Source of the DNA: a virus
Direction: 5' to 3' (one strand)
Length of the DNA stretch: 32,258 nt
IMG/VR virus record: IMGVR_UViG_3300020442_003628
Span: 1-32,258 of that record
Below the pieces are notes generated by a model. That model did not search any database and was not told the DNA's origin. It saw only the letters and a list, made by a program, of their open reading frames with translations. Below, piece by piece: positions 1-32,258 of the stretch. Positions within the stretch are counted from its first letter, which is position 1. Each line of letters opens with the position of its first letter. The position numbers and the translations under genes are program-made.

Positions 1-172
1 AGATTGCCACGTCTTCACCAGCCTGGAATTCATAACCAGCGTGGACTTCAGTCACGGCAGCTTCATGGTCAAAGCCAGACCAAGCTGCATTGTTTTCGAC
101 GTTGGCGTAAGGACCAGCGAAGGCAGGGGCAGACGCGCCAAGCAGGAGACCTGCTGCAATAATAGATTTCAT
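1..172 (-). CDS. Secreted, possibly outer-membrane-like protein (partial, N-terminus only)
   Basis: The gene starts with ATG at 172 and runs off the left edge, so only 57 codons are visible. The first 19 residues form a clear signal peptide (MKS, hydrophobic IIAAGLLLG core, cleavage site APAFA|GPY). The mature part begins GPYANVENNAAWSGFDHEAA and continues with alternating polar/aromatic residues ending VHAGYEFQAGEDVAI, which looks like the start of beta strands of a small outer-membrane or porin-like barrel. I infer export to the periplasm or outer membrane of the infected cyanobacterium. The function is unknown. The intergenic terminator at 236-254 separates it from the next gene upstream. 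Confidence 0.7.
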   Translation of the reverse strand, partial: MKSIIAAGLLLGASAPAFAGPYANVENNAAWSGFDHEAAVTEVHAGYEFQAGEDVAI

Positions 173-235
173 AACTAACTAATAAATATTTATAGCGATA
201 TTTACCTATCGCACTAATAATTATAAACAAAAAAA

Positions 236-254
236 GTCCCCATTATTAGGGGAC
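236..254 (-). terminator. Intrinsic terminator downstream of the DUF4278-like gene
   Basis: A perfect 6-bp GTCCCC/GGGGAC stem with a 7-nt loop (ATTATTA) is followed, on the minus strand, by an uninterrupted T run (complement of A227-A235). It lies 18 nt after the stop codon of the 272-436 gene, the classic rho-independent position. Confidence 0.85.
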
Positions 255-271
255 AATCGAGCAAGTGATTC

Positions 272-436
272 TTATTTGATGTAAGTACGACCGCGATAGC
301 AGTAAGTACCATGCACCTCTTCACCACCTTGGTGAACCTTGCAATCCTGACCGCGATAGCGGGTCAGATGAATCTGGGCATCATGCGTAGCAGAGGCTTT
401 TTCGATCTGCTTCTTGATGAGATTGAGTGTGTTCAT
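272..436 (-). CDS. Small DUF4278-like protein (YRG repeat, 54 aa)
   Basis: A 54-residue protein beginning MNTLNLIKKQIEKASATHDA. It contains two similar strands, LTRYRGQDCKV and GTYCYRGRTYIK, which match the LTYRGxxY signature of the small cyanobacterial/cyanophage DUF4278 family. The start is set by an unusually good Shine-Dalgarno: GGAGGTTT lies a few bases before the ATG at 436. The gene stands alone, with a strong terminator behind it and about 120 bp of AT-rich leader in front (437-554) that has a TATACT box but no convincing -35. The role is unknown; the family is common in cyanobacteria, so host origin is possible. Confidence 0.75.
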   Translation of the reverse strand: MNTLNLIKKQIEKASATHDAQIHLTRYRGQDCKVHQGGEEVHGTYCYRGRTYIK

Positions 437-554
437 TGGAAACCTCCATAGTGTAGAAATTTCCCGTTCCTTCAGCCGAAGCCTACTTGCGTCCTAATAG
501 ATAGGATGAACGTATATATTTAGTATAAATGGATACCGTTGTTCACGGCGAACA

Positions 555-746
555 TTATTCGTTTTCTATAAATACAAGCTCTAGATGAGCTTTGTTTAAT
601 TCGTACAGCATATTTTGTACAGCAATCTGCTCTTCAGCATCCCCACCAGGCCACTTCTCTAAGTAATGCCTCATGCCCTTAACTAAAAGCTTCAGGGCAG
701 GAGCATCAACTTGAAAGTTAAATATGTGATTCTCTGGGTTTTCCAT
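555..746 (-). CDS. Hypothetical protein, 63 aa
   Basis: A small acidic, helical protein (MENPENHIFNFQVDAPALKL...). I do not recognise the family. It contains no Cys, no membrane segment and no catalytic motif. It follows the DNA polymerase gene by only 13 bp, so it is probably the last gene of the replication operon. A weak AGGT element precedes the ATG at 746. Confidence 0.6.
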   Translation of the reverse strand: MENPENHIFNFQVDAPALKLLVKGMRHYLEKWPGGDAEEQIAVQNMLYELNKAHLELVFIENE

Positions 747-759
747 AGCACCTATTGTA

Positions 760-2061
760 TCAATGTGTACTTGCCCAGTTTTCGCCGTGGTCAGCAGACG
801 CTGTAATTGGCACGCGGAACCGATAGTAACGACCTGCTTCGGGTGCAGAATTTTCTAGCAACATTTTGACCCTATCGACTTCTTGGGGTACAACCGACAA
901 CTGCTGTTCATCGTGCACGTAAGCGCAACGGGTGTAGTCAATGTTGTAGGTAAGACCTGCAGTATCAAGCATCTGCTGAGAGATCACCACCCACCGCTTT
1001 GATAGAACGGCTCCTGCTGATTGAAGTAGGTAGTTGAGGGCGGCGTGCTCAGCACGGCAGAATATAGGACGCCCATCAAGGCCCCTAAGACGACCGCTTC
1101 CACGAACCTTATGTTTAACTGCATCAATAAGTGGCTCCAATCCAGGAATTGCATCGAGAAATTTGCGACGTAGTTCGCTGCCTAGCTGCTTTTTCTGAGC
1201 ATCGCTAAGCTCGGGATGCAAGCTATGACCAAGCTTTTGGTCGCCCGCCCCATAAATAAATGCGTACGTGATGGTTTTCACCTCTTTACGGGTGCAGCCA
1301 ACACGGTCAGCATTCTGCTGGTGAATGTCACCGTTCAGTACAACGTCAGCAAATGAGCCTTCGTCATAGACAGATAGGTAATGCCCTAAGCACCGAAGCT
1401 CTAAGCCTTCTAAGTCAGCACCGACCATGACATGACCAGGATGCGGAACAAACAACTGACGTGCCCAAGGTGCGGACACCACTTGTCCAAGGTTGGGACC
1501 ACGGTGCGCGTTACGCCCGGTTTGGGTCGCAAGAGTGCAGCTGTGGTGAATACACCCATCATCTTCGATTGTGTTGAACCAGGAATTTGTCCCCTCAGAC
1601 AGCTGGCCCAACCATTTCTGTAGGGTCAATAGACGGATGAACATCTCACACTCCTCATGGAGGAGCTTGTTGCCCTGAGCTAGAGCAAGGTCGCGCATCT
1701 CAGAAAGAGTTGCCTCATCCACCTTGGGCTTACCCGTGTCTGTAACTTTCGTGAATCGAGCTCCACGGAAGTTCTGAAGTGCCCAGGCAATGTGCTGACG
1801 AGACGTTGGGTTGAAGTCCAGCAGCTTCGTCATAGGAGCACCGGCTACATATCCCTTCGTTTTGTTTGCCCGTTTAGGTGTATAAACCTTCCCAGGTACG
1901 TAGATATATCGTGATTGAATTGATTGCTCAAGTTGAGTGACCTCGTCTTGGAGTTCACCACGCACTCTCTCTGCAGCAGCTACATCAAACCGAAAGCCAC
2001 TGGCTTCCTGTTGTGACATGATTTCTGCCATACGCATTTCGAGCAAAACACAATCATTCAT
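760..2061 (-). CDS. Family A DNA polymerase, polymerase domain only (T7 gp5-like, split)
   Basis: This 433-aa protein covers the polymerase half of T7 gp5. Motif A is GADLEGLELR with D216, motif B runs from K262 through Y266 to Y270 (KTITYAFIYG), and motif C is YVHDEQ (H383, D384, E385). Flanking blocks (YVAGAP, FNPTSR, LQKWLGQLSEG, C-terminal WASTH) also track gp5. The residue at the E. coli Pol I Phe762 position is Tyr266, as in T7. The ATG at 2061 is chosen because AAGGAGG lies just upstream; 25 further in-frame codons lack homology. The 3'-5' exonuclease domain is absent and is encoded separately at 2290-2814, so the enzyme is a two-subunit split polymerase unless it works alone. T7 gp5 uses host thioredoxin; the thumb region here looks too short to predict such binding. 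Confidence 0.93.
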   Translation of the reverse strand: MNDCVLLEMRMAEIMSQQEASGFRFDVAAAERVRGELQDEVTQLEQSIQSRYIYVPGKVYTPKRANKTKGYVAGAPMTKLLDFNPTSRQHIAWALQNFRGARFTKVTDTGKPKVDEATLSEMRDLALAQGNKLLHEECEMFIRLLTLQKWLGQLSEGTNSWFNTIEDDGCIHHSCTLATQTGRNAHRGPNLGQVVSAPWARQLFVPHPGHVMVGADLEGLELRCLGHYLSVYDEGSFADVVLNGDIHQQNADRVGCTRKEVKTITYAFIYGAGDQKLGHSLHPELSDAQKKQLGSELRRKFLDAIPGLEPLIDAVKHKVRGSGRLRGLDGRPIFCRAEHAALNYLLQSAGAVLSKRWVVISQQMLDTAGLTYNIDYTRCAYVHDEQQLSVVPQEVDRVKMLLENSAPEAGRYYRFRVPITASADHGENWASTH

Positions 2062-2293
2062 CGAGATCCTCCTTATTAAATCCAAAAGCAAGTGATTTTT
2101 CGTCAAGAAGCTTGTCAGCACGTTGTTTGTGCCCAAGCTTTGCCACAGACTCCATGACTTTTAAAGTGTCTTCAGTCGTAGACCCGTCAGGCATACGGCT
2201 GTGAACCTCATTAAAAAGTGGAAAGAAAATATCAGCAGCATCTGCTAATTCTTTATGGGTCAGCGGGTCGCCTTTTTTAGGTGTAGTAGTCAT
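2054..2293 (-). CDS. Hypothetical protein between the two polymerase genes, 79 aa
   Basis: Starts with MTTTPKKGDPLTHKELADAA at 2293, preceded by GGAGGATT. It overlaps the end of the exonuclease gene (4 bp, 2290-2293) and the start of the polymerase gene (8 bp, 2054-2061). It is acidic and helical with a KEDLDE C-terminus. No intein or homing-endonuclease motif is present, so it is not a splicing element. Its position exactly at the exo/pol junction and the tight overlaps suggest co-translation with both polymerase parts, and it may be an accessory or bridging subunit. That role is inference. Confidence 0.75.
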   Translation of the reverse strand: MTTTPKKGDPLTHKELADAADIFFPLFNEVHSRMPDGSTTEDTLKVMESVAKLGHKQRADKLLDEKSLAFGFNKEDLDE

Positions 2294-2814
2294 GAGTAAT
2301 CCTCCATACGTCGTTTCATGAGTGCCCAAAGCTTCAGTGTCACTTCGGTGTCTTGGATGCAGTAATCGAGCATCTCGGGTGTATATACAGACCAGTTGCC
2401 TTCGTGCTTGCCGAAGTCGCCTTTGAAGCACTTGAGGCGATAGCCCCAGGCTTCAAGGCTATGACGCCCGTAGAGGCGCTGTGGCATGCCATGGGGGCGA
2501 CGTTCATAGTCTCTATCTGCAATATGCGGATAGAAAAGACGGCTGAGCACGAGCGTATCGATAGCCTGTCCCTGAGGGTTGAATTCAGGGAACTGCTCTT
2601 TGATAAGTGGGATGTCATAACCAATAATGTTATGACCAATCAATACATCTGCCTGCTCCAGTTCCTTTACGCCCTGAATGATCGATTGCTCAGGACGATG
2701 GTCAAACACAGAAGTGTCGCCATCGTCACCGCCACGCATAACGATGCAGTGAATACGGGATCCTTGTCGGAGTAAACCAGTAGATTCAAGGTCAAAAACA
2801 ATTTGTTTATTCAT
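2290..2814 (-). CDS. DnaQ-like 3'-5' exonuclease (T7 gp5 N-terminal domain homologue)
   Basis: A 174-aa protein equivalent to the proofreading domain of T7 DNA polymerase. The DEDDy residues are visible: D8 and E10 (VFDLEST), D67 (GHNIIGYDIP), and Y151/D155 (YCIQDTEVT). The block IDTLVLSRLFYP followed by RHSLEAWGYRLK is nearly identical to gp5. The ATG at 2814 overlaps the TAA of the upstream deaminase-like gene (GATGAATAA), so the genes are translationally coupled; a longer in-frame start at 2904 is unlikely. The catalytic set is complete, so the exonuclease should be active, presumably acting with the polymerase chain at 760-2061. Confidence 0.93.
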   Translation of the reverse strand: MNKQIVFDLESTGLLRQGSRIHCIVMRGGDDGDTSVFDHRPEQSIIQGVKELEQADVLIGHNIIGYDIPLIKEQFPEFNPQGQAIDTLVLSRLFYPHIADRDYERRPHGMPQRLYGRHSLEAWGYRLKCFKGDFGKHEGNWSVYTPEMLDYCIQDTEVTLKLWALMKRRMEDYS

Positions 2815-3358
2815 CGAAGGTATCTGTTGCATTGTCTGGATCATATTCATCTGGCGAGAACGGGTTCGCTTCTGGGAAGAGAACTGGATCAATGTTTCTG
2901 TCATTAGTATTTTTTGTAAATCTCGGATCTTCGTCTAGAAAGATTGGCTCAATGGAAACTTGGAGTTCTCTAGCCAATCGTCCAGCACGTCTAAACTCTT
3001 CTCGGTAGTAGGGTTCCCACTCGTGCGCGAGAATAACAATCTTCCTAATGCCCATCATGTGAGCTTGGAAGATGGAAGTAGAGAAGGGGTATCGAGTGCT
3101 GTATATAACTGCGCCTATAGCTGGAGTGCCTGCCTTAGCAGCAGCTGCTACTGCATATGAAATGCAATCAATCTCAACTTTGCTGTCTGTTAATAAGCTT
3201 CTGCCATTACCAATGATCTCTCGGTCACGCACAATAATACACCCTCCAGGAGATTTTGGGTGAGTTGAGGCTTGACCAATGGCTTGGGCCACACTTATGA
3301 AATATTTATCTTTGTTCTTGATAAAAGTTGGGTCACCTTTAGGACTGGGCATATCCAC
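2807..3358 (-). CDS. dCMP deaminase-like protein lacking the zinc site (probable pseudoenzyme)
   Basis: The 183-aa fold resembles phage deoxycytidylate deaminases: GGCIIVRDREIIGNGRS, then an AVAAAAKAG helix, then VIYSTRYPFSTS and MMGIRKIVIL. The zinc and catalytic residues are missing. The HAE motif aligns with D64-C65-I66, and the PCxxC motif reads P91-F92-S93-T94-S95. The C-terminal 50 residues are acidic. The start is GTG at 3358 or ATG at 3352; neither has a clear ribosome site. It heads the exo/pol operon with an overlap. A catalytically dead, perhaps regulatory or dCTP-sensing, subunit is a reasonable inference; a fast-diverging inactive copy is the alternative. Confidence 0.7.
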   Translation of the reverse strand: MDMPSPKGDPTFIKNKDKYFISVAQAIGQASTHPKSPGGCIIVRDREIIGNGRSLLTDSKVEIDCISYAVAAAAKAGTPAIGAVIYSTRYPFSTSIFQAHMMGIRKIVILAHEWEPYYREEFRRAGRLARELQVSIEPIFLDEDPRFTKNTNDRNIDPVLFPEANPFSPDEYDPDNATDTFDE

Positions 3359-3370
3359 ATCATCGATCTG

Positions 3371-3409
3371 TTGACTCTATATTAGGAAGTGAATAATTCA
3401 GATGTGAGC
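3371..3409 (+). promoter_or_regulatory. Candidate sigma70-type promoter for the plus-strand DUF3310 gene
   Basis: TTGACT (3371-3376) is followed after 15 bp by AATAAT (3392-3397). The expected start region then carries ATGTGAGC (3402-3409), an octamer also found at the same place before the plus-strand gene at 10480. The promoter lies in the 55-bp divergent gap. Confidence 0.45.
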
Positions 3410-3413
3410 AATA

Positions 3414-3707
3414 ATGGACCACAAAAATATCAAGTCTTTCAAAAGTCCAGCATTTTCAGATGAAAACTTTTTCAAGCTTGATACTCAGTACGATATGGTG
3501 AATAGCCCTGCGCATTACACTCAAGGTCGTGTAGAAGCTATTGAGGTCATTGAAGATTCTATTAGCAGCGCACCTACGCCGATGTTGGGTTTTCTTCAAG
3601 GACAGGTGCTGAAATATATGCTGCGCCTTTGGCTTAAAAAGAATAGCAAAGAAGATGCTGAAAAAGCAAAATGGTATCTCAATAAACTGATTGATTCGCT
3701 AAACTAA
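3414..3707 (+). CDS. DUF3310 protein (T7 gp1.7 nucleotide-kinase-related)
   Basis: A 97-aa protein with the DUF3310 signature: NSPAHYTQGRVEAIEVIED, then GQVLKYMLRLWLKK and EDAEKAKWYLNKLI. In T7 the corresponding domain belongs to gp1.7, a dTMP/dGMP kinase. The N-terminal 28 residues are extra, and ATG at 3495 is an alternative start. It is one of only four plus-strand genes in the window and stands alone between a divergent promoter and a GC hairpin. A role in dNTP supply fits the neighbourhood but is inferred from the family. Confidence 0.8.
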   Translation: MDHKNIKSFKSPAFSDENFFKLDTQYDMVNSPAHYTQGRVEAIEVIEDSISSAPTPMLGFLQGQVLKYMLRLWLKKNSKEDAEKAKWYLNKLIDSLN

Positions 3708-3711
3708 TAAA

Positions 3712-3727
3712 GCCGCAGATAAGCGGC
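3712..3727. terminator. GCCGC/GCGGC hairpin between convergent genes
   Basis: A GCCGC-AGATAA-GCGGC stem loop lies between the ends of the plus gene (3707) and the minus gene (3735). It can serve as a two-way terminator and belongs to the GCCGC hairpin family repeated at 18.7, 24.8 and 29-31 kb. Confidence 0.65.
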
Positions 3728-3734
3728 CTTGTTG

Positions 3735-4148
3735 TCAACAGCGGCGGAAGTAGAGATATCTATTGCGTAGTTGAAGAGTCTCATGATCTTGGATGTGTGG
3801 CAATAAACTTGTGTACGTGTAGTTAAGGTCATGAGTTGTATGAGTAAAGTAGGCAGAGATACCTTCACATAGCTCAGGTTCGTTAGGTTGATACCACGCT
3901 TTAATTGAAAAACATTCCCAAGGCTCTAGTCCTTGGGATACCCAACTGTTCAGTTCCTCTAGGCGCTGGGCAGTTTTTATTATGTGCTGCTCATGAGCCT
4001 CTGAAATAGGTAAGGACAGCTGAGAGTTTTGATAGAGCAAAGCGTGTTTCCACATCAAAGTACCGTCTTTAGTAATGAGACGGCATGGATGCACCTTGCT
4101 TTCAGACGGAAGCAGGTAAAAGTAATCCTGAGCAATGTGCTTACTCAT
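3735..4148 (-). CDS. Hypothetical protein, 137 aa
   Basis: MSKHIAQDYFYLLPSESKVH... is rich in Tyr, His and Trp, with a central helix (SEAHEQHIIKTAQRLEEL). I see no recognised motif. Its ATG overlaps the stop of the methyltransferase-like gene by 4 bp (ATGA), so it is translationally coupled to it. It converges on the DUF3310 gene. Confidence 0.65.
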   Translation of the reverse strand: MSKHIAQDYFYLLPSESKVHPCRLITKDGTLMWKHALLYQNSQLSLPISEAHEQHIIKTAQRLEELNSWVSQGLEPWECFSIKAWYQPNEPELCEGISAYFTHTTHDLNYTYTSLLPHIQDHETLQLRNRYLYFRRC

Positions 4149-4816
4149 CAGATATTACCTTTGTTCTCTTCGTAATATTCAAGGTCTTTTTGCCACCCAT
4201 CACCTGCATACTCGCTGTAAATTACTCGACCGATGTCTCTGAAGCTGTTATAGAACAGAGATACTTTGTCAATATCTGTGAGTGCTTGTTGAATGGGAGG
4301 CCCATAGACAATCAAATTCCATGTGGAAGGGCATACAGATTCGAAGCCCTCTGAGGTGGCACGCAGTTGCTTTACACGCTTGAATGGAATGCAAATTGGA
4401 TAGTCCCAGACAACAGGTGCTGCACGCAGTAGTTCAGAAGCACTGCTAAAGAATACAAAGCTTTTGATATGACCATTGCGATATTCACTAATGGTTTTAT
4501 TGAGCCAAATACGGCAATCTCTTACTGCACCTTTGGGAGCTACCCATACATTGCCATGCCAGTGCTCTTGGAGAGGATTAACTTCAATGCTAGGCACAGA
4601 AGTTGCATCGACTAACACCTGCTGAACAGGGTCAGAAGTGGGGTCGAAATCGATACTTCCCATCACCTCCCGAGCTCGGTCAATGAGCTGAGGAGTTGGA
4701 TACAGAGGGAGCTTTAAACCTTTAGCAGCGAGTTTATCCGATAAATTCTTCTGCGACCGCTCTAAGGCTTTCTTGGCTCCCACCTGCTTCGACTGCAAAT
4801 GTTCTTGTTCCAGCAT
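4148..4816 (-). CDS. Phage Dam-family N6-adenine methyltransferase homologue with lost catalytic motif
   Basis: This 222-aa protein follows the phage Dam layout: TPQLIDRAREVMGSIDFDPTSD (residues 41-62), then NPLQEHWHGNVWVAPKG (80-96), a helix with WLNKTISEYRNG, FVFFSSASELLR, and a C-terminal WNLIVYGPP. The catalytic N/D-PP-Y motif expected after the GNVW strand reads V92-A93-P94-K95-G96, so the key Asn and Tyr are gone. I infer reduced or absent methylation activity, perhaps a DNA-binding or decoy role. The start is ATG at 4816 (a GTG precedes it directly); it overlaps the upstream gene by 83 bp. Confidence 0.65.
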   Translation of the reverse strand: MLEQEHLQSKQVGAKKALERSQKNLSDKLAAKGLKLPLYPTPQLIDRAREVMGSIDFDPTSDPVQQVLVDATSVPSIEVNPLQEHWHGNVWVAPKGAVRDCRIWLNKTISEYRNGHIKSFVFFSSASELLRAAPVVWDYPICIPFKRVKQLRATSEGFESVCPSTWNLIVYGPPIQQALTDIDKVSLFYNSFRDIGRVIYSEYAGDGWQKDLEYYEENKGNI

Positions 4817-5156
4817 CACTAATTAATGTAATAAGCACGTTTTGCGTCCAGTCATTCTCGTCAATCTCCTGTAAAAGCTTTCTAAGGAATTCAGTTACAT
4901 CTTCATCGTTTTCACGTTCAGATACTCGAAGATCAAATTCAATTGATTCTGCCCACATAAAAGTAGTAGAGTCATTCATTAAATTGATGACAAGAGAACC
5001 AGGACCGTGTTTCTCGACTCCATTAATAGCGATATTAATTAGGTCGGTAAGGATCAAGTCTGCAGTAGCCATAAGGAACTTCTGCTCTTGCTCCTTTTCG
5101 GGACCAAGTTTATCTGAAGCAATCAATTGCTTAATTAGATCAGAACGTCTAGACAT
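4734..5156 (-). CDS. Hypothetical protein, 140 aa
   Basis: An acidic alpha/beta protein starting MSRRSDLIKQLIASDKLG. It has hydrophobic strands SLVINLM and NVLITLIS and an acidic stretch ERENDEDVTEFL. No family is recognised. The last 83 bp overlap the 5' end of the methyltransferase-like gene in another frame, an unusually long overlap for this window. Confidence 0.6.
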   Translation of the reverse strand: MSRRSDLIKQLIASDKLGPEKEQEQKFLMATADLILTDLINIAINGVEKHGPGSLVINLMNDSTTFMWAESIEFDLRVSERENDEDVTEFLRKLLQEIDENDWTQNVLITLISDAGTRTFAVEAGGSQESLRAVAEEFIG

Positions 5157-5188
5157 AATGGAATGACTCTCTATTTAGGATAAGTTAA

Positions 5189-5980
5189 TTAAGTATTGTT
5201 TGTGGAGTTTTCATCTCCATCTTCTTTGTTTTGTGGTGAATTGAATTGACTGGGGTGCCTACCATTAAGCATGTCATCCACCACTGCTTCCCATCTATCC
5301 GCAAATCCTGAGTTAGGCGCAAAGATTAGGTTTGCACGCTCATCTAATTCTTGAGCATTGGCCAGCATTTCTTGCTCTTTCATTGCTTGCTCAATAGCGT
5401 ATTCAGCAACTTGCTGCTTCAGCGTATGTAGCTCGCAAGCTAGTTCAAAGCTTTCAAGATAAGAATCTTGATCGACAAACACTCCGATTTTTTGTGGAAT
5501 CAAATGGAAGGGGTTACAGCAGTACTTATTTCCACATGTGGTTTTGACACCTGTGTAGCCAAGATCGCCCCAGGTGTACCACATGGCAACCCTTTGAGGA
5601 TGGTGCTGTGTGCTGCTACTGATTCCAGGCCGTCTCCAGGGAAACTGCGGCATCCCGTTCCCAGGAGCTTTGTAACCCTGCCACTCCCAACATTCGTCAG
5701 GCTGACCGATGTCAACCTTGGACCAGAACTTCAGAGCACGCTTGCGCTCTTTCTTGAGAAGACGGTTGATGTCAAAGGACATACGCCCTTCTCTAGCAGC
5801 TGCTACACAACGAACACACGCTTGATGGCTGTCAAAGCGCATTGAGGTCGAACTGAACCGACCAATGGAGTGGCCGCTATAAATGCATAAAGTGCCTTCC
5901 TCAGCCGTATTAGAGAGATTCAGGTTGCGCCTGCCGTATGCATGACCGCCTACCTTGCGGCTGGGCTTGGACTCAGACAT
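5189..5980 (-). CDS. HNH/His-Me-finger endonuclease-like protein
   Basis: A 263-aa protein. A first Cys/His cluster (CIYSGHSIGRF...CVRC) is followed by FWSKVDIGQPDECWEWQGYK and a zinc-loop HNH core: HPQRVAMWYTWGD then CGNKYCCNPFHL. This arrangement is typical of phage His-Me-finger nucleases. The C-terminal third is a helical, Glu/Gln-rich tail ending in a low-complexity Asn/Asp stretch. It sits between the primase-helicase and polymerase genes, where T7-like phages carry the gp3 endonuclease, so a recombination or resolution role is possible; a free-standing homing endonuclease is the alternative. The ATG at 5980 overlaps the preceding TGA (TGATG). Confidence 0.75.
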   Translation of the reverse strand: MSESKPSRKVGGHAYGRRNLNLSNTAEEGTLCIYSGHSIGRFSSTSMRFDSHQACVRCVAAAREGRMSFDINRLLKKERKRALKFWSKVDIGQPDECWEWQGYKAPGNGMPQFPWRRPGISSSTQHHPQRVAMWYTWGDLGYTGVKTTCGNKYCCNPFHLIPQKIGVFVDQDSYLESFELACELHTLKQQVAEYAIEQAMKEQEMLANAQELDERANLIFAPNSGFADRWEAVVDDMLNGRHPSQFNSPQNKEDGDENSTNNT

Positions 5981-6216
5981 CAAAAATCACCATCAGGTTT
6001 GATGTGCTGGCCACCATGAGTGGCGTATTGCTGCTCAATAGGAAGTAGTTCGAGCTGATGGTTCAGCTTGTACTCATAACGAGTACTGTTTTCGTACTTA
6101 ATTCGTACCAGCTGAGCACGGGGGGTGTAGTACTCAGGTGTACCTACAACAAGTGCAACCCGTTCACCAGGAGCAACGACAACACGTTGCCCGATCTTAA
6201 TATCTTTGGCTTTCAT
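5980..6216 (-). CDS. Hypothetical small beta-barrel (KOW/SH3-like) protein, 78 aa
   Basis: MKAKDIKIGQRVVVAPGERV is followed by ALVVGTPEYYTPRAQLVRIKYENSTRYEY. This strand-turn pattern (KIGQRVVV, AQLVRIKY) resembles small SH3/KOW barrels that bind RNA, DNA or proteins. It is coupled (TGATG) to the HNH-like gene. No specific function can be assigned. Confidence 0.65.
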   Translation of the reverse strand: MKAKDIKIGQRVVVAPGERVALVVGTPEYYTPRAQLVRIKYENSTRYEYKLNHQLELLPIEQQYATHGGQHIKPDGDF

Positions 6217-6255
6217 TGTATCTGAATAATATATGTTTTCGTAACTTCAGTGTAA

Positions 6256-8478
6256 TTAGAAGTCGTTCAAAATGTGATCCTCAGTAAGTGGATCGTTCTT
6301 AGGACGCTGCCAAATACGAACAGACTTAGGTTTGTTTGTAAGTGGATCCTTTCGTGTAGTGACAAGGCGTCTCCAGCCCATGGACTGGAGAATGTCTGCT
6401 ACACGTCGTCCTTCTCTACGTCCCTGACTTCTAGGGTCAAGCTCAAGTGCATTAGTCAGAATTTCAGCTGCTGATACTTCATCGCGGATAGCTACGTAAG
6501 TAGCGACCTTGTCAAGCCATGGATCTGGATCGCCAAACTCTTGAATGTATTCTGCAATAGCGGCAATTTCGCCACTGTTGAATTCGTACCCCTGTCCGTT
6601 TCTATAAGCATGAACTGCAGCAGCCCACAGATGATCACGCTGTGTGCTGAGCTCTTTCCAAGGAATCTGGAAGTTAGCACCAATCTCAAGTGGAACAAAG
6701 CGCCTGTTGCCAGTGCTATCCACAAGGAATTGGTTACGGTTGGTTGTTCCAATGAGAACAAACCTACGAGCTAGCTTACTAGGCAATGATGCATATGGGA
6801 AGCGAACTTCATCTACACGGGTGGTAACAAGGTTTTTAAAGTTCTCAATGTTGCGAGCATTGAAGTAGTTATCAATCTCAGGCAGCTCCAGGACCCACGC
6901 AACGTGCAGGCGGTACTGCTCTTTCATCAGAGTTTCTAGCGGTGTAGTAATTTCTGAGAAAAGGTTTTGGGGTACAAGACAGCGAGCAAACATTGATTTT
7001 CCTGCGCCTTGAGGACCCACGAGGATTGGCAGCCAAGACATAGAGCATCCAGGATTGAACGCTCGTGCAACTGCACCAATCATCATCCGCTGCATTGCAG
7101 TGGTAGCGATCTTGTGTGGGTTGCCTAGGAAGACTTCACCAACACGTTCCCAGTCGGGATGCGGCTCAGACTTCGCAGCACACTGCTCTAGATAGCGCTT
7201 AATAGGACAGTAGGAGTTTTTAGCAGCTGCATATTGAATAGCGCTTTTGATGCGTGCCTCAGGAATAAAGACACCATGCTCACAAGCGACTTTGACAGTC
7301 ATCAGATCTAGGTCATTCCCCTGCAGTGCAACAGCTTTGCCTTGGTTATCTGTATATTCAATCGCGCTAGTTAGCTCATTCTTACGTAAGTCATGCAAGA
7401 TGTCTTTGACTTTAGAGACATCGTTTTCACGTTCTTTAGCAAGATCATCTGAAGTCTTTTTAGGACGACCTCTACGCTTGACTTGTTGCGCATCAGGGAT
7501 TGGTTCAACTTCAATATCATTTGGCTGCATCTTCGGCTCCATCGTATTAATGTACTCATCAAAATTATGAATGGGATCAAACTCTGTATAACCTGCGGCT
7601 GCTCCAAGAGCACCAAACCTCAGATTATCTGGGAGCTTTCTAGCCCAGTCAGGATCTTGCTTTTTAGCAAGCGAATAAAGTGTAGTATGACCTGAATAGT
7701 TGCCGAGACCTCTCCATTTAAATGGTTGAATATTCTCATCTTTTTCTCCGTGATGCCCTTTGAGTACCCATTCAACCCATGAATCGAACATAGGCTCACC
7801 TATGCCCGCACAAGCAGCCATGACAGGTACATAGTAAGTTTCATACTCGCCGTCTTCAGAAGGGCGCAGAAACGTTTCTAGAAGCCACTGACATCGTTTA
7901 ATATCAACATCAGTCAGGTCAGAGCTGTTGAAGTTGGAGGCCTCTTCATAAGCAATGTCCTCAAGGAGAAAATCAGGAACAGGTTCTGATTCCTTGTTTG
8001 TCTGGACCTCTGCTTTGGAGTTACCAAACCAAAGTCGTTCAGGCTTTTGACCGCAATTGTCGGCAAGCTCCTGGAGCTCTAGCTCGGCAAGTAGACGGTT
8101 GACGATCAACCAGTACGCGCCACGGTGTTCAGCAGAGCTATTGAGCTGCCTCGCGAGAGGAAATAGTGCTCGGAACCGGTGCTCTTGCTCCGTATGGCTT
8201 GCAGATGTATAAGTAGCAGCACACCACTGCCTTGCAGTGTCAGTAGACCAGAACCGTGCAAGCGACGTATCGCCATCAAAGTCAATGACGACAACGTTGG
8301 AACCTACTGCATTCTCAGCTTTGCGGTGCCTGCCATGGAAGTGAGTTGCACACCATCCATAGCCCTGCTGAACCCAACCAAGTAACCATTGAATATCCTC
8401 ATTAATGTTTTGCCAGTCACGAGCAGGTTTAGTCTGTTTGTTCTTGCAATTCTTGTTGACTGCAATCCGTAGTTTCAT
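6256..8478 (-). CDS. Primase-helicase: AEP-like N-terminus with VirE-type SF3-like helicase
   Basis: A 740-aa protein. The N-terminus looks like an archaeo-eukaryotic primase: VVVIDFDGD (D66, D68), SASHTEQEHRFRALFPL (H95) and PERLWFG (147-151). A basic linker (KRRGRPKK, 334-341) leads to a VirE/P4-type helicase. The Walker A motif is GPQGAGKS (488-495), Walker B is WVLELPEID (528-536), and the sensor region is GTTNRNQFLVDSTGNRR (577-593). A winged-helix-like tail ends near 722. Such proteins combine primer synthesis and unwinding at phage and plasmid origins. T7-type gp4 is absent here, so this is presumably the replicative helicase. It overlaps the nuclease gene by 50 bp. Residues 293-302 carry AAAGYTEFDP, shared with the SSB tail at 10959-10985. 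Confidence 0.85.
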   Translation of the reverse strand: MKLRIAVNKNCKNKQTKPARDWQNINEDIQWLLGWVQQGYGWCATHFHGRHRKAENAVGSNVVVIDFDGDTSLARFWSTDTARQWCAATYTSASHTEQEHRFRALFPLARQLNSSAEHRGAYWLIVNRLLAELELQELADNCGQKPERLWFGNSKAEVQTNKESEPVPDFLLEDIAYEEASNFNSSDLTDVDIKRCQWLLETFLRPSEDGEYETYYVPVMAACAGIGEPMFDSWVEWVLKGHHGEKDENIQPFKWRGLGNYSGHTTLYSLAKKQDPDWARKLPDNLRFGALGAAAGYTEFDPIHNFDEYINTMEPKMQPNDIEVEPIPDAQQVKRRGRPKKTSDDLAKERENDVSKVKDILHDLRKNELTSAIEYTDNQGKAVALQGNDLDLMTVKVACEHGVFIPEARIKSAIQYAAAKNSYCPIKRYLEQCAAKSEPHPDWERVGEVFLGNPHKIATTAMQRMMIGAVARAFNPGCSMSWLPILVGPQGAGKSMFARCLVPQNLFSEITTPLETLMKEQYRLHVAWVLELPEIDNYFNARNIENFKNLVTTRVDEVRFPYASLPSKLARRFVLIGTTNRNQFLVDSTGNRRFVPLEIGANFQIPWKELSTQRDHLWAAAVHAYRNGQGYEFNSGEIAAIAEYIQEFGDPDPWLDKVATYVAIRDEVSAAEILTNALELDPRSQGRREGRRVADILQSMGWRRLVTTRKDPLTNKPKSVRIWQRPKNDPLTEDHILNDF

Positions 8479-9199
8479 TATCTATTTCATGAAATTGTTG
8501 ACAACGTTTTAGAAAACGTGATTCGTGGAGAGCTAATTGGTCTCCATCAATAAATATCCCTTGCGTCGTTTCAGGAGTAGACACAATGATGAGTGCTACA
8601 TCACAAAGAAAACCTGTTCGCTCATTCAACGCGTACCTGTAGGCCGCCATCTGTTGAGCGCACTTCGTGTATTTGCGATAACCACCGAAACCAATGCGGT
8701 CACCACGATCGGGAAAAGTCGCACAGTAAGGAGCGTTACTAGTTTTAAAGTCAGCAATGACTCGTACACCACCGATTTCACCAATGAGATCAGGGCAACC
8801 AGCGTACCGGTGTTCGGTACTCCAAACATAAGCCACTTCTTTATCGTCGCTTCTAAGGTGATTCCAGTCAGGACGTAAAGGACGCTCTGACCAATGAATT
8901 GTATCAAACCAATCCAGATATGTCGAGATACCGTTCCAAAATTCTTGATATTGATCAGGTACATTTGGATCTAACCCTCGTAAATAATTTTCACAACCAA
9001 GGTGAATAGCCGAGCCGCGAGTAGATGCCTCCTCTAGCGCACCCGGATTATTCTTTTGCCACGTGCGTAAACCTGCCTTAGATTTTTCTGATTCAGTGGC
9101 AGACAATACAGTGGTTACACTTGGCATATAAATGCCGGAGCATAGATACTTTCTATGTCCGGCAGATGTTTGTATTCTATAAGGCTTATCAGTAGTCAC
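8429..9199 (-). CDS. PD-(D/E)XK exonuclease (RecB/Cas4-like)
   Basis: The 256-aa protein has all parts of the RecB nuclease fold: RGSAIHLGCE (R61, H66), YAGCPDLIG (D137), VIADFKTS (D150, K152) and QQMAAYRYAL (Q183, Y187). In T7-like phages an exonuclease of equivalent role degrades host DNA and supports recombination, and Cas4/RecB-type enzymes replace gp6 in cyanophages. The start is GTG at 9199, overlapping the upstream stop by 11 bp. No cysteine cluster for an iron-sulfur centre is obvious, so it is closer to a plain RecB nuclease than to Cas4. Confidence 0.85.
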   Translation of the reverse strand: MTTDKPYRIQTSAGHRKYLCSGIYMPSVTTVLSATESEKSKAGLRTWQKNNPGALEEASTRGSAIHLGCENYLRGLDPNVPDQYQEFWNGISTYLDWFDTIHWSERPLRPDWNHLRSDDKEVAYVWSTEHRYAGCPDLIGEIGGVRVIADFKTSNAPYCATFPDRGDRIGFGGYRKYTKCAQQMAAYRYALNERTGFLCDVALIIVSTPETTQGIFIDGDQLALHESRFLKRCQQFHEIDNETTDCSQQELQEQTD

Positions 9200-9491
9200 T
9201 CTCTAGTTCCTGGTTCTCTTGATACGCTGAGCTGTAATCTGTAGTTGCGGTTTGTGTTTGAAAGAGCTGGTAAAGCTCTCCAACCAATTGACCTACACCT
9301 TCCATCACTTGTCCCATAGCCACAACTTGATTAGAAAGTTGAGCAACTTCTTGACGAAGTGCAATGGTGTGATCCATCAGTGACGGCGGACGAGTGATGG
9401 GAGCAGGTGCCTGAGCAGCTTTTGCTCCTGCGACAAGTTGATTGATTCGCTCCTGCATTTCAGGAGGAAGATTTTGCATAGCTGAATTCAT
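9189..9491 (-). CDS. Hypothetical coiled-coil protein, 100 aa
   Basis: MNSAMQNLPPEMQERINQLV is followed by an Ala/Pro-rich linker, then a heptad region (IALRQEVAQLSNQVVAMGQVM) and an acidic tail ending ESDY. It is probably an oligomeric helical protein. Its ATG is coupled to the preceding gene (TAATG), with GAGGAG just upstream. It lies between an SSB-like gene and the exonuclease, so a recombination accessory role is possible, but no homology is recognised. Confidence 0.65.
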   Translation of the reverse strand: MNSAMQNLPPEMQERINQLVAGAKAAQAPAPITRPPSLMDHTIALRQEVAQLSNQVVAMGQVMEGVGQLVGELYQLFQTQTATTDYSSAYQENQELESDY

Positions 9492-9676
9492 TAGAACTCC
9501 TCTTTAAGTTGACGGGTAACGACTTCACCTACGAGCTCTTCAAAAGCTCGACGAAGTTCATATTCAAGATCATCCCGATCTGCTTTGGCACGGGTGATAG
9601 TCATAGTTGGGAGCTGCAGAGTACAAACAGCCTCATGCAGTCCCAAATCATTTTTAGTAATAGTGAGATCAATCAT
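9491..9676 (-). CDS. Hypothetical protein, 61 aa
   Basis: MIDLTITKNDLGLHEAVCTL begins with a beta hairpin and ends in a charged helix (DRDDLEYELRRAFEELVGEV). I chose ATG at 9676 over the in-frame TTG at 9682. It follows the SSB-like gene by two bases and is coupled to the next gene. The family is unknown. Confidence 0.6.
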   Translation of the reverse strand: MIDLTITKNDLGLHEAVCTLQLPTMTITRAKADRDDLEYELRRAFEELVGEVVTRQLKEEF

Positions 9677-9678
9677 TT

Positions 9679-10416
9679 TCAAAATTCGGTTTCAGGTTCA
9701 TCTTTCTTTGCAGCTTTAGTAGTGAGAACTGTGCTGCCACGCTTATCTACTCCACCAGCAGGTAAACCTTTTTCATCAACTTGCTTTCCATCAAAAGGAT
9801 CTTTCCCTTCAAAGAAGTTAGGAAGCCAAATTGAATCTTTCTCAGATGCCCATTGATCCACGATTTTCTGTGGAACTTTTCGCACCTTCGGTAGGATGCT
9901 GTATGAAGTTTCCAGACCAGCTCCCTTACGGCTGATCTTAATCGAGAAGTTAGCGAGTCCATCTTCAGTCCAGGTATAGTCTTCAATCTCTTGAAGGATT
10001 TCAGTCAACTGATCGCGCAGAGATTTCTGCTCAATAAACAGAACTTCAAGACGACCACGTGCAGCAGATGTGGCAACCCAGGCTAGAAACCTGCGTGGTT
10101 TGACGTAGGAGCCATCAATTTTTGGTCGATCTGGTTTGGACCAGTCAGTTTCACGAGCGAGATCGCTAGGAGTCCCAGGATGAGTGCGAGTAACAACGTA
10201 CCCATTGAATTTGAGCTCACCGTCTGGACCTGCTGCTTCGGAGGCGTACTGCCAACCCATGATTGCATGGCCTGTTTCATAGCAGCCGAGAAGTCGAAAC
10301 TCTTCACTTTCACCATCTTTGAGGCTACTTGGTTTCCAATAAGGCTGAGGTTCTTTGGTTTCAATTTTATCTTGATTTTGTTGGAGTAATTCGGGTGGTA
10401 AAACTTGCAGTGCCAT
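9679..10416 (-). CDS. Putative ssDNA-binding protein with acidic tail (245 aa)
   Basis: The body (residues about 25-215) starts PYWKPSSLKDGESEEFRLLGCY and has many beta strands with aromatic and basic residues. The tail is Lys-rich and then acidic, ending DEPETEF with a terminal Phe. An acidic C-terminal tail closing on Phe is the hallmark of phage SSBs such as T7 gp2.5 and of bacterial SSB. Position supports this: it opens the operon nuclease - primase-helicase - polymerase, where T7-like phages place gp2.5. The sequence does not show a recognisable OB-fold motif by eye, so the call is tentative. Confidence 0.45.
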   Translation of the reverse strand: MALQVLPPELLQQNQDKIETKEPQPYWKPSSLKDGESEEFRLLGCYETGHAIMGWQYASEAAGPDGELKFNGYVVTRTHPGTPSDLARETDWSKPDRPKIDGSYVKPRRFLAWVATSAARGRLEVLFIEQKSLRDQLTEILQEIEDYTWTEDGLANFSIKISRKGAGLETSYSILPKVRKVPQKIVDQWASEKDSIWLPNFFEGKDPFDGKQVDEKGLPAGGVDKRGSTVLTTKAAKKDEPETEF

Positions 10417-10428
10417 ATCTAATTATCT

Positions 10429-10470
10429 AAGACATAACAACTATAAGTTGTACAATATTAAAATGTGAGC
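10429..10470 (+). promoter_or_regulatory. Promoter with a 15-bp palindromic operator-like site
   Basis: In the divergent gap, AAGACA (10429-10434) and TACAAT (10451-10456) are separated by 16 bp. A perfect palindrome ACAACT-ATA-AGTTGT (10437-10451) fills the spacer and touches the -10 box. ATGTGAGC (10463-10470) follows at the expected start site. A repressor or activator bound to the palindrome could control the plus-strand gene, the divergent SSB-like operon, or both. Confidence 0.5.
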
Positions 10471-10479
10471 TTATGAATC

Positions 10480-10899
10480 ATGCGTTTTGCAGATATTTTC
10501 GGTAAGGGTCTAGTAGGCGCTTTAACTGGAATTGACCTAACTGATATGGTCATGAAAGGTGGATTAGTTGGTGCAGCCACAGGAGTGAATCTTGCCAATG
10601 GTGGATTACTTGGTGCTGCCACAGGAATGAAATCTCCTGGCTTAAGCAGTGATGGACGTTTTCATGATTTTCTTCTCAGACCCGGAGATAATGCCGGTGT
10701 AGAGAACATGCCTTACTATCCTGGTAAGGATAACGGCGGATTAATGCAAATGCCATATAAAAAAGGCCAGCGACTGCATGGAATCGCTGACTTTGATGGG
10801 AACTATAACCCGACTTATGAAATCCCCGGTGGACCTATTACACCTGAAGAAATGCAACGCATGAACCAAATGTATCCTATTGGAAATATTGGTAAATAG
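10480..10899 (+). CDS. Hypothetical Gly-rich repeat protein, 139 aa (plus strand)
   Basis: The N-terminal 50 residues contain three copies of a G-L-(V/L)-G-A-(L/A)-T-G unit: LVGALTGIDL, LVGAATGVNL and LLGAATGM. These are hydrophobic Gly/Ala stretches that could insert in a membrane or pack as a glycine-zipper. The C-terminal part is Gly/Pro/Met-rich (PYYPGKDNGG, PTYEIPGGPITPEEM). No family is recognised; a small virion or membrane-active protein is possible. It is an isolated plus-strand gene with its own promoter and a hairpin after the stop. Confidence 0.7.
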   Translation: MRFADIFGKGLVGALTGIDLTDMVMKGGLVGAATGVNLANGGLLGAATGMKSPGLSSDGRFHDFLLRPGDNAGVENMPYYPGKDNGGLMQMPYKKGQRLHGIADFDGNYNPTYEIPGGPITPEEMQRMNQMYPIGNIGK

Positions 10900-10908
10900 A
10901 TGCATCCC

Positions 10909-10928
10909 AGCCAGGTAGGTTTCTGGCT
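10909..10928. terminator. Hairpin between convergent genes
   Basis: An AGCCAG-8 nt-CTGGCT stem loop lies between the plus gene ending at 10899 and the minus gene ending at 10944. There is no U tract, so termination strength is uncertain. Confidence 0.45.
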
Positions 10929-10943
10929 AGGTGAAATTCACGT

Positions 10944-11603
10944 TCAATAATCCGGCGTCGGATCAACCTCTGTGTAACCCGCTGCTGAACCGTTCGTTTG
11001 TGGATTCCTGCTAGTTTTTTCTCGATCCTTTCTAGTCGTGAAATCAGATGCAACAATGGCACGATAAGGGCTGTCATTGTCATCCTTGCGATATTCGCGG
11101 AGGTAGCCTTGCACGCAGATAGGCCGTCCTTTGCGGATTCGATCCGTAAGCTTTTTCTTTCTAGATTCATGTGTTTCAAGGAATAGCCAAGTCACAATGT
11201 CGGAGTTATCAAGAGAAGTACCGATCTTTACAGCTACTTGATTGTTTTTACGCTCTTTAATTTCGTCAGTCGCAAAAAATGCATTGCCCAATACAACCTG
11301 ATTGCAATAGACAGAATCAGGAATGCCAGGTTCAATGGTGGTGATAATCAAATCAAGCGGTTTACTTGTGTCATCAGAGAAGACAATGTTACCGGTGATC
11401 AGTGCTCTAGTGCCGGGTTTCCAATCTTTAAAGAGTGAAAGCTTGGCTCCCTCACGGTCGTAGCAGAGGACTCGGAGTTTGACCTCTGAAGACCCACTAC
11501 CAGAGGGCACAACAGCATCAGCACCACGATAGTCAAGCCCGTAAGCATTAATGGGATCTGAAATAAAGGATCGTAGTTCAATTGTTGCAGCTATAAAGTT
11601 CAT
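10944..11603 (-). CDS. Putative tandem OB-fold ssDNA-binding protein
   Basis: The 219-aa protein has two OB-like halves. The first spans about 5-95, with WKPGTRALITGNIVF where SSBs have the strand after the loop. The second spans about 100-190, with RKGRPICVQGYLREY and YRAIVASDF. A short disordered tail follows, ending SAAGYTEVDPTPDY. The G-x-x-(I/V)-x-V-x-G spacing fits SSB-type OB folds, and the tail would be the partner-binding peptide. Its motif AAGYTExDP recurs inside the primase-helicase. It is the last gene before the convergent plus-strand gene and follows thyX by 37 bp. Confidence 0.6.
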   Translation of the reverse strand: MNFIAATIELRSFISDPINAYGLDYRGADAVVPSGSGSSEVKLRVLCYDREGAKLSLFKDWKPGTRALITGNIVFSDDTSKPLDLIITTIEPGIPDSVYCNQVVLGNAFFATDEIKERKNNQVAVKIGTSLDNSDIVTWLFLETHESRKKKLTDRIRKGRPICVQGYLREYRKDDNDSPYRAIVASDFTTRKDREKTSRNPQTNGSAAGYTEVDPTPDY

Positions 11604-11640
11604 TATGACTGTTTAGTTTTTCCAGTCTTTATATTAAGCG

Positions 11641-12264
11641 TCAGCCCCACATTGCGCGAGCAACAGTTGGAACTTGGTCCGCAAGAATATCTCCAATGGA
11701 TCTAGCAATATGCATATGTTCTAGCTGTGTACCGTTGTCAGCTCTTAGATCCACATAGTGAAGCCAGCTGCGAATAGTCCCAGACATATACAGACGAGTG
11801 GCTGTACTCAAAGGAAGCACAGATCGTGCACACTCTTTTGCTACACCAGAGTCCAACATACTATTATAGATATCTATTGCACTTCGATAATGATTATCGA
11901 TTTGCTGCTGTAAGAACTCGACTTTTTCTTCTGGCAAGTCATCAATACTGTTCTGCCTGTTCTTCATATCTTGACGACGAAGATCAGGAACATTTATTTC
12001 TGTCGCAACCGCATAGCGTTGACTGAACTCTTGAAATGAGAAGGATCGGTGACGCAAGATTTGCGGAGCAATAGCGCGTGTAGTCTTAATCTCGACGCAC
12101 ATGGACGCCATTTCAAACGGGCTCCAGTGCTTGTGCTTGATGAGATAGCGGATGAGTTTTTCGACATTTGGGTTATCCTCATTTGCAGGATTTGAGACGC
12201 GAGCAATTTTCCCAATGAGTTGTTCTGCATCAGGAGTTACCCACACAAGCTTTGCGGTGTGCAT
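11641..12264 (-). CDS. thyX: FAD-dependent thymidylate synthase ThyX
   Basis: A 207-aa flavin-dependent thymidylate synthase that makes dTMP from dUMP using methylene-tetrahydrofolate and FADH2. The ThyX motif RHRxxSxxxxSxR is exact at residues 71-83 (RHRSFSFQEFSQR). Conserved flanks include WSPFEMASMCVEIKTTRAIAPQIL and the C-terminal TATRLYMSGTIRSWLHYVDLR. The length is normal for the family. Its ATG overlaps the preceding TAA (TAATG). It works with the ribonucleotide reductase immediately upstream to supply dTTP. Confidence 0.96.
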   Translation of the reverse strand: MHTAKLVWVTPDAEQLIGKIARVSNPANEDNPNVEKLIRYLIKHKHWSPFEMASMCVEIKTTRAIAPQILRHRSFSFQEFSQRYAVATEINVPDLRRQDMKNRQNSIDDLPEEKVEFLQQQIDNHYRSAIDIYNSMLDSGVAKECARSVLPLSTATRLYMSGTIRSWLHYVDLRADNGTQLEHMHIARSIGDILADQVPTVARAMWG

Positions 12265-12395
12265 TAATTTTCTGGAAAGTGTTTTATGTGTAAAGCTTTA
12301 AGCTGCTTTATCGTGAGCTTATTTACTTTGGCTTCGATACGTGCAAGGAGTTCTGTAATGTGGTCACTCTTTGTCTTCGGTTTTGATTTTGCCAT
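12264..12395 (-). CDS. Hypothetical basic protein, 43 aa
   Basis: MAKSKPKTKSDHITELLARI followed by EAKVNKLTIKQLKALHIK is Lys-rich and helical, perhaps nucleic-acid-binding. It starts inside the 3' end of the 12364-12630 gene (32-bp overlap) and its TAA overlaps the thyX ATG, so it bridges the two genes translationally. Confidence 0.55.
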   Translation of the reverse strand: MAKSKPKTKSDHITELLARIEAKVNKLTIKQLKALHIKHFPEN

Positions 12396-12630
12396 ATAAT
12401 TTTGGTTTAATCCGGCCATAACCAGATTCTATTGAATGAATCGGATTATCTCTGCCTAACTTGTCATAATATTCATCAAATATATCAGTCTTCGAGTAAG
12501 CTCTTACAGCATCAAACTGACGCTCACCATCTTTTGTAAAAGTAATAATGTGAACGTCAGTCGGAAGATCCTTGTCATCGAAGGTATCAGGGCAGATACC
12601 TTCTTCAATGATCTGGATTTTGGTAGGCAT
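12364..12630 (-). CDS. Hypothetical protein, 88 aa
   Basis: MPTKIQIIEEGICPDTFDDK then LPTDVHIITFTKDGERQFDAVRAYSKTDIFDEYYDKL. An alpha/beta domain with a conserved-looking VRAYSKxDIFDEYYD segment. No family is recognised. It sits between nrdB and thyX, 11 bp after nrdB, so it is probably co-expressed with dNTP synthesis. Confidence 0.65.
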   Translation of the reverse strand: MPTKIQIIEEGICPDTFDDKDLPTDVHIITFTKDGERQFDAVRAYSKTDIFDEYYDKLGRDNPIHSIESGYGRIKPKLYGKIKTEDKE

Positions 12631-12641
12631 GTATTAATAAA

Positions 12642-13373
12642 TTAAGCGTATTGAGGCAGATTCACACTGCTGGTTTCGAAGAACGCAGGCATACGTGATG
12701 CTCTCGTCTCCATTAGTCCCTCAGCCTTGCCTCTTGAGTACAGAGAATCTGAACTCGAAAGCCAGAAGTTGCCGGAGAGGTGCTTGTGATCAGATTCCCC
12801 TTTAAGGGACTGAAGGCACCATGCGACCGTAGCGCGGCGGAGATTGTTGAGGGTCTTGTCAGATTTAAGTCCAAGCGCCTCACATACGAGCGTGTTAGCG
12901 GCGACATGGGTTTGCTCATCGCGAGAGATGTCAGCACTCGTTGTACGGAGGCCCGTGTCTCCAAGGAATCGGAAGATTGGGAGTAAGACAAAGAAGACGG
13001 AACGCTCAAGAACCACGGCCTTAAGGACCGGATGCCGATCGAGTTCAAGCCATGTTTTACAGATGTGAGCAGCTTCTTTCTCAAATTTAGTGGGAACCTT
13101 ATGGACTTCAGCTGCGTAATTAAGGGCAATATCATGTTTGATTTCGTCTTGTACATTACTTTCAAGCAGCTCCTTGCAGCCTTTCACGTCAGGCAGATCA
13201 CCTTTCATAGCGTCTTGAATAAAGTCACCGACAGGGATTTCTAAGCAACGCAGGGAGAGAGCCCGTTGGATGACTTCTTCACCGCCATCAAATAGTTTGC
13301 CAGCATCTACTTGAACAGGAGTCCAGGTGCGCTTGCGTTCGTGGAGGTGGATGTAAGGAGTTGCAGCTTTCAT
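12642..13373 (-). CDS. nrdB: Class I ribonucleotide reductase small (beta) subunit
   Basis: A 243-aa ferritin-like R2 protein, shorter than the usual 320-380. Metal-binding helices are visible: E77-x-x-H80 (QDEIKHD), E123 (LERSVFFVLLPIFRFLGD) and E153-x-x-H156 (SRDEQTHV). In class Ia R2 proteins the radical tyrosine lies four residues after the first His. Here that position is L84, with a Tyr at 86 out of register. Loss of Tyr is known from class Ic (Mn/Fe) enzymes, so a metal-based oxidant is the likely cofactor; this is inference from alignment by eye. The gene lies 17 bp after nrdA. The C-terminus ends SSVNLPQYA, a plausible alpha-subunit-binding tail. Confidence 0.88.
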   Translation of the reverse strand: MKAATPYIHLHERKRTWTPVQVDAGKLFDGGEEVIQRALSLRCLEIPVGDFIQDAMKGDLPDVKGCKELLESNVQDEIKHDIALNYAAEVHKVPTKFEKEAAHICKTWLELDRHPVLKAVVLERSVFFVLLPIFRFLGDTGLRTTSADISRDEQTHVAANTLVCEALGLKSDKTLNNLRRATVAWCLQSLKGESDHKHLSGNFWLSSSDSLYSRGKAEGLMETRASRMPAFFETSSVNLPQYA

Positions 13374-13390
13374 TGGTATAAATAATTGGT

Positions 13391-14806
13391 TTACTCGGCA
13401 CAGCCAACACAGGCTGCAGGGTCATTGAACAAGTCAATGATTTCATTGTCAGACTCATCATCGAAACCAAACATAGTTCCGAAGTCGCCGTCTAGAGCTG
13501 CTAGAGCATCATCTTTAGCCTGGGTGTTCTGCATGACCTGCAGAGAATAGTAGAGGCTAGTCTGAGGCGATTTAAGCCACTCATCGATGAATGCTTCGTC
13601 ATAGATCACAACGTCACTCCAAGAGTTGAAGCTGTAACCATGAGCCAAATCAGTGGCTTGCAGGAGGCGCAGAATGCCGTCAACAGTACGCTTATACGAA
13701 TCCCATCCGACTTCTTCAGCCGTTTCAACATTTCCATAATCGTACTGCTGGACACCAAAGGTAGAGCTGTCCCTATCAACTGTGCGCCCGATCGGTGGTG
13801 CGATTTCGGGGGCTGTCGTATAGCCTGCTCGGTCTGTATAACGATAAGAGCAAGATGCGGTTGGAGCGATAGCAAAAGCTCGATCCATATTATGCAGCCG
13901 TGCAATAGCAGCAGCTGACTTAATACCTTCATCAATTGCTTCCACAATTTTAGATGCAGCACGAGTCACAGGTCGCTCTGTGAAAGTACCGGTATGAAAC
14001 TCCAGTGCATCAGCGAATTCTTCGTAAGTGACGCCCTCCAAGGCGAGAAGATTCGCAAGTCCTAGGACGCCTAAACCAACTTGCCGATCGACCTCAGGCG
14101 AGAGGTATTCACCACTTGCATCAACATTAGTTTTGGCATGCAGTTCAATAAGCTCAGTCATGCCATCAATGAATGCTTGAGGCAGTTCATCTACTTCGCA
14201 AGCCGACAAATTAATATGTTCAAGCAAGCAGGTGCCCCGGCTTTCGAGGAACACTTCAAGGCAAACATTTGCATAGATCCTTCGACCATGCTGGTTATGA
14301 CGAACCTTGGCTAGCCAGATGTCTCCACGTGCAATGCCAGCTAAGAGTGCATCCCTGGTGGCTTGACTGGCACTAGCCCAGCCTTCGTCCCAGATGTTGA
14401 CACATCGCTTCGCCCACGGTAGCTCGGCTCTTGGTGTGTTGATAAAGTCAAGGATGTCTCCGTGGTCGATGTCGAGGTGGAGCACAACAGCTCCATTTTT
14501 GTAGACACCTCCTCGGCGTAGTTGTTCATTGAGGCAGCTATAGATTTTGCCAAATGAGACTGGGCCTGAAGCAACAAGGCCTTTTCCGTTGTCACTTCCT
14601 GAGGGTCGAATTTTGCTGAGATGCACTGCAACACCTGCTCCAAATCGCAGAGCGTGGCTAACAAATCTCCAACTGGCTTCAATTCCATTACGACCTTCCA
14701 TCGAATCTTCGACAACAAAAACCGTGCAGCTCACAGGAAGACGGCTACTGGGGTCGTCAATCCAACTCTGGACGCGACCTGTACGGGCAATTGCTTTGTT
14801 ACTCAT
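13391..14806 (-). CDS. nrdA: Class I ribonucleotide reductase large (alpha) subunit, compact form
   Basis: The 471-aa catalytic subunit reduces ribonucleotides to deoxyribonucleotides. The redox pair corresponds to C27 (LPVSC) and C193 (RGTCLL), the thiyl site to N180-V-C182-L-E184, the radical-transfer tyrosine pair to Y419-Y420 (TSLYYS), and the C-terminal redox arm to C466/C469 (CVGCAE). The ATP-cone and the N-terminal helical domain are absent: C27 matches E. coli residue 225. Such short alphas are known in cyanophages and were once labelled class II; the YY pair, CxxC tail and adjacent nrdB make it class I. ATG at 14806 is preferred over the in-frame ATG at 14839, which lies inside mazG. 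Confidence 0.92.
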   Translation of the reverse strand: MSNKAIARTGRVQSWIDDPSSRLPVSCTVFVVEDSMEGRNGIEASWRFVSHALRFGAGVAVHLSKIRPSGSDNGKGLVASGPVSFGKIYSCLNEQLRRGGVYKNGAVVLHLDIDHGDILDFINTPRAELPWAKRCVNIWDEGWASASQATRDALLAGIARGDIWLAKVRHNQHGRRIYANVCLEVFLESRGTCLLEHINLSACEVDELPQAFIDGMTELIELHAKTNVDASGEYLSPEVDRQVGLGVLGLANLLALEGVTYEEFADALEFHTGTFTERPVTRAASKIVEAIDEGIKSAAAIARLHNMDRAFAIAPTASCSYRYTDRAGYTTAPEIAPPIGRTVDRDSSTFGVQQYDYGNVETAEEVGWDSYKRTVDGILRLLQATDLAHGYSFNSWSDVVIYDEAFIDEWLKSPQTSLYYSLQVMQNTQAKDDALAALDGDFGTMFGFDDESDNEIIDLFNDPAACVGCAE

Positions 14807-14810
14807 TTGA

Positions 14811-15233
14811 TTATTTTTTAGTAGAAACTTGGGGAACACAGACGCTGAGATCTGGCTTTCGGTAGTTTGGACCTTTCAGAACCTTGCCATCTTCTCTGAA
14901 GATTGCTTGTCCGTTTTCATCTAGTTTACTCATATTAGAGTCGAAAACACGGAACATTGCTTCGTCCAAATCAATGTTGAATGCAGCAGCTAGCTGATAG
15001 CAAACAAATACTAGATCGGAAAGTTCTTTAACAAGATTGACCCGCTTATCCATATCATCAGGAGATTCCATCAGATCTTCTGCGGCATCAAACAATTCGC
15101 AGGCCTCTTCTTCAATGAGGTCAAGCTGCATATCCCAAAGCTTCTTTTTAATAAAGCCTTGAGTGGCGATATTGTCTAGACATTCTTGCCCAAAAGTTTC
15201 ACGGAAAATCCGTGCATGATCACCGAGGTTCAT
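14811..15233 (-). CDS. mazG: MazG-like NTP pyrophosphohydrolase
   Basis: A 140-aa all-alpha NTP-PPase. The ExxE...ExxD metal motif is visible as E43-x-x-E46 (EEEACEL) and E70-x-x-D73 (KELSDLVFVCYQLA). The C-terminal block VFDSNMSKLDENGQ...GKVLKGPNYRKPDL is typical of phage MazG-like proteins. Family members hydrolyse (d)NTPs to monophosphates; cyanophage MazG prefers dGTP/dCTP and may recycle host GC-rich DNA. It lies 4 bp before nrdA and is surely co-transcribed. The symbol reflects the family, not proven orthology to E. coli MazG. Confidence 0.9.
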   Translation of the reverse strand: MNLGDHARIFRETFGQECLDNIATQGFIKKKLWDMQLDLIEEEACELFDAAEDLMESPDDMDKRVNLVKELSDLVFVCYQLAAAFNIDLDEAMFRVFDSNMSKLDENGQAIFREDGKVLKGPNYRKPDLSVCVPQVSTKK

Positions 15234-15274
15234 TTTATATATGCGCGTTTATTTACTGTAATTACTCCGAGAAT

Positions 15275-15502
15275 CTATTTGTCTCGGAGCGTAATCCTAC
15301 CACGAGATAGGTCAAATGGGGAGAGCTCAACTGTGACTCTGTCCCCAACAAGCAGTTGGATTTTTCTTGTAATTAGTCTGCCTGAAGCACGACAAAGGCA
15401 CTGATGACCTTCTGGTTCATCAAGCTCAACATTGAAATATCCGTTTCCGCTCTCTTTGTAGATGACGCCCTTGGCTTCAACTACATTTGCTTTATTAGAC
15501 AT
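15275..15502 (-). CDS. infA: Translation initiation factor IF-1 homologue
   Basis: The 75-aa protein aligns end to end with bacterial IF-1 (72 aa): ANVVEAKGVIYKESGNGYFNVEL, then CRASGRLITRKIQLLVGDRV, and the diagnostic VTVELSPFDLSRGRITLRDK tail (E. coli [20 protein letters not shown]). It is one S1/OB domain that binds the 30S A site. It starts 2 bp after the stop of the 15504 gene and ends in the nucleotide-metabolism operon, without a clear Shine-Dalgarno. Known: IF-1 is a core host gene, uncommon in phages. Inferred: it may tune initiation on phage mRNAs, many of which lack Shine-Dalgarno sequences, or act as an RNA chaperone/antiterminator, as IF-1 can. Confidence 0.9.
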   Translation of the reverse strand: MSNKANVVEAKGVIYKESGNGYFNVELDEPEGHQCLCRASGRLITRKIQLLVGDRVTVELSPFDLSRGRITLRDK

Positions 15503-15503
15503 A

Positions 15504-15668
15504 TTAATTTCTAAATGCGTGGACTAGCTGATGTACGAGCGAATCACGTAATTGATTAATCCGCTCGTCATCGTATTGTTTGAAATTTCCTCGCTTCTCA
15601 ACTTTTTTGTAATAGTGGAGTGCGTTCAGAATTATTGTGTGATCTTCCAGACTTAGTTCAAATTGCAT
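15504..15668 (-). CDS. Hypothetical protein, 54 aa
   Basis: MQFELSLEDHTIILNALHYY followed by KKVEKRGNFKQYDDERINQLRDSLVHQL is a helical protein. The pattern (short strand, helix, linker, helix) resembles tiny phage proteins of the H-Y-Y/D-E-R-I-N-L-R type, but I cannot name it. It is 2 bp upstream of the IF-1 gene. Confidence 0.6.
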   Translation of the reverse strand: MQFELSLEDHTIILNALHYYKKVEKRGNFKQYDDERINQLRDSLVHQLVHAFRN

Positions 15669-15674
15669 TATTGA

Positions 15675-15833
15675 TCAATTATCTTTCAATACTTTTGCCA
15701 GAGTATCTATTTGGTTGTACAAAGGAGTGTAGTCAAGTCGATAGTAAATCTCGTCGGCTATGTATTGAGTGTTCTCGTCATCGGGTAAGTCAAGATTATC
15801 CAAGAGATAATCCATTATTTCCATTGAGTTCAT
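15675..15833 (-). CDS. Hypothetical acidic protein, 52 aa
   Basis: ATG at 15833 (MNSMEIMDYLLDNLDLPDDE) is chosen because AAAAGGAAA lies shortly upstream; longer in-frame starts would sit wholly inside the preceding gene. The protein is acidic and helical. It overlaps the 3' end of the 15796 gene by 38 bp. The family is unknown. Confidence 0.55.
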   Translation of the reverse strand: MNSMEIMDYLLDNLDLPDDENTQYIADEIYYRLDYTPLYNQIDTLAKVLKDN

Positions 15834-15981
15834 TCGTGGTTTCCTTTTGGACGTAATATCTGTATTGCGAGAGGATTCCTTGGTAACTCTCTGCTGCATC
15901 AGCGACCAAGCTAAAGAAGTCATCAATATACTGAGGATCTATATCTACAGTTATATCGGCTGTAAAGCGCTTTTGTGTCAT
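15796..15981 (-). CDS. Hypothetical protein, 61 aa
   Basis: MTQKRFTADITVDIDPQYID then DFFSLVADAAESYQGILSQYRYY. A strand-helix protein, possibly a dimeric alpha/beta unit. It overlaps the thioredoxin-like gene by 4 bp (ATGA). No family is recognised. Confidence 0.6.
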   Translation of the reverse strand: MTQKRFTADITVDIDPQYIDDFFSLVADAAESYQGILSQYRYYVQKETTNELNGNNGLSLG

Positions 15982-16328
15982 TCAGGATGTGCGTAAGTGT
16001 ATGCGTCGAGTGTTGCTTGTAAGTTTTCAATAATGTTGTTTGCACCTACAAAGCGTTCGACTGTTTCCTCTTCCAAGTCACAGAACTCGTAACCTTCTTC
16101 GGCGTCAAAGTCACAGGAGACAGTCTCATGGACGACAACCAGCGTTGGCGACAACTCCACCGATAACTCCTCTGCAAGCGCTGTACGAGCGCCTGAGGCC
16201 GTTTTAAGAGGGACAAAATCCAACTCAGCCTTCTCATCTTCAGTGAGACTTTTGACGTGATCCTTGAGGCGTATGCAAGGAGGACAGCTGTCTTGTGTAA
16301 ATACATAGAGGTGATACTGTTTCATCAT
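15978..16328 (-). CDS. Thioredoxin/glutaredoxin-like protein (CPPC)
   Basis: A 116-aa thioredoxin-fold protein. The redox motif C15-P-P-C18 follows the first strand (HLYVFTQDSCPPC). A later SPTLVVV carries the expected cis-Pro before a strand. The region after residue 75 is acidic (EEGYEFCDLEEETVERFVG). It is likely the electron donor for the phage ribonucleotide reductase encoded about 1.2 kb downstream in the same orientation; a role as DNA polymerase processivity factor, as for thioredoxin with T7 gp5, is possible but unsupported. Two adjacent ATGs (16328, 16325) could start it. Confidence 0.8.
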   Translation of the reverse strand: MMKQYHLYVFTQDSCPPCIRLKDHVKSLTEDEKAELDFVPLKTASGARTALAEELSVELSPTLVVVHETVSCDFDAEEGYEFCDLEEETVERFVGANNIIENLQATLDAYTYAHPE

Positions 16329-16329
16329 T

Positions 16330-16473
16330 TTAAGTAGATAGTTTAAATAACTCTGAATTAAGCCTGTCTAGGATGTCATCCCAGATTGCAGCATCTTGTG
16401 TTTTGGGGTGAGTATTTTTGTGTTCTTCTACAAGTTCAATGAGGGCCTCAATTTGCCATAGTTGTAAATGCAT
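16330..16473 (-). CDS. Hypothetical protein, 47 aa
   Basis: MHLQLWQIEALIELVEEHKN followed by THPKTQDAAIWDDILDRLNSEL forms two predicted helices. The arrangement resembles small phage helical-hairpin proteins of unknown role. It ends 1 bp before the thioredoxin-like gene. Confidence 0.55.
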   Translation of the reverse strand: MHLQLWQIEALIELVEEHKNTHPKTQDAAIWDDILDRLNSELFKLST

Positions 16474-16487
16474 GATCGTTCTGCATG

Positions 16488-16796
16488 TTAAGCAGGTGAA
16501 CCGTCAGTAAAATAAAAACCACCTGTACAGTTCCCTTCATTAGATGTTACAACATGTCGAGTATGTTGATAACACCTCATGCCTGAGTGATATGAAATCA
16601 TCACAGGCTCACCAACATGCACATCATCCAGATTGCTGCAAAGGATAAGACGAGTAGCAGGAGGTTTTCGTTTATATTGAATTTCGGCGTCATAGCCAAG
16701 ATGGACATCTTCGTTTAGCGTCACAGGATTTAGAACTGTGCGCATTGTGGGTTTGGAAACTGCAATAGCTTCCATTTCAGATTGAGTGTGTTTCAT
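16488..16796 (-). CDS. Hypothetical protein, 102 aa
   Basis: A beta-rich protein starting MKHTQSEMEAIAVSKPTMRT. A segment VGEPVMISYHSGMRCYQHTRHVVTSNEG suggests a small barrel, and the two Cys are spaced widely. The ATG at 16796 overlaps the preceding TGA (TGATG). The family is unknown. Confidence 0.65.
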   Translation of the reverse strand: MKHTQSEMEAIAVSKPTMRTVLNPVTLNEDVHLGYDAEIQYKRKPPATRLILCSNLDDVHVGEPVMISYHSGMRCYQHTRHVVTSNEGNCTGGFYFTDGSPA

Positions 16797-16957
16797 CAAT
16801 CGTTAAACATTGGTTGAGGTTTACAGCTAACAATTCTTTTGGCATCTGGGCAGAGCTCAAACAAATTATTCATTGCTGTCCTTGCATTAATAGAGGTGAC
16901 CACAAAATCCTGTTGATCACCCTCTTTGTCAATGTAGACAATATCGTAGTCAATCAT
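16796..16957 (-). CDS. Hypothetical protein, 53 aa
   Basis: MIDYDIVYIDKEGDQQDFVV then TSINARTAMNNLFELCPDAKRIVSCKP. A strand-strand-helix-strand protein resembling the small DpnD/PcfM-like or YhfG-like units often seen in phages, though I cannot assign it. The gene overlaps both neighbours by a few bases. Confidence 0.6.
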   Translation of the reverse strand: MIDYDIVYIDKEGDQQDFVVTSINARTAMNNLFELCPDAKRIVSCKPQPMFND

Positions 16958-17096
16958 CTTCTACTAGCTTTTCAAATTGGAGATGATCATCACAAGAATC
17001 ATCATCTTGCAGATCGATCATATCTTTATCTGTTGTCTTCAAGAGCTTCTCAAACAATTGATCGAGAAACTCTTCGTTTTCTTTAGTGATTTTCAC
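16950..17096 (-). CDS. Hypothetical acidic protein, 48 aa
   Basis: A GTG start at 17096 overlaps the upstream TGA (GTGA). The product (MKITKENEEFLDQLFEKLLK, then DLQDDDSCDDHLQFEKLVEDD) is very acidic and helical. No family is recognised. The coupled overlaps on both sides support expression. Confidence 0.55.
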   Translation of the reverse strand: MKITKENEEFLDQLFEKLLKTTDKDMIDLQDDDSCDDHLQFEKLVEDD

Positions 17097-17314
17097 TTAC
17101 TCAATTCAATTTTTACTTCAGGCAGATACTTCTTCTCAGCAAGATAGAGTTCGACTTCTTCTCGCTGAGCATTAGACAAGTAACCAAACATAAGGTTGAG
17201 TATTTGGTTGATATAGAACGTAGGAGGTTCTGGTGAGTCCTGGGCCAATGCTGCGTGACACAGGCATACGACATCGAGGAAGTCATAGTCATTGGCGATT
17301 ACTGTTCCTGACAT
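17093..17314 (-). CDS. Hypothetical protein, 73 aa
   Basis: MSGTVIANDYDFLDVVCLCH followed by PPTFYINQILNLMFGYLSNAQREEVELYLAEK. Helical, with a CLC pair near the N-terminus. It starts within the last codons of the preceding gene (16-bp overlap). The family is unknown. Confidence 0.6.
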   Translation of the reverse strand: MSGTVIANDYDFLDVVCLCHAALAQDSPEPPTFYINQILNLMFGYLSNAQREEVELYLAEKKYLPEVKIELSK

Positions 17315-17475
17315 TGGATTAATTCGAGATAGTCATTTGGATTAGCTACAAAATGATCAAGCATGACAAGGAGGCTTGCCACACTTGTATCTTTTGTTTG
17401 GATTGGTAGGTTTAACAAGACTGAAGTCAAGTACCTACGTGTTGTTTGAAGCTGTGCAATTGAGTCGATGCTCAT
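17299..17475 (-). CDS. Hypothetical protein, 58 aa
   Basis: MSIDSIAQLQTTRRYLTSVL then LNLPIQTKDTSVASLLVMLDHFVANPND. A short helical protein. The ATG overlaps the stop of the acidic protein gene by 4 bp (ATGA). The family is unknown. Confidence 0.55.
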   Translation of the reverse strand: MSIDSIAQLQTTRRYLTSVLLNLPIQTKDTSVASLLVMLDHFVANPNDYLELIQCQEQ

Positions 17476-18041
17476 TCAGATTCATCAGAGGTTTCTGTTA
17501 GATCAATAGTGTTATCTACTTCACAGGCATACTGTTTAACGTATGCATCCATATAGGTGTAAAGAACATCCCAGCTAAAGGACTCGTCACTATTCATGTG
17601 ATCTGAGACAGAGTACAGTTGTTCTTCCGTCATGTTTGGATATTTCTCACAGAGATAACCAACGGTGTCGAAGATTAAATAACCATCAAGGCTATCGTCC
17701 TCTTCGTCGTAGTCATCGTCCTCGTCCTCATCCTCATCCTCATCCTCGTCTTCATCTGGGTCATCGTCTTTGAATCCGACGCCACTTGTATCGTCTTCTC
17801 CGAGATTAACGCTAGGATCTTGTTCAGCGAGAGTGTATACCCACTCATCAATCTGCTCAAAAATACTATCAAAGTCGAATTCTTCATCATTTTGACAAAG
17901 ACTCCAAACAGATGTTCTATTTTTGAGAGTTAATGTTGGCCACTCTTCAATCAGATATTCGTTTACATCAACAGTGATCGTAGGATCAAAGTCATCATTG
18001 TCTTCGTAATAGAGAGACCGACGTTCAGATTTAGCACCCAT
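17472..18041 (-). CDS. Acidic protein with duplicated domain and Asp/Glu linker, 189 aa
   Basis: Two similar modules of about 46 residues (about 26-72 and 126-171) share YL-x-E-x-x-P, SV, DE-x-F-x-x-D and D-x-x-V in order. They are joined by an almost pure Asp/Glu stretch (residues 92-116). The whole chain is strongly acidic with a DESE end. The duplication is visible in the sequence. DNA mimicry (decoying host DNA-binding proteins) or chaperoning of the highly basic protein at 19188-19955 are inferences from charge alone. It overlaps both neighbours by 4 bp or less, so it is coupled to the SSB-like gene upstream. Confidence 0.75.
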   Translation of the reverse strand: MGAKSERRSLYYEDNDDFDPTITVDVNEYLIEEWPTLTLKNRTSVWSLCQNDEEFDFDSIFEQIDEWVYTLAEQDPSVNLGEDDTSGVGFKDDDPDEDEDEDEDEDEDDDYDEEDDSLDGYLIFDTVGYLCEKYPNMTEEQLYSVSDHMNSDESFSWDVLYTYMDAYVKQYACEVDNTIDLTETSDESE

Positions 18042-18685
18042 CAGAAAAGTTCCTCAGTATTGTTGTCTTCAATATTGACCTCATCTACTGTAATAACTTC
18101 TTCTGTAGAAGGTGAGATTGCGTGGCTGATAATTGACACACAATCGCGCAGAATTGTTTCTACTTTTTTGTTGTCACGGTCAGCACGTGCTTCTTTTAGC
18201 TGCTCATACAGGTCAGTATCAGACATTTTGAGATCGCCTGAACGGATAGCGGCGAAGCATGGCTTCATCTTGGATGTACCTTTCCAGGTATCCAAAGTCA
18301 AAGCAAACTCAAGATTGCCCGTCTCAAATGCACCCATCAAACCAGTCAGCACACACTGAGACCAAAGGGTTGTCAAACCTGAAGTGACAAGAATGACAGT
18401 GCCTGAGTTTGTAGTCAGGAAGAGGTTGAGTTTGGTGGACTTGAAGGTGCCAATATCTTCAGCAACGTTGATGCCAGTTACTTTGACATTGCCAAGGCGG
18501 GTCAGTGGCTTGCCGGAGGTTGGGATCGTGAGTGCAACTGGCTCTTGATCATCGCCTCGGTACATGAAGAAAACTGCATCGCTGTCTTTGTTGACACCGA
18601 CACCAATCATCATGCTGACATCAGATTGCTGACCACCAGCAACCAGATCGGAAACAATAGCTGTGTTGTCTTGGAGAATAGTCAT
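18041..18685 (-). CDS. Hypothetical beta-rich protein with SSB-like acidic tail, 214 aa
   Basis: ATG at 18685 (MTILQDNTAIVSDLVAGGQQ) is preferred; an in-frame ATG at 18721 adds 12 residues with no conserved look. The body (to about 150) is beta-rich, with VKVTGINV and STKLNLFLTTNSGTVILVTSG. A charged helix follows, and the last 25 residues are acidic and end EELF. That tail is typical of SSB-type partner-binding ends. No family is recognised. It is preceded by a GCCGCT hairpin and coupled to the acidic protein gene by ATGA. Confidence 0.65.
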   Translation of the reverse strand: MTILQDNTAIVSDLVAGGQQSDVSMMIGVGVNKDSDAVFFMYRGDDQEPVALTIPTSGKPLTRLGNVKVTGINVAEDIGTFKSTKLNLFLTTNSGTVILVTSGLTTLWSQCVLTGLMGAFETGNLEFALTLDTWKGTSKMKPCFAAIRSGDLKMSDTDLYEQLKEARADRDNKKVETILRDCVSIISHAISPSTEEVITVDEVNIEDNNTEELF

Positions 18686-18732
18686 GGAAATGTGTTTGTT
18701 TGACAGTTGCCTTAAAGGCATTGAGAACTAAA

Positions 18733-18748
18733 GCCGCTGTTAAGCGGC
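18733..18748 (-). terminator. GCCGCT-GTTA-AGCGGC hairpin
   Basis: A 6-bp perfect stem with a 4-nt loop, followed on the minus strand by TTT. It separates the 18756 gene from the 18041-18685 gene and is identical in stem and loop to copies at 24831, 29193 and 31056. Confidence 0.7.
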
Positions 18749-18755
18749 ATTTGTT

Positions 18756-18920
18756 TTATCGATTACGGGCAGGGTCTGAGTTCTTTAGAAGAGAAATTTC
18801 TTTAGATACCAAGGCAGCCACATGTTCAAGAACATCTAGTCGATTCTTGTGATGTGTATTGCACATAGGAACTATATAGTTCACACATGCTTGTGCAATT
18901 TCTTTTGTTGTATATCCCAT
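18756..18920 (-). CDS. Hypothetical protein, 54 aa
   Basis: MGYTTKEIAQACVNYIVPMC then NTHHKNRLDVLEHVAALVSKEISLLKN. Helical, with CNTHH that could bind a metal. Its ATG overlaps the upstream TAA (TAATG). The family is unknown. Confidence 0.6.
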   Translation of the reverse strand: MGYTTKEIAQACVNYIVPMCNTHHKNRLDVLEHVAALVSKEISLLKNSDPARNR

Positions 18921-19090
18921 TAAACAGTTGCTGCTAGTTCGCCGTTCAATTCAGCAAGCTTTGTTGCTGCTAAGCATTCGATGCATGTCCATGCCAACTG
19001 GCCAGATACTTGTTCTTTATCGCAGAAATATTCAGTTGTGTCTTCAATGATCTCAGTGAGTTCTGTGAGTTGTTCTTTTGATATATGCAT
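18920..19090 (-). CDS. Hypothetical protein, 56 aa
   Basis: MHISKEQLTELTEIIEDTTE followed by YFCDKEQVSGQLAWTCIECL. Acidic and helical, with three Cys (a CIEC pair and a lone Cys). Coupled to the next gene. The family is unknown. Confidence 0.6.
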   Translation of the reverse strand: MHISKEQLTELTEIIEDTTEYFCDKEQVSGQLAWTCIECLAATKLAELNGELAATV

Positions 19091-19138
19091 TCTTTGCAAA
19101 ACTGAAGTATGGGCTGATTAACCCATGACATAAATATA

Positions 19139-19154
19139 GCCGCCTTTCGGCGGC
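19139..19154 (-). terminator. GCCGCC-TTTC-GGCGGC hairpin after the basic repeat protein
   Basis: A 6-bp perfect GC stem, 33 bp downstream of the stop at 19188. The following minus-strand bases are TATATTTATG, a weak U-rich tail. Confidence 0.6.
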
Positions 19155-19187
19155 CATGTATTAGTCGATAGTGACACTTAATGAAGC

Positions 19188-19955
19188 TTATCTTCTTCTA
19201 CGTCCACCTCTGCGCCCGCCTCTGCGGCCACCACCTCTACGACCACCACGCATACGTGCAGGTTTAGACCTTCTTGAAGTGACTCTTGCCCGCTTTGCCT
19301 TACGTCTTGCACGGATCTTCTTAATCCGCTTTCTAATCTTCATGGCCTTTTGGCGGTTGCCCATAGCCTTAGCTTTCTTGCGCCTCATCTTTAAGCGCAT
19401 AACCTTGCGGTTATTAATTTTAATTCTCCGGGGTTTGCCCATTCTCATAGGTCTGCCCATTCTCATAGGTCTGCCCATCGGCCTTCTACCAGGCTTACCC
19501 ATAGGTCTACCAGGCTTACCCATAGGTCTACCGGGCTTACCCATAGGTCTTCCAGGCTTACCCATGCCAGGAGGACGACCAGGACGACCAGGCTTACCAG
19601 GACGACCAGGCTTACCGGCAGGAGGCTTGCCTTCAGTCATCATTGGAACAGGCTTACCTTCAGTCATTGAAGGAGGCTTGCCTTCAGTCATTGAAGGAGG
19701 CTTGCCTTCAGTCATTGAAGGGGGTGTGCCCATGCTCATGCCCATGGCCATACCGCCCATACGGACGATCTTTCGATCCATGGTCCCTGCTTTAGTAGTC
19801 GCTCTAGCTCCTTGACCTGCTGCTGCAGAAGAGTTTCCAGAATTAAAGGCACCAATCTTGGCACCACTAAAATCAACTTTATTTGTGTTATTGATTCGAG
19901 TGCCTCGTTTGGCAGCCATCCTTTTGCCACGAGTATTTTCTTCTGCAGCAGACAT
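19188..19955 (-). CDS. Protamine/histone-like highly basic repeat protein, 255 aa
   Basis: The protein is built of low-complexity blocks. Residues 1-70 form a small N-terminal part. Residues 77-112 are repeats of PPSMTEGK. Residues 113-160 are collagen-like GKPGRP and then GKPGRPM units. Residues 160-175 are RMGRPM units. Residues 176-233 form a Lys/Arg helix-prone block, and the end is GRRGG repeats closing in RRRR. The composition resembles histone H1/protamine tails, so nucleic-acid condensation is the likely role; it could be packaged or act on the host nucleoid. It lies in the hli/talC block and has no clear Shine-Dalgarno. A repeat-rich plus-strand reading frame opposite it is a mirror artefact. 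Confidence 0.75.
   Translation of the reverse strand: MSAAEENTRGKRMAAKRGTRINNTNKVDFSGAKIGAFNSGNSSAAAGQGARATTKAGTMDRKIVRMGGMAMGMSMGTPPSMTEGKPPSMTEGKPPSMTEGKPVPMMTEGKPPAGKPGRPGKPGRPGRPPGMGKPGRPMGKPGRPMGKPGRPMGKPGRRPMGRPMRMGRPMRMGKPRRIKINNRKVMRLKMRRKKAKAMGNRQKAMKIRKRIKKIRARRKAKRARVTSRRSKPARMRGGRRGGGRRGGRRGGRRRR
19430..19740 (-). repeat. Tandem coding repeats (21-24 bp units)
   Basis: Within the basic protein gene, 21-bp units coding GKPGRPM recur near 19485-19570, and 24-27-bp units coding PSMTEGKP recur near 19635-19725. The units are near-identical at DNA level, so copy number probably varies between relatives by slippage. Confidence 0.75.
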
Positions 19956-20005
19956 AATTAGTATGAATACAAATCTGTATTTAGTTTAACAAGGTTTGAA
20001 CCTAA

Positions 20006-20149
20006 TTATTCTTTAGTGCTGGTAGAAGTTTCTTCAGCAGGTGTTTCTTGAGGTGCGGTAGTTTCTTCGATTTTTGCCGGAGCTCCACCTACAACGGGGC
20101 GACGGTTATAACGTGTGGCTGCTGCAGCAGCTTCATCTCCTAAAGACAT
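20006..20149 (-). CDS. Hypothetical low-complexity protein, 47 aa
   Basis: MSLGDEAAAAATRYNRRPVV is followed by a Pro/Glu/Thr-rich tail (EETTAPQETPAEETSTSTKE). It looks disordered. It lies 39 bp after hli and before the basic repeat protein. No family is recognised. Confidence 0.6.
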   Translation of the reverse strand: MSLGDEAAAAATRYNRRPVVGGAPAKIEETTAPQETPAEETSTSTKE

Positions 20150-20188
20150 AATTAATTGATAAATACTTACATCTAATAATAGCTTGGA

Positions 20189-20383
20189 TTACCAAATACC
20201 AGGGATAATTTGTCCAGTGAGCGCATAAGCACCAAGTGCAGCAATTACTCCCATCATTGCGAAACGACCGTTCATCATTTCAGCTTTTTCGTTGTGAGGG
20301 ATAGCGTATTTTTCATCAATAGTCATCACTGGTTCTTTGGCGTATACGTTTGTACGTCCGCCATCTTCAGTAGTTACAGTCAT
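20189..20383 (-). CDS. hli: High-light-inducible chlorophyll-binding protein (Hli/Scp)
   Basis: A 64-aa single-helix member of the chlorophyll a/b-binding family. The signature E35-x-x-N38-G39-R40-x-A42-M43 opens the transmembrane helix (GRFAMMGVIAALGAYALTG). Hlips bind chlorophyll and carotenoid in thylakoid membranes and protect photosystem II under excess light. Cyanophage copies are thought to stabilise photosynthesis during infection. It lies between talC and a small gene in the photosynthesis/carbon block with psbA. Confidence 0.95.
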   Translation of the reverse strand: MTVTTEDGGRTNVYAKEPVMTIDEKYAIPHNEKAEMMNGRFAMMGVIAALGAYALTGQIIPGIW

Positions 20384-20407
20384 AAGTTTGTATATTCTTT
20401 ATTAATA

Positions 20408-21061
20408 TTAGTTAATATTGCACTCAATTGCGGCAATATCTTTGTTAAAGATTTCAAGACCAGCATCAGTCAAGATGTGGTTATACATTCCTTCAAAAAC
20501 AGAAGGAGGCATAGTTACGATGTCTGCTCCGTTATAGAAAGAACGAACAGCTCGATGTACGTTTCGAATTGATGCTGCAAGTACTTGAGTTGGTACTCCT
20601 TTTTGTGCATACAGTCCGGCAATACCTCTTACCACTTCCAATCCAGCTACTTGCTGATCATCAAGGCGTCCAACAAAAGGGGACACATATGTTGCTCCTG
20701 CTTTAGCAGCCAGGATTGCTTGAGGGATAGTAAAGATCAACGTTACATTGGTTCGAATACCACGTTTTGAAAGCTCTTTGCATGCCATCAGACCACAACG
20801 GGTCATTGGCAGCTTGATCGTGGCAATATCTCCAAATGTGTTTGAGAGGTGCATTCCTTCTTCAAACATTTCTTGAGCTGTGCCGTAGACTTCCATACTG
20901 ATGTCTTGGACACCAATATCGGCAAGCTCTTGGTACACCTCATCAGGGTTGCGACCTGATTTACGAATCAGTGTCGGATTCGTTGTCACTCCATTGATCA
21001 AACCTGTCAAGAAGTGCTTGGCAACCTCTTCGACGTTCGCTGTATCCAGAAAGATTTTCAT
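20408..21061 (-). CDS. talC: Transaldolase, TalC/fructose-6-phosphate aldolase type
   Basis: A 217-aa TIM-barrel of the short TalC subfamily. The N-terminus MKIFLDTANVEEV, the TTNPTLI motif (26-32), the Schiff-base lysine K83 in TIKLPMT, and GATYVSPFVGRLDD are all present. Cyanophage TalC moves carbon through the pentose phosphate pathway and favours NADPH and pentose production for dNTP synthesis over the Calvin cycle. The ATG at 21061 lies inside the 3' part of the upstream gene, which overlaps the first 33 codons. Confidence 0.96.
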   Translation of the reverse strand: MKIFLDTANVEEVAKHFLTGLINGVTTNPTLIRKSGRNPDEVYQELADIGVQDISMEVYGTAQEMFEEGMHLSNTFGDIATIKLPMTRCGLMACKELSKRGIRTNVTLIFTIPQAILAAKAGATYVSPFVGRLDDQQVAGLEVVRGIAGLYAQKGVPTQVLAASIRNVHRAVRSFYNGADIVTMPPSVFEGMYNHILTDAGLEIFNKDIAAIECNIN

Positions 21062-21197
21062 TATGTATCTCTTCTACAAGTATGTCCAATATATTTGAAA
21101 ACTCCTCATAACGAGGGTTTGAAATGCTGATGTGATGATATTGATAATGCCGTATTGCATGCATTATGTCTTGGAGCTGTTCAACGGAGAGTTTCAC
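20961..21197 (-). CDS. Hypothetical protein, 78 aa, overlapping talC
   Basis: Starts with GTG at 21197, inside the end of the lipoprotein gene (17-bp overlap). The N-terminal part (MHAIRHYQYHHISISNPRYE...FSNILDILVEEI) looks like a genuine helical protein. The last 33 codons lie inside talC in another frame, a 101-bp dual-coding stretch, and read as a charged low-complexity tail (DNESDTDS). The family is unknown. Expression is plausible because of the coupled start. Confidence 0.55.
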   Translation of the reverse strand: MKLSVEQLQDIMHAIRHYQYHHISISNPRYEEFSNILDILVEEIHNENLSGYSERRRGCQALLDRFDQWSDNESDTDS

Positions 21198-21447
21198 GGC
21201 ACAGTCCTAAATCGTCGGTTATATCTTGTGCTGTTTCAAACGAAACATCCTTGATATCTTCAACGATAGCCGGTTTTGAATCGGTATAGAGGCCCAACGT
21301 ACCTTTGTTTTCCGAAGTTTGAGTAAACCCAACGACGCACATGGTGTAAGGCCTATCGCCAATGAATTCTGTGGCGAAATCGTCATTAACAGTACATGCA
21401 GATACTAAAAAAGCCCCGATAAACAGGGCTGGTAATTGAAATTTCAT
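21181..21447 (-). CDS. Putative lipoprotein, 88 aa
   Basis: The signal sequence MKFQLPALFIGAFLVSAC ends in a lipobox (LVSAC, Cys18), so the mature protein should be lipidated. The remaining 70 residues include two further Cys (MCVVGF, LGLCRE) and look like a small soluble domain. It starts 3 bp after the psbA stop. The signal-sequence codons coincide with a strong intrinsic terminator (21406-21430), so only read-through transcripts would make this protein. Its role is unknown; spanin-like or superinfection-exclusion lipoproteins are possibilities. Confidence 0.65.
   Translation of the reverse strand: MKFQLPALFIGAFLVSACTVNDDFATEFIGDRPYTMCVVGFTQTSENKGTLGLYTDSKPAIVEDIKDVSFETAQDITDDLGLCRETLR
21406..21430 (-). 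terminator. psbA terminator nested inside the lipoprotein coding sequence
   Basis: On the minus strand AGCCC-9 nt-GGGCT is followed directly by six T residues. It begins 21 nt after the psbA stop and lies within codons 6-14 of the lipoprotein gene. Confidence 0.75.
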
Positions 21448-21450
21448 TGA

Positions 21451-22530
21451 TTAACCAATGGATGGTGCTAGCAAGGCAACAGGAAGACTTTCCGAAGTTG
21501 CCAGGTCAAGCGGGAAGTTGTGAGCATTACGCTCGTGCATCACTTCGATACCAAGGTTGGCTCGATTAAGAACATCTGCCCAAGTATTCACCACATGACC
21601 TTGATTTTCAACAATGGATTGATTGAAGTTAAATCCATTGAGGTTGAAGGCCATGGTGCTGACGCCGAGGGAGGTAAGCCAGATCCCGACGACAGGCCAA
21701 GCTGCGAGGAAGAAATGCAGCGAGCGAGAATTGTTAAAAGAGGCATATTGAAAGATCAAACGACCGAAGTAGCCATGAGCCGCGACGATGTTGTATGTCT
21801 CTTCTTCTTGGCCGAATTTATATCCTTGGTTCAAGCTAACTTGTTCCGTTGTCTCACGGATAAGTGAGGAAGTAACCAGAGAGCCATGCATAGCGCTAAA
21901 CAAAGCGCCACCAAAGACTCCAGCAACACCCAACATATGGAATGGATGCATAAGGATATTATGCTCTGCCTGAAAGACAAGCATAAAGTTGAAAGTACCG
22001 GAGATGCCAAGCGGCATTCCGTCAGAAAAGGATCCTTGTCCAAAGGGATAGACAAGAAACACGGCAGCGGCTGCAGCTACAGGTGCGCTGTATGCCACAA
22101 AAATCCAAGGCCGCATACCTAGTCGGTAGCTAAGTTCCCATTCGCGTCCCATGTAACAGAAGACACCAATGAGGAAATGGAACACAACGAGCTGGTACGG
22201 ACCGCCGTTGTAGAGCCATTCGTCAAGACTACCGGCTTCCCAGATCGGGTACATATGTAGCCCGATTGCGTTTGAGCTAGGCACGACGGCTCCTGAAATG
22301 ATGTTGTTGCCCCACATGAGGGAACCTGACACTGGTTCTCGGATGCCATCGATATCTACTGGTGGTGCTGCTACGAAAGCAGTGATAAAACAAATAGTTG
22401 CTGCTAGAAGGCAGGGGATCATCAACACACCAAACCAACCGACATAAAGACGGTTGTTAGTGGAAGTGACCCAGGAGCAAAAGCGCTCCCAGTTCGAGGA
22501 TGAACCTCGCAATTGTGCAATTGTGGTCAT
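21451..22530 (-). CDS. psbA: Photosystem II D1 protein
   Basis: The 359-aa D1 reaction-centre protein. Canonical residues fall at the standard numbers: H118, E130, Y161 (TyrZ), D170, H190, H198, H332, E333, D342 and A344 (the normal maturation site, followed by T345). Glu at 130 is the high-light D1 form of cyanobacteria. No intron or frameshift is present. Phage D1 replaces photodamaged host D1 in the thylakoid and keeps energy supply running. The gene has a 100-bp AT-rich upstream region, no Shine-Dalgarno, and its own terminator right behind the stop, consistent with strong separate expression. Confidence 0.98.
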
Positions 22531-22633
22531 TTTATGAGTGCGATTATTGAGTTGATCAAGTAGTTAAGTAACTCGGCTTATCGCCTACATAAAGTATTGT
22601 AAATTGTATTCTTCAATACATATATCAGTATAA
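22531..22633 (-). promoter_or_regulatory. psbA upstream region with inverted repeat
   Basis: An AT-rich 103-bp gap before psbA. GTATTG (22594-22599) and CAATAC (22614-22619) form an inverted repeat with a 14-bp spacer, overlapping TACAAT and TTGAAG boxes on the minus strand. A small GGC-GATAA-GCC hairpin would lie in the leader. I cannot fix the -10/-35 pair. Confidence 0.35.
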
Positions 22634-22798
22634 TTACTCAAATTGTTGCGCTGGAGTAGAGAATTCAATAGCTTTTAGATCCCAGTCAGAAAACAATTCA
22701 TCAGCTTTGACAGCTCTAATTTGTTTACGTTCTTTGCGCATTTTGGAAAGCTTGTCGAGAAAGCCTTTTGTTTGCTCGTTTCTAATAGTCTTACTCAT
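22634..22798 (-). CDS. Hypothetical basic protein, 54 aa
   Basis: MSKTIRNEQTKGFLDKLSKM then RKERKQIRAVKADELFSDWDLKAIEF. A Lys/Arg-rich helix with a short C-terminal domain. GGAGGAC a few bases before the ATG is one of the few good Shine-Dalgarno sites in the window. A strong terminator isolates it from the RlpA-like gene. No family is recognised. Confidence 0.7.
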   Translation of the reverse strand: MSKTIRNEQTKGFLDKLSKMRKERKQIRAVKADELFSDWDLKAIEFSTPAQQFE

Positions 22799-22819
22799 TT
22801 GTCCTCCATACAAAAAATA

Positions 22820-22846
22820 GTTAGGAGCGTTAGGTTCACTCCTAAC
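22820..22846 (-). terminator. Intrinsic terminator after the RlpA-like gene
   Basis: A perfect 8-bp stem GTTAGGAG/CTCCTAAC with an 11-nt loop is followed on the minus strand by TATTTTTT. The U tract ends just before the Shine-Dalgarno of the next gene. Confidence 0.88.
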
Positions 22847-22884
22847 TTGATTTCAATATATCTCTGTTTAAAGATAATTGGGGA

Positions 22885-23226
22885 TCAAAGATAAGTTACT
22901 TTGACTGAAGCTACACCTGGACCAATCAATCCAATTGCTTCAGCAGCACCGCGACTGAGGTCAAGCTCCCTAGGCCCAATAAACGGACCACGGTCGTTAA
23001 TTCGGACGTTGACACATCCTTGATAACAAACTCGTAGCCTCGTTCCGAAAGGGAGCGTTTTATGAGCTGCGGTAAGTCCCCATTGGTCATACACCTCTCC
23101 ATTTGCGGTGAGACGACCATGGAAGTAAGGTCCATACCAGCTGGAAAGCATAGTGCTTGCAGCGGTTGCGGGTGCAGACACAGCCAGTAAAACGGCGCTA
23201 GCAGCACCAAATACTTTAGATAACAT
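22885..23226 (-). CDS. Secreted RlpA-like double-psi beta-barrel protein
   Basis: The 113-aa protein has a signal peptide (MLSKVFGAASAVLLAVSAPATAA). It is followed by a complete RlpA-type domain: SSWYGPYFHGRLTANGE, AAHKTLPFGTRLRV and VRINDRGPFIGPRELDLSRGAAEAIG. Bacterial RlpA is a lytic transglycosylase that cleaves naked glycan strands; the catalytic Asp is expected in the NDRGPF motif and is present. ATG at 23226 is used; 17 in-frame codons upstream look non-coding. Export points to peptidoglycan remodelling in the periplasm, either for lysis or for keeping the infected cell intact. No lipobox is present, unlike host RlpA. Confidence 0.85.
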   Translation of the reverse strand: MLSKVFGAASAVLLAVSAPATAASTMLSSWYGPYFHGRLTANGEVYDQWGLTAAHKTLPFGTRLRVCYQGCVNVRINDRGPFIGPRELDLSRGAAEAIGLIGPGVASVKVTYL

Positions 23227-23268
23227 AGATAATTCAAAATATAATTCAAATCTAAAGATAACAATCAA

Positions 23269-23287
23269 AGGTCTCAATATGAGACCT
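23269..23287 (-). terminator. Hairpin after the 23308 gene
   Basis: A perfect AGGTCTC-AATAT-GAGACCT stem loop, followed on the minus strand by TTGATTGTT. It lies 21 bp past the stop codon. Confidence 0.65.
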
Positions 23288-23307
23288 CTAATTGTATCTG
23301 TAGGTAG

Positions 23308-23586
23308 TTAACGGTTGTCTATTCCCTCGATAAATTCATATCGATAGACACCAAAAGGTGAGTCATTGCAGTCACTTGCATGATTAGCATAAGCACGTGC
23401 AGTATGTAGATTATCAAAGAAAGTCTCATACTCATTAGAACGTGCGCTGACGGAACCATGTCCATCTTTGGCTTCGTGACCTCGTATGACAACAAACCGA
23501 GCATCTGCACGGAGGCAGGATTTTAGCTCTAGTTCATCGCATCTTTTTTGACGTACTTCGTACGGACGATCAAAGTTGTAAGTCAT
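23308..23586 (-). CDS. Hypothetical protein, 92 aa
   Basis: MTYNFDRPYEVRQKRCDELE then ARFVVIRGHEAKDGHGSVSARSNEYETFFDNLHTARAYAN. A small alpha/beta protein with strands RFVVIRG and FGVYRYEFIEG. The ATG overlaps the end of the preceding gene by 4 bp. The family is unknown. Confidence 0.65.
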   Translation of the reverse strand: MTYNFDRPYEVRQKRCDELELKSCLRADARFVVIRGHEAKDGHGSVSARSNEYETFFDNLHTARAYANHASDCNDSPFGVYRYEFIEGIDNR

Positions 23587-23828
23587 AGATTAATCGGCAA
23601 AAAAAGTTCCTTACGATCTTCGTCGTAAACCCAAGTGTTTTCTGGTGTAGCGCACCTCCAGGCATCTTTTAGATGCCCCCACTCAAGTTCATTAACTTCC
23701 ATAGGAGCGTCTAGAAGCTCTTGTCTAGTTACAGAGTCCAGCAAATCTTGATGGTCTTCTGGTAGATCGTTACGTTCAAGCGTGATAATAAATGAGGTTG
23801 TGACCTCATACTCAAGAAAGATTTTCAT
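23583..23828 (-). CDS. Hypothetical protein, 81 aa
   Basis: MKIFLEYEVTTSFIITLERN then DLPEDHQDLLDSVTRQELLDAPMEVNELEWGHLKDAW. Beta-alpha with an acidic middle. ATG at 23828 overlaps the stop of the DUF932 gene (ATGA); the upstream in-frame extension lies inside that gene and is Cys-rich noise. The family is unknown. Confidence 0.65.
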   Translation of the reverse strand: MKIFLEYEVTTSFIITLERNDLPEDHQDLLDSVTRQELLDAPMEVNELEWGHLKDAWRCATPENTWVYDEDRKELFLPINL

Positions 23829-24781
23829 CAAACTTGCACCAAGAGATCTTGGGCAACAGCGAATGCTCGCTTGCTGATTTGTGCACCAGCACCGAAGGTG
23901 CCACGTGCAAACTGAGCACGACCCTTGGCAGCAGTAGTGCCACGAGTGCTCGTTTCTACTTGTGTAACGGCATTTATAGCGTTCCAAATAGAGTTCGGTG
24001 CAAAGTCCGAGCCGTAGCCAGAGCTGAAAGCACGTTCAAGAGCTTGACGTTTACGGAACACTTGACCTTCGTCAATGTTGTAAACCTCGTCAACAAAGTC
24101 ATTGAACGCCCCAGAACCCATACTGGCGCGACTGAACTCACGCATAAGATCACACTCGGTAATAAAATCTTGACGTGCTACATCAATGCTTTTGATTAGA
24201 GCATCGAAGTTACCATTAGCACCATTCTTGTGTGTGATACTTGATCGTGCACCGCTCTCTGAAAGAGCTGCAGTCAGTGTGTTTTGACAGACAACACGGA
24301 TGTTAGTGAACTTGGCACCACAACCAGTTTTACCGTCGTGTCCGAGATAGCCAACGATTCTGCGTTTGACGGTGTCACCAGGGACGATGTCCGTCTCCGC
24401 ACCACGGAGTGTGGCGGTAAAGCAGACTTTGGCTCCATCCGATAGAACGATGACGCAGTCCATGTCTGCCTCCTCGCGGATGAACTCTGCCATCCGAAGG
24501 AGCGAATCGTTCTGCACGATTTCATACTGACGTGAGACAACCCCAAGTAAGGCTTGGGTGTCTGTACGGACAACTCCAAAGGTGCCTGAGGCAGTGAAGT
24601 TAACGTCAAGCGACTCAGGGTCAATGACTGGGAGTTGAAGCTCTCGTTTCTCGACAGTAAAGAGTGCGTCTGCGGTTTCAAACGCCTCTCGCGCTGGAAG
24701 TGTGCCTTCAGTAACGACCCCTTGGCCGTGCCAGGCACGCTCACCATTGCCGAGCCAGCCAGATGTGAAATTTGCGGGCAT
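23828..24781 (-). CDS. DUF932 phage/plasmid-like protein
   Basis: A 317-aa protein of the DUF932 (phage/plasmid-like, TIGR03299) family. The family start is recognisable in WLGNGERAWHGQGVVTEG, followed by LGVVSRQYEIVQN, GAKVCFTATLRG, RRIVGYLGHDGKTGCGAKFTNIRVVCQNTL, and a helical C-terminal half. Members occur in phages and plasmids and are linked to DNA metabolism, but their biochemistry is unknown. The length matches the family. A GCCGCT hairpin and a CTCTC-TTTT-GAGAG hairpin lie in its leader (24786-24846). Confidence 0.8.
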   Translation of the reverse strand: MPANFTSGWLGNGERAWHGQGVVTEGTLPAREAFETADALFTVEKRELQLPVIDPESLDVNFTASGTFGVVRTDTQALLGVVSRQYEIVQNDSLLRMAEFIREEADMDCVIVLSDGAKVCFTATLRGAETDIVPGDTVKRRIVGYLGHDGKTGCGAKFTNIRVVCQNTLTAALSESGARSSITHKNGANGNFDALIKSIDVARQDFITECDLMREFSRASMGSGAFNDFVDEVYNIDEGQVFRKRQALERAFSSGYGSDFAPNSIWNAINAVTQVETSTRGTTAAKGRAQFARGTFGAGAQISKRAFAVAQDLLVQV

Positions 24782-24830
24782 GATTTATGCATGTATACAA
24801 CACTCTCTTTTGAGAGCAAGGAACTTGAAA

Positions 24831-24846
24831 GCCGCTGTTAAGCGGC
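24831..24846 (-). terminator. GCCGCT-GTTA-AGCGGC hairpin
   Basis: Identical in stem and loop to the copies at 18733, 29193 and 31056. On the minus strand it is followed by TTTCAAGTTCC and lies 49 nt before the DUF932 start. Confidence 0.7.
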
Positions 24847-24907
24847 AAAAGAATTACAAATAAAATTGAAGTCCGTGCTCGGTCACCTTTTCTTAGTGAC
24901 GAAGCAA

Positions 24908-25069
24908 CTATGCATGAAGTCGACTAAAAGGGCTAGTTCCTGTTGATACAAACGAAATACGTTTATATTTATTTGTGCCTTCACACAACCGTTTATCTAC
25001 GTGTTTACACATAAGTGTTGTAACAGAGTGATCTAGGACGCCTATGTGGGCTATGGGAATCATTATCAT
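24908..25069 (-). CDS. Possible small protein, 53 aa
   Basis: The only candidate in the 228-bp gap between the DUF932 gene leader and the divergent RHH-like gene. ATG at 25069 opens MIMIPIAHIGVLDHSVTTLM then CKHVDKRLCEGTNKYKRISFVSTG. It has a coherent strand-helix-strand look, but no Shine-Dalgarno and no recognised family. The sequence up to 24847 holds only a GTCAC/GTGAC hairpin. Confidence 0.35.
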   Translation of the reverse strand: MIMIPIAHIGVLDHSVTTLMCKHVDKRLCEGTNKYKRISFVSTGTSPFSRLHA

Positions 25070-25077
25070 AAACGGTG

Positions 25078-25461
25078 ATGTGGGACCTGCCGTTGCCAGA
25101 CAAAAGAATCGCTGTGTCGATGGATGAGACCTGTGCTGCAATCTTGAAGGAATATTGCTCTTTCTTCAAAATTAGTCAGTCAGACGCACTCTATCTATTC
25201 ACAAAAGCAGCAGTTCAAAACCACGCCCTCCATTGCAAGCGAGTTGAATCTATTTTTGCTTTAAGGCAAAAAGAACTTGACAAGAGGGCTGGAAAAGTTT
25301 GTTTTGGATTTCCATGCCTAAGCTGTGCACATTCAGCCAAATGCATAACTGGACTATATGACGGATTGTTTGAAGTCAGTCAGGAATGCGGGCATTTATA
25401 CATAGAGGGTTTTATGGGAGAAGTAGTGGAATTGATGAAAAAACACGGTTCTAAACCGTAG
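25078..25461 (+). CDS. Ribbon-helix-helix-like protein with Cys cluster (plus strand)
   Basis: About 127 aa. DKRIAVSMDETCAAILKEYCSFF followed by ISQSDALYLFTKAAVQNH has the strand-helix-helix pattern of RHH DNA-binding proteins. A C-terminal cysteine cluster (CFGFPCLSCAHSAKC...C) could bind zinc. Proteins of this build occur widely in cyanophages with unknown role; transcription control is a fair inference. The start could be GTG at 25075 or ATG at 25078; there is no clear Shine-Dalgarno. It stands alone on the plus strand. Confidence 0.7.
   Translation: MWDLPLPDKRIAVSMDETCAAILKEYCSFFKISQSDALYLFTKAAVQNHALHCKRVESIFALRQKELDKRAGKVCFGFPCLSCAHSAKCITGLYDGLFEVSQECGHLYIEGFMGEVVELMKKHGSKP
25445..25459 (+). 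terminator. Hairpin overlapping the 3' end of the RHH-like gene
   Basis: ACGGTT-CTA-AACCGT forms a 6-bp stem within the last codons. No U tract follows, so it is a weak terminator or stability element. Confidence 0.4.
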
Positions 25462-25500
25462 CTTCATAAAGCATTGCACCGGAAGGGATTTGAGCAATAA

Positions 25501-25628
25501 ACTACGTTCCCACTACACTAACTACACAATATCTCTTATATATACCTTTTTTAATACACTCTCTCTATATATCTATTTTCAAAATAACTATATAAGGAGA
25601 TAGCGTAGTGAGTGTAGTTAAGCGTAGT
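25501..25628. repeat. Long imperfect inverted repeat of ACTAC units
   Basis: The left arm (25501-25542) and the complement of the right arm (25587-25628) share, in order, ACTACG, ACTACACT, ACTAC, ATCTC and TTATATA. At least 31 of about 42 positions pair, around a 44-bp AT-rich loop. ACTAC occurs three times per arm at 9-11-bp spacing, close to one helical turn. It fills the gap between two convergent genes and ends 1 bp before the stop of the minus gene. Candidate uses are an iteron-type origin/replication enhancer for the VirE-type helicase, a recombination site, or a structured RNA. Confidence 0.75.
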
Positions 25629-25629
25629 T

Positions 25630-26265
25630 TCAGTACGCAAAGCGGAGAGACTGCCTCATATCCTTCATCATTTGGGAGATAGAGTTGTCTTGCGAAACAG
25701 TATTGCTGTCACCGGTTATAGAGATATCATTGTCCTGACTAATAGGCGAAACAATACTGTTATCGCCACCAGTCACATCACCGATAGATTGTTGAGGTAC
25801 AAACTCTGGCTTAGGTACAGTGTTCTCAATAACCTTATCTACATACTCGTCTTTAAAGTCTTGCGCTGCTCGTGAAGGCTCTGGCACATAATCAGGCCCT
25901 TGATAGCGTTCATCAGCGTTGTAAGCGGCAATAATATCTTTAATATCACCTCTGCTGTTAGCGTTATTACCTGCTTTGTCCTTGTAGTAATCCCATTGTT
26001 GCACAGGGATACCAGCTTCAAACAAGAGATCTGCCTTATCTTTCTTCTTATCTTTATCTCTATTTTTTCTAGCAAAATCCATGCTCCAGGAACCGCTAGT
26101 CTTCTTGCCGGTATATAAATAACGCTGGAAGTCTTTCTCTTTCTTACGGTTATAGACATCAGAAGATTCACGATCACTCATATGTGAACGATACTGCTTA
26201 TCAAACTTATTTCTTAAATAGTCGTAGCCAGTCTCGTGACCGTCAAATTTCTTCTTCTTACCCAT
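25630..26265 (-). CDS. Hypothetical protein with repetitive Asn/Ser/Ile tail, 211 aa
   Basis: The N-terminal 75 residues are highly charged (MGKKKKFDGHETGYDYLRNK ... KKDK). The middle carries DIKDIIAAYNADERYQ. The tail (about 162-198) contains GDVTGGDNSIVSPIS, DNDISITGDSNTVS and QDNSISQ, a G-D-N-x-I-x-S periodicity like short beta-helix turns. Such tails appear in cyanophage virion proteins, but I cannot assign a function. It is 32 bp before the tRNA-Arg gene in transcription terms. Confidence 0.65.
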   Translation of the reverse strand: MGKKKKFDGHETGYDYLRNKFDKQYRSHMSDRESSDVYNRKKEKDFQRYLYTGKKTSGSWSMDFARKNRDKDKKKDKADLLFEAGIPVQQWDYYKDKAGNNANSRGDIKDIIAAYNADERYQGPDYVPEPSRAAQDFKDEYVDKVIENTVPKPEFVPQQSIGDVTGGDNSIVSPISQDNDISITGDSNTVSQDNSISQMMKDMRQSLRFAY

Positions 26266-26296
26266 TTCATTATTAAAAGCAATAATTACATATTAA

Positions 26297-26370
26297 CGAT
26301 TCCGGTAGGATTCGAACCTACGACCGACGCTTTAGAAGAGCGCTGCTCTGTCCAGCTGAGCTACGGAACC
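26297..26370 (-). tRNA. tRNA-Arg (UCU)
   Basis: A 74-nt cloverleaf on the minus strand: acceptor GGTTCCG pairs with CGGAATC (one G-U), the D arm contains AGCTCAGCTGGACAGAGC, the anticodon loop is CTTCTAA with anticodon TCT, and the T arm contains GGTTCGAATCC. CCA is not encoded. AGA is a codon that AT-rich phage genes use more than many hosts. Confidence 0.93.
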
Positions 26371-26651
26371 TTGTTTAATTGCTCGTAATAATGAAGCTTG
26401 CGATGGCAATTAGAACACAGGCAAATACACTTTTCAATTTCAGCCAAGGTTGCTTCAAGCGTTGAATCTCGCTTAAGCCTATTAACCGTGGCAACTTTAG
26501 TGGATGGATCTACATGATGCCAATCCATAAAAGCAATATCGAATGCACCACAGTGCTCACAAGCTGTAAGGCGTTTGTTTACTTCATCTTTAATGTGTTG
26601 ACGACGTTTATCACGTGCTTGTTTACGTTTACAAGGATCTTTGTACGGCAC
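26361..26651 (-). CDS. HNH endonuclease between two tRNA genes
   Basis: A 96-aa protein with a zinc-supported HNH motif: CEHCG (31-35), MDWHHVDP, then CICLCSNCHRKLHY. The N-terminus is Lys/Arg-rich. It starts with GTG at 26651. Its stop codon TAG lies inside the tRNA-Arg 5' region (10-bp overlap), so the gene fits exactly between the tRNA-Leu and tRNA-Arg genes. Free-standing HNH homing endonucleases often insert next to tRNA genes in phages; cleavage specificity cannot be read from the sequence. Confidence 0.9.
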   Translation of the reverse strand: MPYKDPCKRKQARDKRRQHIKDEVNKRLTACEHCGAFDIAFMDWHHVDPSTKVATVNRLKRDSTLEATLAEIEKCICLCSNCHRKLHYYEQLNKVP

Positions 26652-26690
26652 ATATATATTTTGTCCAACACAATTAATCTATCTAATTAA

Positions 26691-26774
26691 TACCCAGAGC
26701 GAGACTTGAACTCGCACGACATAAATGTCAGCGGATTTTAAGTCCGATGCGTCTACCGATTCCGCCACCTGGGC
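26691..26774 (-). tRNA. tRNA-Leu (UAA)
   Basis: An 84-nt class II tRNA on the minus strand with a long variable arm (TGACATTTATGTCG). The D arm contains GGCGGAATCGGTAGACGC, the anticodon loop is CTTAAAA (anticodon TAA), and the T arm contains GAGTTCAAGTCTC. The acceptor stem has G-U pairs at both ends, and CCA is not encoded. Confidence 0.93.
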
Positions 26775-26785
26775 ATATATGGGAA

Positions 26786-26810
26786 GAGGGGCCACATATG
26801 GCAGCCCCTC
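26786..26810 (-). terminator. GC-rich hairpin upstream of tRNA-Leu
   Basis: GAGGGGC (26786-26792) pairs with GCCCCTC (26804-26810) over an 11-nt loop. On the minus strand TTCCC follows. It separates the 26900 gene from the tRNA/HNH unit, as terminator or processing signal. Confidence 0.6.
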
Positions 26811-26812
26811 AA

Positions 26813-26899
26813 TTACACAGACAGAAACGACAAAAATGCCTGAGACCCGATCGGGTAGGCGGTGCCGTCGTTCTTCTTCCCGCCTGCAATAACCCTAGC
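26813..26899 (-). other. In-frame, GC3-rich open stretch after the stop of the 26900 gene
   Basis: Directly after the TAA of the 75-aa gene, 28 sense codons continue in the same frame and end with TAA. The piece VIAGGKKNDGTAYPIGSQAF uses mainly G/C-ending codons, unlike its neighbours. There is no ATG, GTG or TTG early in the stretch. It may be a read-through extension, a truncated pseudogene tail or a non-coding RNA. Confidence 0.35.
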
Positions 26900-27127
26900 T
26901 TAGATCTCAGCTAAATGTGATTCAAGGGTTTGGATTGCATGACGCAAAGTAGCACCAGCAAAGCCAGATGCACCTGGATAAAACTCAGTTGGCTCTGCAT
27001 AAATATCCGTTTCTGGATTAAACGGAAAACTTGATCGTGCATGACGGCAATAGCCCTCTGCACGTTGAAGCTTCACCAGCATCTCTTCAACCGCAGGTCT
27101 AGAGATCAAAACCATTTGCGTGTCCAT
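26900..27127 (-). CDS. Hypothetical protein, 75 aa
   Basis: MDTQMVLISRPAVEEMLVKL then QRAEGYCRHARSSFPFNPETDIYAEPTEFYPGASGFAGATL. Helix, Pro/aromatic loop, helix. No family is recognised. A short GC3-rich stretch follows its stop in the same frame. Confidence 0.65.
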   Translation of the reverse strand: MDTQMVLISRPAVEEMLVKLQRAEGYCRHARSSFPFNPETDIYAEPTEFYPGASGFAGATLRHAIQTLESHLAEI

Positions 27128-27159
27128 AGGAAATAGTTGAAAGGACAGTATTAACGAAA

Positions 27160-27175
27160 GGCGCTAATAAGCGCC
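27160..27175 (-). terminator. GGCGC-TAATAA-GCGCC hairpin in the divergent gap
   Basis: A 5-bp GC stem of the same family as the 29-31 kb hairpins. On the minus strand TTTCGTTAAT follows. It would stop minus-strand transcripts running antisense through the 27248 gene before the 26900 gene. Confidence 0.55.
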
Positions 27176-27184
27176 CTAATTATT

Positions 27185-27220
27185 TATACAATCGAATAGT
27201 AGATAGTGATACTTATGTGA
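27185..27220 (+). promoter_or_regulatory. Candidate promoter for the plus-strand 361-aa gene
   Basis: TATACA (27185-27190), a 17-bp spacer, GATACT (27208-27213), then ATGTGA (27215-27220) at the expected start. The layout matches the promoters at 3371 and 10429. Confidence 0.4.
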
Positions 27221-27247
27221 ATTAAATAACCATAGGTATGTATATGA

Positions 27248-28333
27248 GTGGGAAAACTTTGGCAGGGTAATAAGGCTATTAATCACAAGTTGATTACTAA
27301 CGACCCTGACTATCAGTCAAAAGCGATGTTGTACAACGTACTTGCATCAAAACTTATGTCTGATGGCAGGTCGTTGAACCCAAGAATCCGTCAAGATATT
27401 AGTAGAGCAAACAACTTATTAAATGCTGAATCTACTGCTTTGTTTGAACCTGTGCTTAATAAGGTTCAACAGCTGTACAAGGAGAATCCTGAATTAAAGG
27501 ACGTACCGTTTGAGACGGCACTTAGTTTGGTACGTGGTCCTTTAAACAAGACTGCATCTGAAATGAGCATGATCAGAGGCTGGCATGGTGGTGAAATTCA
27601 CCATGGTGTACCTGCTGGGTCAGTTGCTGCCATCACAGCTAATCAGTCATATGAAAACTGGGGTGACACGTTATATGGTGCTGGCAGGGAATTGCCCATT
27701 ACTAGTCAGGCATACAGCGGATTGCTGCCTCTTTCTGCCCCAGCTCATAACCTTGCCCACTTTGATCCGATCAATCGGCAATTCTTCAAAGGTGAGGGAG
27801 CACACGGCGCACATATCATTTTGCCAGGGACCAGCAATGCTGATGCTATTCATTCTCTGGTTGATCAGGTGACACCACAATTGCGGATGTCCCGATTTGC
27901 AGGTCAAGTAGATGAACCTTTCTTGAAGGAGTTAGCGTATATATTGTCGTCTGATGGTCCGCACAGGGTAACTGCCAAGGACTTGACAAGTACGATGTAT
28001 CACCCGACTGGTCGTGGTAGTACTGTAGCTGCATGGCATAACAAGTTAACTAATCCGTCTCACGTAAATGCAGCGACAAATGCGGCTTACGGCACAACGA
28101 ATGCTGTTGAAGCAGCAGCCAATGTGATTGGTACTGATCAGATTAGATCCAGCCGTGAAGCAATGGATGCACGTAATGCTGCTGCTCGTAAAGAACGTGA
28201 GCTGTCCAAACAAGGATTACAAGGACGGGACAAGAGCGGACTAGCCACTGTTGTTAGCCGTCCAGGTACAGAGGAAGCTATGGCGAGGCTTGGGCTTGAG
28301 TATGTCAAGGTAATGGGTAACAGGTTTGCTTAA
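27248..28333 (+). CDS. Hypothetical protein with HNH-like His pattern, 361 aa (plus strand)
   Basis: A GTG start at 27248 opens MGKLWQGNKAINHKLITNDP. The N-terminal 105 residues are helical. Residues 111-180 contain GWHGGEIHHGVPAG (H118, H119) and, about 45 residues on, LLPLSAPAHNLAHF (H167, H171). This spacing recalls toxin-type HNH/GHH nucleases (HH, then LP...H..H), but the usual Asn is not evident. The C-terminal third is Ala-rich and helical (AATNAAYGTTNAVEAAANV). It is the largest plus-strand gene in the window. A nuclease or a virion/ejection protein are both possible. Confidence 0.6.
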   Translation: MGKLWQGNKAINHKLITNDPDYQSKAMLYNVLASKLMSDGRSLNPRIRQDISRANNLLNAESTALFEPVLNKVQQLYKENPELKDVPFETALSLVRGPLNKTASEMSMIRGWHGGEIHHGVPAGSVAAITANQSYENWGDTLYGAGRELPITSQAYSGLLPLSAPAHNLAHFDPINRQFFKGEGAHGAHIILPGTSNADAIHSLVDQVTPQLRMSRFAGQVDEPFLKELAYILSSDGPHRVTAKDLTSTMYHPTGRGSTVAAWHNKLTNPSHVNAATNAAYGTTNAVEAAANVIGTDQIRSSREAMDARNAAARKERELSKQGLQGRDKSGLATVVSRPGTEEAMARLGLEYVKVMGNRFA

Positions 28334-28578
28334 AGCTTGCCACCCACAATCCCACTGCGTGGTTCTGATGTCCAACCATCGAACTCGCCTTTCATTACAG
28401 GGATGTGAATACTATCTGTAACGAGCCGCGTAGCCTCTTCTGTTAGTCCAGTCACCATACGAGTACCGTCAATCAGTATTGAGGTATAAAGACCATACCG
28501 AGACTTCTCGATGGTGTATTCCCAATCAGTTCTTGTCGATTTTGACGATCGAGAAACAGTAGATTGTGAAGATGGCAT
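28330..28578 (-). CDS. Hypothetical protein, 82 aa
   Basis: MPSSQSTVSRSSKSTRTDWE is followed by a compact domain with YGLYTSILIDGTRMVTGLTEEATR and a Trp-containing C-terminus ending GIVGGKL. The domain looks conserved (small alpha/beta), but I do not know the family. It converges on the 361-aa gene with a 4-bp overlap of the stops. Confidence 0.65.
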   Translation of the reverse strand: MPSSQSTVSRSSKSTRTDWEYTIEKSRYGLYTSILIDGTRMVTGLTEEATRLVTDSIHIPVMKGEFDGWTSEPRSGIVGGKL

Positions 28579-28606
28579 AGATCGTTAGATATATAAGGAT
28601 GTCCAT
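28526..28606 (-). CDS. Possible one-helix membrane peptide, 26 aa
   Basis: ATG at 28606 gives MDILIYLTIYAIFTIYCFSI followed by VKIDKN, a single hydrophobic helix with a positive end (inside). It overlaps the start of the 28330-28578 gene in another frame. There is no Shine-Dalgarno, as for most genes in this block. Holin-like or membrane-modulating peptides are possible. Evidence is limited to length and hydrophobicity. Confidence 0.35.
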   Translation of the reverse strand: MDILIYLTIYAIFTIYCFSIVKIDKN

Positions 28607-28631
28607 AGTTTAGGAGAAAAGAAAAATCCCA

Positions 28632-28648
28632 GCCGTGGAATACACGGC
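28632..28648 (-). terminator. Intrinsic terminator after the SSB gene
   Basis: A GCCGTG-GAATA-CACGGC stem is followed on the minus strand by GGGATTTTTCTTTT. It lies 13 bp past the SSB stop. Confidence 0.8.
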
Positions 28649-28660
28649 CAGGAATTTGAT

Positions 28661-29158
28661 TCAATAGAGAGCAAGCTCTTCCTCTTGCTCCGCATCTGCA
28701 CTGTAGGCAGGAGTGTCATCAACAGGAGGCAGATCCTCATCAGGAGTGCCGACCTGAGTGACAACAGTGCCTGCAACAGCGCGGACGTTGTTCTCAGCCT
28801 TAGGCATAGGTCCAAGGCCACCGTCGAGGACAGTTACTCCAACGAGGCTGATCTCGGGACGCTTGCGCATACGCACTTGGCCAGACTTGTCGGTGTAGAC
28901 CTCACTGACATTCTTGATGTGACCAGTGATAGTCACCTGACGGCCTTTGCCAAAATAGCCCTTCTCGTGAAGGCCCATAAGGCCATTGTTGTTGGTGAAG
29001 TTGTACACCAAGTCTGCGCCATCAGTGGTAGCAGTGCTGATAACGGATACAGCCAAAAACTGGCTGCCGTCAGCTTGCGTCACGATCTCAGCGTTGAAGA
29101 TACGTCCAGTGACGGTGAGAGCGTTGAACTGAGCGTAGCGAGTTTGAGTGTTGTTCAA
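28661..29158 (-). CDS. OB-fold single-stranded DNA-binding protein
   Basis: A 165-aa protein beginning with TTG at 29158; no ATG exists before residue 60, and the OB fold begins at once. FNALTVTGRIFNAEIVTQADGSQF, then FLAVSVISTA, GRQVTITGHIKNVSEVYTDKSGQ and RPEISLVGVTVL follow the SSB/OB strand order. The tail (from about 120) is Pro/Asp/Glu-rich and ends EEELALY. It binds ssDNA during replication or recombination. It is distinct from the tandem-OB protein at 10944 and lies in the small-gene block with a GCCGCT hairpin 34 nt before its start. Confidence 0.75.
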   Translation of the reverse strand: MNNTQTRYAQFNALTVTGRIFNAEIVTQADGSQFLAVSVISTATTDGADLVYNFTNNNGLMGLHEKGYFGKGRQVTITGHIKNVSEVYTDKSGQVRMRKRPEISLVGVTVLDGGLGPMPKAENNVRAVAGTVVTQVGTPDEDLPPVDDTPAYSADAEQEEELALY

Positions 29159-29192
29159 AGTGAAACTTTGATAAAGAACATGAAAAAGGAAA

Positions 29193-29208
29193 GCCGCTGT
29201 TAAGCGGC
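29193..29208 (-). terminator. Hairpin-leader element 1 (GCCGCT-GTTA-AGCGGC)
   Basis: A 6-bp stem, 4-nt loop, then TTTCCTTTTTCATGTTC on the minus strand, ending 34 nt before the TTG start of the SSB gene and 8 bp after the preceding stop. Confidence 0.75.
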
Positions 29209-29215
29209 AGAGTTT

Positions 29216-29587
29216 CTAGTGGAGACCACCACAAGAAGTACACATAGGGTCATCAGGACCACATTCAATAGTCTGAAGAATGTTCATAATTGCTTGGAAC
29301 TTTCCAGCATCTTTGAGCCATGCTCCAGCTGGTCCATCACCTTCCTCATATACACGTTCAGCTACACGCTCGTGAAACTGAATCATGCGATCAATGATGC
29401 AAGCCATCATAAGCTTATGGACAATCATTGGGTTGTCCGAGCTAGAGGATGCACGCCGAATCCAATATTCAGCTTGATCGAACAGATCTTCAGGAAGCTC
29501 AACTGAGTCTTCTTCAATTGCATTCTGTAGATGCTCTTCAAGCGCCTCAGGTGAGATGCTGTCGGGGATGTTGAATGATTGAGTCAT
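29216..29587 (-). CDS. Hypothetical helical protein with C-terminal CxxC, 123 aa
   Basis: MTQSFNIPDSISPEALEEHL is followed by helices including AEYWIRRASSSSDNPMIVHKLMMACIIDRMIQFH. The C-terminus ends ECGPDDPMCTSCGGLH, a CxxC pair with a third Cys that could bind zinc. No family is recognised. It is bracketed by hairpin elements. Confidence 0.65.
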   Translation of the reverse strand: MTQSFNIPDSISPEALEEHLQNAIEEDSVELPEDLFDQAEYWIRRASSSSDNPMIVHKLMMACIIDRMIQFHERVAERVYEEGDGPAGAWLKDAGKFQAIMNILQTIECGPDDPMCTSCGGLH

Positions 29588-29617
29588 ATAGATCTCGAAT
29601 TTACAAAAAGAACGAAA

Positions 29618-29633
29618 CCCGCTGTTAAGCGGG
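29618..29633 (-). terminator. Hairpin-leader element 2 (CCCGCT-GTTA-AGCGGG)
   Basis: A compensatory change relative to the other copies (GCCGCT/AGCGGC becomes CCCGCT/AGCGGG) keeps the stem intact. It is followed by TTTCGTTCTTTTTG on the minus strand, 30 nt before the next ATG. Confidence 0.75.
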
Positions 29634-29646
29634 AAAGGTGGTTAAC

Positions 29647-29856
29647 TCAAGCGATATTGCAGCACATATGTGCGTGGCCTGCATCGGAGATGAAGTCACC
29701 GATACGGTCTTGGAACAGAGCCGTAGAACCATCTGAAAAGATGGTGTATTCGGTTTCATCTACGAGATAGCAGAACGCATCTTCGTTCTGAGGAACCACC
29801 TGTGATAGTCCAGGAATGTTGCTTGCAACAATCTGGAAGTCATAGGTGATTGCCAT
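29647..29856 (-). CDS. Hypothetical protein, 69 aa
   Basis: MAITYDFQIVASNIPGLSQV then VPQNEDAFCYLVDETEYTIFSDGSTALFQD and GHAHMCCNIA. Beta-rich, with a C-terminal HMCC cluster. No family is recognised. Confidence 0.6.
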   Translation of the reverse strand: MAITYDFQIVASNIPGLSQVVPQNEDAFCYLVDETEYTIFSDGSTALFQDRIGDFISDAGHAHMCCNIA

Positions 29857-29889
29857 ACAGCATTCAGAAAAAGAACACTAAAAAAGAAA

Positions 29890-29905
29890 GGCGCAGTTAA
29901 GCGCC
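29890..29905 (-). terminator. Hairpin-leader element 3 (GGCGC/GCGCC)
   Basis: GGCGC-AGTTAA-GCGCC followed by TTTCTTTTTTAGTGTTC on the minus strand, 33 nt before the next ATG. It lies 11 bp after the preceding stop. Confidence 0.75.
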
Positions 29906-29916
29906 CTTGTGTGTTC

Positions 29917-30048
29917 TCAACCGATCACGGTTGTTCTACCTGCCCTACGCAGGTAAAGCATATCCCTCATCATCTCTTTGGTTTGACGGATATACTCTTC
30001 ACGAGTGCGCTTTGCAGCACGAACTTGAAGATCTGTCATAGTGATCAT
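29917..30048 (-). CDS. Small basic protein, 43 aa
   Basis: MITMTDLQVRAAKRTREEYI followed by RQTKEMMRDMLYLRRAGRT. A single amphipathic, Arg-rich helix, perhaps nucleic-acid- or membrane-surface-binding. The second Met (30039) is an alternative start. Hairpins flank it on both sides. Confidence 0.6.
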   Translation of the reverse strand: MITMTDLQVRAAKRTREEYIRQTKEMMRDMLYLRRAGRTTVIG

Positions 30049-30069
30049 GTAATGGACACTAAAAACTAA

Positions 30070-30087
30070 AGCCGCTAGTCAGCGGCT
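30070..30087 (-). terminator. Hairpin-leader element 4 (AGCCGCT-AGTC-AGCGGCT)
   Basis: A 7-bp stem. The stop codon TAG (30086-30088) of the preceding gene lies in the outer stem. TTTAGTTTTTAGTGTCC follows, and the next ATG is 22 nt away. Confidence 0.75.
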
Positions 30088-30211
30088 ATTGCTCATCAGA
30101 GCAAATGTCAGTGGTCTCTGTACTAGACAGAGGTGGTAGGAGGCATATGCCGATAGATCTTGCATCTGCATTGAAGTAGAGAGCAAGGAAGAAATAAAGA
30201 ACTAGCTTCAT
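30086..30211 (-). CDS. Small secreted or membrane-tethered peptide, 41 aa
   Basis: MKLVLYFFLALYFNADARSI is a short signal-like hydrophobic N-terminus with a plausible ADA|R cleavage site. The mature part is about 24 residues with two Cys (GICLLPPLSS... DICSDEQ) that could form a disulfide in the periplasm. The ATG overlaps the HAD gene stop (ATGA), so it is coupled. The function is unknown. Confidence 0.55.
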   Translation of the reverse strand: MKLVLYFFLALYFNADARSIGICLLPPLSSTETTDICSDEQ

Positions 30212-30729
30212 CAAACCTTGACCACTACTTCTGGATGGGCATCCCAGTACTCGCAATTCTTGAGTACATGGATGCGTTTAATCCGTTGAAGGCGAGCGCC
30301 TTCTATGTTGTAGGGACTGTCATCAATGAGAGTACCCACCATCCGATAGCTTTTGCGAAGATACTTCAGCATGTGCTGCTTCGTATTACCGCTGCTATCT
30401 ACGCCAGTAGACACAAGGATGACATCAAATGGGATATTCCACTTGCGAAGCCAGTTGAATGATTCAGTGAGCCGATCGGACGGACGAGCCGTACAGATAG
30501 CAATCGAATCGCCCCATCGATGCATCATGCGTAATAGATCCACAATGCGGTTATCAGGAGCGAATGCTCTGGATGCATCAAAGAAGTCATCTTTGGACAT
30601 ATCACGGTTGTTAAAGCCATCAGGCTTTTGAGTGATAGTGTCGTCCAGATCAAAAGCATGCACAATCCGCCCTTTGTGCGGCTGTACACGCTGAATACCG
30701 ACAAAGTGGGATTGAGCTATACCTTTCAT
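30211..30729 (-). CDS. HAD-superfamily phosphatase (polynucleotide 3'-phosphatase-like)
   Basis: A 172-aa protein with all HAD motifs: FDLDDT (nucleophile D27, D29), AICTARPSD (motif II T80), a Lys region near 117-126, and GTLIDDSPYN (D136, D137). The arrangement resembles the phosphatase half of T4 polynucleotide kinase/phosphatase or phage 5'-nucleotidases. The kinase domain is absent. Substrates could be 3'-phosphate RNA/DNA ends or nucleotides. The N-terminal 22 residues are an extension. It is coupled to the 41-aa peptide gene. Confidence 0.82.
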   Translation of the reverse strand: MKGIAQSHFVGIQRVQPHKGRIVHAFDLDDTITQKPDGFNNRDMSKDDFFDASRAFAPDNRIVDLLRMMHRWGDSIAICTARPSDRLTESFNWLRKWNIPFDVILVSTGVDSSGNTKQHMLKYLRKSYRMVGTLIDDSPYNIEGARLQRIKRIHVLKNCEYWDAHPEVVVKV

Positions 30730-30757
30730 GTAATCTTCAAAGAGTACAAGAAAGAAA

Positions 30758-30775
30758 AGGCGCTGTTAAGCGCCT
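30758..30775 (-). terminator. Hairpin-leader element 5 (AGGCGCT-GTTA-AGCGCCT)
   Basis: A 7-bp stem with a covarying pair compared with element 1, followed by TTTCTTTCTTGTACTC on the minus strand. The next ATG is 28 nt away; the preceding stop is 7 bp away. Confidence 0.75.
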
Positions 30776-30781
30776 AAAGGT

Positions 30782-31024
30782 TCAAACTTTGGCTAACCAG
30801 CAGCCAAGGTCGTGTAGTTTCTCACCAGTTACGGCAAGGACCAGCCCAACATTGTTGAGGCCACCCTTGCAACGCATACCGACTTCTTGCCAATCCACCT
30901 GCTTGATCCAGACAATGGTGTCTGTCACAGGTGGGAAGGCTTTGTAGTCGCTTTCCACACTTTGCTCGATAGCTCTTGGCAGAGGCATCTCGGCAAGGAT
31001 GTCTTTGGTGGAAATTAAAGTCAT
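30782..31024 (-). CDS. Hypothetical protein, 80 aa
   Basis: MTLISTKDILAEMPLPRAIE then VTDTIVWIKQVDWQEVGMRCKGGLNNVGLVLAV. A small alpha/beta domain with two Cys. No family is recognised. Flanked by hairpin elements. Confidence 0.6.
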   Translation of the reverse strand: MTLISTKDILAEMPLPRAIEQSVESDYKAFPPVTDTIVWIKQVDWQEVGMRCKGGLNNVGLVLAVTGEKLHDLGCWLAKV

Positions 31025-31055
31025 GACTATCAGTCAAAGGACATATAAAAAGAAA

Positions 31056-31071
31056 GCCGCTGTTAAGCGGC
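31056..31071 (-). terminator. Hairpin-leader element 6 (GCCGCT-GTTA-AGCGGC)
   Basis: Identical to element 1. TTTCTTTTTATATGTCC follows on the minus strand, and the next ATG is 31 nt away. It starts 7 bp after the preceding stop. Confidence 0.75.
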
Positions 31072-31077
31072 AATGGT

Positions 31078-31188
31078 TCAACGCAGAGGTCTGCGCTTGA
31101 ATGCAGTGGTCACAATCACGCCAGTAGACAGGAGACCTATCATGCCGATGATTGCTGTGATAATGGTCTGTTGATCGTAAGTAATCAT
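31078..31188 (-). CDS. One-helix membrane peptide, 36 aa
   Basis: MITYDQQTIITAIIGMIGLL then STGVIVTTAFKRRPLR: a single transmembrane helix with a basic C-terminus. This suggests N-out/C-in topology in the inner or thylakoid membrane. Size and shape fit a holin-like or protein-modulating peptide. It has no Shine-Dalgarno. No homologue is recognised. Confidence 0.6.
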   Translation of the reverse strand: MITYDQQTIITAIIGMIGLLSTGVIVTTAFKRRPLR

Positions 31189-31193
31189 CTATA

Positions 31194-31358
31194 TCAGTCA
31201 GCGATGTGTGCAGCGAGCAGTGCTTCGATTAGACGCAGCTCGTTCACACGAGTGGGTGCTGTCTTTGGATCAGCGGTGAACTGTTCTGTTTCGCGTGCGA
31301 TAACGTCATGAACAGCTTTCACCTGTGTTTTGTCTAGAGATAGCTTTAGATCTGCCAT
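31194..31358 (-). CDS. Hypothetical protein, 54 aa
   Basis: MADLKLSLDKTQVKAVHDVI then ARETEQFTADPKTAPTRVNELRLIEALLAAH. Two helices joined by a Pro loop. No family is recognised. It is 5 bp upstream of the membrane-peptide start, so the pair is likely co-translated. Confidence 0.6.
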   Translation of the reverse strand: MADLKLSLDKTQVKAVHDVIARETEQFTADPKTAPTRVNELRLIEALLAAHIAD

Positions 31359-31393
31359 TGCTTGTTTCTATATATGGACCGTTTATTACTAAA

Positions 31394-31409
31394 GCCGCAG
31401 CTATGCGGC
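31394..31409 (-). terminator. Hairpin-leader element 7 (GCCGC-AGCTAT-GCGGC)
   Basis: The stop codon TAG (31401-31403) of the coiled-coil gene lies in the loop. TTTAGTAATAAACGGTCC follows on the minus strand, and the next ATG is 35 nt away. Confidence 0.75.
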
Positions 31410-31649
31410 CTTAATTTGATCAGTCGCCTTCTCAACGTCTTTCTGAAGTTCAGCGACGTGAGCTTCTAAACGTTCGATGGAAGACTTATGACTATCGATC
31501 AGTTTATTGAGCTCATCAATCTCGGATTGAGTTTGCTCTAGTTTATAGGCGGCCAACTGTGAGTCTGAAATGACGTATACAGATGGACGCTGATGTGTGA
31601 TCCAAGGATCAAAGGGAGATTGCATGTTATATAGGTTTAGAAAGCTCAT
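31401..31649 (-). CDS. Coiled-coil protein, 82 aa
   Basis: After MSFLNLYNMQSPFDPWITHQ the chain becomes a continuous coiled coil (EQTQSEIDELNKLIDSHKS, IERLEAHVAELQKDVEKAT). ATG at 31649 or 31625 may start it. It probably forms a dimer or trimer. The role is unknown. A large bulged stem-loop lies 12 nt before the first ATG. Confidence 0.65.
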   Translation of the reverse strand: MSFLNLYNMQSPFDPWITHQRPSVYVISDSQLAAYKLEQTQSEIDELNKLIDSHKSSIERLEAHVAELQKDVEKATDQIKAA

Positions 31650-31661
31650 TGCTCATTTATA

Positions 31662-31714
31662 TATACCGACCCTATTAATTTACTCGCTAAGTATCTAATA
31701 GGGCAATCGGTATA
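31662..31714 (-). promoter_or_regulatory. Large bulged RNA stem-loop upstream of the coiled-coil gene
   Basis: TATACCGA+CCCTATTA pairs perfectly with TAATAGGG+TCGGTATA; only a 3-nt CAA bulge (31704-31706) interrupts 16 bp, around an 18-nt loop. It is the longest perfect stem in the window. It resembles an RNase III-type processing site or protein-binding leader more than a terminator, since no U tract follows. Confidence 0.6.
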
Positions 31715-31741
31715 CACGGTAGTTGTTGTAGTAAATCCCGA

Positions 31742-31891
31742 TTATTTACACGCCTTCTTCAAGGCATTTAATTGATAATCGTTCTCAATAAGCTCTAACT
31801 TACGCGCCTTCTTGAGGACCTTAAGGGCCTCTTTGCGGGTAGTTGCTAATTGAGCCTTACTCAACAACTTAAGGTACTTACGTTCGGACAT
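31742..31891 (-). CDS. Small basic helical protein, 49 aa
   Basis: ATG at 31891 gives MSERKYLKLLSKAQLATTRK then EALKVLKKARKLELIENDYQ. Lys-rich helices, possibly RNA- or DNA-binding. The longer in-frame TTG start inside the upstream peptide gene is rejected. The family is unknown. Confidence 0.6.
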   Translation of the reverse strand: MSERKYLKLLSKAQLATTRKEALKVLKKARKLELIENDYQLNALKKACK

Positions 31892-31898
31892 GATGTCT

Positions 31899-31985
31899 TT
31901 ACAGTAATTGGACAAGTAGTACCCCAACTGAGGCTAAGCCCCATAGGAGTAAGAAGAGAATGTATGTTCTCGCTAACTCATTCAC
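31899..31985 (-). CDS. One-helix membrane peptide, 28 aa (GTG start)
   Basis: A GTG at 31985 overlaps the upstream TGA (GTGA), giving MNELARTYILFLLLWGLASV followed by GVLLVQLL. It is a single hydrophobic helix with almost no soluble part. Tight coupling on the 5' side supports expression. It sits behind a secreted-protein gene. A holin/antiholin or other membrane-modulating role is possible. Confidence 0.5.
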   Translation of the reverse strand: MNELARTYILFLLLWGLASVGVLLVQLL

Positions 31986-32173
31986 TTGATCCTCAGGCAA
32001 CGTACATAGATGTCAATTGCATCATGAGGCTCAATCACTTTCTCATCTACAGCGAGTGACAGTGAGACAGCAATATCTGCACATAGTTCTTCGACTGTAG
32101 GTTGATGAGGTGATCGATACGGTGTAACTGTTATTGGAACAGCTAGTAATAGCGGGATTAAAGTGTTCAACAT
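31982..32173 (-). CDS. Small secreted protein, 63 aa
   Basis: The N-terminus MLNTLIPLLLAVPITVTPYR is a signal peptide or membrane anchor. The rest is an acidic helical domain with two Cys (ELCADIA, YVRCLRIK). I infer export to the periplasm. It is coupled to the 28-aa membrane peptide by a GTGA overlap. The family is unknown. Confidence 0.6.
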   Translation of the reverse strand: MLNTLIPLLLAVPITVTPYRSPHQPTVEELCADIAVSLSLAVDEKVIEPHDAIDIYVRCLRIK

Positions 32174-32258
32174 AGTGTATTCTTCTCAATTCAATTTTAC
32201 CTTCTCTTAACCTGCCAATGTAGATACAATGTTGGTACGGATAAGGTATAGGTTATGG
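32174..32258. other. Upstream region at the right edge
   Basis: 85 bp without a gene. On the minus strand it contains several AT-rich boxes (TATACC, TTGTATC) and a purine run AAGAGAAGG before the 32173 start. I cannot define a promoter. Confidence 0.3.

Follow-up and report, generated by a model that had tools for sequence, protein, structure and literature searches.

The window analysed here is a viral contig of 32,258 nucleotides (32 kb), and its relatives were found in scans of IMG/VR. Its minus strand carries, at 19188..19955, an open reading frame (ORF) with an ATG start that encodes 255 amino acids with a net charge of +70 (Lys 12%, Arg 18%, Asp and Glu together 3%; Trp, Tyr, Cys, and His are all absent). 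All of the stacked blocks that a first-pass annotation had read in this frame (PPSMTEGK, GKPGRP, GKPGRPM, a Lys/Arg stretch, and GRRGG repeats ending in RRRR) are present in the translation. The protein opens with a segment of 43 residues, MSAAEENTR...NSGNSS (19827..19955), and continues into four kinds of tandem repeat, identified with TRF on the same strand, whose periods are all divisible by three: a 24-bp repeat encoding PPSMTEGK (19620..19721, score 149), 9/18-bp repeats encoding GRPGKP (19572-19616), a 21-bp repeat encoding GKPGRPM (19485-19565, 95% matches, score 148), and an 18-bp repeat encoding GRPMRM (19423..19478). The GRRGG repeats and RRRR make up an Arg/Gly-rich C-terminus (19191..19250).

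AlphaFold2 predicts that the basic Lys/Arg segment (residues 176–229; 19269..19430) forms a single long α helix, with block-mean pLDDT values of 94–96 over residues 181–220 and 76–82 in the flanking end blocks, and that the protein outside the helix is disordered (pTM 0.26). The winged-helix globular domain of linker histone H1 is absent, as Pfam returned nothing and the model consists of one confident helix plus disorder. The protein likewise had no match in PHROGs or NCBIfam and nothing significant in the PDB, and tblastn of the full protein and of its N-terminal 45 residues against phage records gave no match, a search in which the low-complexity filter may mask matches to the tail. A DUF7667 match of the L001 relative was discarded as falling under the curated cut-off, as was an NCBIfam match of one relative to SdrC, which we read as a low-complexity match. 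Among the papers searched, none describes a cyanophage protein of protamine type.

The genes upstream are arranged in the order psbA, a small gene, talC, hli, a 47-aa gene, and the basic gene; the named genes and the 47-aa gene lie on the minus strand. We assigned psbA (photosystem II D1; 21451..22530) to phrog_182 (E 2e-193), talC (transaldolase; 20408..21061) to phrog_440 (E 1e-86), and hli (high-light inducible protein; 20189..20383) to phrog_178 (E 4e-28); the 47-aa gene (20006..20149) is known from its translation, MSLGDEAAAAATRYNRRPVVGG. Downstream of the basic gene lies a terminator-like hairpin, GCCGCC-GAAA-GGCGGC (19139..19154, minus strand), with an equivalent hairpin kept in the relatives. 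Farther downstream, a pair of minus-strand genes (17472..18721) encodes a protein of 214–226 aa of no assigned family and a 189-aa protein with an acidic Asp/Glu tract (17472-18041); neither has a significant family match. The AlphaFold model of the 226-aa neighbor is poor (mean pLDDT 50.5), and no relative of this protein was found in the genome contigs. The basic gene shares its strand and block with metabolic and replication genes and stands outside the structural module.

A basic gene in a kept slot

A basic gene occupies the same slot in five IMG/VR relatives (L001, L002, L005, L006, and L032), making six genomes with the window, and two further contigs, L010 and L011, begin within it. 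These loci fall into two groups, the window with L001 and L002 (joined by L010 and L011 on the basis of their flanks) and L005 with L006 and L032. Wherever enough of the block could be read, the genes run talC, hli, 47-aa-type gene, basic gene, 56-aa gene, 54-aa gene, 226-aa gene, acidic-tract gene in unchanged order, and psbA lies upstream wherever that region was read. The 47-aa gene adjoins the basic gene in all five relatives with a similar start and a variable end. A search for the pattern LGDEAA returned the known loci and unrelated proteins only, and L007 was rejected as a relative, since its protein appears by eye to be integrase-like and has “RINNTN” in common by chance.

The acidic-tract protein kept nearby in the relatives, together with the Arg/Gly-rich tail and the disorder, would suit a basic protein that mainly binds RNA or ribosomes, or one that pairs with its acidic neighbor, for example in a chaperoned complex or in a condensate formed by phase separation. 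The length of the tract varies between relatives, however, and it is short in L006; we regard such a role as improbable.

In the more distant contig L055, whose 226-aa neighbor is 54% identical, the 47-aa gene is absent and the slot, flanked by hli and the 56-aa gene, holds a 113-aa, H1-like protein rich in Lys, Arg, and Ala (L055:1118-1456, in the coordinates of L060, which is the same contig). This protein lacks the MSAAEENTR start and is unrelated in sequence to the basic protein, and tblastn against phage records gave no match for it, the low-complexity filter again being able to mask some. The L055 slot therefore holds a polycation despite the unrelated sequence.

The basic gene is present in one copy per genome. 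Among ORFs of at least 60 aa in four related contigs, an excess of Lys+Arg over Asp+Glu above 14% in a product longer than 102 aa occurs only in the basic gene and in a second basic frame directly behind it in L006. The length of the ORF is weak evidence for a gene, because the antisense strand is likewise open for 207 codons. The minus-strand frame is nevertheless identified as the coded one by its substitutions over the first 43–45 codons within the group of the window, L001, and L002 (dS 0.74–1.79 versus dN 0.041–0.060) and, between L002 and L010, by a repeat indel of 14 residues that leaves the frame intact. Judged by these coding signatures, the ORF is a genuine gene rather than a chance one.

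A constant N-terminus and a changing tail

The N-terminal segment of the window protein is 95–98% identical in L001 and L002, and MSAAEENTR is invariant across the six genomes. The dN/dS ratio over these first codons is about 0.03–0.06, and by this measure the N-terminus is under strong purifying selection. Beyond this segment no reliable alignment could be made: the whole proteins are 14–39% identical among relatives, and where identity of the basic protein is only 23–24% the flanking proteins are about 75–92% identical. Between the window and L002, for instance, the basic protein is 23% identical, compared to 89% for talC and 92% for the 226-aa protein; between L005 and L006 the corresponding values are 23% for the basic protein and 92% for the 226-aa neighbor.

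What is kept is the composition. The relatives' basic proteins are all rich in Lys and Arg, poor in Asp and Glu, and devoid of Trp, Tyr, Cys, and His, with net charges of +36 to +83, and in each copy the second half is more positive than the first. Lys+Arg amounts to 24–34% and Asp+Glu to 2–8% in the six main proteins, a protamine-type composition, although classical protamines are far richer in Arg. The protamine- or H1-like charge pattern proposed from the window alone is thus borne out as a property of a genuine gene that is kept in the relatives; the compaction of phage or host DNA suggested along with it is plausible. The GKPGRP arrays, in contrast, are found in the window copy only, and the relatives have other repeats in their place, so that the description “collagen-like” holds for the arrays as a surface resemblance private to the window. 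The same superficial likeness is what would favor a collagen-like or fiber-like surface protein; with strong charge in place of such arrays in the relatives and no structural-protein family match above chance, we consider this very unlikely indeed.

The tail would appear to change by repeat expansion and replacement, with selection probably acting on charge and composition rather than on sequence. The 14-residue indel between L002 and L010 is an instance of the repeat copy-number variation that had been anticipated from the near-identical DNA repeats, and the aligned tails of this pair give a dN/dS of about 0.2; over the last 40 columns of the L005/L032 alignment, dS is 0.32 versus a dN of 0.063. 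The frame, whose loss in relatives had been raised as a possible objection to the gene, is kept in the window, L002, L005, and L032. It is interrupted at an A10 run in L001 (L001:10780-10815) and near a G5 run in L006 (L006:10660-10690), and in both cases another basic frame follows; these interruptions may reflect faulty assembly, genuine breaks, or slippage. Such breaks near homopolymers, as well as the unconserved sequence of the tail, are what would be expected if the tail were functionless low-complexity sequence drifting by slippage and only the N-terminal 40 residues mattered. Drift of this kind is difficult to reconcile with the kept composition, charge, length, and stop-free frame, with the excess of dS over dN in the tails of both pairs, and with the non-homologous basic protein in the L055 slot, and we hold it to be decidedly improbable.

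Promoter-like box and relation to cyanophage S-EIV1

A promoter-like box, TTGTTAAACTAAATA (19978..19992, minus strand), starts 37 nt before the ATG of the basic gene and is a variant of a lineage-wide motif, TAGATACAATAGATA, found 27–40 nt before the start of genes in G001–G004 (loci L012-L029). At the basic genes, the 14-mer TTG(T/C)TAAACTAAA(T/G) begins 33–37 nt before the ATG in each of the five genomes checked, where no other site with zero or one mismatch was found. We derived the lineage motif by expectation-maximization from the regions upstream of genes other than the basic ones, such that the matrix contains no basic gene. With the modules assigned mainly by position, and the virion module anchored by matches to major head protein, virion structural protein, and tail protein, motifs scoring at least 8 bits precede 47 of the 168 ORFs in the virion module, 9 of the 115 in the replication module, and 18 of the 162 others, compared to 1% of shuffled upstream regions (Fisher p 2e-5 for the contrast between the virion and replication modules). 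Scored with this matrix, five of five basic genes reach 11–12.5 bits (11.5 bits for the window box); L032 scores 10.7 bits, and the 113-aa gene of L055, which stands behind a TTGATACAAT box, 9.9 bits. Scores are low at the neighboring genes (below 2 bits for psbA, talC, and the 47-aa gene; 5.8 bits for hli), and the scored replication genes of the window lack the motif except for one at 14811-15233, which looks MazG-like by eye.

The basic gene therefore carries a box of the virion-enriched class and, given this box of its own and the hairpin downstream, is not obviously part of the psbA/talC/hli block by regulation. Its earlier placement in a photosynthesis block is right as to position and does not obviously extend to regulation. 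The motif may also be a general phage promoter, since nine replication-module genes have it too. From this enrichment before virion genes, with modules that are mainly positional, we infer late timing; S-EIV1 shows no enrichment of the motif.

Two further observations are recorded here. A sigma-factor gene sits in the virion module (L018:13481-14422), and different proteins with a good motif, encoded by several ORFs of G001–G004 (for example, L018:14470-14760 and L021:5531-6211), have a common N-terminal RKAG(D/E) start (MNSRKAGEF, MRKAGELI, MEVRRKAGDML, and MERRKAGDFL), possibly a leader or targeting signal that they share. In contig G003 (L012-L013, L016-L017), the ORFs of the first 24 kb recur, at equal or similar lengths, between about 84 kb and the contig's end; hence, this 106-kb contig probably overruns a circular genome of ∼81 kb or joins two strains.

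The lineage is uncultured and, by its protein matches, related to cyanophage S-EIV1, which is the sole phage record matched by the major capsid protein (66% identity) or by a 752-aa virion protein (49% identity). The psbA gene is common to many cyanophages, and a group of marine genomes that have psbA and hli, G241, has been described as separate from the group of S-EIV1 (PMC5332604). S-EIV1 has no homologue of the basic protein, and because its major capsid protein is so similar, this type of capsid does not generally require the basic protein. The S-EIV1 genome (KJ410740.1; L030) contains a Dps-like ferritin gene (18619-19173) and a match to AdoMet decarboxylase, of the spermidine pathway, in two pieces with an internal stop in each (9406-9722); neither family was found in the relatives examined. 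That Dps-like and spermidine genes stand in S-EIV1 in place of the basic protein is suggestive, as a single comparison with incomplete contigs.

The main rival to a role in the virion is the following. The polycation could act in the infected cell only, unpackaged, where it would coat or condense the host nucleoid, stop host transcription, or organize the phage replication compartment. A location between, and on the same strand as, metabolic and replication genes would agree with such a role, as would the missing gene in S-EIV1 despite the capsid in common and the promoter-like motif in front of some non-virion genes. On the other hand, the basic gene has its own box of the virion-enriched type, a motif that psbA, talC, and all but one of the scored replication genes of the window lack. 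We consider a function confined to the infected cell possible, if somewhat unlikely; the present evidence does not separate it from a virion role.

Proposed function and comparison with known systems

The reading we favor, at somewhat less than an even chance, is that the basic protein, polycationic and mostly disordered, is made late together with the virion proteins and condenses the phage's own DNA through its charge. In this proposal, the conserved N-terminal segment of ∼43 residues probably docks to a phage partner and is followed by a variable spacer rich in Ser, Gly, Pro, and Asn with tandem repeats, then by the long basic helix and the Arg-rich tail. The protein would bind nucleic acid by charge and condense it much as protamines, adenovirus core protein VII, and baculovirus P6.9 do, and would either enter the head or keep replicated DNA in a state to be packaged. 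In favor of this reading are the kept slot, the selected N-terminus, the constant charge and in-frame repeat change of the tail, the polycation of L055, the virion-type box and, as a suggestion, the single contrast with S-EIV1. In a bolder version, which we regard as rather doubtful, the tailed phages of this lineage package their DNA together with a dedicated protamine-like protein whose conserved N-terminal handle bears an exchangeable cationic tail, swapped between species; such a protein would be an independent equivalent, in a bacterial virus, of adenovirus VII and baculovirus P6.9.

To our knowledge, a DNA-condensing role for protamine-like proteins has no precedent in tailed phages. If the proposal is right, a gene that selection maintains for its charge, in phages whose hosts are photosynthetic bacteria, would allow a clear test of protein-assisted DNA condensation in phages, and also of how charge rather than sequence can be conserved in a protein. 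Its virion version would be new, since phage genomes are seen as neutralized by ions and polyamines, with little contribution from basic proteins (PMC3281028); phages with packaging motors are likewise described as lacking the cationic arms that are typical elsewhere among viruses (PMC7096446). Both statements weigh against the proposal, as do the position of the gene outside the structural module and its absence from S-EIV1.

Several known systems resemble the basic protein in part. In sperm protamines and H1 tails, charge is kept while sequence turns over, and the change is driven by repeats; the phage protein is alike in both respects, yet it shares no homology with them and has no H1 globular domain. 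The T4 internal head proteins IPI–III offer an analogous architecture, a short conserved N-terminus before a variable body, in which an N-terminal targeting sequence of ∼10 residues guides entry into the prohead and is cut off by the head protease (PMC7697877). In the virus PBCV-1, A278L and other basic proteins have been proposed to neutralize the large viral genome (PMC3281028). These virion proteins belong to a eukaryotic algal virus, however, and A278L and A282L are larger and have reported kinase activity (PMC3281028). The closest parallels in character are adenovirus VII/mu and baculovirus P6.9, classed as arginine-rich protamine-like viral core proteins (PMC3281028), which are likewise small, Arg-rich, disordered, strongly cationic, and virus-encoded. 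The protein described here has no sequence match to them and differs in being longer, in its Lys/Arg helix and Met/Pro/Gly repeats, and in belonging to a relative of tailed phages.

Follow-up and report, generated by a model that had tools for sequence, protein, structure and literature searches.

A hairpin-plus-word leader ahead of small genes in a clade of marine cyanophages looks like an undescribed gene-control element

Why should a phage place one GC hairpin between each small gene and the next? The question arises from the window, the whole stretch of 32,258 nucleotides analysed here, which is a fragment of an uncultured marine cyanophage carrying psbA. Its relatives are about 80 kb long and are distant kin of the cultured Synechococcus phage S-EIV1. 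An earlier note had described seven such hairpins between positions 28632 and 31714, and all seven are present on the minus strand, at 31409-31394, 31071-31056, 30774-30759, 30086-30071, 29905-29890, 29633-29618 and 29208-29193. The usual loop on the transcribed strand is TAAC. As had been stated, stop codons lie in or near the hairpins: two overlap them (TAG 31403-31401 and TAG 30088-30086), and the remaining upstream stops end 6-13 nt before the hairpin. The distance from hairpin to start codon, given as 22-35 nt, was measured as 35, 31, 29, 31 (22 with an earlier in-frame ATG), 33, 30, and 34 nt. In the 30086 cassette, 30039 appears the likelier start than 30048, because relatives G004 and G005 retain only the ATG at +31. 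Absent from the earlier note was a conserved 8-letter word, TGTNCTTT, at a fixed 12 nt past the hairpin; this word makes up half of the element and gives the strongest hint of how it works. Across 20 contigs of the clade, the cassette runs from a 6-bp hairpin through a 12-nt T-rich linker (TTTNTTT..) to TGTNCTTT, then about 11 nt and ATG. The genes behind the cassettes are mostly unnamed, small, fast-changing genes of this uncultured ocean clade. The copies in the window are as follows, with bit scores from covariance model R1.

31388-31409, minus strand: degenerate cassette; hairpin GCCGCA-TAGC-TGCGGC containing a stop codon, without the conserved word; start ATG 31358; 14.9 bits, hairpin part only.
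31036-31071, minus strand: cassette; hairpin GCCGCT-TAAC-AGCGGC (31071-31056), 12-nt linker TTTCTTTTTATA, word TGTCCTTT; start ATG 31024; 47.7 bits.
30739-30774, minus strand: cassette; hairpin GGCGCT-TAAC-AGCGCC, linker TTTTCTTTCT, variant word TGTACTCTTTGAAG, which begins 2 nt early; start ATG 30729, of a HAD/polynucleotide-kinase-like protein; 33.4 bits.
30051-30086, minus strand: cassette; hairpin GCCGCT-GACT-AGCGGC (compensated to GCCGCC/GGCGGC in G001), linker TTTAGTTTTTAG, word TGTCCATT; likely start ATG 30039; 35.0 bits.
29870-29905, minus strand: cassette; hairpin GGCGC-TTAACT-GCGCC, linker TTTCTTTTTTAG, word TGTTCTTT, outer GAACAC/GTGTTC pairing; start ATG 29856; 50.7 bits, fold z -3.78.
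29603-29633, minus strand: cassette; hairpin CCCGCT-TAAC-AGCGGG, linker TTTCGTTCTTTT, weak word TGTAAATT; start ATG 29587; 27.9 bits.
29173-29208, minus strand: cassette; hairpin GCCGCT-TAAC-AGCGGC, linker TTTCCTTTTTCA, word TGTTCTTT; start TTG 29158, of the last gene ahead of the terminator; 48.5 bits.
28627-28653, minus strand: non-cassette and probable true terminator of the array; 11-bp hairpin, then a long T-run TTTTTCTTTT, no TGTNCTTT; fold z -4.81.
27140-27175, minus strand: cassette beyond the 28632-31714 interval; hairpin GGCGCT-TATT-AGCGCC, linker TTTCGTTAATAC, word TGTCCTTT; start ATG 27127; 46.4 bits.
24827-24846, minus strand: type-B-like cassette; GCCGCTTAACAGCGGC, 12 nt, TGCTCTCAAAAGAGAG; precedes a DUF932-like gene; 20 bits.
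18714-18748, minus strand: type-B cassette; hairpin, then 12 nt, then TGCCTTTAAGGCA second hairpin and a longer leader; precedes the gene 18721-18041; 34.6 bits.

The copies outside the interval are those at 27175, 24846 and 18748, and a hairpin-only match lies at 3727. Type-B cassettes like that at 18748 were found in G004, G006, G008, G009, G012 and G013. At a locus similar to the degenerate 31409 copy, G004 carries TGTTCAAT.

The hairpin and word form a real element that is present clade-wide. Of 2,758 hairpins in 20 contigs, 130 have the word starting exactly 12 nt past the stem, whereas any other offset yields about 7; the same count in S-EIV1 gave no word at 12 nt. When sites were picked by the linker T's and the word alone, a fully paired stem preceded 74 of 99, compared with 6 of 495 control windows. 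The claim that covariation reflects a selected structure was borne out, with a score of 0.744 versus 0.204 for shuffled and at most 0.165 for slid controls. Six cassettes of one contig have a near-identical linker and word and five different, fully compensated hairpins, and hairpins are alike inside one genome and unlike between genomes. The spacing predicted to recur in relatives does so: the start lies 30-34 nt past the hairpin in 53 of the 77 TGTYC cassettes. The consensus of 99 unique copies, in per cent, is T98 T74 T95 A58 T65 T70 T63, then TG(T/C)(T/C)C-T73-T77-T76-A51 (TGTTCTTTA); selection of the copies ignored linker positions 1-12 and fixed TG..C at 13-17 (positions 13, 14 and 17).

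Two further structures were rejected as general features. A second hairpin around the start codon, conspicuous on inspection, had a mean z of -0.24 (p 0.16) in 49 canonical leaders and is regular (TGCCC..GGGC) only in the type-B class, and the outer stem GAACAC/GTGTTC occurs in some copies, its own pairing scoring 3.94 versus 3.80 when swapped. Origin of the element from the host was also rejected, since the pattern is rare in 61 picocyanobacterial genomes, at roughly the frequency of its mirror control. In cultured phages, a 50-nt consensus query, a weak method, gave matches at chance level only.

We believe that the cassette is best explained as a cis-acting RNA leader element of one marine cyanophage clade. 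As to mechanism, our best guess, offered tentatively, is that the leader works co-transcriptionally on the host elongation complex, because the word is similar to boxA and the hairpin with TTNTTT to a NusG pause; it may instead act purely in translation or be a leaky terminator. In each cassette, a 6-bp hairpin forms just past the previous stop codon. At a fixed distance it is followed by the T-rich linker, in which the fourth base breaks the T-run (TTTNTTT), then by UGUNCUUU and, in most copies, by a start codon 31-34 nt from the hairpin. The array would be read through as a longer transcript. During transcription of a cassette, the hairpin and T-tract may retard or engage the RNA polymerase of the host, and the boxA-like word may recruit Nus factors; the polymerase would then pass the next weak hairpin, and translation would begin just downstream. 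In effect, every gene would have in front of it a small version of an rrn-type utilisation site, with the hairpin first and boxA second.

BoxA is the site at which NusB-S10 binds in rRNA and lambda antitermination. Its consensus is GYTCTTTAANA (PMC5725501), and that of the 99 copies matches the GYTCTTTA part only, a match to a 9-letter consensus spotted after motif discovery. In rrn leaders, the hairpin stands ahead of boxA, the reverse of lambda nut (PMC6614801), and the cassette hairpin likewise lies upstream of the boxA-like word. Many picocyanobacterial rrn leaders have a hairpin and, 26-32 nt later, TGCACTCTTTGAAC or a close form, to which TGTACTCTTTGAAG of the 30774 cassette is close. 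That the U-tract is weaker than those of strong terminators in these phages also favours a Nus-type leader. On the other side, the boxA-like string of host 16S-23S spacers is a different one, GAACCTTGA, in 27 of 27, and the phages have no NusB gene. Compared with the rrn antitermination signal (boxB hairpin - boxA - boxC) and lambda nut, the cassettes share the hairpin and the boxA-like UGYYCUUUA word in rrn order; they differ in being repeated ahead of many small genes, with a start codon about 11 nt downstream, and in having no identified boxC or N-like phage protein. In boxA-controlled leaders such as suhB, boxA also lies tens of nt from the start codon, but suhB has a single boxA near a Shine-Dalgarno sequence and uses Rho, whereas the cassettes form arrays without Shine-Dalgarno sequences and with a hairpin. 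Cyanobacteria are not known to have Rho, so that intrinsic terminators would have to be the target of any antitermination.

The motif-reading residue pair of NusG is N-T in B. subtilis, where NusG promotes pausing, and S-V in E. coli. In picocyanobacteria it is S-T: of 36 loci read, 35 have this pair and that of Synechocystis has N-T. The difference weighs somewhat against the proposed leader. The NusG-dependent pause has a hairpin 11-12 nt upstream of the 3' end and -11TTNTTT-6 (PMC12288461). In the cassettes, TTNTTT (at least 4 of 5 T) fits best at linker register 2 (58 of 99), so that the hairpin would stand 12 nt ahead of the inferred 3' end with TTNTTT in the -11 to -6 register. The conserved downstream word is foreign to known pause sites, and any pause at the cassettes is putative.

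A purely translational role is possible but somewhat doubtful: the hairpin would shield the sequence around the start from the gene upstream, and UGUNCUUU, lying near -19 to -12 in an A/U-rich, G-poor 5' UTR, would be a ribosome landing site independent of Shine-Dalgarno pairing. The leaders do lack this pairing, as had been claimed; it is absent from all seven window leaders, and an SD-like tetramer occurs in 4 of 82, below the random level of about 0.16. GGAGG does precede the polymerase gene starts at 2305 and 2073-2072, also as claimed, and another start near 22797. In favour of translation are this depletion, the preferred start distance given above, with few starts closer, the rarity of G in the final 17 nt ahead of the start, and the tight placement of the word relative to ATG, which suits it at least as well as boxA. 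Cyanobacterial non-SD genes show a U bias near -25 and C immediately ahead of the start, which agrees with it, but the same survey indicates that S1 may have no part in initiation in cyanobacteria (PMC5397173), which bears on the S1-type start suggested in the earlier note. Moreover, the phages have no S21 gene, some copies (type B) start far later, and the perfect hairpin exactly 12 nt ahead of the word is left unexplained.

Weak intrinsic terminators at gene ends with graded read-through, the word being the downstream part of a termination or pause signal, are unlikely. Like an intrinsic terminator, the cassette has a GC-rich stem directly past the stop codon, then TTT and T-rich DNA (U-rich RNA); it is terminator-like by score, and such sites number 36 in 20-32.3 kb versus 9.8 in shuffles. 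B. subtilis NusA and NusG assist terminators having interrupted U-tracts (PMC8060035). The suggestion of leaky terminators stands in part: the interrupted tract fits (longest T-run of 3 in 58 of 99; T depleted at linker position 4), but nT is 3.15 versus 4.95-5.71 in strong terminators of the same phages. The continuous tract of about 7-8 U that an intrinsic terminator has directly past the stem is lacking from the consensus of the 99 copies; T reaches only 22% at position 4 versus 63-95% at positions 3 and 5-7. Known intrinsic terminators do not require TGTNCTTT at +13, no promoter lies behind the hairpins, and the cassettes do not look like the true terminators in these phages. Some window copies are nearer a U-tract than the clade consensus.

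Intercistronic processing, in which host RNase E would bind the hairpin and cut the linker, so that every gene acquires separate 5' and 3' ends, is decidedly improbable. A short hairpin is the binding site of RNase E in Synechocystis, with cleavage in the AU-rich stretch that immediately follows (PMC10989929); the cassettes offer a hairpin followed by an AU-rich stretch, with A at linker position 4 in 58%. However, the processing proposed in the earlier note found no positive signature: the cyanobacterial AU clamp (A at -3/-4, U at +2) is depleted in linkers (0.41 versus 0.64 shuffled), and processing requires neither the fixed 12 nt nor TGTNCTTT.

A DNA-level element (a new promoter class, an operator, or the recombination hairpin of a gene-cassette array) is very unlikely: one copy per gene, hairpins similar within and different between genomes, and similarity blocks starting within 15 nt of hairpins in 10.8% versus 3.5% at random speak for it, but no -10 is conserved (A at -11 in 18 of 50; T at -7 in 15 of 50), the arms covary base by base, unlike a bound operator, and 3' block ends are not enriched at hairpins. 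Recombination at the hairpins was rejected, since all cassettes resemble each other and this shared sequence accounts for the surplus of block starts. The leaders contain no sigma-70 promoter sequence, in agreement with the claim that they leave no room for one; a sigma-70 or leaderless promoter was rejected on 50 start-aligned leaders without a -10, and no sigma-70 -10 was found on the minus strand at 28.6-31.7 kb. For an N4-type hairpin promoter, the T7-type RNA polymerase family PF00940 was unmatched in four contigs, a search in which the control matched nowhere too.

A close likeness among phages is the SAS/ESAS of Cluster K mycobacteriophages (PMC3203893), short conserved elements at many non-structural gene starts, one per gene, in one phage clade, with an inverted repeat upstream in about half that varies between subclusters. 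SAS is a 13-bp GGGATAGGAGCCC with a Shine-Dalgarno sequence, 3-7 bp from the start (PMC3203893), and its inverted repeats are without RNA covariation; the cassette leaders do not fit this definition, being SD-less, and have a covarying hairpin and exact 12-nt spacing. In an Rfam 15 scan of the window, no cassette matched above the gathering score, the only matches being two tRNAs and a glutamine riboswitch. The hairpin-plus-word leader looks like an undescribed gene-control element. We would cautiously suggest a class of phage RNA element in which a hairpin and UGUNCUUU leader is read by one trans-acting factor (the Nus complex of the host or an unknown protein of the phage) and sets the expression of the whole small-gene arsenal, the hairpin coevolving per genome and the linker and word staying constant. 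If the boxA reading is true, the phage would repeat an rRNA-type antitermination signal gene by gene. With one stereotyped leader per gene, such small genes can be located and their true starts assigned, and the expression of small genes by these phages, in hosts with few Shine-Dalgarno genes, becomes open to testing.

The seven hairpins at 28632-31714 on the minus strand of the window, their stops, spacings and leaders without Shine-Dalgarno (SD) sequences were, details aside, as the earlier note had described, and GGAGG was found ahead of the polymerase starts. The word that follows them was overlooked in that note. Each cassette is laid out as a stem, then 12 nt, then TGTNCTTT. The word began at offset 12 after the stem in 80 cases versus approximately 3 at other offsets (first contig set), and in 130 versus approximately 7 in 21 records (none in Synechococcus phage S-EIV1), both counts including orthologous copies. 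Removing near-duplicates from a related selection left 99 unique copies. Of 77 TGTYC copies, 53 had their start codon, deduced from open frames, at a distance of 30-34 nt behind the stem, so the expected hairpin-start spacing recurred in relatives. This spacing and the relatives suggest a gene start at window 30039 rather than at the first ATG, 30048. Upstream of the gene at 31649-31401, a long stem, TATACCGA..CCCTATTA / TAATAGGG.TCGGTATA, unlike the cassettes, occupies 31720-31655 (minus strand).

The hairpin is conserved as a structure. Among 99 sites picked by linker T's and the word alone, 74 were preceded by a 6/6 paired stem, versus 6 of 495 shifted control windows. The 5' arm took 26 different forms at 44 unique sites, and a mean of 3.2 pairs was left when arms were swapped. 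In a covariation test, each of the six pairs varied in both partners; cells with a double change numbered 76 versus 23.9 for shuffled data, and the score was 0.744 versus 0.204 (slid versions ≤0.165), which bears out the suggestion that the structure is selected. A covariance model from 15 window-clade copies gave approximately 85 matches with E < 0.01 in more divergent contigs, one in S-EIV1 (E = 0.17), and eight full or near-full copies plus some hairpin-only matches in the window. Hairpin sequences are alike within one contig and unlike across contigs:

Window: GCCGCTTAACAGCGGC
Contig G006: GCCCCCTCCGGGGGC
Contigs G007 and G010: GCCGG(C/T)TAAC(G/A)CCGGC

Six copies in G017 share TTTATTTCACTGTGTTC(T/A)TT after five different hairpin sequences, one used twice. 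In type-B cassettes, a second hairpin (TGCCC..GGGC or similar) replaces the word and the leader is longer; they precede orthologues of one gene (window 18721-18041):

Window 18748, minus strand: type B
G004 30124: type B
G006 31662: type B
G008 31038: type B
G009 10361: type B
G012 73209: type B
G013 43236: type B

The window encodes psbA, transaldolase, ribonucleotide reductase, ThyX, a MazG-like protein, a polA-type DNA polymerase, a primase-helicase and two tRNAs. GGAGG at 447, ahead of a start codon, accompanies a riboswitch:

Window 461-514, minus strand: glutamine riboswitch aptamer (RF01739, 50.1 bits)

The small-gene region of the window has close relatives among IMG/VR contigs that are 35-81 kb long, and its primase has >160 matching stretches in the collection. 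The portal-position protein of the relative G001 had one match in the phage collection, S-EIV1 (49%). Because most cassette-bearing contigs have this protein, a sigma-70 factor, psbA and primase in common, they form, by gene content, a single marine clade with a distant relationship to S-EIV1, which is the sole cultured relative compared in full; all contigs compared are uncultured fragments. The early part of the 106-kb contig G004 (14-20 kb) recurs with small differences at 95-106 kb, after approximately 80.8 kb, so this contig probably wraps a genome of approximately 81 kb. The relatives' sigma factor lies in the structural-gene half:

G001 13481-14428 (locus L093), minus strand: sigma-70 factor, regions 1.2, 2, 3 and 4

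Strong terminators of the structural region are directly followed by TGTGCCTATAAT, a conserved promoter-like string that is possibly a late promoter for this factor:

G001 9925, minus strand: terminator and string
G004 74673, minus strand: terminator and string
G006 72501, minus strand: terminator and string
G005 8654, plus strand: terminator and string

Rfam holds no family matching the element, and it is undescribed in the literature searched, outside which lie many subscription papers, apparently including the original S-EIV1 report. The closest analogue in layout is the start-associated system (SAS/ESAS) of Cluster K mycobacteriophages (PMC3203893). That system includes an SD, however, and RNA-level covariation is absent from its repeats; the present element does not belong to it.

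The linker consensus, from a selection made without positions 1-12, is TTTATTTCNYNG. Position 4 is T in only 22%: mostly C in the window's own group, mostly A in many other contigs, and often T in a few (G007, G014, G016). True terminators of the same genomes have unbroken T-runs, which argues that strong termination is avoided at the cassettes. Compared after the motif had been seen, TGTTCTTTA resembles the boxA consensus GYTCTTTAANA (PMC5725501), with the hairpin first as in rrn (PMC6614801), and the hairpin plus TTNTTT, likewise compared afterwards, falls in the register of NusG-dependent pauses (PMC12288461). These features point to the elongation complex as a candidate. Host-side evidence is mixed: in many picocyanobacterial rrn leaders a hairpin is accompanied by TGCACTCTTTGAAC or a slight variant of it, similar to one window copy; the rrn spacers carry GAACCTTGA; and the motif-reading pair of NusG is S-T. 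Because of these mixed checks, and because the tight word-to-start distance suits an SD-independent translation leader equally well, we favor a Nus-type reading only tentatively and consider the translation leader slightly less likely. The idea of an RNase E-type processing element gained no support, the cyanobacterial RNase E clamp being depleted in linkers. A separate promoter for each gene is unlikely because the leaders have no -10 box, in line with the earlier note's view that the space is too short for a promoter behind a true terminator. Under the Nus-type reading, the cassette would act on the host elongation complex.
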